40,856 nt of DNA from a virus: positions 1 through 40,856 of the IMG/VR virus record IMGVR_UViG_3300039098_000023; one strand, written 5' to 3'. Every line of letters starts with the position of its first letter. Within the stretch, counting starts at the first letter, position 1. Made by a program: the position numbers and the translations under genes. Under the pieces are notes generated by a model that saw only the letters and a list, made by a program, of their open reading frames with translations, was not told where the DNA came from and did no database searches. Below are positions 1 through 40,856 of the stretch, piece by piece.

Positions 1-5
1 TAATA

Positions 6-161
6 TACATCTTCGATGCACTACGTGTATGCAGGTATCATACCAACGCCACCATACACGAACCATACACGAACCATACACGAACCATACACGAACCATA
101 CACGAACCATACACGAACCATACACGAACCATACCACTACGCGCAGCGCATCGAAGATGTA
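6..161. repeat. 14-bp inverted repeat framing an iteron array
   Basis: The left arm TACATCTTCGATGC (6-19) is the exact reverse complement of the right arm (148-161). The 128-nt interior carries the 11-bp tandem units. As RNA or a cruciform this would place the whole array in a large loop. Confidence 0.85.
51..134. repeat. 11-bp tandem repeat, 7 full copies plus partial
   Basis: The unit accatacacga runs without a mismatch from 51 to 127, followed by a 7-nt partial copy. An 11-bp period is close to one helical turn, so each unit would present the same face of the DNA to a binding protein. Function unknown; iteron-like. Confidence 0.9.
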
Positions 162-587
162 ACCGTGTTCTAGTATTGATAACCTAAATTGCTCAATCAA
201 TACAACTACTTATGTAATATGGTAGAGACAAGACTGGTATCGTAGAAAGTCCTGATAAATCAATAGGTTATGGATTCTAATATTAATTTGGCTAGATAAC
301 TAATGGAACATACCACGCTCCTACCGTATATTTCCCTAGTTAAATCAATAGGTTACAGGCTACGTGATATGGCTGGATCATACTATATACGTATGTGGTA
401 ATATGAGTTACTAATGAGGGTCGTAACGTGTTGATATTGTTGGGGAAATTGAGTGTGATGAGGGAAGGGCATGGTCGGGGCGGGGTTGGTTATATGGTGC
501 GGCACGAGGCCAGTAAACCCGTCAGGTCACGCGCGGAGGATTTTTAGCGACCTACTATTGCGCTAATATAATACAAACCAAGTAACT

Positions 588-662
588 ACCGTAGTCCACG
601 AAAAGTAATGTACCTAATAATACCTCGTACCTAGCATGATCGACCGTAGTCCACGAAAAGTA
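588..662. repeat. Direct repeat pair of 20 nt
   Basis: The string accgtagtccacgaaaagta occurs at 588-607 and again at 643-662. Each copy is followed within a few bases by 'tacctaataa', giving imperfect repeats of about 33 nt spaced 55 nt apart. Confidence 0.85.
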
Positions 663-707
663 CCATACCTAATAACAAAACAGAGTACGATCATAATTAC
701 GACCAAT

Positions 708-771
708 ACTACTATACTACTATACTACTATACTACTATACTACTATACTACTATACTACTATACTACTAT
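708..771. repeat. 8-bp tandem repeat, 8 copies
   Basis: The unit actactat is repeated eight times exactly, with no interruption. It is unlike the 11-bp array upstream in sequence and period. It could be a slippage-prone microsatellite or a binding array. Confidence 0.9.
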
Positions 772-936
772 AGTAATTTACCGATGTCCTAACAGGATTA
801 TGCACCGCAAACGCAGATACGCACTAGGTTTCGAGAGTACTACCTAGTACCGTAAATTTGGTATGTCCGATGACTAGCATCGTAAGCATTAAGTACCGTA
901 GTGACTATGTTAGTAGTCACACAGAAAACGCAAAAA

Positions 937-966
937 AGGGACACACCTAATAAAAGATGTGTCCCT
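937..966 (-). terminator. Intrinsic terminator ending the leftward operon
   Basis: The 9-bp stem AGGGACACA/TGTGTCCCT (937-945 with 958-966) is followed, on the minus strand, by a run of six T. It lies 43 nt beyond the stop of the last leftward gene, so it ends the early/accessory transcript. The rightward side has A-rich sequence and no T run. Confidence 0.85.
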
Positions 967-1008
967 CAAAAATAAAAAAAAAATAAAAAAGTGTCTACAT
1001 ACTACGCC

Positions 1009-1518
1009 CTATAATTGCACACCACGAAACAATTCAAGCTTACGGAAGATCTCATACAGTAGTTCTTTATGATCACTAGATAGTTCAATAGTATCAATAT
1101 TAGCCTCGTAGTAGCTTTGCGCTGTATCGCCGAACTTGTACCCCATAGCAACCCAGTCAATAACCATATGTACGATGTCGTTGCAGTTAGTAGCGGTCTC
1201 GTGGTGATGACTGTTTAAATTCTTGTGGTTCTCCCACGCCACCGAGAACGATGAATCAGTATTATCTCCAATAGGGTAGAATTTATCGCGGTACTGCGTG
1301 AACTCTTCTTTACTTAGCTTAGATAGGTCGTGCGACTCAACTGCATCCCTAATAGTGTGCCACGTAAAGTCATCACCTACCCATGCCATACCGTCACACG
1401 CATCCGTTACTTCATCAAAAGCTTTTCGGATGAACTCAAGGTGCTCCTCTACATAATTTAGGTAGTCCCTAGAGCTATCCACTAATTCTTGCGCTTTCAT
1501 TTTCTTTATGTATCCCAT
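1009..1518 (-). CDS. Hypothetical His-rich protein (DUF5662-like)
   Basis: 169 residues, starting ATG at 1518 behind AGGAG. The central part has the pattern H-D-L-S-K-L-S...E-E-F (about residues 63-73), then W-E-N-H, then N-S-H-H-H-E and D-I-V-H-M-V-I-D-W. This resembles the His/Asp layout of small phage proteins placed in DUF5662, which look related to HD-type metal-binding folds. The family call is from memory of the motif order and is moderate. It is the last gene before the terminator at 937-966. Enzyme activity is not known; a metal-dependent phosphohydrolase is possible. Confidence 0.65.
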   Translation of the reverse strand: MGYIKKMKAQELVDSSRDYLNYVEEHLEFIRKAFDEVTDACDGMAWVGDDFTWHTIRDAVESHDLSKLSKEEFTQYRDKFYPIGDNTDSSFSVAWENHKNLNSHHHETATNCNDIVHMVIDWVAMGYKFGDTAQSYYEANIDTIELSSDHKELLYEIFRKLELFRGVQL

Positions 1519-1547
1519 AATATCTCCTAAATGTTTGTGTTATTACC

Positions 1548-2027
1548 CTAATCCTCCCTATACCCAAGCACCTCGAACCAACCGTATCCTTCACGTAGAT
1601 CGTCAAGGGTTACAGTATTAATCATAGTATCAGTTCTATTGCAGTATTTAGCAATAGAGAAGTCATTAACTACGGTATTCTGTTGGATATAAGCACCTTC
1701 TACATACAGGTCTGCGTTAGAAACAGCCTTACCTTCCTTTAGTAGCTCTACGGCTCTTGCTTTAGACATACCTGCTACATAAGTAGGCTCAGGTATGTCA
1801 GGACTCTCTCGGCAGAATTCCTTGCAGTTACCTGTATCATTCTTAGAGTCGTAATTAGCTACTCTAAATACGTCCATACATCCAGTAATAGGATTAAATA
1901 TGTCATCTGTTTCGTAGCAAGAGGTGTGTTGGCAGCAGTCACCATCGAAGTACTTACAACGCCCACACGCAACGGTTCCGTACTGTACAGGTTTTGGCAC
2001 TTTCTTCAGCTTAGGTAGAAATTGCAT
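1548..2027 (-). CDS. Cys-rich protein, member of a local paralogous family
   Basis: 159 residues; ATG at 2027 with AAGGAG upstream. The N-terminal half holds C-x2-C-K-Y-F, C-C-Q-H-T-S-C-Y and a later N-C-K-E-F-C, an arrangement likely to bind zinc. The same block (C-x-H-x-S-C-[FY], then an N/D...C-x-D/E-F end) recurs in the proteins at 2037-2249 and 3169-3429, so three genes in this operon descend from one module. The C-terminal ~80 residues are unique to this copy: one segment (GMSKARAVELLKEGKAVSNA) could be helical and the rest suggests a small added domain. Function unknown. Confidence 0.75.
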   Translation of the reverse strand: MQFLPKLKKVPKPVQYGTVACGRCKYFDGDCCQHTSCYETDDIFNPITGCMDVFRVANYDSKNDTGNCKEFCRESPDIPEPTYVAGMSKARAVELLKEGKAVSNADLYVEGAYIQQNTVVNDFSIAKYCNRTDTMINTVTLDDLREGYGWFEVLGYRED

Positions 2028-2036
2028 ATAGTCTCC

Positions 2037-2249
2037 TTATCTATAGCCACCACTTATGGGTATGTCTCTAGGGTTTCTAGGTAGCGGTTTCGCCTTGAAG
2101 TCTTTGCAGTCACATAGCGCATTCTTACTGAAGTAGTTCATAATGCGCGTACGTTCTTCAACTACACCATCGTAAGTATACGAAGTTTCGAAGCAACTTT
2201 CGTGCATACAAGCTTTCTTTGCCTTGAGTAGGTCAGGCAACGTCTCCAA
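2037..2249 (-). CDS. Short Cys-rich paralogue, probably shortened
   Basis: 70 residues if the TTG at 2249 is used. It contains A-C-M-H-E-S-C-F-E and C-D-C-K-D-F-K, matching the second half of the Cys module in the two neighbouring paralogues, but it lacks their N-terminal C-x2-C-K-Y. A well-placed ATG with GGGAG lies at 2286 (overlapping the upstream stop as ATGA). It reads only 17 codons in another frame before TGA at 2233-2235. Either TTG is the true start or the gene has lost its front through a frameshift. The overlap pattern favours an originally longer gene. Confidence 0.55.
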   Translation of the reverse strand: METLPDLLKAKKACMHESCFETSYTYDGVVEERTRIMNYFSKNALCDCKDFKAKPLPRNPRDIPISGGYR

Positions 2250-2282
2250 CTAGGGTTTTGCTTTCTTCTGTTAGTTTAGAAC

Positions 2283-2789
2283 TCATATATATCTCCCTTC
2301 TGGTCTTTCTGGTCTTGTAGGTAATTGAGGTCTTTTGCTAGCAATTTCATTAGCGTAAGAAGTACCTGAGTAATCCTCTACGAGTTCAGACGATAGACTA
2401 CAAGTATTACCAGTTTTCTTATTGCGAACGTAGTAAAGCTGTTCGGATATATTATACGAAACAACTAAATCAGCACCTATATACCCAAGCTCAGGTATAA
2501 GAAGCGCACAAGTATCTGCTAGATCTCGTATTTTATGTGTACTCGTAACCGATACTGTAGGTACTTTAGCATCTTTCATCCGATCAGCTAAGTATTTAGG
2601 ATCGTCATGATCACTTACGTAACCCCCGCTACTGAGACGCTTCTTACTTATAAACTCGCCAGCTGATAACCCAACATGTTCGTTACGGTTAGACTTGCGT
2701 TTTCGTTTGACATTAGACCATACGAACTTAGCGCCAGCTATTCCTACTGTAGTTGCTAACTCAGTGCCTATTAAAGTTAAAAGGCTCAT
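2283..2789 (-). CDS. Hypothetical protein with hydrophobic N-terminus
   Basis: 168 residues; the ATG at 2789 overlaps the stop of the upstream 59-residue membrane protein (ATGA), indicating translational coupling. Residues 1-25 are mostly hydrophobic (SLLTLIGTELATTVGIAGAKF) and are followed by a basic stretch VKRKRKSNR, as in a signal anchor with a cytoplasmic positive patch. The rest (about 35-168) is soluble, with a Pro/Arg-rich C-terminal end. No family recognised. The close coupling to a second membrane protein suggests both act at the inner membrane. Confidence 0.65.
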   Translation of the reverse strand: MSLLTLIGTELATTVGIAGAKFVWSNVKRKRKSNRNEHVGLSAGEFISKKRLSSGGYVSDHDDPKYLADRMKDAKVPTVSVTSTHKIRDLADTCALLIPELGYIGADLVVSYNISEQLYYVRNKKTGNTCSLSSELVEDYSGTSYANEIASKRPQLPTRPERPEGRYI

Positions 2790-2965
2790 GACAGCAACCG
2801 TCTGAACCGGCTTTTCTTCTCTGGCGGCATCGCATGAGGGTTAGGGTTAGGTTTGTAGTAACTAGGCAGTCGTTGGTAGTTAACTCGTTTACGTGGTTTA
2901 GTGTTAAACATAAGTCCTAGGAATGCTATTACGAATAATACAATTACTAATTGATCAGTTGTCAT
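2786..2965 (-). CDS. Small single-pass membrane protein
   Basis: 59 residues starting at ATG 2965, chosen because AAGGAGGG sits just upstream. A longer reading from 3073 has no such site and would lie within the neighbouring gene. After MTTDQ comes one hydrophobic helix (LVIVLFVIAFLGLMF), then a basic, proline-rich tail (KPRKR...YYKPNPNPH...KKSRFRR). That predicts an N-out/C-in protein with a cytoplasmic basic tail. Its start overlaps the upstream gene by 11 nt. The family is unknown; small superinfection-exclusion or lysis-regulating proteins can look like this. Confidence 0.65.
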   Translation of the reverse strand: MTTDQLVIVLFVIAFLGLMFNTKPRKRVNYQRLPSYYKPNPNPHAMPPEKKSRFRRLLS

Positions 2966-3179
2966 ATTTGCCCTCCTTAATAACTTTAACGCAGTTCTCT
3001 GCTGTACGTTGGTTAGCGTAAAGCTGAACGCCTCCATGTATAGTAGCAGTCTTTCCGCTTTTAGATATTTCATTTACAGTAGCTAATATGAATCCCTTGT
3101 AGTACGGTGGTTTGAACACTACCTCGTCGCCTACGTATATTTTGTTTCCTAAAAAGTCTAGTGCATACTCAGCGTCCAT
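2955..3179 (-). CDS. Small hypothetical beta-rich protein
   Basis: 74 residues, ATG at 3179 behind AAGGAGTTC. The segment LGNKIYVGDEVVFKPPYYKGFILATVNEISKSG reads like a small SH3-like or KOW-type barrel, with 'G-D-x-V' in the first turn, as in many phage proteins that set nucleic-acid contacts. That is inference. It overlaps its neighbours by 11 nt on both sides and so belongs to a tightly packed operon. Confidence 0.65.
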   Translation of the reverse strand: MDAEYALDFLGNKIYVGDEVVFKPPYYKGFILATVNEISKSGKTATIHGGVQLYANQRTAENCVKVIKEGKYDN

Positions 3180-3429
3180 TAAAGAACTCCTTTGCTATTT
3201 GCCAAATTGACGGTTTTGGCTCCGTAGACTTGAAGTCAGGACACCTACCTTGTCTGTTTTTAATTTCCTTATCGGTAACACGGTTACGGACGGTACGTAC
3301 TCCATTGATACAGTCGAACTTTTGCACCTTATTGAAGCAACTAGGGTGGGTACACCATAAAATATCCAAGTACTTACACTCTTTACACTTAACATCACCG
3401 TAGTTACTGTAATCTTGCTCTTTATTCAT
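3169..3429 (-). CDS. Cys-rich mini-protein, paralogue of 1548-2027
   Basis: 86 residues; ATG at 3429 with AGGAG nine bases upstream. It contains C-K-E-C-K-Y-L, W-C-T-H-P-S-C-F-N and R-C-P-D-F-K: the same C-x2-C-K-Y / C-x-H-x-S-C-[FY] / C-x-[DE]-F order as the product of 1548-2027, and this is the most compact complete copy. The five Cys and one His could hold one zinc ion. The start overlaps the end of the broken frame 3422-3589. Role unknown. Confidence 0.75.
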   Translation of the reverse strand: MNKEQDYSNYGDVKCKECKYLDILWCTHPSCFNKVQKFDCINGVRTVRNRVTDKEIKNRQGRCPDFKSTEPKPSIWQIAKEFFNGR

Positions 3430-3589
3430 CGCATTCTCCTATATATTTACTACAACCTTTGCACTTAAACAGCCTAAACTCGACTATATTAGAGGTATAA
3501 GTCTTTCCAACTACTAAAGCTATGTTCCCTTTTTCTGAAACCCAGTGGTATTGGTGATTACCTAGTGAGCATAGTAGCTACCTAAACAT
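3422..3589 (-). pseudogene. Zinc-ribbon-like frame interrupted by an amber codon
   Basis: Reading from ATG 3589 gives M-F-R, then TAG (3578-3580), then an open frame: LLCSLGNHQYHWVSEKGN (18 residues), a middle part, and F-K-C-K-G-C-S-K-Y to TAA at 3422. The pattern L-L-C-x-L-G-x-H-x-Y-x-W ... C-x2-C-x-K is typical of short phage zinc-binding proteins that begin M-x-R-K/R-L-L-C. The amber therefore sits where a Lys or Gln codon is expected. The TAA overlaps the next start (ATGAATAA), as in intact neighbours. No other start codon exists near the front. Either the gene died recently or UAG is read through. Confidence 0.45.
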
Positions 3590-3628
3590 AGATAGCGAAA
3601 GCTGAATTAATAGTGGTTTTCGTCATAA

Positions 3629-3763
3629 TTAACACTTTCTAGTGAATATTGAAGGTATTTCGAGCAAAATCGACCAAATTAGTCTATATTTTGCTCGAAA
3701 TACGTATAAAAGTACTTCAATTAAGATCAAAACTGCCAAAATTAGCCAGAAATTAAGCTCCAT
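3629..3763 (-). CDS. 44-residue membrane protein after rtcB
   Basis: This short frame starts at ATG 3763, five nt beyond the rtcB stop; its ribosome site AAAGGA overlaps the rtcB 3' end. The start MELNFWLILAVLILIEVLLY is a clear transmembrane helix, followed by a basic/aromatic tail (VFRAKYRLIWSILLEIPSI) and a short end ..FTRKC. The stop is TAA at 3629. A 16-bp perfect inverted repeat lies within its codons (see 3648-3721). Function unknown; the context makes co-translation with rtcB likely. Confidence 0.55.
   Translation of the reverse strand: MELNFWLILAVLILIEVLLYVFRAKYRLIWSILLEIPSIFTRKC
3648..3721. repeat. Nested perfect inverted repeat inside a short gene
   Basis: Inner arms of 16 bp (GTATTTCGAGCAAAAT at 3655-3670 against 3688-3703) enclose 17 nt. 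Outer arms of 7 bp (ATTGAAG 3648-3654 against CTTCAAT 3715-3721) extend the structure across an 11-nt bulge. It lies 48 nt beyond the rtcB stop, within the 44-codon frame, and has no T run, so it is not a standard terminator. It may protect or process the mRNA, or bind a protein. Confidence 0.85.
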
Positions 3764-3768
3764 AAATG

Positions 3769-5016
3769 CTATCCTTTGATGTTTAGGACAGCATTTAGTG
3801 TGTAAACTGGAGTAACTAGTTCTTTTTGTTGCTCCATAACCTCATCAATTGGCTTATATGAGTCACCTATTTCGTCTACAAGGTCTTCTTTATACTCATC
3901 ATTATAAACAATCCCTATCATACTTCGATCCAAATCTCTAGTTGAGTACAAAGATTTTGCCTTAGTTCGAGACATTAGCCGTCCTGCTCCGTGTGATGCC
4001 GAGTGTAACGATGAATAATTACGTAAACCTTTAACGATGTAAGACTTTCTACCCATAGATCCTGGAATAATACCTAACTCCCCTTCTGGGATACGAATAG
4101 CACCCTTACGTGTTACAAGTAGGTCTTTCCCTTTAACTTTTTCAACGTTAGCGAAGTTATGATGACAGTCGATTGTCTCTAGTAGCTGATAGCTAGCGAA
4201 CTTACTAATCTCTCTAATAACTTTGTCCATGATTAGGTCGCGATTAAGACGAGCGAAGCGTTGAGCAAAGTCCATCATAGTTAAGTAGGCTTGACCTTCT
4301 TGTGTAGCAGTAGGAAGGTATGCAAGGTGCTGGTTAGGTAGCTCAATTCCCCACAGTTTACATCTTGACTGCGCTAGCCTCAGAAAGTAGTTACCGATTC
4401 TGCTACCGATACCGCGAGATCCTGTGTGAACCATTACCCATACGTTATCGTTCTCATCGCCACAAATCTCAATGAAGTGATTACCAGTACCTATAGTACC
4501 TAAATGGTTAAAGGTGTTAGTTCTTGAGTTAACTAAGTCTGGGTACTGATCTAGTACAGCCTGAGTTTTGTAATCTACTAGTTGTTCGTATTTAGAAATT
4601 GCTGACACATACGAGTCTTCTGTACTATGTAGCGACAAAGATCCTTTATCCGTCCTAGCGTCACCGTTATTTGTTCTACCAACAGGAACCTCTCGTAAAA
4701 TACCCTCCTTGATAGCAAATAGGTAGCGATAAATCTCGTCTACTTTAATACTTAACCTACACGCTTGCATTCCACACCCTAGATCCGCGCCTATAGCTGC
4801 TGGAATTACGAAACCATCAGTTGTGAACACTGATCCGATGGTAGCACCCATTCCTGCGTGGAAATCTGGCATGATGTTAACGTTATCTACGAACGGCAAA
4901 CGAGTAAGTTCGTCAATCTGTTGATACGCCGAATCGTAGTTTTTATCTCCTATTGTATCCATGCTTGACCACATATTTGCGCACTTAGTTCCTAACTTCT
5001 CTCTGTACTTAAACAA
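3769..5016 (-). CDS. rtcB: RtcB-type RNA ligase
   Basis: 415 residues, close to E. coli RtcB (408). RtcB joins 2',3'-cyclic phosphate (or 3'-phosphate) and 5'-OH RNA ends using GTP and Mn2+, through a GMP-histidine intermediate. The family signatures are all visible: D-F-H-A-G-M-G-A-T-I-G (51-61), G-A-D-L-G-C-G-M with metal ligands D78/C81, G-T-G-N-H-F-I-E, V-H-T-G-S-R-G-I-G, C-H-H-N-F-A, and H-S-A-S-H-G-A-G-R near the guanylylated His. The start is TTG 5016, with AGGAGGT upstream and an 8-nt overlap with the preceding gene. In a tRNA-rich phage it would repair tRNAs or mRNAs cut by host anticodon nucleases or RNase toxins (inference). Confidence 0.95.
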   Translation of the reverse strand: MFKYREKLGTKCANMWSSMDTIGDKNYDSAYQQIDELTRLPFVDNVNIMPDFHAGMGATIGSVFTTDGFVIPAAIGADLGCGMQACRLSIKVDEIYRYLFAIKEGILREVPVGRTNNGDARTDKGSLSLHSTEDSYVSAISKYEQLVDYKTQAVLDQYPDLVNSRTNTFNHLGTIGTGNHFIEICGDENDNVWVMVHTGSRGIGSRIGNYFLRLAQSRCKLWGIELPNQHLAYLPTATQEGQAYLTMMDFAQRFARLNRDLIMDKVIREISKFASYQLLETIDCHHNFANVEKVKGKDLLVTRKGAIRIPEGELGIIPGSMGRKSYIVKGLRNYSSLHSASHGAGRLMSRTKAKSLYSTRDLDRSMIGIVYNDEYKEDLVDEIGDSYKPIDEVMEQQKELVTPVYTLNAVLNIKG

Positions 5017-5392
5017 TATAACCTCCTAATCTGTACTCCCTAGCAGCTACAACGCCGAACGCATCTGCTTTTTTGCAGAGGTAGCCTTGCTCGTACGCCT
5101 TTGGGTCTAAGTTATCATTAAAGAATTGTATCAAGTGGCCATATTCGTGACCTAGTGTGTCAAATACGCTGCATCTAGTCTTGTCGTAGGATAAGCACAC
5201 ATCAACTGAGGCAGTATTATTGCGTATGTTTGCCCTAGTAAGCCCGTCAACCATCATAGAGCCTACTGGGATCTTGCCTAATGTAAACCTTAGGTCTATA
5301 GTAGCGTCTACTGGGTACTTTTCTTGTAGCCAAGCGTAGAATTCAATAAGCTCATCTATAAAATCGTCAATATCTTCGTATTCAACTTCCAT
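5009..5392 (-). CDS. Small HExxH (zincin-like) protein
   Basis: 127 residues, ATG at 5392, first gene after the promoter at 5416-5444. Residues around 88-92 read H-E-Y-G-H within F-D-T-L-G-H-E-Y-G-H-L-I-Q-F-F, a zinc-metallopeptidase consensus in a predicted helix. The N-terminal ~30 residues are acidic. No third metal ligand is certain; acidic and His/Glu residues downstream are candidates. Short proteins with this motif are common in phages and are usually called putative metallopeptidases, with substrate unknown. Its stop overlaps the rtcB start, so the two are co-translated. Confidence 0.75.
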   Translation of the reverse strand: MEVEYEDIDDFIDELIEFYAWLQEKYPVDATIDLRFTLGKIPVGSMMVDGLTRANIRNNTASVDVCLSYDKTRCSVFDTLGHEYGHLIQFFNDNLDPKAYEQGYLCKKADAFGVVAAREYRLGGYIV

Positions 5393-5415
5393 AATTCTCC
5401 TGTGTCTATGAACTT

Positions 5416-5444
5416 ATACTAGCAAAACTAATTTTATTTGTCAA
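5416..5444 (-). promoter_or_regulatory. Sigma70-type promoter for the zincin-rtcB operon
   Basis: On the minus strand: TTGACA (5439-5444), a 17-bp spacer, then TAGTAT (5416-5421), 24 nt before the start codon at 5392. The -10 TAGTAT is shared with several other promoters here. Confidence 0.85.
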
Positions 5445-5525
5445 TACAATAATTCTGTAATAATAATTACCCTATCTGTGTGTATAATAAAGTGAGGCAT
5501 AAGTCTCTCCTTCTTTGTTGTAACT

Positions 5526-5558
5526 AAAAAGGGCTTCCTGTAGTGGGAAGCCCTTTTT
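5526..5558 (-). terminator. Strong, symmetric intrinsic terminator
   Basis: A 13-bp stem, AAAAAGGGCTTCC against GGAAGCCCTTTTT, with loop TGTAGTG. The A/T flanks make it work in either direction. It lies two nt after the stop of the gene at 5561-5764 and separates the NAD operon from the rtcB operon. Confidence 0.92.
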
Positions 5559-5560
5559 GC

Positions 5561-5764
5561 TTATGCTGGCTGTGTAGTTAGCGCTAGTAGTCGCACCGCA
5601 CTTTGATAGTCTAGGTGTAGGTCTTCCTTCTCGTCATACGCATCTGAGATTTGCGCTCCTACTTCTATTTCTAGATCACGCAGTTTACTAAGCTCTGCTA
5701 GTTTACAATCGTACCGTTCTTTAGTAATTCTAACTAGATCTTCAAGTGTAATTTCGTTGGCCAA
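5561..5764 (-). CDS. Small coiled-coil protein
   Basis: 67 residues; TTG start at 5764, chosen for its AAGGAGGA site. The whole protein is predicted helical and rich in charged and Leu residues (ITLEDLVRITKERYD, then LSKLRDLEIEVGAQ), a coiled coil. It resembles its upstream neighbour (5818-6015) in length, in the opening T-L-E-[ED]-L and in the S-A-V near the C-terminal end, so the two are probably old paralogues. Last gene of its operon; the terminator follows at once. Function unknown. Confidence 0.7.
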   Translation of the reverse strand: MANEITLEDLVRITKERYDCKLAELSKLRDLEIEVGAQISDAYDEKEDLHLDYQSAVRLLALTTQPA

Positions 5765-5817
5765 TTCAGTCCTCCTTAGTTATAATACTATGTCTACATT
5801 TAAACATACCAAATCCG

Positions 5818-6015
5818 CTACGCCATACTCCCGCGAAATACAATAGCAGCTTTGATCCCAGCTACAGCTGATCGCGCAGTGCTAAGTAGCTTGTGATGAT
5901 CCTCTCGTGACTCCTGAAGTAGCTCCTGCTCGTGGATTATGTTACTAAGTGTGTCCTTGTAGCTTTCTTCTACGTTCTCTGCTTGTTCTAGTAATTCTTC
6001 TAGTGTTGGTTCCAT
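5818..6015 (-). CDS. Small coiled-coil protein, possible paralogue of 5561-5764
   Basis: 65 residues, ATG at 6015 behind AGGAGG, 8 nt after the transglycosylase-like gene. It opens M-E-P-T-L-E-E-L-L-E-Q, continues as a charged helix with many Glu, His and Leu, and ends S-A-V-A-G-I-K-A-A-I-V-F-R-G. No Cys and no membrane segment. It may pair with the next gene's product as a hetero-coiled coil (inference). Function unknown. Confidence 0.7.
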   Translation of the reverse strand: MEPTLEELLEQAENVEESYKDTLSNIIHEQELLQESREDHHKLLSTARSAVAGIKAAIVFRGSMA

Positions 6016-6023
6016 GTTACCTC

Positions 6024-6674
6024 CTACGGTTTAATAATGTAATCGCCTCGCAAGAATTGCTTAGCTAGTTTTAAGTTATTTAGACTCTTCTCTACGTAAT
6101 TCCAAGGATCTTTACCTGTTTGCTCGAACGGCCCTTGATTGTACCCTAACATAGAAGCTCTCCAGTTACCACTCTTTAGTTCCCATACATACGCAAAGTA
6201 CAAAGCTGAGATTGTGGCAGCAAAGTAGTCGTTCAGTAGTAGCTCAAGCACTACCTCATCGTCTGTTCTGAACGTGCCCAACTCAGGGTGTTTAGCTAGA
6301 ACGTCCTTAGTAGCTTCTAGTCTTACCTGCCAAGCAGAGTAGTCCATATCTCCAGCCTTCTTAGTACCGTAGTGACTAATAATGATGCCTCGCCTACCTC
6401 TTGGTGTTAATCCAGCAGACGACTCATTTAAAACAATAGTCATAACGGACAGAGGGAAAGATTCACCTTTAATAGTTATAGACTCCCCTACTTCTTTAGA
6501 GATAGATAGTAGTCTATGTTGCTCTGGTGTGATCTGTAGTGGAGACTCTGAGGCTTGTACTGATGTACCTAACAAGAACAAAGCCGCGACTAATGATAAC
6601 GCCGCTAACAAAGCAAGTCCAAAATTACGATCTGGATCTGTTGTTAGCGGTACTCTCCTACCTTTGTATCGCAT
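6024..6674 (-). CDS. Membrane-anchored lytic-transglycosylase-like protein
   Basis: 216 residues, ATG 6674 overlapping the stop of the NAMPT gene by one base. A basic start (MRYKGRR) precedes a hydrophobic helix, F-G-L-A-L-L-A-A-L-S-L-V-A-A-L-F-L-L (18-35): a signal anchor putting the rest in the periplasm. The domain shows L-N-E-S-S-A-G (about 82-88), with E as candidate catalytic acid, then S-A-W-Q-V-R, and M-L-G-Y-N-Q-G-P (about 176-183), matching the E-S-x..., Q-[VA] and A-Y-N-x-G steps of SLT/goose-type folds. It would cut peptidoglycan strands, either during entry (if packaged) or lysis. Being in an early NAD operon rather than with tail genes is unusual. Confidence 0.7.
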   Translation of the reverse strand: MRYKGRRVPLTTDPDRNFGLALLAALSLVAALFLLGTSVQASESPLQITPEQHRLLSISKEVGESITIKGESFPLSVMTIVLNESSAGLTPRGRRGIIISHYGTKKAGDMDYSAWQVRLEATKDVLAKHPELGTFRTDDEVVLELLLNDYFAATISALYFAYVWELKSGNWRASMLGYNQGPFEQTGKDPWNYVEKSLNNLKLAKQFLRGDYIIKP

Positions 6675-8050
6675 CAGTACACCAACTCAAAGTAGCGATC
6701 AGCTTCTGCGTATGCACGAGCACGATTCTCAGCAAAGTCAGATACAATAGTCATATCTCCATTACGATAAACTTCAATACCGTCTTTAACGGTTTGACGA
6801 CCACGGCGAGAAGTCTTAGTATCTTCACCTGTAGCTGTAACAGGATCTTTGTACACATCATGACCTACTCCATCATACTCAACGTAAGAGGTCTTCTGTG
6901 CATAGCGTTGGGTATCGCGATTGTTCAGCTGAAGCAATCCACCACCAGAACCTAAGTTAAGGTTTACAGCGGCATACTTATAGAAAGCAATGTGGCTATA
7001 TAGTGTTGCCGCTCGCTCTGGACTACTGATGCCATCGCCCTGAATAACTCGTACGCTACTATCAAGTACAATAAATCCGCACTCATTTTTAGTATATCCA
7101 AATCCGTCAGCTAACTTGTCGAGGCACAGCATTACAGAGTCCTCTGGTTCTCCGCTATCTGGACGAACTACTACTGTCCCACCTTTAGCTTTGATCTCTG
7201 GCGCTTTACTACAGATGTAGTCTAGCATGTCCTCCATGTTATACGAGTCAATGACACAAGCGAAGATAGTATCACCGTACAACTCAAGCATCTTATCGAA
7301 TACTGCATGTTCACCATCACGACCACGAGCAGTCATTACACTATGCTCACTCGCAGGAATAGATTTAACACAATCCTTAGGTGCTCCATAAGTATTAATA
7401 GCTAAGCGACGACCTAATAGATTATCAGATCCTTCGAAGTTTAGTGCGTGGGTATAACCACCTACCTGAGCATTCTCCATGATTGTACCGCGTTGGCCGA
7501 AGTCATGAACCATGAAATCTAGTCCTTCTAGTCCTTCTAGTCCACAACCAGTGGCTTCTAGAGCTTCCATGCAAACCATCTTAAAGAAGAAGCTGTTTGT
7601 AGCGATAGTTGAACCTGTCCAGAATGCAGGAAGAACAAAAGTCTCTAGCCATTGTACGGCCAATGTAGCTTTTTCATCTGTGGACTCAACGACCCATTGA
7701 GGCTCGTCAGTTTCTACTAAAGTTCCTTCTGGTACGGTTACAATACTAATAGGCCAACGACCTTCTAACTCTGTTGCGATGTAAAGCATTTCTTTACAAG
7801 GAAAAGGTGTTGTAGCTGGAGGTAAGTACGATCTACAGTCGATAACAAACTCTTCTACGTGACCAACAGTAAGTCTAATGGTTAGGTACTTTTTGATTAG
7901 TGCGAAATACCCAGCAACCATAGTTACGGGCCACTTAGCGCCTTTGCGGGAACATCCGTAGCTTGAGACGAATGTTGTATTAGCAGGTGTTAGTTCATTG
8001 TGGCAGAGTTTATATCCATCTGCCAAGTCTAGCGGGTTAAAATATTCCAT
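6674..8050 (-). CDS. nadV: Nicotinamide phosphoribosyltransferase (NAMPT/NadV)
   Basis: 458 residues, ATG at 8050. NAMPT joins nicotinamide and PRPP to give NMN. Diagnostic motifs: D-F-G-Q-R-G-T (about 187), D-S-Y-N-M-E-D (about 268), V-V-R-P-D-S-G-E-P (about 293-301), V-I-Q-G-D-G-I (about 336) and F-K-Y-A-A-V-N-L-N-L-G-S-G-G-G-L-L-Q. The length matches bacterial/phage NadV. Upstream are a promoter (8130-8158), a 12-bp hairpin and a leader that places GGAG in a hairpin loop. With the NMNAT-Nudix gene next door it forms a two-step route from nicotinamide to NAD+, like the pathway of Vibrio phage KVP40 and the NARP2 pathway of phages resisting NAD-depleting defences. Confidence 0.95.
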   Translation of the reverse strand: MEYFNPLDLADGYKLCHNELTPANTTFVSSYGCSRKGAKWPVTMVAGYFALIKKYLTIRLTVGHVEEFVIDCRSYLPPATTPFPCKEMLYIATELEGRWPISIVTVPEGTLVETDEPQWVVESTDEKATLAVQWLETFVLPAFWTGSTIATNSFFFKMVCMEALEATGCGLEGLEGLDFMVHDFGQRGTIMENAQVGGYTHALNFEGSDNLLGRRLAINTYGAPKDCVKSIPASEHSVMTARGRDGEHAVFDKMLELYGDTIFACVIDSYNMEDMLDYICSKAPEIKAKGGTVVVRPDSGEPEDSVMLCLDKLADGFGYTKNECGFIVLDSSVRVIQGDGISSPERAATLYSHIAFYKYAAVNLNLGSGGGLLQLNNRDTQRYAQKTSYVEYDGVGHDVYKDPVTATGEDTKTSRRGRQTVKDGIEVYRNGDMTIVSDFAENRARAYAEADRYFELVY

Positions 8051-8107
8051 TTCGAAAACTCCTTTCGAGATATGGCCTACCGTCCTCCGCGAAGTGGGAG
8101 GACGGTA
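8051..8107 (-). promoter_or_regulatory. Structured leader of nadV
   Basis: The leader has a 12-bp stem CTACCGTCCTCC/GGAGGACGGTAG (around 8078-8107 on the plus strand) and then TCGAAA-GGAGT-TTTCGA, a 6-bp hairpin holding the ribosome site GGAG in its loop just before ATG. The same core CGAAAGGAGTTTTC precedes nadM. Shared structure at two consecutive pathway genes suggests common post-transcriptional control. Confidence 0.6.
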
Positions 8108-8129
8108 GCGCTGTTTACGTTATGTAACT

Positions 8130-8158
8130 ACACTAGCAACTAATAGTTACTGTGTCAA
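8130..8158 (-). promoter_or_regulatory. Sigma70-type promoter for nadV
   Basis: TTGACA (8153-8158), 17-bp spacer, TAGTGT (8130-8135) on the minus strand. It begins just after the nadM stop at 8160, so nadV and the genes after it can be transcribed separately from nadM. Confidence 0.75.
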
Positions 8159-8159
8159 G

Positions 8160-9233
8160 TTAAATCTTTGTGAAGTGCTGAATAATTGCCATGTGGTCTT
8201 GGAACAACTTCATGCGCTTAACCTCTGTAAGCGTGAACCACCCAACATCCATTGCGTCGTCACCAGCAGTGATCTTTGGAGGTGTCGTATCAGGAATCTC
8301 AATATAAAAAGCTCTACTGATCATTCGAGTTTGTGGTGATCGTGTTGGGTAATCAAAGATATCTGAATCCTTGATGTTACCAATCAATACCTTAGTTGGG
8401 CAGTCAATTGATGTTTCTTCCTCAAGTTCACGGATAGCACACTGCTTAAAAGTCTCGTCAATGTTTAAGTGACCTCCTGGTAATGCCCACTGACCGTAGC
8501 CAATTTCGCCACCACGTTGAACAAGTAGAAGGTGTCCACTAGCAGTCTTAACTACAGCGTCTCCAGCACAATCATTGATGTCGTACGCAGCTGTTCCTTT
8601 ACGGTGCGGTAGGTATCCGTTTATGTAGTTATACTCTTTACGTAAACGTTTATACTCAGCAGTTCCAGAGAACTCAAACATAAACTTTCTTACAGCTGGA
8701 TCAATATTCGCAGGGAAACCGCAAGGCATACAACCTTCATCTAACTCAAAGTATTCTGCTCTAATATCTGACGCACTAATGCAATCTTCTGGTACTGCGA
8801 TTTCAATCTGCTTCCAATCCTTGAACCACTCTAAGTATTCTGCTGTCTTTTCGTCCTTCTTAGGAGCCAGAATTGCTACATCAGTTGAATCGTAGCAACA
8901 GGTCTCTTTGAAGTAACGTACATTCTCACGTACTTGGTCGATAAAGTAGTCGTTGTTGTATACGTTGTCGTTTACGTGGAAAAAGTGTACTCTACTAAGC
9001 TCACCACGAAGACCGTTCTCGATAATTGAGGCGCGAATCATAATCTCACGCTCTTCCGCTGAAAACGGATTATCAGGTGATGGAGCCATATTAGCTGATC
9101 CTAGCATAATCAATACGTCCCGCCCTTTTGCTAATGCTAGCTCTAAATTTTCGAAGTGCATTTTGTGCCACACTTGGAAACGTCCGATATAAACGATAAT
9201 ATCTTCTTGAAATGTTGCTGGGTATTCTGGCAT
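8160..9233 (-). CDS. nadM: Bifunctional NMN adenylyltransferase / Nudix hydrolase
   Basis: 357 residues, ATG 9233. The N-terminal domain (about 8-185) is a nucleotidyltransferase: Y-I-G-R-F-Q-V-W-H-K-M-H carries the H-x-x-H-like ATP site, and I-S-A-S-D-I-R replaces the usual I-S-[ST]-T-x-x-R signature near 154. It would adenylate NMN to NAD+. The C-terminal Nudix domain (about 215-357) has G-H-L-N-I-D-E-x7-R-E-L-E-E-E-T-S, a full Nudix box except Ser for the last Gly; such domains cleave ADP-ribose or related molecules. That would both remove the signal left by NAD-degrading defences and recover material. Product of the pathway feeds from nadV downstream. Confidence 0.93.
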   Translation of the reverse strand: MPEYPATFQEDIIVYIGRFQVWHKMHFENLELALAKGRDVLIMLGSANMAPSPDNPFSAEEREIMIRASIIENGLRGELSRVHFFHVNDNVYNNDYFIDQVRENVRYFKETCCYDSTDVAILAPKKDEKTAEYLEWFKDWKQIEIAVPEDCISASDIRAEYFELDEGCMPCGFPANIDPAVRKFMFEFSGTAEYKRLRKEYNYINGYLPHRKGTAAYDINDCAGDAVVKTASGHLLLVQRGGEIGYGQWALPGGHLNIDETFKQCAIRELEEETSIDCPTKVLIGNIKDSDIFDYPTRSPQTRMISRAFYIEIPDTTPPKITAGDDAMDVGWFTLTEVKRMKLFQDHMAIIQHFTKI

Positions 9234-9305
9234 TGGAAAACTCCTTTCGCAATGGTTAATTGTTTAATGTAAGGCCACCCTACATCAAATAAGGTGGCCT
9301 GTCAA
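9234..9305 (-). promoter_or_regulatory. nadM leader: possible promoter, hairpin and looped ribosome site
   Basis: TTGACA (9300-9305), 17 bp, TAGGGT (9277-9282) is a possible promoter with a weak -10. It coincides with an 8-bp hairpin AGGCCACC/GGTGGCCT (9272-9300). Next to the start, CATTG-C-GAAA-GGAGT-TTTC-CAATG places GGAG in a loop and the ATG in the stem. The nadV leader has the same core. Confidence 0.5.
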
Positions 9306-9308
9306 CAT

Positions 9309-9602
9309 TTATTCAGGGTCTAGTTGATTATCCCATTTATCGAGCTTCTGTACGATAATGTTCTCGTACTCAATTGAGTCGTTTAGCCCTAACATTTCCT
9401 TGTAGGTATTAATCATAATTTCAACGTCAGCAAGTTCTTCAATTACCGCTCTAAGCCCAACCTTGCCTCGTGAGAGGTGACGCAGAGCTAAGATAAGTTC
9501 GGCGCATTCTTCCGTAAGCATATCAGCTTGGAACGAAGGTGGAGCTTGCTCTAGGGCGCGTCGCGTTTGGTCTTTAACTCTAGCATGTAATTCTTGCTTC
9601 AT
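9309..9602 (-). CDS. MazG-like nucleotide pyrophosphohydrolase
   Basis: 97 residues, ATG at 9602, with the compact all-helical MazG pattern: E-E-C-A-E-L-I-L-A-L-R (about 30-40) and E-E-L-A-D-V-E-I-M-I (about 56-65). The ExxE and ExxD pairs bind Mg2+ in this family. MazG-like enzymes hydrolyse (d)NTPs or alarmones to monophosphates; here they may trim the nucleotide pool or ppGpp during infection (inference). It overlaps the upstream gene by 23 nt. Confidence 0.85.
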   Translation of the reverse strand: MKQELHARVKDQTRRALEQAPPSFQADMLTEECAELILALRHLSRGKVGLRAVIEELADVEIMINTYKEMLGLNDSIEYENIIVQKLDKWDNQLDPE

Positions 9603-9834
9603 CGCGAAACCTTTCTACTGTTTTAATAATATAACTAGCACTATCTGCTTTGCAACCATCTTCGTGCTTAACAGGTACATCTGGGTATTCACCAGCTCCA
9701 GCGCACTCTTTACAGATAACAAGAATCTCTAAGTTATTTCCGTACATAGGTATAGTAAACTCTCGTACTAGTTTAGTAGATTCTTCTTCGGTAATCCTAA
9801 GTTTCTTCAGTTCTTCTAGTTCTAGATCAGTCAC
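9580..9834 (-). CDS. Small zinc-ribbon protein, paralogue of its upstream neighbour
   Basis: 84 residues starting GTG at 9834. After a helical N-terminal half with E-E-L-K-K-L comes C-K-E-C-A-G-A-G-E-Y, V-K-H-E-D-G-C-K and a terminal helix (ASYIIKTVERF). The next protein (9835-10092) has C-T-E-C-G-A-S, V-H-E-E-G-C-K and a helix at the same places, so this is a tandem duplication. The C-x2-C...H-x3-C set suggests a single zinc site. Function unknown. Confidence 0.7.
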   Translation of the reverse strand: MTDLELEELKKLRITEEESTKLVREFTIPMYGNNLEILVICKECAGAGEYPDVPVKHEDGCKADSASYIIKTVERFRDEARITC

Positions 9835-10092
9835 CTAGTACCCCTTTAGTGCGTCAATTACGTTTGAAACAGTACCGAACTTGCAACCCTCTTCGTGTAC
9901 GTCGTGGCAAACGTATAAGTCTGCTACTTCCTGATTTTCTGACGCACCGCATTCAGTACATGTACACGTTAACTCTCCCATTACCGCAGCTAAAGATACT
10001 GTATAATTATCTAATAAGAACTCCCACAATTTTTCTTCTGGTAGCTCTTCTAAGAACTTTACTTGTTCGTCTGTTAGTTTGTTTTCGTCCAT
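9835..10092 (-). CDS. Small zinc-ribbon protein (tandem paralogue)
   Basis: 85 residues from ATG 10092, placed by its AAGGAGAAC site; a longer upstream reading has no such signal. It opens MDENKLTDEQVKFLEELPEE (helical, acidic), then L-T-C-T-C-T-E-C-G-A-S, H-D-V-H-E-E-G-C-K-F and a last helix. Its stop abuts the next start, so the pair is read together. See 9580-9834 for the match. Confidence 0.7.
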   Translation of the reverse strand: MDENKLTDEQVKFLEELPEEKLWEFLLDNYTVSLAAVMGELTCTCTECGASENQEVADLYVCHDVHEEGCKFGTVSNVIDALKGY

Positions 10093-10111
10093 AAGTTCTC
10101 CTTCTATTAGT

Positions 10112-10139
10112 TTGCCGAGCACAGTTAAGTACTCGGCAA
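10112..10139 (-). other. Intercistronic hairpin without a U run
   Basis: An 8-bp stem TTGCCGAG/CTCGGCAA lies between the phoH stop (10144) and the next start. On the minus strand it is followed by ACTAATAG, not T's, so it probably stabilises or processes the mRNA rather than ending it. Confidence 0.65.
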
Positions 10140-10143
10140 GTCG

Positions 10144-11541
10144 TTATAATAAGTCAGCTGCTAATTCTGCTAACTCAGATCGCTCACCACTTTTCATTGT
10201 AATATGAGCAGCGATATATTGATCTTTAAACCGTTCAGCGCAAAAAGTAAGACCGTTAGAGTCCTCATCAAGGTAATGATTATCAATCTGATAGGGATCA
10301 CCTGTAATGATAATCTTAGTACCCTCTCCTGCGCGAGTTATGATCGTTTTTATCTCATGTGGTGTGGCGTTTTGACCCTCGTCAAGTAACAAAATCTGAC
10401 CTTTAATTGACCGCCCACGTATATGCTCAAGCGACTCTAGCTCAACATACCCACGCTTAATAAGCTCATCTAGTGGAGTAGTTACACCTGCGCGTTTCTC
10501 GTCTGTAGCTGAGAACTTCTTAGTTTTCTTACCGCCATCACTTCCGAGATCGAACCTACCGTACTCAGGCATTAGTTGCTCAACGTTATCTGAAATAGGA
10601 GCCATCCAAGGACTTAGTTTGTCACTGATATCGCCAGGTAAAAAGCCCATACCCTGATCACCCATAGTAGTAACAGGTCTAGCAACTAATAGACGTTTGT
10701 ACTCGTGGTCAGGTTCCATTACTTGCTCAAGTGCGGCAGCTAAAGCTACCATAGACTTCCCGCTACCCGCTTTTCCAGCGATTGTTACTAGCTTAATGTT
10801 ATCATCCATGAGAACATCGATTAAATACTGCTGCTCTCGGTTTCGTGGAACCAAATCAGAAGGCTCTACGCCGTCATCGATCTTAATAATAGCTTCCTCG
10901 CTAGCGATGTAGCGACCAATGCCTACACTCTGCGTATCACTATGGTTATTCAACTGAACGAAGACGTTAGGGTAAAAGTCACCCTCTAACTCTGAGGTAG
11001 GAATTCCTCCAGCAATGTGGAACGCTGACATCTGCTCAGGCGATACGTATACCTCTGTAGTTCCGTCAAACATTTCATCGAATACTACTTTATCGTTATC
11101 GTAATCTTCTGCTACTAGCCCTAATGCGTCTGCTTTAACTCTAACGTTAACGTCTTTGGACACTAGCACAACATCAACGTCCTGATTGAGCCGTTGAGTT
11201 GCCATAGCCACTGCGATAATACGATTGTCAGCTACTTCCTTACCTAGGTCAGCGGGAATCCAATCCATAACGTCCGTAGGGCTGGTCATAACTTTCACTG
11301 TACCGCCATGTTCAAGTGTTACGCCATCATAAAGTTTGTTATCGGTACTTAGATCATCTAGGTGTCGGCAAGTAGTTCTAATATTTCTACCTACTTCATT
11401 CAGACCTTTCTTTAGTCCGTCCATTTCTTCTAGTACTGTAATTGGAATAATTAGATCGCTATTAGTGAATTTGAATAGCGCTTCTGGGTCGTGGCAAAAT
11501 ACGTTAGTATCTGCTACGAAAATCTTGCGGGGATTTTGCAT
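10144..11541 (-). CDS. phoH: PhoH-type ATPase with N-terminal PIN domain
   Basis: 465 residues, ATG 11541. Residues 1-150 form a PIN nuclease domain (K-I-F-V-A-D-T-N-V-F-C-H-D at 6-18; further acidic sites E-E-M-D and A-D-N-R-I-I-A-V-A). From about 225 the PhoH ATPase follows: V-T-I-A-G-K-A-G-S-G-K-S (Walker A), I-L-L-L-D-E-G-Q-N-A-T (Walker B/DEGQN) and I-I-I-T-G-D-P-Y-Q-I-D. PIN-PhoH (PhoH2) proteins unwind and cut RNA. It is the first protein gene after the tRNA cluster and has no promoter of its own, so it may share the tRNA transcript. Confidence 0.95.
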   Translation of the reverse strand: MQNPRKIFVADTNVFCHDPEALFKFTNSDLIIPITVLEEMDGLKKGLNEVGRNIRTTCRHLDDLSTDNKLYDGVTLEHGGTVKVMTSPTDVMDWIPADLGKEVADNRIIAVAMATQRLNQDVDVVLVSKDVNVRVKADALGLVAEDYDNDKVVFDEMFDGTTEVYVSPEQMSAFHIAGGIPTSELEGDFYPNVFVQLNNHSDTQSVGIGRYIASEEAIIKIDDGVEPSDLVPRNREQQYLIDVLMDDNIKLVTIAGKAGSGKSMVALAAALEQVMEPDHEYKRLLVARPVTTMGDQGMGFLPGDISDKLSPWMAPISDNVEQLMPEYGRFDLGSDGGKKTKKFSATDEKRAGVTTPLDELIKRGYVELESLEHIRGRSIKGQILLLDEGQNATPHEIKTIITRAGEGTKIIITGDPYQIDNHYLDEDSNGLTFCAERFKDQYIAAHITMKSGERSELAELAADLL

Positions 11542-11626
11542 ATTAGTTGAGTACCTCCTTTGTATTATGCGCCTAGGTCAGTTGAAGACCTTGTTGGAGA
11601 TATGAGTAAGACGCGGTTAGTTGTTA

Positions 11627-11700
11627 TGGCAGGGAGTACAGGGGTCGAACCTGTGATGCCTGACTCAAAATCAGGTGTGTTACCTCTACACTAACTCCCA
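11627..11700 (-). tRNA. tRNA-Gln(TTG), CCA encoded
   Basis: 74 nt; all arms fold: anticodon arm CCTGA-TTTTGAG-TCAGG (anticodon TTG reads CAA), T arm ACAGG-TTCGACC-CCTGT, CCA at 11627-11629. The first acceptor pair is U1-U72 rather than a Watson-Crick pair; a weak 1-72 pair is a known identity element for GlnRS. Confidence 0.93.
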
Positions 11701-11704
11701 TCAT

Positions 11705-11792
11705 TGGTGGGCAGGGAATGAATCGAACATTCAATGGCCTTTCGACCGCCAGATTTACAGTCTGGGAAGCACACCACCTGCTAAACCTGCCC
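11705..11792 (-). tRNA. tRNA-Tyr(GTA), first copy, CCA encoded
   Basis: 88 nt, type II with long variable arm. Anticodon arm CCAGA-CTGTAAA-TCTGG reads Tyr codons; the acceptor stem GGGCAGG pairs with CCTGCCC and ACCA follows. A second Tyr gene lies at 13533-13620. Confidence 0.95.
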
Positions 11793-11797
11793 GTTAA

Positions 11798-12190
11798 TTA
11801 TACTTTTGGTGGATTCGCACCAGTTGCTACAAACTCATCCCAAAGGAAGCCCTTTAGTGATACTGCTTGTTCGTCAGTTAGATCATCTACCTTACCTTGA
11901 TAGATAACTGGATAAGGTGTCCCAATAGGTAGCATACAATACTCAGGAGTTTCATATAACTGCAACTGACCACTGTATGCACCACCTATGTTTTTATTGA
12001 AGCTAATAGTGAATGGTTCATCAGAGATCCAGTTGTTATTTGCCATTAGAACTTGTAGCTTTAGCTCATACATTTCATCGTTAGACGTATCTTTTAGCAC
12101 TTTTACTAATCCAATAAATCCATCTTCTTTGTACTGATAGATGCCACCTACTTTGACGAAATCCCAACCGTTCTTGTTAGCTCTTGCCAT
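11798..12190 (-). CDS. Hypothetical protein inside the tRNA cluster
   Basis: 130 residues from ATG 12190 (AAGGAGG nine bases upstream). A longer reading would translate the neighbouring tRNA-Leu and is rejected. The product opens MARANKNGWDFVKVGGIYQY and seems to be a small beta protein (many alternating hydrophobic residues, Y-x-Y-K-E-D-G-F-I-G-L-V-K-V) with a helical, acidic C-terminal segment D-D-L-T-D-E-Q-A. No Cys cluster, no membrane helix. No family recognised. It is transcribed between tRNA-Leu and tRNA-Tyr, an arrangement common in tRNA-rich phages. Confidence 0.75.
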   Translation of the reverse strand: MARANKNGWDFVKVGGIYQYKEDGFIGLVKVLKDTSNDEMYELKLQVLMANNNWISDEPFTISFNKNIGGAYSGQLQLYETPEYCMLPIGTPYPVIYQGKVDDLTDEQAVSLKGFLWDEFVATGANPPKV

Positions 12191-12211
12191 GTAATCCTCC
12201 TTATATTTGTT

Positions 12212-12296
12212 TGGTGGGGCAGGGGAGAGTCGAACTCCCACGCCTTGCGGCACGAGATTCTAAATCTCGCGTGTCTACCAGTTCCACCACAACCCC
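12212..12296 (-). tRNA. tRNA-Leu(TAG), CCA encoded
   Basis: 85 nt, type II. Anticodon arm CGAGA-TTTAGAA-TCTCG (TAG, reads CUA) and a variable-arm hairpin TGCCGCAAGGCGT. The acceptor stem GGGGTTG/CTGCCCC has one mismatch. CUA codons are frequent in this phage. Confidence 0.94.
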
Positions 12297-12349
12297 GTAA
12301 CTTATAAATCAATACTACATGAATCTTTTTAGCTTGTCAATTGTTAAAA

Positions 12350-12421
12350 GGTGCCTCCAGCGTGATTCGAACATGCATCTGCTCAGTATAATCGAGCTAT
12401 TCTACCTTGAACTATAGAGGC
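12350..12421 (-). tRNA. tRNA-Ile(TAT)
   Basis: Acceptor GCCTCTA/TGGAGGC, D arm GTTC/GAAT, anticodon arm GCTCG-ATTATAC-TGAGC (TAT, reads AUA). The T stem has one mismatch. The 3' end reads ACC-T, so the final A is not encoded. AUA is rare in many gammaproteobacterial hosts but common here. Confidence 0.85.
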
Positions 12422-12424
12422 TAA

Positions 12425-12500
12425 TGGAGCTGACAGAGAGATTTGAACTCACAACATCCTCATTACAAGTGAGGTGCGCTACCAATTGCGCCATGCCAGC
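12425..12500 (-). tRNA. tRNA-Thr(TGT), CCA encoded
   Basis: 76 nt. Acceptor GCTGGCA/TGTCAGC, anticodon arm CCTCA-CTTGTAA-TGAGG (TGT, reads ACA), one mismatch in the T stem, then T-CCA. It lies 3 nt upstream of tRNA-Ile. Confidence 0.93.
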
Positions 12501-12519
12501 TTATATCCTGTTTGGTTGG

Positions 12520-12972
12520 CTACAAATTACCCAACACGCTCTTAACTACCACAGAAGCTAGTTTACCATCGTAAGTACCTTCGTGGTTGGCTTTAAGAGT
12601 TTTCATAATAAGTCCCATATTCTGAGCTTCTTTAGGAAGTGCTACAAGAATCTTAGTAACTAAACTGCGCAGTTCTTGCTCAGTCATCTGTGGCGGCAAG
12701 TATAAGGCATACATAGATTTTTCAGCTTCGAGGTCAGCGAGTCCATCTGTAGAAGCAACATCACTAGAAGAGATAAGTACACTAACCGTCTCCTCGATTC
12801 CTTTAATAAACTTCTTAACTTTAGCGACACACGTTGCATCATCAATCTCCGTATTATCTCGTTTTGCGTCAGTTTCTAGCTCACCTAGAAGAGTCTTAAG
12901 TTGCCCTACCTCTGTAGTCTTACGAGCTTTGCGTAACGCTTTAATATCGTCTTTAATATCATCAATAATCAT
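12520..12972 (-). CDS. YqeY/GatB-like protein
   Basis: 150 residues, ATG 12972, touching the previous gene's stop. It has the YqeY pattern: a helical first half (IKDDIKALRKARKTTEVGQL, similar to the usual D-D-x-K-x-A-M-K), then Y-L-P-P-Q-M-T-E-Q-E-L (about 96-106) and N-M-G-L-I-M-K-T-L-K-A-N...D-G-K-L-A-S-V-V-V. YqeY resembles the C-terminal tRNA-binding tail of GatB, part of the amidotransferase that makes Gln-tRNA or Asn-tRNA. Being inside a tRNA cluster that includes tRNA-Gln suggests a tRNA-linked role (inference). Confidence 0.88.
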   Translation of the reverse strand: MIIDDIKDDIKALRKARKTTEVGQLKTLLGELETDAKRDNTEIDDATCVAKVKKFIKGIEETVSVLISSSDVASTDGLADLEAEKSMYALYLPPQMTEQELRSLVTKILVALPKEAQNMGLIMKTLKANHEGTYDGKLASVVVKSVLGNL

Positions 12973-13241
12973 TAGTTTTCCTCAGTATGGAATAGGTTAC
13001 AATGGCACGTACCTTCTGTGCGAAGTTCAACGCAGGGACAGATCGTGCTCTCGTCTTTAATGAAAGAGCAAGGGCAATAAAGCTCTCCGTGCTTTTCTAA
13101 GTTTTTAGCAAGCCCTTTAATCACCGAAACTAAACGCTTCATGTCTGTTGTTAAGCTAAGCTTAAGTCTATAGGAAGTGCTTAACGTGTTATACTCTGCT
13201 TGCTCCATACACGTTAAAGGCTCACAATCTACACTGTTCAT
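12972..13241 (-). CDS. Ferredoxin:thioredoxin-reductase catalytic-subunit-like protein
   Basis: 89 residues from ATG 13241 (AAGGAG upstream). The C-terminal half has Y-C-P-C-S-F, I-C-P-C-V-E-L and T-C-H-C-N-L-F-H-T-E-E-N, the C-P-C / C-P-C / C-H-C triad of the FTR beta subunit, even to the closing E-x-N seen in plant FTR. These residues hold a [4Fe-4S] cluster next to a redox disulfide that reduces thioredoxin. The helical N-terminal half fits too. It is smaller than chloroplast FTR beta (about 115) but complete in motif. A redox role in a phage is unusual; the partner electron donor is not visible here. Confidence 0.85.
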   Translation of the reverse strand: MNSVDCEPLTCMEQAEYNTLSTSYRLKLSLTTDMKRLVSVIKGLAKNLEKHGELYCPCSFIKDESTICPCVELRTEGTCHCNLFHTEEN

Positions 13242-13261
13242 AGTACTCCTTAACAATTAAA

Positions 13262-13332
13262 GGTGAACGCGCGAGGAATCAAACCTCGACCTTCCAGCGA
13301 TAAGCTAGGTGCTCTACTTGAGCTATACGTTC
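13262..13332 (-). tRNA. tRNA-like, identity unclear (possible anticodon TAT)
   Basis: Acceptor GAACGTA against CGCGTTC (last pair mismatched), D arm GCTC-AAGTA-GAGC with a short loop lacking GG, T arm CGAGG-TTTGATT-CCTCG, 3' end ACC. The anticodon stem is weak (CCTAG/CTGGA) and the loop CTTATCG would give TAT with C at position 37, which is unusual. It may be atypical or decaying. Confidence 0.6.
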
Positions 13333-13337
13333 ATTAA

Positions 13338-13413
13338 TGGTGACCGCAACTGGGAACGATCCAGTGACCTAGTAGTTATGAGCTACTGGCTCTACCAACT
13401 GAGCTATACGGAC
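13338..13413 (-). tRNA. tRNA-Met(CAT), CCA encoded
   Basis: 76 nt. Anticodon arm AGTAG-CTCATAA-CTACT; acceptor GTCCGTA/TGCGGTC with one mismatch; ACCA at the end. The T loop ATCGTTC is not the usual TTCGANN. Could be elongator Met or, if modified at C34, Ile; sequence alone does not decide. Confidence 0.88.
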
Positions 13414-13532
13414 GAAAATTTAAGCTACTAAGATCTCCTTATTGCTAGAATCACCAAGCCTAGTAGGAGTTCGTTTCGCTATAGTCTCCGGCGATTTTGG
13501 CTGATTAGGCTTCTTCGATAGAGACGTTATTA

Positions 13533-13620
13533 TGGTGGGTAGGGAAGGAATCGAACCTTCAATGACCTTTCGGCCCCTAGATTTACAGTCTAGTAAGCTC
13601 ACCACCTGCTAAACCTACCC
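13533..13620 (-). tRNA. tRNA-Tyr(GTA), second copy, CCA encoded
   Basis: 88 nt, same architecture as 11705-11792 with compensated stem changes (GGGTAGG/CCTACCC; CTAGA/TCTAG), so it is a diverged but maintained duplicate. Confidence 0.95.
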
Positions 13621-13724
13621 AATGAATTACCACTAAGGGATACTAACCCGCGCCGCTAAGCTTGACCAAGTGAGAGCCAACGTATTTAACGCATACATAC
13701 GACAGTATATTATAGTAATACCGC

Positions 13725-13964
13725 TCATCTTCCCTTAGAGCAAGGGGATGGTTTATAGTACCACCTAACTCCTATATCGCAGTTATAGGTCTGAGTAGCA
13801 TTTAGCCGCCTAATGTAATTGCGACCTACAAAATACGTCCTCGCTCTATTTATAGCCGAACGGGAGGCTACGCTTCTATCGGAAATAACTACTCCTTCAC
13901 TTACTAGTATTGGACGGCCAGTTATAACGTCATACAGGTACGAACCCTGTGGTCTTTGATGCAT
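13725..13964 (-). CDS. Small hypothetical protein in the tRNA cluster
   Basis: 79 residues from ATG 13964, directly after the tRNA-like gene 13965-14035. It contains VITGRPILVSEGVVISDRSV and a basic end with YFVGRNYIRR and Y-N-C-D-I-G-V-R-W-Y-Y-K-P. The composition is protein-like (basic, aromatic), but the ribosome site is poor. It could be chance. No family recognised. Confidence 0.35.
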   Translation of the reverse strand: MHQRPQGSYLYDVITGRPILVSEGVVISDRSVASRSAINRARTYFVGRNYIRRLNATQTYNCDIGVRWYYKPSPCSKGR

Positions 13965-14035
13965 TACAGCATACGAGGGTTGAACTCGCGTTTCCTCCGA
14001 GCTAGGAGGTGTCCTTACCGTTAGACGAACGCTCT
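13965..14035 (-). tRNA. tRNA-like with 6-nt anticodon loop
   Basis: Acceptor AGAGCGT/ATGCTGT (one mismatch), D arm GTCT/GGAC, T arm GCGAG-TTCAACC-CTCGT. The anticodon stem CCTCC/GGAGG closes on only six bases (TAGCTC), so no anticodon can be assigned. The D-arm sequence recalls tRNA-Glu. No CCA. Confidence 0.55.
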
Positions 14036-14051
14036 ATTCACATCAAATAAG

Positions 14052-14129
14052 TGGTCGGAGGAGCAAGATTTGAACTTGCGATCTATCGCTTCCAAAGCAA
14101 TAGGCTTAACCAGACTGGCCCACCCTCCG
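14052..14129 (-). tRNA. tRNA-Pro(TGG), CCA encoded
   Basis: 78 nt. Acceptor CGGAGGG/TCCTCCG, anticodon arm ATTGC-TTTGGAA-GCGAT (TGG, reads CCA), T arm GCAAG-TTCAAAT-CTTGC, then ACCA. Confidence 0.95.
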
Positions 14130-14140
14130 ATAATTTACTA

Positions 14141-14212
14141 TGGTGTCTGTAGGATTCTAACCTACATTCTTTCAAGCAGACGGCTTAAAAGTCTTACTTA
14201 GACGAAGACACC
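14141..14212 (-). tRNA. tRNA-like, identity unclear (possible GTC)
   Basis: Perfect acceptor GGTGTCT/AGACACC, D arm GTCT-AAGTA-AGAC with a short loop lacking GG, T arm GTAGG-TTAGAAT-CCTAC. The anticodon arm is best read TTAAG-CCGTCTG-CTTGA, giving GTC but with C instead of U at position 33. No CCA encoded. Confidence 0.55.
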
Positions 14213-14219
14213 ACGATTT

Positions 14220-14287
14220 TGGTATATTCGAAATCGAACCACGGCCTCAATTAAGTTGACTGCTCCACCAACAGGAGCTAGATACCT
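14220..14287 (-). tRNA. Degenerate tRNA-like gene
   Basis: Acceptor GGTATC against ATATACC and a good D arm GCTC...GAGC, but the anticodon and T stems pair poorly and there is no room for a variable loop (about 68 nt). A loop CTTAATT would place TAA in the anticodon. Likely a pseudo-tRNA. Confidence 0.45.
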
Positions 14288-14317
14288 ACAACACCCGACT
14301 CTGAGCGTTGCGTTAAT

Positions 14318-14393
14318 TGGAGTGTTGAGCGCGGTTCGAACACGCAATCACTTGAGTCACAATCAAGCCGCTAACCGATTTGCGCTTCAACAC
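14318..14393 (-). tRNA. tRNA-His(GTG), CCA encoded
   Basis: 76 nt. Acceptor GTGTTGA/TCAACAC, anticodon arm CTTGA-TTGTGAC-TCAAG (GTG), T arm GCGTG-TTCGAAC-CGCGC, T-CCA. It is the first tRNA after the cluster promoter. The base before G1 is T and the discriminator is T, not the usual G-1/C73 pair. Confidence 0.92.
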
Positions 14394-14435
14394 AATGCTT
14401 ACTGGGTGTATCTCTTTCTTACTAGTCATATATAT

Positions 14436-14464
14436 AAGGTAACACACTTAACTATATATGTCAA
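14436..14464 (-). promoter_or_regulatory. Promoter of the tRNA cluster
   Basis: TTGACA (14459-14464), 17-bp spacer, TACCTT (14436-14441) on the minus strand, ~43 nt before tRNA-His. The -35 is perfect; the -10 is weaker than the others here. Confidence 0.7.
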
Positions 14465-14469
14465 GCATA

Positions 14470-14957
14470 AAATTCTTACAGCAGAAAGTCTCGAACAAAC
14501 CGCTGTACCCATAACCTGACGGGATAGGGATTATCCTTAAGGCCAGTTACGCGCAGGACAATCGTGGGTCGCGTAGTGATTACTCTTGATGCGCTTAATA
14601 CCGTCGAGAACATTGGTAACATAGGCGTGAGTGGCTCTACTTCTTGCTAGTAATGTAAATCAAGCCGCTGGAGTGTATGCCAGTCGTTACTGACGCATCC
14701 TTTGCGCCTAGCTTGATTTACATTACCGTTCCTTTTCATACGACTTGGTATGTAAGATATTAAGTTGCTAGCCGAGTGTTTAAGGATGCCGTATTCTAAA
14801 TCTTAGCGTCACTATGCGCTAGAGTAATACTTTACCATCCCCTGAGCTTCGTACTTAGGTCGAAAGCAGCTACTAACGACTCCATAAAGGTAGAGGAGTC
14901 TCAGGACATTCTCTCCGTGGCTAGTCGGAGCCGCTACGTGTTTAGCACCAACTTATA
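14470..14957 (-). ncRNA. Candidate large structured non-coding RNA upstream of the tRNAs
   Basis: About 490 nt with no plausible gene, a dedicated promoter (14963-14991) and dense pairing. Visible elements: a perfect 16-bp stem (14650-14665 with 14711-14726); an 8-bp pseudoknot between that stem's loop (14695-14702) and 14782-14789; hairpins at 14913-14930, 14878-14900 and 14804-14821; and a terminal hairpin TACAGC/GCTGTA (14477-14507). It ends just before the tRNA promoter. Size, complexity and position beside phage tRNAs recall the GOLLD and ROOL classes of ornate phage RNAs; I cannot confirm membership. It does not look like RNase P or tmRNA. Confidence 0.6.
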
Positions 14958-14962
14958 AATCT

Positions 14963-14991
14963 ATACTACTACATAAACCCGATGAAGTCAA
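14963..14991 (-). promoter_or_regulatory. Promoter of the candidate ncRNA
   Basis: TTGACT (14986-14991), 17 bp, TAGTAT (14963-14968) on the minus strand, predicting an RNA start near 14956. No reading frame or ribosome site follows, which supports a non-coding transcript. Confidence 0.82.
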
Positions 14992-15019
14992 GAACTAAAT
15001 TCACGTTATTGAAAATAGT

Positions 15020-15202
15020 TTATCGATACCCATCACGAAACCAACTACGACCTTCTAATGTAAAGCTAGTCTGTCCTACTAAATGTACCATAACGGCTCC
15101 ACATTCAATACAAACTACTACTTTACTCATATCTGCCAGCTTAACGATCTTATCAGTCTCTTCGTGACCACACGATTCACACTTATAATCCTTTAAAGGC
15201 AT
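15020..15202 (-). CDS. FmdB-type zinc-ribbon protein
   Basis: 60 residues, ATG 15202. It follows the FmdB/CxxC_CxxC_SSSS pattern: M-P-L-K-D-Y-K-C-E-S-C-G-H-E, V-V-C-I-E-C-G-A-V-M, then S-F-T-L-E-G-R-S-W-F-R-D-G-Y. The two C-x2-C pairs bind one zinc ion. The family is widespread and its exact role is unsettled; regulation or nucleic-acid contact is usually proposed. It ends the short operon that starts at the promoter 15486-15514. Confidence 0.88.
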   Translation of the reverse strand: MPLKDYKCESCGHEETDKIVKLADMSKVVVCIECGAVMVHLVGQTSFTLEGRSWFRDGYR

Positions 15203-15208
15203 ACTAAC

Positions 15209-15457
15209 CTACTTCCGTGAGTGACGTTTCTGTTTGTTGCGTAACATTTTCTTACGCTTACGATCTTTACGTTTAGCGACTAGCTTTGTTTCTGCTACGC
15301 TTCGCTTACGTCCTTCCTTGATATTGACTAGCGCTTGCTGGATTAGATGTTGCTTAGTTGATAGTGCTCCTAGCAACTTCTGCATATCGTCAATCGTACC
15401 ATCTTCTGTGATGCCGTCTAACTCTTCTGTATTAATGTGATCTTGGTTCTCTGTCAA
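15209..15457 (-). CDS. Small helical protein with basic tail
   Basis: 82 residues from TTG 15457, chosen because GGAGGT lies eight bases upstream and the promoter's -10 would fall inside any longer reading. It opens M-T-E-N-Q-D-H-I-N-T, has an acidic helix, then L-L-G-A-L-S-T-K-Q-H-L-I-Q-Q-A-L, and ends in a strongly basic tail (R-K-D-R-K-R-K-K-M-L-R-N-K-Q-K-R-H-S-R-K). The tail suggests nucleic-acid binding. No family recognised. Confidence 0.72.
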   Translation of the reverse strand: MTENQDHINTEELDGITEDGTIDDMQKLLGALSTKQHLIQQALVNIKEGRKRSVAETKLVAKRKDRKRKKMLRNKQKRHSRK

Positions 15458-15485
15458 TGTGTCCCACCTCCTTTCTATATAAACC

Positions 15486-15514
15486 ATACTACGCTCCCTC
15501 AACCCAAAAGTCAA
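15486..15514 (-). promoter_or_regulatory. Promoter of the 15209-15457/FmdB pair
   Basis: TTGACT (15509-15514), 17 bp, TAGTAT (15486-15491) on the minus strand. Confidence 0.85.
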
Positions 15515-15569
15515 GTATAAAATAAAAGCGACTATTGTTTATTTAGCTATTGACAACATGTACCTGACA

Positions 15570-15653
15570 TGATAAGCTAATGAGCGACTGACAAGGAGCT
15601 TAGGTCTTTAGTATTAAGAACGAAGCTTCTAACGAAGCTTCATTAGCTTATCA
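15570..15653. repeat. Nested inverted repeats after the basic mini-gene
   Basis: Outer 14-bp arms TGATAAGCTAATGA (15570-15583) and its exact reverse complement (15640-15653) enclose a second hairpin, GAAGCTTC-TAAC-GAAGCTTC. The structure starts 4 nt beyond the stop of the gene 15657-15800, in the place of a terminator, but neither side has a U run. It may be a processed RNA end or a protein-binding site. Confidence 0.8.
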
Positions 15654-15656
15654 CAC

Positions 15657-15800
15657 CTAATCGGTAGTGTCAAGCTTTTTCTTATGTTTAGGTAGTCTTT
15701 TATACTTCTTCTTATCCTTATGAGGGATTGTAGGAGGTGCAGTAGGTTTACGGATCTTATCGTAGGGCGATTTAGTAGCGCTCTTCTTGGTTTTACTCAT
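15657..15800 (-). CDS. Short lysine-rich protein
   Basis: 47 residues from ATG 15800 with AAAGGAG upstream and its own promoter (15831-15859). It reads MSKTKKSATKSPYDKIRKPT, then P-P-T-I-P-H-K-D-K-K-K-Y-K-R-L-P-K-H-K-K-K-L-D. With about a third Lys it must bind nucleic acid or an acidic protein, possibly as an early host-takeover factor (inference). It is the gene nearest the divergence point on the left. Confidence 0.7.
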   Translation of the reverse strand: MSKTKKSATKSPYDKIRKPTAPPTIPHKDKKKYKRLPKHKKKLDTTD

Positions 15801-15830
15801 AGTAATCTCCTTTAATTTAGTTAATCTGCT

Positions 15831-15859
15831 AGGATACTGGATTATTTTATAAATGTCAA
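15831..15859 (-). promoter_or_regulatory. Leftward promoter at the divergence point
   Basis: TTGACA (15854-15859), 17 bp, TATCCT (15831-15836) on the minus strand. Its -35 lies only 9 bp from the -35 of the rightward promoter, so the two polymerases would compete or share a regulator. Confidence 0.8.
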
Positions 15860-15868
15860 CGTTTTATA

Positions 15869-15897
15869 TTGACTTAATACTTACTGTATGTTAGTAT
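15869..15897 (+). promoter_or_regulatory. Rightward (late-module) promoter
   Basis: TTGACT (15869-15874), 17 bp, TAGTAT (15892-15897), about 70 nt before the first rightward gene. Same consensus as the leftward promoters, so nothing in it marks a phage-specific late polymerase. Confidence 0.85.
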
Positions 15898-15965
15898 TAG
15901 AATAAGAGAAGTATTAATATAAATATACAATAAATCATATATACAGAACTAGAGAGGATACGACA

Positions 15966-16340
15966 ATGAGTAAGGTATGGACACCACTAGCACTAGACAG
16001 AGTAAAAAAAGATAACTCTAACCTATGGCAACACGATAGCAAATTAGCATCTGCACTTAGGAAGGAGCGCTTCCGCAAAGAAGACTTCGAGGCACTAAGT
16101 AGGTACAATGAAGCAGTAGGGATCTCAGGGACAGTAAATACTATCGAAGAAACTGAGATATCTATGGACATTAAGACTTTCAGGGAAACCTTATCAGCTA
16201 GAGATAGTGGGATCTTTGGGTTATTCCTTCAAGGATACGGACAAGTAGCTACAGCGAAGATGTTAGGAGTTAGCCAGCCTTTAGTAAGTATCCGTCTCAA
16301 TAAGATAAGAGAAGCTTTTAAGGAATTTTATTTAGACTAG
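15966..16340 (+). CDS. HTH protein, possible regulator or packaging partner
   Basis: 124 residues, ATG behind AGAGAGGA. The last third, L-Q-G-Y-G-Q-V-A-T-A-K-M-L-G-V-S-Q-P-L-V-S-I-R-L, is a good helix-turn-helix of the sigma-region-4/LuxR type. The first 80 residues are charged and helical. Being the first rightward gene, next to the small terminase, it could regulate late genes or help in DNA recognition; I cannot decide. The neighbour 16349-16891 is the better terminase candidate. Confidence 0.7.
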   Translation: MSKVWTPLALDRVKKDNSNLWQHDSKLASALRKERFRKEDFEALSRYNEAVGISGTVNTIEETEISMDIKTFRETLSARDSGIFGLFLQGYGQVATAKMLGVSQPLVSIRLNKIREAFKEFYLD

Positions 16341-16348
16341 GAGATTAT

Positions 16349-16891
16349 ATGGATATAACTGATTTAATTAAAGCTGATATGAGCGAAGCGTCTGAGCTAC
16401 AGAGTTTCGAGAGATCACCGTCTATGACTCCGATAAAGGAGATAGTGTGGTCAATTGAAAAGTACGAAGTAGCTCAGTTGTGCGCAATAACTAGGTTTAC
16501 AGATAAAGAGATTAGTGAACAAACTAAGATACCTCTATCGACAATCAAGAACTGGAAAGCTCATCCAGCCTTCCAGAAGTACATGAACACCTTAATGATA
16601 GACTCAGCTGAGATGTTTAAGGCTAAGCGTCTAATGGTACTATCTAAGACCTTAGATGCTCGTATAGCAAACGCAGAAGAGACAGGTGACTACGGTAACT
16701 TAACAGGTAGGGATACGTTAGCGATTATTGAGCAGTTACGTAAAGAGACTGAGGGTGATATTAAAGAGGAAGAATCACATTTCATGAAGACCATTACGAC
16801 TCTATTGGAGAAGTCGGGGAAGAAGGAAGTTGAAATTCAACCACGCAATACACCAAAGGAGCTAGACTATTCAAATGAAAGCGACAGTTAG
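16349..16891 (+). CDS. Terminase small subunit
   Basis: 180 residues, AGGAG before ATG. A helix-turn-helix, F-T-D-K-E-I-S-E-Q-T-K-I-P-L-S-T-I-K-N-W-K (about 51-71), followed by H-P-A-F-Q-K-Y-M-N, is typical of small terminases (phBC6A51-like), which bind the packaging site and load the large subunit. A long helical oligomerisation region follows. It overlaps the next gene by 17 nt and lies two small genes before terL. Confidence 0.8.
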   Translation: MDITDLIKADMSEASELQSFERSPSMTPIKEIVWSIEKYEVAQLCAITRFTDKEISEQTKIPLSTIKNWKAHPAFQKYMNTLMIDSAEMFKAKRLMVLSKTLDARIANAEETGDYGNLTGRDTLAIIEQLRKETEGDIKEEESHFMKTITTLLEKSGKKEVEIQPRNTPKELDYSNESDS

Positions 16892-17288
16892 TAGGGCAAT
16901 AGAAGGGTTAATTAACAGCCCATTTGGGCTATTTAAAGGTTTCGTAGTTGCGGTACTATTACAGTTCTCAATATTGAGCTGTATTGGTATAGTATTTGAT
17001 GGAGCATTCTCAGCACTGCCTATGCTAGATGCAGTAGTTAATTCAGCTAGCTATTGGTGGAGCTTTATTAGTATGCTAGGTGCTATGTTTATACTATTCG
17101 ACCACACTATCAAGAACCATGTAGCATTAGTTGTATGCGGATACTCAGCCGCAATAGTATCATTTATCGTTTTAGGATACGACTTTATTCTTAGGAAGCC
17201 ACCGATCTACACGGCTGCTGTACTATCAATCACAGCAGCGACTATACTAGGAGGAACATTTTATGAGCGGATCAGACGAACTACATAG
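16875..17288 (+). CDS. Membrane protein with about four helices, possibly holin-related
   Basis: 137 residues. Hydrophobic segments near 19-40 (FKGFVVAVLLQFSILSCIGIV), 58-76 (SASYWWSFISMLGAMFILF), 83-101 (VALVVCGYSAAIVSFIVL) and 111-127 (IYTAAVLSITAATILGG), with a basic C-terminal end ERIRRTT. Together with the next gene it makes a two-protein membrane cassette between terS and terL, a place where some phages keep holins. The role is inference; no endolysin is next to it. Confidence 0.65.
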   Translation: MKATVSRAIEGLINSPFGLFKGFVVAVLLQFSILSCIGIVFDGAFSALPMLDAVVNSASYWWSFISMLGAMFILFDHTIKNHVALVVCGYSAAIVSFIVLGYDFILRKPPIYTAAVLSITAATILGGTFYERIRRTT

Positions 17289-17448
17289 TGTAGCCGCCGA
17301 ATCCTGTAATCTTAAGAATATAGCATTAACTAAGCAAGTAGAGAAGATAGACTCTAAAGTTAATGCGTTAATTTTATTTTTAGCAACAGCAGCTACGAGC
17401 CTTATGATGTTTGTAGCTAAAGAGCTTTTCAAGTTCGTAACAAAATAG
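17263..17448 (+). CDS. Small XhlA-like/holin-like membrane protein
   Basis: 61 residues, overlapping the previous gene by 26 nt. The N-terminal half is a soluble helix (ESCNLKNIALTKQVEKIDSK) and is followed by one membrane helix (A-L-I-L-F-L-A-T-A-A-T-S-L-M-M-F-V) and a basic tip K-E-L-F-K-F-V-T-K. This coiled-coil-plus-TM layout matches hemolysin XhlA-type phage proteins that assist lysis. Homology is weak, so the label is by architecture. Confidence 0.6.
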   Translation: MSGSDELHSVAAESCNLKNIALTKQVEKIDSKVNALILFLATAATSLMMFVAKELFKFVTK

Positions 17449-17455
17449 GAGCACC

Positions 17456-19006
17456 ATGAGCGAAGACTTTCAATTTAGAAGTACTAAGGTTCTTGATTAT
17501 CTAAAAATCAAAGGACAAATAGACTCTTTTGAATTCTTTGATCTTGTCGGAATAATGCCACACGAAGGCCAACGTAAAGTAATAAACGCGTACTCTGAGA
17601 AGATAATGCCATCAGAGGAAACGGAGAAACTAGGACTTCAGTTTGACTATAAATATAAAACTATCATCGCTGCTTGCGGTAGACGTTTTGGTAAATCATT
17701 CTTCTCCTCTGTCTTAGCGGCAGAGGAGTTGCTTTATCCGTATGCACAAGTTCTTGTATGCTCATATAGACTAGAGAACTGCAAGGTCATCTTTCGTCAG
17801 GTTAGAGAGATCATTAAGAAGCTAAAGATAGAGATAGTATCCGACAGACAAAAGGATTTAGAATTAGAGTTAGGTAACGGATCAAAAATAACGGTAGCAT
17901 CGAATGATAATGTAGAGGCCCGTCTCGGTAATAGTTGTAGCTTAATTATAATTGATGAAGCTAAGCTATTCCACAGAGAACTGTATGAAACATTCTTAGA
18001 GCCGCAACTACTTGACTACTCACCATACTCACGAACTATTATGATCAGTTCTCCTCAGGAGGGGTGGTTATATGACTACTATTTAAAAGGCCAAAGTGAC
18101 GATCCAATTTACTCAGATTTTTGGTCTATATCACTACCATCTTCTACTAACCCAACAAACTCTAAAGAAGCTTTAGCTAAATTAAAGGCGCGCATCCCAG
18201 CAGATATTTGGGAGCAAGAGTACGAGGGTAAGTTTATATCGGCGGCAGGTAAAGTTTATGCTGAGTTCGATAGGAATTTTAATGTATTCAATGACGAGTC
18301 AGAGCCTACGTTCTGGGCTAAGGTACACTCAGGAAGTTATCCACTATTTCATACTATAGACTCTGGTTATACTCACTGCTTCGCTGGTATGTACGTACTA
18401 CATGATGAATTAAGTGATACTTTTTATGTATTCGGTGAATACAATAAAGCTAAAGTAGTAACACCAGTTCATGCCGACAATTTTAAGCAGTACGAGAAGG
18501 ACTACGGACTAGATGTATATATTAGATATGCTGACCCTGCTGCTGCCCAACAGATAGCAGACTTTGCTGAGTACGATTTCTATTTTAATAAAGCAAAGAA
18601 GAATATGCGTGAAACAGTTAATTGCGTTAACACATTATTCTTTCAGCTAAGTAAGACATCTACAAAAGATAGACCAAGACCTAGACTGATGATACATGAA
18701 GAGTGCTACGAGCTTATTAGACAGCTTAATACGTGTATGTGGAAGACCGACGTAAACGATCAGACTAGAGAAACATCAGCTGGTAGTTCTAAGCCGTTTA
18801 AGCCAGATACAGATAAGAAGACAGACTGGGATTTACTAGACGCACTTAGGTATGGGTTATACAGTCATCTTGGTGATAACTTAATAGATATATCAATTTG
18901 CTCTACAGAGACAGGGGATGAGGTTAGCGATGATGATGCTAACTTTAGACGTGAAATGATGATGAGTGGATTCTACAGAGTAGGGTCTGCCTTAGAGGAG
19001 GATTAA
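17456..19006 (+). CDS. terL: Terminase large subunit
   Basis: 516 residues. It drives DNA into the prohead and cuts it. The ATPase half shows A-A-C-G-R-R-F-G-K-S (Walker A, 73-81), L-I-I-I-D-E-A-K (Walker B with catalytic Glu, about 163-170) and the coupling motif I-M-I-S-S-P. The nuclease half has T-I-D-S-G-Y-T-H (about 299), R-Y-A-D-P-A-A-A and D-W-D-L-L-D-A-L-R-Y, which carry the RNase H-fold acids. The length fits the family. It starts 8 nt after the holin-like gene and the portal starts 2 nt after its stop. Confidence 0.96.
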   Translation: MSEDFQFRSTKVLDYLKIKGQIDSFEFFDLVGIMPHEGQRKVINAYSEKIMPSEETEKLGLQFDYKYKTIIAACGRRFGKSFFSSVLAAEELLYPYAQVLVCSYRLENCKVIFRQVREIIKKLKIEIVSDRQKDLELELGNGSKITVASNDNVEARLGNSCSLIIIDEAKLFHRELYETFLEPQLLDYSPYSRTIMISSPQEGWLYDYYLKGQSDDPIYSDFWSISLPSSTNPTNSKEALAKLKARIPADIWEQEYEGKFISAAGKVYAEFDRNFNVFNDESEPTFWAKVHSGSYPLFHTIDSGYTHCFAGMYVLHDELSDTFYVFGEYNKAKVVTPVHADNFKQYEKDYGLDVYIRYADPAAAQQIADFAEYDFYFNKAKKNMRETVNCVNTLFFQLSKTSTKDRPRPRLMIHEECYELIRQLNTCMWKTDVNDQTRETSAGSSKPFKPDTDKKTDWDLLDALRYGLYSHLGDNLIDISICSTETGDEVSDDDANFRREMMMSGFYRVGSALEED

Positions 19007-19008
19007 TA

Positions 19009-20400
19009 GTGGCAGGATTTTTAGATAAATTTATAAACAAAGGAGCTAAGCCAGAGTACGAACCAGAGCTAGCCCAAAAGTCAGAATGCTTATTCGACTC
19101 CTCAGAAAAGGTTGTTACTAGCACCGCAACTAAGGATTCACGAGCAGAGAAGGTAATTTATCGCCAGATTGGGCAGAATACATATGGGTCTGGTCAGCCT
19201 CCTCAGATATATTCAGCAGGTCTTAGTGCTATCACTAGTTACCCTATTATTTATGGAGCAGTTACAGCAATATCTGACGCGATAGCATCGCTAACTATAA
19301 AGGTATACGATGTAAAAGGTGGTGAGCGAGTAGAGTTACCAGACCACCCTTTCTACAAATTATTTAGTAGACCTAACCCGCACCAAGGTAGTTACGAGTT
19401 CTTGGATCAAATGTCACAATCTTTGGACGTATTTGGTAATGTATTTATTTCAGTAGAGAAAATTGGAGGTGAGTATGAACTGTACTTACTGAACCCAGTT
19501 AATGTAGCAATAATCCCAGACCCTAGGGTTAAAGTAAAAGAGTATCGGTACAATATTAATGGTGACATAGTTAAGTATAAACCAGAAGAGATCATTCATA
19601 TCAAAATGATTGACCTTGAGGATCAGTACTACGGCAAACCACCACTTTCAGTAGCGGCAGATATTCTAACCTTCGAAGGTAACAGACTTAACTTTGCTAA
19701 CCAATTCTTTGTGAATGGCGCAATCCCTTCTGGTGTACTAGAAACTGATAGTAACTTAGGAGAGACTCTACTTAAGAAATTACGAGGAGAGTGGACTCGT
19801 ATCCATAAAGGTATTAACAATAGTCATACCGTAGCTATCCTACAGAGTGGGGTAAAGTACAAGTCAATTTCTTCACCACTAAAAGAGTTAGACTTTACTG
19901 CACTAAAGAAGTTGTCTAAAGAGGACTTACTTACTGTATTTAAGATGCCAGATTCTATATTAGGATCTAAGTCTTCTAAAGAGGATCTAGCTACATTCTG
20001 GAGATCTTGTATTTCTCCTAGAATTAAGAGAATTGAGTCTGCGATTAATAGAGGACTAGCTGTTCAGATGTTTGGAGAAGGGTCTACACGCTTCGAGTTT
20101 AACTTGAAAAGCGTAGATGCACTCCAAGAAGACAAAGGAGAGCAAGCTAAGTACTTAGTTGATTTAGTTAGCTCATCAATCCTTACACCTAACGAGGCGC
20201 GGGTAGAGCGTGGAGTAGCTAAGATTGATGATCCGTATGCTGATCAACTAATGGTATCTAACTCTTTCTTCGGTAATAGCCTAATCCCTAAAGACGCTGC
20301 AATAGCAGGGGCACAAGCAGGAGTTGGCGCAGACGGAACAAATGAGTCTACAGCGACAGCATCAGTTCCTACAGAGGAGCAAGAAGTAGTTGGCTCCTAA
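19009..20400 (+). CDS. Portal protein (HK97/lambda type)
   Basis: 463 residues, GTG start at 19009 with GAGGAG upstream. The dodecameric portal forms the DNA channel at one capsid vertex. Features: N-terminal clip region, L-S-A-I-T-S-Y-P-I-I-Y-G-A-V-T-A-I-S-D-A (about 78), H-P-F-Y-K-L-F-S-R-P-N-P-H-Q, a PADRE-like L-L-N-P-V-N-V, and F-K-M-P-D-S-I-L-G. These are the signatures of HK97-type portals. The C-terminal tail is Ala/Thr/Glu-rich. Its last bases overlap the next start. Confidence 0.93.
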   Translation: MAGFLDKFINKGAKPEYEPELAQKSECLFDSSEKVVTSTATKDSRAEKVIYRQIGQNTYGSGQPPQIYSAGLSAITSYPIIYGAVTAISDAIASLTIKVYDVKGGERVELPDHPFYKLFSRPNPHQGSYEFLDQMSQSLDVFGNVFISVEKIGGEYELYLLNPVNVAIIPDPRVKVKEYRYNINGDIVKYKPEEIIHIKMIDLEDQYYGKPPLSVAADILTFEGNRLNFANQFFVNGAIPSGVLETDSNLGETLLKKLRGEWTRIHKGINNSHTVAILQSGVKYKSISSPLKELDFTALKKLSKEDLLTVFKMPDSILGSKSSKEDLATFWRSCISPRIKRIESAINRGLAVQMFGEGSTRFEFNLKSVDALQEDKGEQAKYLVDLVSSSILTPNEARVERGVAKIDDPYADQLMVSNSFFGNSLIPKDAAIAGAQAGVGADGTNESTATASVPTEEQEVVGS

Positions 20401-20794
20401 GAGAAAAGACTACTACGTGTATATGATCTGCGACCCAAGTGTTACAGGCACTTGGGTCGTTAATCGCCGCACCTATAATATGAAACCCTCGTATATCGGG
20501 AAAGGGGTCGGGGATAGGTGGAAGGCTCACCTATACAAACCTAGAGCTGGTACTAAACTAACCCCTATACGGAAAGCAATACTACAAATGAGGTTAGCAA
20601 AGTTTGAACCTTTCGTAGTCTTAGTAAAGGAGAACTTAACTGAGGAAGAGGCGTTTTTGTTAGAGGAAAAGCTGATACATAAGCTAGGTAGAATTCGTAC
20701 TGGTGGCACATTAGTAAATCAAGCGCCTGGAGGTATATGGATACCTACAAAAGTACGTACTAAAAGAAAAAGTAGAAAACGTAATAAGAAGTAA
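20390..20794 (+). CDS. GIY-YIG nuclease (homing-endonuclease-like)
   Basis: 134 residues from TTG 20390, overlapping the portal stop. The motif is Y-Y-V-Y-M-I (residues 8-13) ... P-S-Y-I-G-K-G-V-G-D-R-W-K-A-H (about 33-47), the GIY and YIG strands with the conserved Arg, then a Glu in E-E-A-F-L-L-E-E-K. This is the LEM-3-like GIY-YIG branch, with a strongly basic C-terminal tail (K-R-K-S-R-K-R-N-K-K) for DNA binding. It sits as a single gene between portal and protease, the usual place of a free-standing mobile nuclease. Confidence 0.88.
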   Translation: MAPKRKDYYVYMICDPSVTGTWVVNRRTYNMKPSYIGKGVGDRWKAHLYKPRAGTKLTPIRKAILQMRLAKFEPFVVLVKENLTEEEAFLLEEKLIHKLGRIRTGGTLVNQAPGGIWIPTKVRTKRKSRKRNKK

Positions 20795-20855
20795 TAATAA
20801 TACAGACTACTTCTACCATACTAATGTAGAGGCACATATTTTTAAAGGAGAAAGC

Positions 20856-21902
20856 ATGGAATTAAAAGAGTTCAAAATGCTTACACCCTTTTCGATTAAA
20901 AATATACCTAGCAACCTTCCTAATGATAGCCCTAGTGGTATCTTGGAACCCGAAGTAGCTGTAGTTGATGAGACAGGCGATGAAGTTATTATAATTTCTG
21001 GCTATGCTAACTATTCAGGAGTTGACGAGAGAACTGGGGTAACATACCTAGACCTAGTAAACGACGTAGTAGTTCCAGCAGGAGTAGACACCTCAGTATG
21101 GGAGTCTAACCCTCAGATATTATGGCAACATGATCGTGAAGATACTATCGGCAAAGGTATAAAGATCGAGAAGCGCGTAGACGGACTGTACATTGAGGCT
21201 ACAATTCACAAAAGCGCGATGAGCTACAGAGATTTTTACAAGATCAAGTCTGGGCTAGTTAACCATTTCTCTGTAGGTTTTAGAACTATAGATGGTGAAT
21301 GGAAAGATGTCGGTAATGAGGAAGCTTGGTTTATTACAAGGTCATTACTACTAGAAGTAAGTGTTGTAGGTATTCCTGCTAACTCTCCTTCTAAGTTCCA
21401 AATTGTTAAGTCTGATGATGGCATCGAAGGATTCAGAGTTGAAGACTTAAATAAAGTAGATAAAGAGTCTACTGTAGATGAAACTAAATCAATAACAGAG
21501 GATACGCTACCTATGAAAGTAAAAGTTACTACACGCGACCTCGTTTCAGAAGCTAAAAGCGCAGAGCTAGAAGCAGCAGGAGTTGACGTTTCAGCAGAAG
21601 TAGAAGTAGAACTATCTACCTACATTGCTGGTATCGTTAAAGACTCTGTTGACGCAGCATTCGCAGCTAAGGCAGAAGAAGAAGCGAAGGAAGCACGAGA
21701 GGCTAAAGAAGCGCAAGACGTACTAGACGCTACTAAGGCAGAAGAAGACGCTAAAGCTGAGCTGGTTGCTAAAGAAGAGGCAGACGCTAAAGCAACTGAG
21801 GACGCGGCTAAGGCAGAAGAGGCCGAAGCGGTAGCAGTTAAAGCATTCGCAGACCAGTTAGCACAACTGAAAGCTGAACTCGGAATTACCGAGGAAGCGT
21901 AA
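20856..21902 (+). CDS. Prohead protease with scaffold-like C-terminal domain
   Basis: 348 residues; ATG behind AAAGGAG. The first ~195 residues form an S78 (HK97-type) prohead protease: W-Q-H-D near 92 (catalytic His), N-H-F-S-V-G-F near 134 (catalytic Ser), then V-S-V-V-G-I-P-A-N. It cleaves the delta domains of capsid proteins. The final ~110 residues are an Ala/Glu/Lys coiled coil (AEEEAKEAREAKEAQDVL), as in scaffolding proteins. An in-frame ATG near 21513, 9 nt after AGAGGA, could make a separate scaffold, as lambda gpC/Nu3 does (inference). Confidence 0.9.
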   Translation: MELKEFKMLTPFSIKNIPSNLPNDSPSGILEPEVAVVDETGDEVIIISGYANYSGVDERTGVTYLDLVNDVVVPAGVDTSVWESNPQILWQHDREDTIGKGIKIEKRVDGLYIEATIHKSAMSYRDFYKIKSGLVNHFSVGFRTIDGEWKDVGNEEAWFITRSLLLEVSVVGIPANSPSKFQIVKSDDGIEGFRVEDLNKVDKESTVDETKSITEDTLPMKVKVTTRDLVSEAKSAELEAAGVDVSAEVEVELSTYIAGIVKDSVDAAFAAKAEEEAKEAREAKEAQDVLDATKAEEDAKAELVAKEEADAKATEDAAKAEEAEAVAVKAFADQLAQLKAELGITEEA

Positions 21903-21929
21903 TTAATCTAATATAGGAGATAGAAATAA

Positions 21930-23273
21930 ATGACAGTTCAAGAACAACTAGAGCAAGCAATGAAAGATCTGGCTGCTGTTACTAAAGCGATGTCTGAGAA
22001 ATCAGCTGCTGGTGACGATGGTCGAGTTAAAGAGCTTTCTGACCAACTCGGTCAAGTCCAAAAGGATCTAGCAGACCGCAAGCACCAATATGCAGTTGCT
22101 ACTGAAAGTCTTAAAGTAAACGATAGTGAGAAGAAAGAACTTGAGCGTAAGCGTGATGAGTTGTTCATTGCTTCTGCATTGATGGTTCGTAAAGATGGTA
22201 GCCTTAATCGTGGTGCTTACGAGCAACTAGTTAAGTCTGGCGATTATCGTGATGCACTTAAAGCTGGTGTTGGTGACGATGCTCCTGCTTCTTCACAAGT
22301 AACTGGCCTTACCTCACAAGGTACAGACGCTAACTTCGGTTCTGACTTCTTGGTAGAGGGTTTCTCAACAACTCTATTGGAAGACATCTTCTTGAAGTTA
22401 GAGATTGCTGGAATCTTTAATCGTTTCAATATGCCAGCCGCACAATACAGCTTCCCATTTAGTTATGACCAAGTTACAGCTCAACAAGTAACAGAGGGTC
22501 TTGCTCCTGGTAAGTCTCGTTTGAGCACAGGTAAGTTGACCTTTGAGGCCAAAAAGTTAATGGCGAACATTGACTTCACTGACGAATTAGATGCAGATTC
22601 AGTTATTGCTATCCTACCTCTTATTCGTATGCGCCTAATCGAAGGTTTTGCACTTGCACAAGAAAAGATCGCATTCAACGGCGACGATACTGTAGGAGCT
22701 ACTAACGTAAACGGTGCTATCGGCACTGGTACTGCTCCTACTGCTGAATCTGCTGAGCGTCTGCAAAAAGGTATCCGCGCACATTGTGGTGCTGGTGAAA
22801 AAGTAGACTTCTCAACTGGTGGATTCTCTGCTGACAACCTACGCAGCCTTCGTTCTAAAATGGGTAAGTATGGTAAGTCTCCTTCGGATCTAGCTTACAT
22901 CGTCCGTATGACTGACTACAACGAAGCATTGAAATTTACAGGATACCAATCTCTGTACCAATATGCTAATGCAGTAACAACTACCGGTGAACTAGGTAAG
23001 ATCGATGGTATCCCAGTATTAGTATCTGAGCTTATTCCAGAGAACTTGAACGCAGCTGGTATCTATGATAACGTTACAACTACTAAGACTACTTGTGCTC
23101 TCGTAAACAAGTCTGCTCTTATGTGGGGTGATCGCTCTAGCTTCGGCCTTGAGCTGTACCGTAACCCATTCACACAGACAACTTCATTGATTGGCTCTCA
23201 GCGCCTTGACTTGCAGAAGGTAACTTCTCCTACTGCTAAGCCTATCGCTTTGGGTTACAACTACGACGCATAA
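21930..23273 (+). CDS. Major capsid protein, HK97 fold
   Basis: 447 residues. Residues 1-~110 are a helical delta-domain (coiled coil, e.g. ELSDQLGQVQKDLADRKHQY), expected to be removed by the protease. The mature part has D-F-L-V-E-G-F-S, the E-loop region, an A-domain ending, and P-S-D-L-A-Y-I-V-R-M. Its codon use shifts toward highly expressed codons (ggt, gct, cgt), as in a gene made in large amounts. A strong terminator follows at 23314-23344. Confidence 0.94.
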   Translation: MTVQEQLEQAMKDLAAVTKAMSEKSAAGDDGRVKELSDQLGQVQKDLADRKHQYAVATESLKVNDSEKKELERKRDELFIASALMVRKDGSLNRGAYEQLVKSGDYRDALKAGVGDDAPASSQVTGLTSQGTDANFGSDFLVEGFSTTLLEDIFLKLEIAGIFNRFNMPAAQYSFPFSYDQVTAQQVTEGLAPGKSRLSTGKLTFEAKKLMANIDFTDELDADSVIAILPLIRMRLIEGFALAQEKIAFNGDDTVGATNVNGAIGTGTAPTAESAERLQKGIRAHCGAGEKVDFSTGGFSADNLRSLRSKMGKYGKSPSDLAYIVRMTDYNEALKFTGYQSLYQYANAVTTTGELGKIDGIPVLVSELIPENLNAAGIYDNVTTTKTTCALVNKSALMWGDRSSFGLELYRNPFTQTTSLIGSQRLDLQKVTSPTAKPIALGYNYDA

Positions 23274-23313
23274 TCTGTAGTGACAACTAAATAAGAATGG
23301 CCTATGGCCTTAC

Positions 23314-23344
23314 TAGGGGGCTGAGTTTTCAGCCCCCTATTTTT
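23314..23344 (+). terminator. Terminator after the capsid gene
   Basis: An 11-bp stem TAGGGGGCTGA/TCAGCCCCCTA with loop GTTT and a T5 run. It would end most capsid transcripts and let some read into the connector genes. Confidence 0.92.
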
Positions 23345-23359
23345 ATATGGAGAATATTT

Positions 23360-23623
23360 ATGATTATCAAGTGCATCAAAGAGGGGCATGTAACGCCTAC
23401 ATACAAAATAGCTGACGGTGCTACTACAGAGGGTATGGGATTACAACTTAAAGAGCTTAGTCGCCTTTTAAAAGATTTCCCAGATAAATTCGTAGAAGTA
23501 ACGGAAGCTACAGCGAAAGTTGTAAGTACACTAGAATTAGAGAAAAAGATTCCATCAGTAGAAACTAAAGAAACTAAGACAAAGCGAAAGAAAGCACCTA
23601 AAGCACAAAAGAAGATTGCGTAA
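23360..23623 (+). CDS. Small hypothetical protein with basic tail
   Basis: 87 residues from ATG 23360 (GGAG upstream); a longer start within the terminator is rejected. It opens MIIKCIKEGHVTPTYKIADG, has a helical middle and a Lys-rich end (T-K-R-K-K-A-P-K-A-Q-K-K). The place after the capsid is often a head-decoration or connector-accessory gene. No family recognised. Confidence 0.7.
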   Translation: MIIKCIKEGHVTPTYKIADGATTEGMGLQLKELSRLLKDFPDKFVEVTEATAKVVSTLELEKKIPSVETKETKTKRKKAPKAQKKIA

Positions 23624-23632
23624 GGAGGTTAA

Positions 23633-24184
23633 ATGGAATTCACAACAGTAGTAAACGTTCAGAACTTCCTAGGTAAAGATTCACTGACAGCGCAAGAATC
23701 TACTACTATAGAAATGCTTATCTCTATGGTTGGTGGTATTATTAATAACTACTGCGGGTGGAATATCTTATCGAAAGACTACGACAGAGTTGTAGACGGC
23801 TCAGGATCTACCTCCATGGACTTAGGCGCATTCCCAATTAATACTGTAGCTAGTTGCATTGTAGGTGATCTTGACTATACAGCAGAAGTAGCTATTGATG
23901 CTGAGAACGGGGAAATATACTTCCCTACATCAACATCACTATCGTTCGGATCAGCAACTAAAAGTGTAGTAGTTGAGTATAACGCAGGGTTCACTGAAGT
24001 ACCGCCTGAGCTTAATTATGCGGCATGTGTACTAACAACTATTAACTACAATAGGATAGTACAAAAGAACTTAGGAGTAATCAAAGAGCAATTTACAGAA
24101 GTTTCTGCTGAGTACGGAGCTAATGATATTCCAGAGTTAGTACAGAATGTCCTTGATAGATACAAGAAGATCGGAATACACTAA
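23633..24184 (+). CDS. Head-tail connector (gp6-like)
   Basis: 183 residues. The start V-N-V-Q-N-F-L-G...A-Q-E-S-T-T-I-E-M-L-I-S-M-V-G-G-I-I-N-N-Y-C-G-W matches the HK97 gp6/lambda gpFII-area adaptor family (phage_connect_1 pattern: N-terminal helices then 'I-x-x-x-C-G-x'). It would bind below the portal. The C-terminal helix holds L-V-Q-N-V-L-D-R-Y-K-K. Confidence 0.8.
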   Translation: MEFTTVVNVQNFLGKDSLTAQESTTIEMLISMVGGIINNYCGWNILSKDYDRVVDGSGSTSMDLGAFPINTVASCIVGDLDYTAEVAIDAENGEIYFPTSTSLSFGSATKSVVVEYNAGFTEVPPELNYAACVLTTINYNRIVQKNLGVIKEQFTEVSAEYGANDIPELVQNVLDRYKKIGIH

Positions 24185-24193
24185 GGAGGCTAA

Positions 24194-24808
24194 ATGTATG
24201 GAGCACACTTTGTAGTAGACAGGATGCTTGATCGTGTTGGTATTGTAGCAGGAAGAGGGCGTATATTAAATATAGACACTGGTGAGTATTCAAAAGGGTA
24301 CACACAAGTAAACGTAATGGCAACTAGCCCTAACTCTAGGACAAAGATACATAAAGCATGGTTCGGTGGAACTAGCGATATCGTTGAGGGTTCTCTTATA
24401 GAAGACACAGCTGAAAGTAAAAAGTATTTAGTTATGTCAACTAAAGCAGAAGTTTCTGGTGAAGTAGTTGCTTTCTACGACGGAACTCTTTACTACGCAA
24501 ATAGAACTATAGATGTACTAAGGCAAGGAGCTGGTACTGAGGACATGTTCCACAGGGTAACTAGCGACCTAACTACGGTATATTCAGGTATTTATGCTAT
24601 GGTAACACCAGTAAGGGTTGATACCGTAGAGACCGACGATCAGATTTTAGATAATAATAAAATAAAGATAGTAGTTCAAGCAACAAAATTAGTACATAGA
24701 AACGATAGAGTTTTAACTTCGGCTAGTGAGACCTACAAAGTAACATCAGTAGATGGAAGCTCGCTAGACGGCTTAGTTATAATATACGCAGAAACGGATA
24801 TAAGATAA
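24194..24808 (+). CDS. Putative neck / head-closure protein
   Basis: 204 residues, AAGGAGG before ATG. It opens MYGAHFVVDRMLDRVGIVAG and is rich in beta strands (V-N-V-M-A-T-S...K-Y-L-V-M-S-T-K). The position between the connector and the gp10-like protein is that of the head-closure (stopper) gene. Sequence alone gives no family match, so the function is by synteny. Confidence 0.6.
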   Translation: MYGAHFVVDRMLDRVGIVAGRGRILNIDTGEYSKGYTQVNVMATSPNSRTKIHKAWFGGTSDIVEGSLIEDTAESKKYLVMSTKAEVSGEVVAFYDGTLYYANRTIDVLRQGAGTEDMFHRVTSDLTTVYSGIYAMVTPVRVDTVETDDQILDNNKIKIVVQATKLVHRNDRVLTSASETYKVTSVDGSSLDGLVIIYAETDIR

Positions 24809-24810
24809 TT

Positions 24811-25362
24811 ATGGAGATAAGTTATAGCTCAAGCAGTTACGACGTAGCTCGTATAGCTACAAGGCTGACTAAGATAGGCAAAATGATTACAGCGAAAGAC
24901 GGCGTTGCCATTAAGTTAGTTGTACGGAGAGTAATGGAAGACTACGTTCAAGCAGTTACTAGCGTTATGGGTGTAGTTGACCCTACGAGCGGCGGTAACG
25001 TGTACGCTACGCCTTTCTTAGGTGTGTCGCAAGGGTTCTACTTTGCTCCGTTATCTGAGCGCACGATGCGGTTAAAGTCTGAGAAGCCAGGGTACATAGC
25101 TGAAATTTGGGCTGCTACTGGGCGCACTAAAGAAGCTGTTAAGGTTAAAGAGTTTAGTTACCAAGACGGGCATAGGCTTTTTGCAGGAATTAGCGCCACA
25201 GATGACCCTACAGCTCACAGACACGCACTTAGAACTGAGTATGGTGTAGAGAATATGGATGGATCTAAAACTCCTAGAGCACTATTCCACCTTATAAATG
25301 ATGTATTCACAAATAAAAGGCAAGTTATCGTTGACGAGATCGCTAAGTTGATACGAGGTTAA
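24811..25362 (+). CDS. HK97 gp10-like / tail completion protein
   Basis: 183 residues, ATG 3 nt after the previous stop with no clear ribosome site, so probably translated by coupling. The layout (N-terminal helix, E-D-Y-V-Q-A-V, a central A-P-L-S-E-R-T-M-R-L-K...Y-I-A-E-I-W, terminal helix) fits the gp10/Z-type tail-completion group. The family match is by pattern and order only. Confidence 0.65.
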   Translation: MEISYSSSSYDVARIATRLTKIGKMITAKDGVAIKLVVRRVMEDYVQAVTSVMGVVDPTSGGNVYATPFLGVSQGFYFAPLSERTMRLKSEKPGYIAEIWAATGRTKEAVKVKEFSYQDGHRLFAGISATDDPTAHRHALRTEYGVENMDGSKTPRALFHLINDVFTNKRQVIVDEIAKLIRG

Positions 25363-25363
25363 T

Positions 25364-25780
25364 ATGACAAATATGTTCGAAAATGTAGACGCATCGTTAT
25401 ATAAGTACCTTGCAGAACTGACACCAGTAGGTGTAAGGGTATTTGAGGACGTAATTTCTGAGGACTTTGATGCCGCTACACAGTGGGTAGTAATTGATAC
25501 ATTAAGTGACGCTGCGGGTGATCAACCTAAGCAGAACTATTTTTTACATATAGCACAACAAAAAGGAGCGCCTAATTCTAAATCAATTTTAAATAAGTTG
25601 GTAGGTGCTGTCTACTCTATAGTAGATGAAGGTTCAGTACTGCCTCTATATGATGTAGAGACTGAGCTAGAAATAGGACAAATGAGAGTAGCAAACTGTA
25701 CCGTTAGCCCTATGATGATTCATAAAGCTGGTGGTAGCATGAGGACAATAAGCTTAGGGATTGTATATCCCGCACATTAA
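25364..25780 (+). CDS. Putative tail terminator
   Basis: 138 residues. It opens with a helix M-F-E-N-V-D-A-S-L-Y-K-Y-L, followed by a beta sheet (W-V-V-I-D-T-L...Y-F-L-H-I-A-Q-Q-K), the alpha/beta layout of lambda gpU-like tail terminators that stop tube growth. It lies just upstream of the tube gene, as expected. Confidence 0.7.
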   Translation: MTNMFENVDASLYKYLAELTPVGVRVFEDVISEDFDAATQWVVIDTLSDAAGDQPKQNYFLHIAQQKGAPNSKSILNKLVGAVYSIVDEGSVLPLYDVETELEIGQMRVANCTVSPMMIHKAGGSMRTISLGIVYPAH

Positions 25781-25797
25781 CTAAATAGGAGAAAGAA

Positions 25798-26769
25798 ATG
25801 GCATTAGGTAAAGAGTATCAAGCTAAGGTAAATAGCGCCGAAAACGTACTAGTAGGTGTAGCACAAGTACGTGTAGGTAAGCCCTCAACTCGGAATAGCG
25901 AGGAAGCTGTAATTAAGAGCGTCCAGTCTGTAACACAGAGCACCTTAAAAGCGGTTACACTACGTAGCGGTCTAAGTATTAACGTCGTAAAACCGACACG
26001 TATAGCTAATGAGTCAACTTCTGACGACTTCGTATCTAGCGGTACTTATACTGGTGATTATGATGGTGCATTTATTGTACGATTCGACGGAACTGATTAC
26101 AGTGTATTCGGCCCAGACGGAGTAGAGACAACAGGCGTAACGATAGTAGAAATTACTGCTGGGTACGATATGTTAGTAGCAACAGCAGCTACAGGCGCAA
26201 CTATTACAGGTACAGCGGTTGCCCCTGCTGTTGGTGATACGTGGGTAATCCCAGTATGGTCAGCTGGCGAAAAGACTAACGAGCAGACACGTATTATCAC
26301 ACCTTACTCAATGTTTAGCACAGACAACGAGTCAGTGGGTGGTCTAGTAGATTCAAGCTTTACTCCTTCTTTGGATGAAGTAAAAACTCTTGAGTCAGGC
26401 TTCCCTAGTACTACTGACGCAACTATCATCACTAAGACCTCCGTTGAGGTAACATTCGGCGCTCTTGAGTATACTAACGCTAACTTGGTATACCTTCGGG
26501 ATATGATTAGCGGTATTATCAACGACGCTGCATCATCTGCGCTATCCGTAGAAGTTGTAGCTCAGACTCGCGGTGGCGATCTTATTACGTTCTGGTGTCC
26601 AAACGCAGAACTAAGTAACTTACCATCAATCGCACCTACAAATGACTTCTCTACTATGACTTGGAGCCTAAAGGCTTCTACTCAGTCGGCAGAAGTAGAG
26701 TTAAGTGAAGTGTATAATAAGTGGTTAACTGAAGCACCAATCTTCTCAGAGCTTACATACTTACACTAA
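25798..26769 (+). CDS. Major tail tube protein
   Basis: 323 residues, AGGAG upstream. The core (start MALGKEYQAKVNSAENVLVG; late part F-W-C-P-N-A-E-L-S...D-F-S-T-M-T-W-S-L-K-A) has the strand-rich build of siphovirus tube subunits, including the closing T-W-S-x-K-A strand. Residues about 60-140 (T-T-G-V-T-I-V-E...A-T-G-A-T-I-T-G-T-A) look like an inserted, Thr/Ala-rich beta domain on the tube surface. A terminator hairpin follows at once. Confidence 0.85.
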   Translation: MALGKEYQAKVNSAENVLVGVAQVRVGKPSTRNSEEAVIKSVQSVTQSTLKAVTLRSGLSINVVKPTRIANESTSDDFVSSGTYTGDYDGAFIVRFDGTDYSVFGPDGVETTGVTIVEITAGYDMLVATAATGATITGTAVAPAVGDTWVIPVWSAGEKTNEQTRIITPYSMFSTDNESVGGLVDSSFTPSLDEVKTLESGFPSTTDATIITKTSVEVTFGALEYTNANLVYLRDMISGIINDAASSALSVEVVAQTRGGDLITFWCPNAELSNLPSIAPTNDFSTMTWSLKASTQSAEVELSEVYNKWLTEAPIFSELTYLH

Positions 26770-26774
26770 AACCT

Positions 26775-26797
26775 AGGGAGGCGCAAGCCTCCCTTTT
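26775..26797 (+). terminator. Terminator after the tail-tube gene
   Basis: An 8-bp stem AGGGAGGC/GCCTCCCT with a GCAA tetraloop and a short T run (TTT). It is probably partial, giving more tube than chaperone mRNA. Confidence 0.82.
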
Positions 26798-26820
26798 CAA
26801 CACAACAAAGGGAGTACTAC

Positions 26821-27192
26821 ATGTCAGAATCACAAGGTTTCAAGAAAATCAATAGCAAAAAATATCAAGTAGAATTAGAAGATGGTTGGTTAGACATCTT
26901 TGTACCTTACGGTAAAGTAGAAAAGATCATCCAAGCGTTTTACGCAGAAGGTGGTATGCTAGACGAAAACAATAACGTCACAACATCACTACCAGTAATG
27001 ATTGCTAATTTTAGCGTCATCGGAGACATCGTTCTTAGTACCTACGATAGCAAAGGTAACCTAGTGACGGACGTATCTTGTCGAGATTTAGCAATGGAAG
27101 AAGTACCTAAGCTGTTCGCACTAGCTACAGACGTTATTGAAAATTTTATCAAAGTGGTAGCTCCAACTCAGGAAGTTGCCACGGAGAACTAG
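26821..27192 (+). CDS. Tail assembly chaperone (gpG-like)
   Basis: 123 residues, GGGAG before ATG. It holds a V-P-Y-G-K-V-E-K-I-I-Q-A-F helix and ends ...V-A-P-T-Q-E-V-A-T-E-N. In lambda-like phages gpG coats the tape measure and is partly extended by frameshift. A slippery heptamer at 27141-27147 and an open -1 frame give the longer GT form. It overlaps no other gene. Confidence 0.85.
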   Translation: MSESQGFKKINSKKYQVELEDGWLDIFVPYGKVEKIIQAFYAEGGMLDENNNVTTSLPVMIANFSVIGDIVLSTYDSKGNLVTDVSCRDLAMEEVPKLFALATDVIENFIKVVAPTQEVATEN

Positions 27193-27533
27193 AAAACGCT
27201 GAACCTGAAGACGGCGACGAGAAAGATGACGCACCAACTGTAACACATTTAATACACAGACTATCCAGTTGGAATCCTGAGTCCGTCTTGGTTTATAAGT
27301 GGGGATACTCACTAGACGAGATAATTGACCTATACATGGATAAAGAGCTTGATTACGCTAAGAAGCGCACAAACGACTATAAGTTTGTTGTATCCGTAGC
27401 TAAAGGTGTAATGGGCATCAAGGACGAACCAGATAAGATAACTAAGCAAGAGTTTGACGATATCCCTGACGAGAAGAAGTTGGCTATGCAGAAAATGCTA
27501 GGTGGCGATTATGGGAACGTAGTAAATAACTAA
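26821..27533 (+). CDS. Tail assembly chaperone fusion (gpGT, -1 frameshift)
   Basis: The first 109 residues are gpG. At A-AAT-TTT the ribosome slips back one base and reads on (Y-Q-S-G-S-S-N-S...) to TAA at 27533, giving 237 residues. The T part ends D-E-K-K-L-A-M-Q-K-M-L-G-G-D-Y and would recruit the tail tube protein. The -1 frame opens just after an in-frame TGA at 27138-27140, at 27141, exactly the slippery site, which strongly supports the model. Confidence 0.88.
27141..27147 (+). promoter_or_regulatory. -1 ribosomal frameshift site
   Basis: The heptamer A-AAT-TTT is in the gpG frame (X-XXY-YYZ type) and lies exactly where the -1 frame becomes open. Confidence 0.9.
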
Positions 27534-27538
27534 CCAAC

Positions 27539-27585
27539 AAAGGCAGGTATAACAAGGGTGAACTCCCAGGTTTACCTGCCTTTTT
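27539..27585 (+). terminator. Terminator between gpGT and tape measure
   Basis: An 11-bp stem AAAGGCAGGTA/TACCTGCCTTT with a 23-nt loop that includes a GGG/CCC mini-stem, followed by a T run. It ends close to the tape-measure ribosome site. Confidence 0.85.
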
Positions 27586-27599
27586 GTTTTGGAGATATA

Positions 27600-30500
27600 A
27601 TGGCAAATACATTCGAGAGATTAGGGATTGAGGTAAACCTTAAATTAGGTAAAGACTTCGGAAGAGTCCTAAAGAAGATAAGATCTGATCTAAACAGTAT
27701 AAACGCTAAAAACCTAACTCAGTTCGCTACTGTTGCTAATAATCTTACCGCCAGTCTAACGAAGACTAGTGCTAGCCTAGAGAAGACTGTAACTAGCACT
27801 ACTAAATTAGCTAACAGTGCCAATAAGTTGTCTACAGGGTTTAAAGATACAGGTAAAGCTGCTGATGATGCAGGAAAAAAGACTAATCAGTTCAGTAAGA
27901 ATATGAAAAGTCTTACTCTACATGTAGTTCAAGTAATGGCTATCCGTAGAGCGTTTATGGCTGTATCAACAGCTATAGGTACTGCTGTTGGTCAAGCATT
28001 AGACTTGAATCAAACTATGGCAGAAGTTGGAGCTATCTCTAATGCCTCATCTAGTGACTTAGCTAAGTTTGAAGAAGCAGCTATCGCTATCGGTTCGTCT
28101 TCTAAATTTACAGCAGTAGAAGTTGCTGCTACAATGAAGATATTAGCGCAAGCTGGCGTTGAGGCAGCGCAATTAGCAACAGCAACGCAGAACGTAGAAT
28201 TCTTTGCTACAGGTACAGGCTCAGGAGCTGTTGAGGCTACAAAAGCTTTTACTACTGCTATGCGTGTATGGAACATCGAGGGCGAAGAGACTAATAGAAT
28301 AGCTAACGTTCTAACTGCGTCTATGAATAATAGTAAGTTAACAACTAGCGACATGTCTACAGCGTTCAACTACTTAGCTAACCAATCTGAGGCGTTAGGT
28401 ATAGGGCTAGAAGAAACTTCAGCTATTATCGCTACCATGACAAATAGAGGTATGCGAGCTTCAACAGTCGGTACAGGTATGGCTGGTGTATTAGTCCGGT
28501 TATCGAAACCGACAGCGCGAATAGCTGAACTACTTGAGTCTGTAGGTCTTACTACTGAGGACGTTAACCCTCAATTACACGAGTTCGCAGATATATTAGA
28601 TACGATGTCTGACGCAGGTATTACCGCCACTGACGTGTTAGGTACGTTTGAGCGTAGAACTGGTAGAGCCTTAGTTACTGCCTTAGACGCTGGCGGTGAA
28701 GCATTTAGACGCATGAAGAACGATATAACAGACACAGATTCTTCACTAGTAGCGTACACTAGAACTATGGATGGAGCACGAGCAAAACTAAACGTGCTAC
28801 AGTCAGAGTTACTTGCTAGCGTTAGCGGTATAGGTAAAGACTTAGCGGCCCCACTTAACGCAGCACTTATTGCACTATCTGATTTAGCTGTAGGGATAGG
28901 GGAACCTCTAGGTAAAGCAGTTGCTGGCATAGGGCTATTAGTAGTTGCACTAGGCGCACTAGTTGCAGCGTTTTCGTTTGTTAGCGCCGCTACAGTAGCA
29001 GCCGTAGCTCCGTGGGCAGCAGCACTAGGATTAGTAGCGCTAGCTGTAGGTGCTATAGGACATGAAGCTAATTCAGCAAAGCGAGAAATGCATGAATTAC
29101 TAAAGGTTTGGGCAGAGCAAGAGTCTGAGATACAAAGAACAAAGTCAGCTATGTCGCAACTAAATTCTGAGCTAGAACGCGCAAGGAAGTCTGGTGAAGA
29201 CCATGTAGTTTTATCAGAAACTCTAAAGACTAGACTATCAGAGCTAACAGACCAATACCCACACTTATCAGCAGCAGCAAAAGCAACCTCTATAACCTTA
29301 GATCAAGGTACAGCTGTATACGAGCGAACAACTAAAGCAGTTAACGATCTTAAGGATGCGCAGTTACAAGCACAAATAGAAATTTATAACAAAAAAGCTA
29401 TAGATATAGAGTCTAAGCAGTCGTCATTGAGGTTAGTAGACGCACAGCTAGCACAGCAAGAGCAACTACTAGAGTCTAGGTCTATAACTCAAGCACTTGC
29501 ATCAGAAGGTAGGCAACTTACACTCGACCATCAGGTTTTGCAGTCAAAGAGGGTAAGACTAAATGATGAGATAACCTCATTAATAGCGCAACAAAAGGTG
29601 TTAGAGGCATCATCTACAAAATCTAGGCGGCTGGAATTGCAAGACGATAGGCTAGTTAAACGTAAAACGACTGGCGAGGAAGGAACTGAGGACTTTGTTG
29701 GGCCTACAAAGCCTACTTCAACGATAGCAACTCTAGCAGTAGAAACAGCTAGAATAGGTACTGTGGACAAAACAACAGCGAGTATTTTCGCACAAAAGGA
29801 AGCTGAGGACGATCTAGCGGCTGCAATTATGAGAGTGGCTACAGCTAGAGCTACCGCTGATGAGAGGGCTGCTGGTAATGTAACAATAACGCAAGCAAGA
29901 CTAAATACTAATAGCGAAGAGATAGCGATACTAGAAGGTCAGCGGTCAGGATATCAAGATCTATCAGATACGCTAGCAGCAAAGCACCTGCTATCCGACC
30001 GAGAGGATAAGAAAGCTAAGCTATACACCACCACTATAGAATCGCTAACTACTAAAATTTTAGGGCTAAATACAGCTAGGCAGGACTTAATCAGTACCTC
30101 TATTAAAGCAGACATTGACTACGATGCAGAGATAGCAAAGCTAGTTAAAGCTAATGATGAGTTTGTTGAAGCGTCCAACATTATAGCACAAGAGGCGGCT
30201 GCTAGTCAGGCTAAGGCAGAGTTAAAGGCTTACGAAGATACACTCAGTTCTAGCACAGAAACAATGGAAGCTAGGGGAGAAGCTTTTAAGAAGGCTAAGC
30301 TAGCTATAGTCGCCAAACTATCAGCGGAAGAGGATGCAGAGTTAGCTGAGTACCTTAAAGGTAAACCTAGTGATGCAGATAGCGCTAAATTATCGGAAGA
30401 CGCAATCAAGAAAGCAGTAGCGGCTGAGGCTATAGTGCGAGAAGCACTACAGAAAAAGTATAAAGCAAAAAAAGCTACCGCTATTGCTGGATTAAGTACA

Positions 30501-31577
30501 GAGTGGAACATAGAAGTAAGCCAGCAATCGTTGGACTCTATAGATCGCGCTACTGAGGCTGAGCGTAGTAAGCTAGAAATACTTAAAGAGCAAGCGTGGA
30601 CTTCTGAGGATCTATATAAGTTACGGCAAGACGATGCAGAGTTAACTATACAAAACTTAGAAGATAAGAAAGCTCTATATGCGCAAGAGATAGAAAACTT
30701 TAGTATACTAGAGTCGATACAAGTGCTTAATACCGCACAGAAACAAGAGAGAGATCTTCTATTAGAAACTGAGAAGGCTATAACTGCTGAAATACAAGCG
30801 CAGAAAGCTAGGAAGGAAGTAGATCCTAATAGCTTTGCAGGGATAAAGAAGGGTGCTAAAGAGTCTACACAAAGCTTCGAAGAAGGTACAGATCTTCAGA
30901 CACTATCTAGTGAGGTAACTACTACTGCGTTAGGTGGTACGACAAGCGCAATCACTGATATGATACAAGCTCTTAAGGAAGGTGAGAATGCGTGGGAATC
31001 CTTTAAGTCCTCTTTAGCTAACGTAGCAAACGAGATAGTAGCAGAAATTGAGAAGATGGTAATAAAATTCTTAATTCTAGCGGCAGTAAAGCAGATAGCT
31101 GGATACGCTAGCCCTTCGGTACAAACAGCAGGCTTGTCTAAGACTAACATTTCAACAGCGGCAACTGGTGGGTACTTTGATGGTAACACAATTAGTAATT
31201 ACGCAGCTGGAGGGATTCATGTAGGTAGTGGCCCCGTTGCGGCAGACGCAGCAACAGTAGGCGTTGACTCTATTAACGCTATGATAATGCCTGGTGAGTT
31301 CGTAATGAAAAGAGCAGCAGTTGACTACTACGGACTAAAGAAGATGACTAAACTAAATCAGATGAGGTTCGCGGAAGGTGGTTCGTCTGGTGGTGCAGGA
31401 GATCAAAGCGGAGACTCTGACAAAGCTGATGCAGATTTTGTACTTAATATTATAAACGTAGTAGATCCTAACTCGATCCCAAGAACATCAGACACTGAGA
31501 TTATAAACGTAATTCAAATGGATGCTGCTAAGAACGGCCCTGCTACCAGGACGTTACGCGAAAAGATGTCTAGGTAA
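27600..31577 (+). CDS. Tape measure protein
   Basis: 1325 residues from ATG 27600 (GGAG upstream); a longer start in the terminator is rejected. It sets tail length and helps DNA entry. Residues about 130-420 hold the TP901-type core (L-D-L-N-Q-T-M-A-E-V-G-A-I-S-N-A, V-L-T-A-S-M-N-N-S...G-M-R-A-S). Hydrophobic helices at about 450-500 (I-G-L-L-V-V-A-L-G-A-L-V-A-A-F-S-F-V) are followed by long coiled coils to ~1150, then a Gly-rich end with H-V-G-S-G-P-V and M-I-M-P-G-E-F-V-M-K-R. If 1.5 angstrom per residue holds, the tail is roughly 200 nm (inference). Confidence 0.95.
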   Translation: MANTFERLGIEVNLKLGKDFGRVLKKIRSDLNSINAKNLTQFATVANNLTASLTKTSASLEKTVTSTTKLANSANKLSTGFKDTGKAADDAGKKTNQFSKNMKSLTLHVVQVMAIRRAFMAVSTAIGTAVGQALDLNQTMAEVGAISNASSSDLAKFEEAAIAIGSSSKFTAVEVAATMKILAQAGVEAAQLATATQNVEFFATGTGSGAVEATKAFTTAMRVWNIEGEETNRIANVLTASMNNSKLTTSDMSTAFNYLANQSEALGIGLEETSAIIATMTNRGMRASTVGTGMAGVLVRLSKPTARIAELLESVGLTTEDVNPQLHEFADILDTMSDAGITATDVLGTFERRTGRALVTALDAGGEAFRRMKNDITDTDSSLVAYTRTMDGARAKLNVLQSELLASVSGIGKDLAAPLNAALIALSDLAVGIGEPLGKAVAGIGLLVVALGALVAAFSFVSAATVAAVAPWAAALGLVALAVGAIGHEANSAKREMHELLKVWAEQESEIQRTKSAMSQLNSELERARKSGEDHVVLSETLKTRLSELTDQYPHLSAAAKATSITLDQGTAVYERTTKAVNDLKDAQLQAQIEIYNKKAIDIESKQSSLRLVDAQLAQQEQLLESRSITQALASEGRQLTLDHQVLQSKRVRLNDEITSLIAQQKVLEASSTKSRRLELQDDRLVKRKTTGEEGTEDFVGPTKPTSTIATLAVETARIGTVDKTTASIFAQKEAEDDLAAAIMRVATARATADERAAGNVTITQARLNTNSEEIAILEGQRSGYQDLSDTLAAKHLLSDREDKKAKLYTTTIESLTTKILGLNTARQDLISTSIKADIDYDAEIAKLVKANDEFVEASNIIAQEAAASQAKAELKAYEDTLSSSTETMEARGEAFKKAKLAIVAKLSAEEDAELAEYLKGKPSDADSAKLSEDAIKKAVAAEAIVREALQKKYKAKKATAIAGLSTEWNIEVSQQSLDSIDRATEAERSKLEILKEQAWTSEDLYKLRQDDAELTIQNLEDKKALYAQEIENFSILESIQVLNTAQKQERDLLLETEKAITAEIQAQKARKEVDPNSFAGIKKGAKESTQSFEEGTDLQTLSSEVTTTALGGTTSAITDMIQALKEGENAWESFKSSLANVANEIVAEIEKMVIKFLILAAVKQIAGYASPSVQTAGLSKTNISTAATGGYFDGNTISNYAAGGIHVGSGPVAADAATVGVDSINAMIMPGEFVMKRAAVDYYGLKKMTKLNQMRFAEGGSSGGAGDQSGDSDKADADFVLNIINVVDPNSIPRTSDTEIINVIQMDAAKNGPATRTLREKMSR

Positions 31578-31602
31578 TAATAACAGGCGGTAGTTAGAAC
31601 AT

Positions 31603-31641
31603 AAAATAGTAGAGGGGTAATTTAGCTTCTCTACTATTTTT
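31603..31641 (+). terminator. Terminator after the tape measure
   Basis: A 12-bp stem AAAATAGTAGAG/CTCTACTATTTT with a 14-nt loop and following T's. Confidence 0.88.
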
Positions 31642-31657
31642 ATTTGGAGATAATATA

Positions 31658-32059
31658 ATGGCAAAACTAACATACCCGACGGTATATGAAGACCCTAACA
31701 AAGGCACTACTAGGTTCCCAAATCCGTCGTTACCTATAACAATGAGCAGAAGACCTAACATAGTTAACTCTGTATTTAGTAGCGGTCACGAACAACGTCG
31801 CCCTAAAGGTATTCCTTTAGCTGTATACGATGTACGCTACAACGGTTTATTCGCAACCCAAGCTAGTATATTAGAGGAGTTCTTCATGGCTTGTTATGGT
31901 AGCGCGTACTCTTTCTATTGGAGCCACCCAGACCCTAATGAAAACGGAGAACAGATAAGCGTTAGGTTTGACGGTGAGTTTGTGAAGCGATACAAGTACC
32001 ATAGTAGCAACGGAGCTATTTATGAGGTACAATTCAAGTTAAATCAGGTAACGTCGTGA
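31658..32059 (+). CDS. Minor tail protein (lambda gpM-like)
   Basis: 133 residues, GGAG upstream. It has the short, strand-rich form of gpM-like distal tail proteins (V-Y-D-V-R-Y-N-G-L-F, E-E-F-F-M-A-C-Y-G, S-F-Y-W-S-H-P). The position directly after the tape measure and before K/L homologues matches lambda. Family call by synteny plus general features. Confidence 0.75.
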   Translation: MAKLTYPTVYEDPNKGTTRFPNPSLPITMSRRPNIVNSVFSSGHEQRRPKGIPLAVYDVRYNGLFATQASILEEFFMACYGSAYSFYWSHPDPNENGEQISVRFDGEFVKRYKYHSSNGAIYEVQFKLNQVTS

Positions 32060-32385
32060 CAAAATACGTAGCAGACAAACTAACGGAGTTACTTAGGGTT
32101 AACCCTTTCTATGAAATATGTGGGTTAATTACTGATAACGGTGACGTAATCGAGATAGCTAATGTAGCTAAACATAAAGCTAATAACTACGTATTTGACA
32201 CGCTCAGTTACTACAGCGAACTTAGAGAACTTAAAAGATTAAACATTAAAGTAGTAGCTACTTGGCACAGTCACCCGCACTGTAACTCTGAGCCTTCTAC
32301 TTTGGATATAGAATATTTTCTTAAAAGCGAGTATGATATGGTTATAGTTTCTTTTGATGGGGTAAGGGAGTTGAAACATGCCTAA
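32056..32385 (+). CDS. JAMM (Mov34/MPN) metallopeptidase, N-terminal part of gpK
   Basis: 109 residues, GTG start overlapping the gpM stop (GTGA). The JAMM site is complete: Y-E-I-C-G-L-I near residue 18 (acid), then A-T-W-H-S-H-P-H-C-N-S-E-P-S-T-L-D (about 70-86), i.e. H-x-H-x10-D. In lambda gpK this domain is fused to NlpC/P60; here it is its own gene, with L between the halves. It probably works in tail tip assembly or cell-wall passage. Confidence 0.9.
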   Translation: MTKYVADKLTELLRVNPFYEICGLITDNGDVIEIANVAKHKANNYVFDTLSYYSELRELKRLNIKVVATWHSHPHCNSEPSTLDIEYFLKSEYDMVIVSFDGVRELKHA

Positions 32386-33241
32386 AAGTTATACTAATAC
32401 GTTATTCAGCGAAGAGTCCGAAAAATTAGAGCAATCTAGGTTACTGAATTTAATTTCTGTAGACATAGATACTTGGGGTACTGCTACGTCAGTGCAAGGG
32501 CTTACCACTTTATACGACGTAACAAATATGTCTGACTACATAGTAGATGAGTGTATCCGATTAGTTGGTCAACCAGGGATATTTAAAGTATTAGCTAAGC
32601 ACACTACAACAGTAACACTAGATAAAGCTCCTACGGTTAGTCAAACTGAAGTAAAAGTTAAACAAGTAATGAATATAGTAGATAGCAACTATAGTGTTAC
32701 GTACGGCGGTACGTTGTACTATGCGTTCCCTGTAAAGTATGACCCACCAACTGTCGGTGTATCTGGTACTACAGAGATGGCTACTATAACTGTAGCTAAC
32801 GCAGACAGGGCTATTATGTATTACGTTGAGCGAGATCCTAAATGGTTTGTAGGTAACAGGGTGGAGGTTAAGAAAGTATTTGAAAATATACTAGACTTTA
32901 TATATACTCCTGACGCTTCTGGAGCTGTTGTAGTAACAAATAACCCTACAGCAGATAGTGACTCGTACTTACGTGAATCGCATACAATAGATGCTTACGC
33001 TGCAAACGAAACTTCAGTTCAGTTCGCACTAAAACCTTCTATTCGCGTAGACGTTAAATTACCTCGCAGAAGGTTCTTAAAAGGTAGTTGCTATTTTAGA
33101 TTTAAAGACCCAAACTCTTGTCAGTACGACGGGTTAGCTACTGAGTGCCGAAAAACGTGGGATAACTGTGTAACGCTTGGCAACCAAGAGCATTTCGGCG
33201 GGTTTCCTGGGGTGAATAGTAGTAGGCGTATATGGCTATAG
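32378..33241 (+). CDS. Minor tail protein (lambda gpL-like), Fe-S type
   Basis: 287 residues. The C-terminal region shows S-C-Y-F-R-F, N-S-C-Q-Y, T-E-C-R-K-T and W-D-N-C-V-T: four spaced cysteines as in lambda gpL, whose C-terminal domain binds an iron-sulfur cluster. N-terminal and middle parts are beta-rich. It overlaps both neighbours slightly. It would sit in the tail tip under the tube. Confidence 0.88.
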   Translation: MPKSYTNTLFSEESEKLEQSRLLNLISVDIDTWGTATSVQGLTTLYDVTNMSDYIVDECIRLVGQPGIFKVLAKHTTTVTLDKAPTVSQTEVKVKQVMNIVDSNYSVTYGGTLYYAFPVKYDPPTVGVSGTTEMATITVANADRAIMYYVERDPKWFVGNRVEVKKVFENILDFIYTPDASGAVVVTNNPTADSDSYLRESHTIDAYAANETSVQFALKPSIRVDVKLPRRRFLKGSCYFRFKDPNSCQYDGLATECRKTWDNCVTLGNQEHFGGFPGVNSSRRIWL

Positions 33242-33645
33242 AAAAGTATTTAGGCATAGAGTACAAGCATTTAGGCAGAGGGCTTGATGCAGGGGATTGT
33301 TTAAATTTACCTTTGTTATTTTATAAGGACGAGTTCGGTATTAACGTAGAAAATAACCAAGTATATGCAGAAGATTGGTACTTGGATACTCCCACGCTAA
33401 TACTAGACAATTTAAAAAATTTAGGCTTCGTAGATGTTCCAATTAAAGTTCTTAACTACGGAGACGTATTAGTATTTAAGTGGCGAAATACACCAAGCCA
33501 TTTAGGTATATATATAGGCGGAGGTAATTTTTTACATACAGGTGCCCATGGTACTGGGCTATCTAGTGTGTTCTCAGGTGCATGGGCAAGACGAGTGCAT
33601 AGCGTATGGAGGCTAGGCGGTTTATATGATCATAAAAGTAACTAA
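33232..33645 (+). CDS. NlpC/P60 peptidase, C-terminal part of gpK
   Basis: 137 residues. G-L-D-A-G-D-C-L-N-L-P-L-L-F-Y-K gives the catalytic Cys (about 23), and S-H-L-G-I-Y-I-G-G-G-N-F-L-H-T gives the His (about 88). NlpC/P60 enzymes cut peptide stems of peptidoglycan. As a tail-tip component it would open the wall at entry. It is separate from the JAMM half (32056-32385). Confidence 0.9.
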   Translation: MAIEKYLGIEYKHLGRGLDAGDCLNLPLLFYKDEFGINVENNQVYAEDWYLDTPTLILDNLKNLGFVDVPIKVLNYGDVLVFKWRNTPSHLGIYIGGGNFLHTGAHGTGLSSVFSGAWARRVHSVWRLGGLYDHKSN

Positions 33646-36600
33646 TAAATATAAAAAATATACTAACGGGTTATCGGAGATACAAGGAATAGGAACTACG
33701 CTTGGTGAGGTAGTTAAAGATCTTTTACAACGATACCCACAGTTATACGTATTCCTTATGGAGGGCAAGGCTAGCGAAGGTTTTAAAGCCGCTATGTCTC
33801 TCGACGGTGAAGCGGTGTGGTCTAAGGAGCACCTAAAGCTACCTGTAACAGAACTATCTGTACTAGAGCTAAACGAGTATATTATCCCTAGCGGATCAGG
33901 TAAAACAGCACAAATAATAGTAGGTATAGTGTTAATAATCGTAGGGGTGTTGCTTTTAGGGTATACTAGCGGCGGCAGTGCGTCTTTAATTATAGCAGGT
34001 GTAGGTATGATCGTTGGCGCATTATTAGCTCCAGATTTACCTACACAAGAGAAGTATGAACCGCAGAACTACACATTTAGCGGTATCAAAAACACCACAC
34101 AAGAAGGTACACCTTTAGGTATTGTTTATGGTACTTACAGAGTTGGTGGGCATTGGTTAAACGTATACGTAAAAGAGCTAGGCAGTTCTACTTATCTATA
34201 CGGTCAATTAGGGCTGTGTGAGGGTGAGATAGAGGCTATTAATGATGTAGTTGTTAACGAGCGCCCAGAAGACACATTCGTATCTTTGACTACTGATAAA
34301 CGCTACGGAACCGCAGACCAAACAGAAATGTCATGGTTCCACAGAACTGCTAACTCGTACCCACTAGGTACTGAGATAGTAAATATAGGCTCTACTTGGG
34401 CGATACCAGTACAGTCAGACACAATTACAGTATCTATAGGAGCTAATAGCTTCTTCAGGACTAATGATGAAGGTAAGACTAGAGCCACAGATGCTACATA
34501 TCTAATTCAATACAGAGAATTTGGTAGCACCACATGGAACAGTTTATATAGTGGCAGATTCACTGCGGGTACTAAAACAGATATTTGGAAAGACTACATA
34601 TACGAGTTCCCTACTGTTGGGGATTGGGAGTTAAGGTTCGAGCGCACATCAGCTGTAAACGCGGATGGAACTAATAAGTTATACGTAAAGCATGTAACAG
34701 TAGATACTGCCCAAGACAAGCTAACGTACCCTAATACTGCATTACTTGGGGTAAGGATAAAAGCTAATGATCAGTTACACGGAAACTTACCTGTAATAAC
34801 GTCAGAAGTATTAGGTAGGAAAGTATATGTACCTACAGGATACAACGGATCTGACCGCAGTTGGGATTCTGCTTGGGATGGTAGCTTATCTAGCATTAAG
34901 CAGTGGACTAATAACCCTATCTGGTGTCTTTATGATTTGTTTACTGATAGGATGTCGGGGCTAGGTGAGTATCTACAGCTAGATGCAGACCAAAATGAGT
35001 TACTTGTAGCTCAGTTAGTTATGTTATCAGACTACTGCGACGATAAGGTACTGACAGATTTAGGGCAAGAGGAGCCTAGATTTAGCTTAGATATGCACAT
35101 CGCAGATTCTACTAACGCTCAAGATCTCATATCCGAGATCTTGACCTGTATGCGAGCACATATCTTTTATAGCGAAGGGTTATTACAGGTAGGGATAGAT
35201 AGACCTCTACCTATGACGCAAATATTTACAAATAGTAGTATAATTAAAGATACATTTTCACAAGCTTCTTTTCCTACGGACAAAAAATACAACGTAGTAG
35301 AAGTGCAGTACAGTAATAAAGATAATAGGTATCAATTAGAGGTATTTCGACTAGAATCTAGAGAATTACAATTAGATTCTACTATCGAAGAACGTAAGCA
35401 GACTTTAACTCTGAAGACAGTTACTAGCTACACGCAAGCGTTAAGATTAGCTAGGTACTTATTGTTAGTAGCCCAAACATCGCATTCAATTAGTTTTAAA
35501 ACGGGCACAGATAGTCTTTGTAGTCAAGTTGGTGACGTTATCGGTATACAAAACGATACCGCCCAATGGGGAGAGGGGGGTAGAATAGCTACAGTAGATG
35601 GGTTATATGCAACTTTGTCGCACCCAATAACGTACCACCCTGACGCTACAGATTTTTATCTAAATATAAAAGTTAATGGGTTAGTAGAATCTATACCTAT
35701 CGAGTTGACTTACGAAGAAAACGCGCTAGGAGAGCTTGAAGCTTGGGATATTAAAGCGTTAAACGGTGAGTATTTACCTGTAATTGTAGACGACACTTAC
35801 GCTATAGGAGTTACCACTAACGTAGTTGCTCCTTTTAAGATAGTAAATATAGCACCAGAATCTGACGACGCCTCTGTTGAATTGACTTGTGTTTCGTACC
35901 ACGAAGACTTATACGCAAAAGCTGACGATATAAACGGTGACGGTTTTCTTGTGCAAGTTAACCACTCTACCTTAGAAGCTCCCACTCATACAGGAGTATC
36001 TGAGTTCTACGTTAATGCTGTATCGTACATAGATGCTATGGGGACAGTTAGAGCAAAAATTGAGGTATTCTATACAGTACCGATCGATACTAACTGGGAT
36101 GGTGCTGTGGTTTCTTACCGAGAAGAGGGAGAAGGCGATGAAACATGGATAGCCCTACCTATTAACATTACAGGGTCAGTGGAGATTGATGCGTTAGACC
36201 TAGATGAAACCTATGAAGTAATTATTACTTCAGTGTTCAAGGACGGGACACGCCAAGCACTTGAGGAAGTAATTACTGGAGCAGTAACTGGTATTATTAT
36301 AGAAAAAGACTCATTTGTGCCTGCAGATATTACAGAGTTACAGACGGTATCTGGGTATTGGCATATAGACTTATCTTGGGGATTACCAGAGGATTCTTCA
36401 ATTGTTCAGGTAGAAGTTTGGGCATCTAAGGATGTTAACGACTTAGCTCAAGCATCACTAATATCTACTACAGGGAAGAGTACTCAGTACACTCACCAAA
36501 ATTTAGAGGTAGGAGTTTTTTGGTATTACTGGGTACGACCACTTAACGCAGGTAATATCAGCGGAAGATTCTATCCAATCGACAACATGGGTGGTGTGCA

Positions 36601-38719
36601 AGGCACTCCTAGTGCTGACCCAGAAGTATTGTTGGAACTGCTAGATGATTCTGTAAATAGTTCTAGCTTGAGTGGTGAGTTAAGAAGCTCTATTGAGCTT
36701 TTAAATAAAACAGTAAGACCTTTAGACAATGCTCGTGTAGCTGAGAGCTTACTTGAGTCTGTTATAGCGATAGACGATGAGGCCGGAACCAGACGGTCAG
36801 ATGGAGTTATTTATTTAGAAGAGTTGAATGACTTATCTACCGAGTTAGTTGCAGAAATAGAAAGAACTACGTTACTAGCGTCAGAAGTCAGTACAAATGC
36901 TTCATCAATTATAAGTGAGGGCACAACTAGAGCTGATGCTGATTCAGCAATGGCTAGCGATATAGTACAACTAACTACTGACGTTGGTACAAACGCTTCA
37001 TCAATTATAAGTGAGGGCACAACTAGAGCTGATGCTGATTCAGCAATGGCTAGCGATATAGTACAACTAACTACTGACGTTGGCGAAAACTCAACCACTG
37101 TGGCTGCTCAGGCGTTAAGCATAGACGGGTTAAGTGCTCAGTACACGATTAAGATAGACAATAACGGCAACATCAGCGGTATTGGTTTGATGTCTGAGTC
37201 TACTGGTGATGGCGGTGTAAGTTCTACTTTTGGTATTAACGCTGATACATTGTTTATGACTAAGCCTGGTGTTCCAGGGATTAACCCATTTGTACTTACT
37301 GAGTTAGATCCTATAGGTGCTCCTGGCGCTTATACGTTAAAGTTAAAAGCAGACGTATTAGTTGACGGTAATATAAGCGTCCAACAACTAACAACAGGTC
37401 AGTTAGATGAGAACGCTACAATTCAAGTAGGTAGTGGTATAACAATAAACGGTGACGGGACTATAATCGTAGCTGAGGATGGTGGTATTGCAGGGAATGA
37501 CTATGTTATCCTTACCAACGGCCAATTGCAGTATATGGTATACAACCAAGTTACTTCTCTCCACGAACCATCGAAGTACTTAAGAAATGTAGATAGCGGA
37601 ATAGGTCTATCGACAGGTGTAAATCAGCAATTATCAGGTGTATGGAAGAATGCGCCACATATAATTTGTTCGCTGCAACATCTTAAGAGCTACGACGGTA
37701 ATAGTCCAGCTCAAGACCAAAGTTGGACTATAAGCTACGATACAATAGACGAGGGTCAAGGTAAATACTCCTTTACTCCTACAGCTACCTTAACTAAGGG
37801 AGGTGCTGTAACTCCGGTAGTTGTTAATGAAGTAGACTCAAACTCTACCGATGGATCAGGTGCTGTTATACAGTCCAGCTCTTACACTACATCAGCAGAC
37901 ACAGTTAATGCTACAATTAGTGCTAGGTTCAAGTCAGACGAGTTGTTGATTAACGGAGAGTATCAAAACAAGAAAGTGTATTGGAGAGTAAACTACGGAT
38001 CAGGCGCAACTGATTGGAAATATAAGGCATTAGGTGATACTATAGATTACGTATCTGACGCGCAAACAGCCACATTTTCTGCGCGAACTGCAAGTATAAA
38101 GGTAGAGTCGTACTTTGCCGACGCTAGCGGAACTTTTGGCGTACCTTTAGGTGATGTATATGAAGATGAATATACAACTAACTCTGGAACAGACGACGGC
38201 GGTAGCGCGTATGACTATAGCAACCCTGCTGAGTCAGTAGCTACTTTAAGTTTGGGAGTGCAACCAGTACCTTCTGGGTATGTAGCGTCTGATCTTGATA
38301 GTGTAGACTATACGTACGAATATTGTGCCAAGCTACAAGTTACTAGCTACTCTGGTGATGCGTATGTAACACTCCCAGAGGCCGTGTATCCGTACAAGTC
38401 ATTTACACAGAGCGGCCAAGGTACGTTAGATTTGGGGTATGTACATTTCCAGCCTGAGAATCATGTATTTTCACAAAGATCATTTAACGATACAGCATGG
38501 AGATCGTCCCTAACAGCAGTAGCTGACTTTTCTACGGTAGCTGATGGGCAAGTAGGTGTAGCGATTCAGAACGTGACAGCTACGTTGCATTATAGTAAGG
38601 CTGGGAGCACTACACCTCACCTAACTAATACGCAAAGTTTCGACTCATTTACCTATACAATCTCAGGGTCGACTGTACTAGCAGATGGTACAGTTAGTTG
38701 GGTAGCGATAGGAGATTAA
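33626..38719 (+). CDS. Tail tip / host-specificity protein (gpI-gpJ fusion)
   Basis: 1697 residues, overlapping the gpK half by 20 nt. Residues 1-~85 resemble the small gpI domain (V-T-N-K-Y-K-K-Y...T-L-G-E-V-V-K-D-L-L-Q-R-Y-P). Next come two hydrophobic helices (about 95-140), one being Q-I-I-V-G-I-V-L-I-I-V-G-V-L-L-L-G-Y. Then gpJ proper: L-G-I-V-Y-G-T-Y-R-V-G-G and W-C-L-Y-D-L-F-T-D, fibronectin-like domains around 800-960, a coiled-coil region with a 32-residue duplication (~1090-1153), and a beta-rich C-terminal end. It is the tip/central-fibre protein and likely contacts the receptor. Confidence 0.92.
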   Translation: MIIKVTNKYKKYTNGLSEIQGIGTTLGEVVKDLLQRYPQLYVFLMEGKASEGFKAAMSLDGEAVWSKEHLKLPVTELSVLELNEYIIPSGSGKTAQIIVGIVLIIVGVLLLGYTSGGSASLIIAGVGMIVGALLAPDLPTQEKYEPQNYTFSGIKNTTQEGTPLGIVYGTYRVGGHWLNVYVKELGSSTYLYGQLGLCEGEIEAINDVVVNERPEDTFVSLTTDKRYGTADQTEMSWFHRTANSYPLGTEIVNIGSTWAIPVQSDTITVSIGANSFFRTNDEGKTRATDATYLIQYREFGSTTWNSLYSGRFTAGTKTDIWKDYIYEFPTVGDWELRFERTSAVNADGTNKLYVKHVTVDTAQDKLTYPNTALLGVRIKANDQLHGNLPVITSEVLGRKVYVPTGYNGSDRSWDSAWDGSLSSIKQWTNNPIWCLYDLFTDRMSGLGEYLQLDADQNELLVAQLVMLSDYCDDKVLTDLGQEEPRFSLDMHIADSTNAQDLISEILTCMRAHIFYSEGLLQVGIDRPLPMTQIFTNSSIIKDTFSQASFPTDKKYNVVEVQYSNKDNRYQLEVFRLESRELQLDSTIEERKQTLTLKTVTSYTQALRLARYLLLVAQTSHSISFKTGTDSLCSQVGDVIGIQNDTAQWGEGGRIATVDGLYATLSHPITYHPDATDFYLNIKVNGLVESIPIELTYEENALGELEAWDIKALNGEYLPVIVDDTYAIGVTTNVVAPFKIVNIAPESDDASVELTCVSYHEDLYAKADDINGDGFLVQVNHSTLEAPTHTGVSEFYVNAVSYIDAMGTVRAKIEVFYTVPIDTNWDGAVVSYREEGEGDETWIALPINITGSVEIDALDLDETYEVIITSVFKDGTRQALEEVITGAVTGIIIEKDSFVPADITELQTVSGYWHIDLSWGLPEDSSIVQVEVWASKDVNDLAQASLISTTGKSTQYTHQNLEVGVFWYYWVRPLNAGNISGRFYPIDNMGGVQGTPSADPEVLLELLDDSVNSSSLSGELRSSIELLNKTVRPLDNARVAESLLESVIAIDDEAGTRRSDGVIYLEELNDLSTELVAEIERTTLLASEVSTNASSIISEGTTRADADSAMASDIVQLTTDVGTNASSIISEGTTRADADSAMASDIVQLTTDVGENSTTVAAQALSIDGLSAQYTIKIDNNGNISGIGLMSESTGDGGVSSTFGINADTLFMTKPGVPGINPFVLTELDPIGAPGAYTLKLKADVLVDGNISVQQLTTGQLDENATIQVGSGITINGDGTIIVAEDGGIAGNDYVILTNGQLQYMVYNQVTSLHEPSKYLRNVDSGIGLSTGVNQQLSGVWKNAPHIICSLQHLKSYDGNSPAQDQSWTISYDTIDEGQGKYSFTPTATLTKGGAVTPVVVNEVDSNSTDGSGAVIQSSSYTTSADTVNATISARFKSDELLINGEYQNKKVYWRVNYGSGATDWKYKALGDTIDYVSDAQTATFSARTASIKVESYFADASGTFGVPLGDVYEDEYTTNSGTDDGGSAYDYSNPAESVATLSLGVQPVPSGYVASDLDSVDYTYEYCAKLQVTSYSGDAYVTLPEAVYPYKSFTQSGQGTLDLGYVHFQPENHVFSQRSFNDTAWRSSLTAVADFSTVADGQVGVAIQNVTATLHYSKAGSTTPHLTNTQSFDSFTYTISGSTVLADGTVSWVAIGD
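36893..37084 (+). repeat. 96-bp in-frame tandem duplication in the tip protein
   Basis: Unit 1 (36893-36988) and unit 2 (36989-37084) are almost identical; the only differences I see are aat/aac at codon 2 and the last base. They encode T-N-A-S-S-I-I-S-E-G-T-T-R-A-D-A-D... twice. The near identity shows a recent event. Confidence 0.92.
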
Positions 38720-38768
38720 TTGTTAATACTTAGTTTAGCGCATAAGTACATAATAAAGTAAGGGTAAA

Positions 38769-38794
38769 GATAGGCACTAACTTTAGTGCCTATC
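38769..38794 (+). terminator. Hairpin after the tip gene, weak terminator
   Basis: An 11-bp perfect stem GATAGGCACTA/TAGTGCCTATC with an ACTT loop; what follows is CTAATTAT, not a T run. Termination is uncertain. Confidence 0.6.
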
Positions 38795-38814
38795 CTAATT
38801 ATAAAGGAAATTAT

Positions 38815-40856
38815 ATGATTTGGTATAGAGAAGGTACAATACACGTAACGAACGGAAGTTCTACAATTCTAGGTGACGGAACATCCTTTATCACAGTAGG
38901 CGGTATAACAGAAGGAGATGCGCTTACTTTAGACGGTAACCAGTTTTACGAGATAAAAACTGTAAATTCTGAGGAGTCGCTGGAGTTACAAAGCAACTTT
39001 TTAGGTGGTACACAGGTAGATAGTTTGTACGCTATTGACCGTCGTAGTAGTGAAAGTCTAAGTAACGAAGCGTTGGCTAGTAGGGTAGCTATTAGGTTGT
39101 CTGAGTGGTTAAGTTTTGTAGATGAGACTAATACGTGGAAGGCCGGTGATGTAGACGGTGGGCCTAATAGCGACGGATCTTACCCACTAACTAACCCACT
39201 AGGTGATGTTAAATTAGTACCTTGCCCAGATAAGATAGCTGCACTTGCAGGTGGGGCAGCTGTTCAGTTTGCAGAAGAGTGGGCAAACTTAGAGGAGGAC
39301 GTGCTCGTATCTTTAGGGGCAGGTGGTAATGAAGTTGATGAGTACTCAGCTAAGCATCATGCAATAAAAGCAGATGCGTCTGCAACGTCCATACTAGGCG
39401 CAGAAGTACAAACAGGCTTAGACGCAGAAGCGACTAGTGCAGACAGAGCACAAACTGAATTAAATGTATTAGAAACTGCGGCTAACGCCGTTGCTGCTTA
39501 TAACTCCGAGTATAATGCCTCAGTTGATGCAACTAGAGCTGAGGATGCTCGCGATGATATTGAGAGTTACGTAATCCCTGCTGGGGCTGCTTACAGTGTA
39601 GCCCAGTCGGATGAGATTGCTATTGTTACAGATAACTTGGGGTATGTTGAGGCTCCAACACTTTATCCTGACTCAAATGAGACACTAGAAACCAATCCAT
39701 ACTGGACAACAGGCAACCTGATTGATGGCCACGTTAGTAGTGATTTTGAACTTTCGACTACGATTGATTTTACCGACATTGTAGCGTCAACCTATTTTGA
39801 TGTGGTGAATAAGACTGAATATACACATGAACTACCGCTTGGTGATTACTACGTCAGAGCTAGACACAATTGCTCAATCTTCCGCAGCGCATGGAGTGAT
39901 GTGTTGAGTATGGCCGCATACTATCGTTCGGATTATACGACTGAAGTTAGTGACGCTAGACTGAGTGATCGGACGGTTATGGGATTGCCTGTTGGGGGTA
40001 GCGTGTTGGGTGAGGATACGTGGAATGATTCGTTGACTAGGTTGGCCGGTGAGACAACAAAAACTGGAGACCGAAAGTACAATATTCTGTCTACCTCGGG
40101 TGCGCCCTCGTCAGTCATATTGGATAACAAAGCCAAGGAAGGGGTATTATACGAGTTTTCTGTGAGTGCTATTGTCAGAATCGGTGAGATATATATCGGG
40201 CCTAATGGCGGAAGTGGCGACCAAATAAAAATAATCTCGGATTCAGGATCAACTTCTTTTTTCCTTACAGGCTTGGTTAGTGACGATGTAATTATTTCTC
40301 GCAAAGGTGTATGTGATGTTGATGTGACTGTTGACTTTCTCCGAGAAGTCTCCCCACTCTCCCTACTAACCATCCCATACGACACTCCTGCGCTTACTGG
40401 GGCACGGCTGGTTACTGAGCTTGCGGATGGTGCTGAAGAGGTTGAGTGGGTTGAGGGAGGTGACTTTAGCGACGGACTCGCAGGGTTTGCTAGTTTTAGT
40501 GGAGGTATCCTTGCTAATACAAATAACCAATTGGCAATATCAGGTGCTGAGGGTGATTCTAACTATGCTGCGGTTAATAACTTCCAATCTATTGTAGGCG
40601 AGGTATATAGGGTCAAGATCACATCCCTAAGTACCAATTCTGAGTACAGAGTAGGGTCAAGCAGTGCTGCATACGATTACGATAAGCAGACCGGTATAGG
40701 GGTACTTGATATAAATATTACCGCTGTTAGTACGACCACTCATATTACCTTGTATGGTACAGGTGATGGGTTGTCTGTGATTTATGATGATGTTTCAGCA
40801 CTAGGCCCGAAACCCACATGGCTCGAAACAGACGCTCAAGGTAAACCACTACTGTA
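38815..40856 (+). CDS. Tail fibre / receptor-binding protein (3' end outside window)
   Basis: At least 680 codons, open to the window edge. It starts M-I-W-Y-R-E-G-T-I-H-V-T-N-G-S-S-T-I-L-G, an N-terminal attachment domain common to phage fibres that has a beta fold ('Y-R-x-G-T-V-x-V-T-N-G'). A helical Ala/Glu/Asp-rich shaft covers about 120-260, then beta-rich domains with Gly/Ser/Thr. From about 39650 the base use looks different (more tg/gg, fewer cta/gta/aca), suggesting an exchanged distal part. GAAA(T) before the start gives only a weak ribosome site. Confidence 0.88.
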   Translation, partial: MIWYREGTIHVTNGSSTILGDGTSFITVGGITEGDALTLDGNQFYEIKTVNSEESLELQSNFLGGTQVDSLYAIDRRSSESLSNEALASRVAIRLSEWLSFVDETNTWKAGDVDGGPNSDGSYPLTNPLGDVKLVPCPDKIAALAGGAAVQFAEEWANLEEDVLVSLGAGGNEVDEYSAKHHAIKADASATSILGAEVQTGLDAEATSADRAQTELNVLETAANAVAAYNSEYNASVDATRAEDARDDIESYVIPAGAAYSVAQSDEIAIVTDNLGYVEAPTLYPDSNETLETNPYWTTGNLIDGHVSSDFELSTTIDFTDIVASTYFDVVNKTEYTHELPLGDYYVRARHNCSIFRSAWSDVLSMAAYYRSDYTTEVSDARLSDRTVMGLPVGGSVLGEDTWNDSLTRLAGETTKTGDRKYNILSTSGAPSSVILDNKAKEGVLYEFSVSAIVRIGEIYIGPNGGSGDQIKIISDSGSTSFFLTGLVSDDVIISRKGVCDVDVTVDFLREVSPLSLLTIPYDTPALTGARLVTELADGAEEVEWVEGGDFSDGLAGFASFSGGILANTNNQLAISGAEGDSNYAAVNNFQSIVGEVYRVKITSLSTNSEYRVGSSSAAYDYDKQTGIGVLDINITAVSTTTHITLYGTGDGLSVIYDDVSALGPKPTWLETDAQGKPLL

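Follow-up and report, generated by a model that had tools for sequence, protein, structure and literature searches.

A candidate orphan noncoding RNA at the head of a variable tRNA island in an uncultured T5-like phage

The likeliest reading of a gene-free stretch in an uncultured, T5-like phage, one that we judge somewhat better than an even bet, is that it specifies a transcribed orphan noncoding RNA heading a variable phage tRNA island. Counting for this reading are a promoter element that occurs in just two copies, the lack of any ORF or Rfam RNA, a high G+C content, a perfect 16-bp hairpin, the absence of tRNA remnants on the candidate's strand and the place of the stretch in an island whose content varies. 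Counting against it are a folding energy that, outside the hairpin, equals that of shuffled sequence, the presence of other intergenic stems of 12-16 bp in the same genome, and the lack of a homologue in the searches described below.

The tRNA island and its gene-free stretch

The window, that is, the whole stretch of DNA that was analysed, takes in bases 1 to 40,856 of a virus record that is 114,734 bases (114.7 kb) long. The large terminase encoded there is 26-30% identical to those of the best-matching T5-like phages and about 61% identical to those of five IMG/VR contigs, including two 113-kb contigs and a 106-kb one. Its tRNA island extends over about 11.6-14.4 kb on the minus strand, contains ten tRNAs called by ARAGORN together with weaker ones, and is flanked by a PhoH-like gene and a small zinc-ribbon-like gene (Table 1). 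The candidate RNA has at least ten tRNAs downstream of it on the same strand. In G004, the zinc-ribbon and phoH homologues adjoin, with no tRNA or RNA in between, and in G001 and G005 the interval between the island flanks holds different content, without a match to the stretch. Since the content of the island differs across these three, the candidate belongs to a variable island.

Several other features were seen in the window and in other phages. A tRNA-like remnant at window 14221-14286 (minus strand), with a damaged T-arm and anticodon arm and a loop around CTTAATT, scores below tRNA thresholds. ARAGORN identified tmRNA genes near phoH in several environmental phages (L322:7395-7714, L323:4429-4737, L350:4211-4559 and others). 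Near the start of the record, at window 6-161, a 14-bp inverted repeat surrounds 7.6 perfect copies of ACCATACACGA, and a further perfect 8-bp tandem array lies at window 706-772.

An earlier sequence-only reading had described the stretch as free of genes, and this was borne out: no ORF of at least 50 aa was found in 14467-14957 or in 14520-14981, and the longest, at 48 aa, has no visible Shine-Dalgarno site. The G+C content of the stretch (0.45) is the highest among the gene-free gaps, the others having 0.32-0.44 and most of them 0.32-0.41. When thresholds were lowered, no tRNA remnants were detected within the stretch on the candidate's strand. A degenerate tRNA array was rejected, as lowering the threshold to 70% yielded nothing on the minus strand beyond an intron-bearing call that is implausible, and a tmRNA was rejected because the stretch was negative with both ARAGORN and Rfam. 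At window 14718-14736 (minus strand), at the base of the 16-bp hairpin, the sequence AAAAGGAACGGTAATGTAA combines a Shine-Dalgarno-like run, a start codon and an immediate stop. Elsewhere in the same phage, a further stretch of about 430 nt (L128:8129-8574; record 48985-49430) is likewise gene-free and rich in G+C (0.44-0.45); two terminator-like hairpins flank it, and neither Rfam nor BLAST against phages gave a match.

Table 1. Positions, in window coordinates, of the candidate RNA, its predicted elements and its neighbours
Feature	Position	Strand	Remarks
Noncoding stretch, candidate RNA	14467..14956 (to 14957)	-	No ORF; start inferred from promoter; may run on into tRNAs
Promoter-like TTGACT-N17-TAGTAT	14963..14991	-	TAGTAT-N-GATTTATAAGTT element in common with tRNA-Leu promoter
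6-bp hairpin GACTCC/GGAGTC near 5' end	14878..14900	-	14900-14895/14883-14878, predicted p > 0.7
Three-tier imperfect hairpin	14783..14841	-	Predicted pair probability > 0.7 in tiers (14840-14805 region)
Segment GCATCCTT, proposed pseudoknot partner	14782..14789	-	Competes with local pairing to 14836-14841
Hairpin	14649..14727	-	17 predicted pairs, 16 of them perfect Watson-Crick; small stems inside 45-nt loop
Loop segment AAGGATGC, proposed pseudoknot	14695..14702	-	Chance level in shuffles
Helix	14563-14555/14537-14529	-	Predicted p > 0.7
8-bp predicted hairpin TACAGCGG...CTGCTGTA	14476..14507	-	z = -2.75; may be a weak 3' end; lacks a good T-run
tRNA-His	14318..14393	-	First tRNA downstream of candidate
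Weaker tRNA (Asp)	14140-14213	-	In island
Weaker tRNA	13964-14036	-	In island
tRNA-Leu promoter TTGACA-N17-TAGTAT, then TGATTTATAAGTT	12312..12340	-	Matches candidate promoter
PhoH-like gene	10144-11541		One flank of island
Small zinc-ribbon-like gene	15020-15202		Other flank of island

A promoter element in common with tRNA-Leu

The promoter that had been proposed to read into the stretch is present as a promoter-like sequence in the expected orientation (Table 1). A consensus promoter scan returned 12 sites against 12.1 in shuffles, so that a single promoter-like site means little. The combination of TAGTAT-N-GATTTATAAGTT with TTGAC at equal upstream spacing is found exactly twice in the 114,734-bp record, the second copy being at 12340, where the -10 element lies 16 nt before the first base of tRNA-Leu. 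Because this element is common to the candidate and tRNA-Leu only, it looks like a stable-RNA promoter type of this phage. Among the matches listed, no other viral contig of the collection carried TAGTAT-N-GATTTATAAG in a comparable setting. From the position of the promoter, transcription would start near 14956, and the stretch is probably transcribed.

Two further kinds of promoter arrangement were seen. At G001:59885, G005:79085 and G004 about 79768 (plus strand), all three in relatives, TTGAC followed by TGTGGTATAATA or TGTGCTATAATA makes up a strong promoter directed into a stretch poor in genes, which opens with a short inverted repeat and is possibly a small RNA or a leader. In addition, back-to-back divergent promoters form long inverted repeats, with the -35 element (TTGAC) in the arms, at G001:92083-92198, G004:3410-3459 and G005:36136-36279.

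Extent of the putative transcript towards the tRNAs

The proposal that the RNA ends just before a tRNA promoter did not hold up: a search of the minus strand for terminator-like sites came up empty from the candidate as far as tRNA-His, and the sequence at 14465 that had been taken for that promoter falls under the threshold of the consensus scan. The length of 490 nt is therefore a guess of the sequence-only reading. A transcript that runs on into the tRNAs, with RNase P cutting it at 14393, is as compatible with the sequence as a 490-nt RNA. In such a scheme, a phage stable-RNA (tRNA-type) promoter would drive leftward transcription from about 14956, which would probably continue into tRNA-His and the tRNAs that follow; an upstream piece of ~560 nt would be released when RNase P cleaves at the 5' end of the tRNA, and the 16-bp hairpin would serve to stabilise this piece or to mark it for processing.

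Because no terminator separates them, the candidate may amount to no more than a 5' leader on the tRNA transcript. A tentative alternative, to which we give real if lesser weight, is that the stretch merely serves the tRNA operon as untranslated leader or spacer: genes coming and going in the island would have left it behind, its folding would be incidental, and carrying the promoter would be all that it does. A perfect 16-bp stem would be unlikely in a drifting spacer, the composition of the stretch is unlike that of other spacers, and the stretch itself has no tRNA remnants; yet the island is variable and contains both a tRNA-like remnant (14221-14286) and weakly scoring tRNAs, no terminator lies ahead of tRNA-His, and the remainder of the stretch folds at shuffle level, all of which speaks for such a spacer.

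One strong hairpin and less certain helices

The perfect 16-bp stem described previously was confirmed. Its arms (14650-14665 and 14711-14726) form an exact inverted repeat around a 45-nt loop with a predicted base-pair probability of about 1.0, and the 101-nt piece around it has a folding z of -5.7. The stem exceeds chance, the longest in 500 shuffles of the region being 13 bp. Long intergenic hairpins are nevertheless a habit of this genome, and the 16-bp hairpin alone is therefore no sign of an ornate RNA: perfect stems of at least 12 bp, with both arms within 150 nt, occur at 15 places in the genome, of which 13 are not inside an ORF of at least 70 aa; of five shuffled versions of the whole genome, four gave 0-3 such stems and the fifth gave 14. 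Between genes, there are about a dozen further perfect stems of 12-16 bp, and one inverted repeat (15570-15653; 14 bp, 56-nt loop) lies 0.9 kb from the 16-bp hairpin.

These counts lend some credit to the possible, if doubtful, reading that the hairpin alone is functional, as an RNase III-type processing site or a gene-boundary hairpin, and is one of a dozen such, the rest of the stretch being filler. Against this, the other hairpins share neither sequence nor loop size, some of them are ordinary terminators, and in relatives some such hairpins are back-to-back promoters. A functional hairpin of this kind is compatible with a transcribed noncoding RNA, and the likelihoods that we attach to the two readings are not exclusive.

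The finer architecture proposed earlier fared less well. The loop segment 14695-14702 is indeed complementary over 8 bp to 14782-14789, but a pseudoknot between them is at chance level, with four perfect 8-bp pairs in the region versus a mean of 1.6 per shuffle (five when the 16-bp stem is included, P = 0.03 against shuffles), and the partner has competitors: it pairs locally with 14836-14841 at a predicted probability of about 0.8 and could alternatively pair with 14533-14540. As for the four or more other stem-loops, three sets of helices are predicted at p > 0.7 (Table 1), but the stretch as a whole is no more stable than shuffles (z about -1.5 to -1.6), and once the hairpin is left out its folding energy matches that of shuffles (z +0.1). 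The firm part of the predicted structure is thus one strong hairpin, the smaller stems being uncertain. In the same test, the two strands of a genuine ROOL (pMP118) gave z = 0.06 and -1.2. The folding z-score was dropped as an uninformative test for ornate RNAs, since this genuine ROOL scored near zero; because a true ROOL likewise shows no energy excess, the energy test cannot exclude an ornate RNA.

Searches for homologues and known classes

The stretch had been thought to belong or be related to GOLLD, ROOL or a similar class. Covariance models did not place it in any Rfam family, the positive control being ROOL only. Rfam searches at gathering and at permissive E-values gave no match in 14430-14990. 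The ROOL model (RF03087), which recovers the pMP118 copy at E = 1e-29, found no match in the stretch or the genome, and the model of the conserved 3' domain of GOLLD (RF02032) found none in the window or the genome, with ROOL again the only control; in relatives, neither model gave anything near its cut-off. Membership in a known ornate-RNA class is therefore not supported by these models.

BLAST of the stretch revealed no homologue in 50,697 phage records, in five relatives, where syntenic relatives lack the stretch, or in ~390 fetched loci, and none of 80 PhoH relatives, several of them with tRNAs, matched it. Patterns of paired hairpin arms, which as short exact patterns reach close homologues only, had zero matches in viral contigs and 85k genomes. 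A 27-nt match in cultured phages was rejected as chance, as was a 17-nt match in G005, which lies inside a large ORF, within its portion corresponding to the 1339-aa ORF of the window. Among the matches listed, those in viral contigs to the hairpin arm, the promoter element, the central hairpin and the 5' domain proved to be chance after re-alignment of their neighbourhoods. Records very near this genome may be outside the collections searched, so that these negatives do not prove absence.

To call the stretch a new class requires homologues with covariation, and none were found in the searches. It is accordingly improbable that it represents a new class of large, folded, ornate tRNA-island RNA in T5-like environmental phages, with a GOLLD/ROOL-like role, a dedicated stable-RNA promoter, pseudoknots and possibly self-assembly: its size, tRNA-side position and own promoter would suit such a class, as would the fact that true ROOL also lacks a folding-energy excess (z 0.06 and -1.2), but no collection searched holds a homologue, the pseudoknot is at chance level and only a few helices are well defined.

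Comparison with known systems

GOLLD and ROOL RNAs are thought to act on their own. If the preferred reading of a transcribed noncoding RNA is true, the candidate would be a further independent case of phages repeatedly placing large noncoding RNAs of unknown function beside tRNAs, and, with a promoter element that recurs before one of the phage's own tRNA genes, it would help to ask about a tRNA or ribosome role during infection.

ROOL is a large noncoding RNA that is often found near phage tRNA islands (PMC12286853). The candidate resembles it in being large and noncoding, in its tRNA-side position and in its similar length, but the ROOL model finds the pMP118 copy and nothing in this genome or its relatives. 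With GOLLD the candidate has in common that it is phage-encoded and lies beside tRNAs, whereas the GOLLD model has no match in the window or genome and GOLLD members, often > 800 nt (PMC12286853), are often longer than the ~490-nt candidate stretch.

Closer in setting are lnc001 and lnc002 of phage K, long noncoding RNAs that adjoin phage tRNA genes, were seen by RNA-seq and have been likened to GOLLD and ROOL solely for where they lie and how abundant they are; lnc001 possesses an early promoter of its own (PMC9241854). The candidate is comparable in its position beside tRNAs, but it is likened to them by position and not by sequence, is known from sequence and comes from another phage group. 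Given these precedents (PMC9241854), the present case, a single sequence, is of moderate interest.

Finally, the candidate resembles the 5' leader of a polycistronic tRNA precursor, in that a tRNA-type promoter precedes tRNAs that are read the same way, with no terminator, but whereas the promoter of tRNA-Leu is 16 nt from its tRNA, here the distance is about 570 nt.
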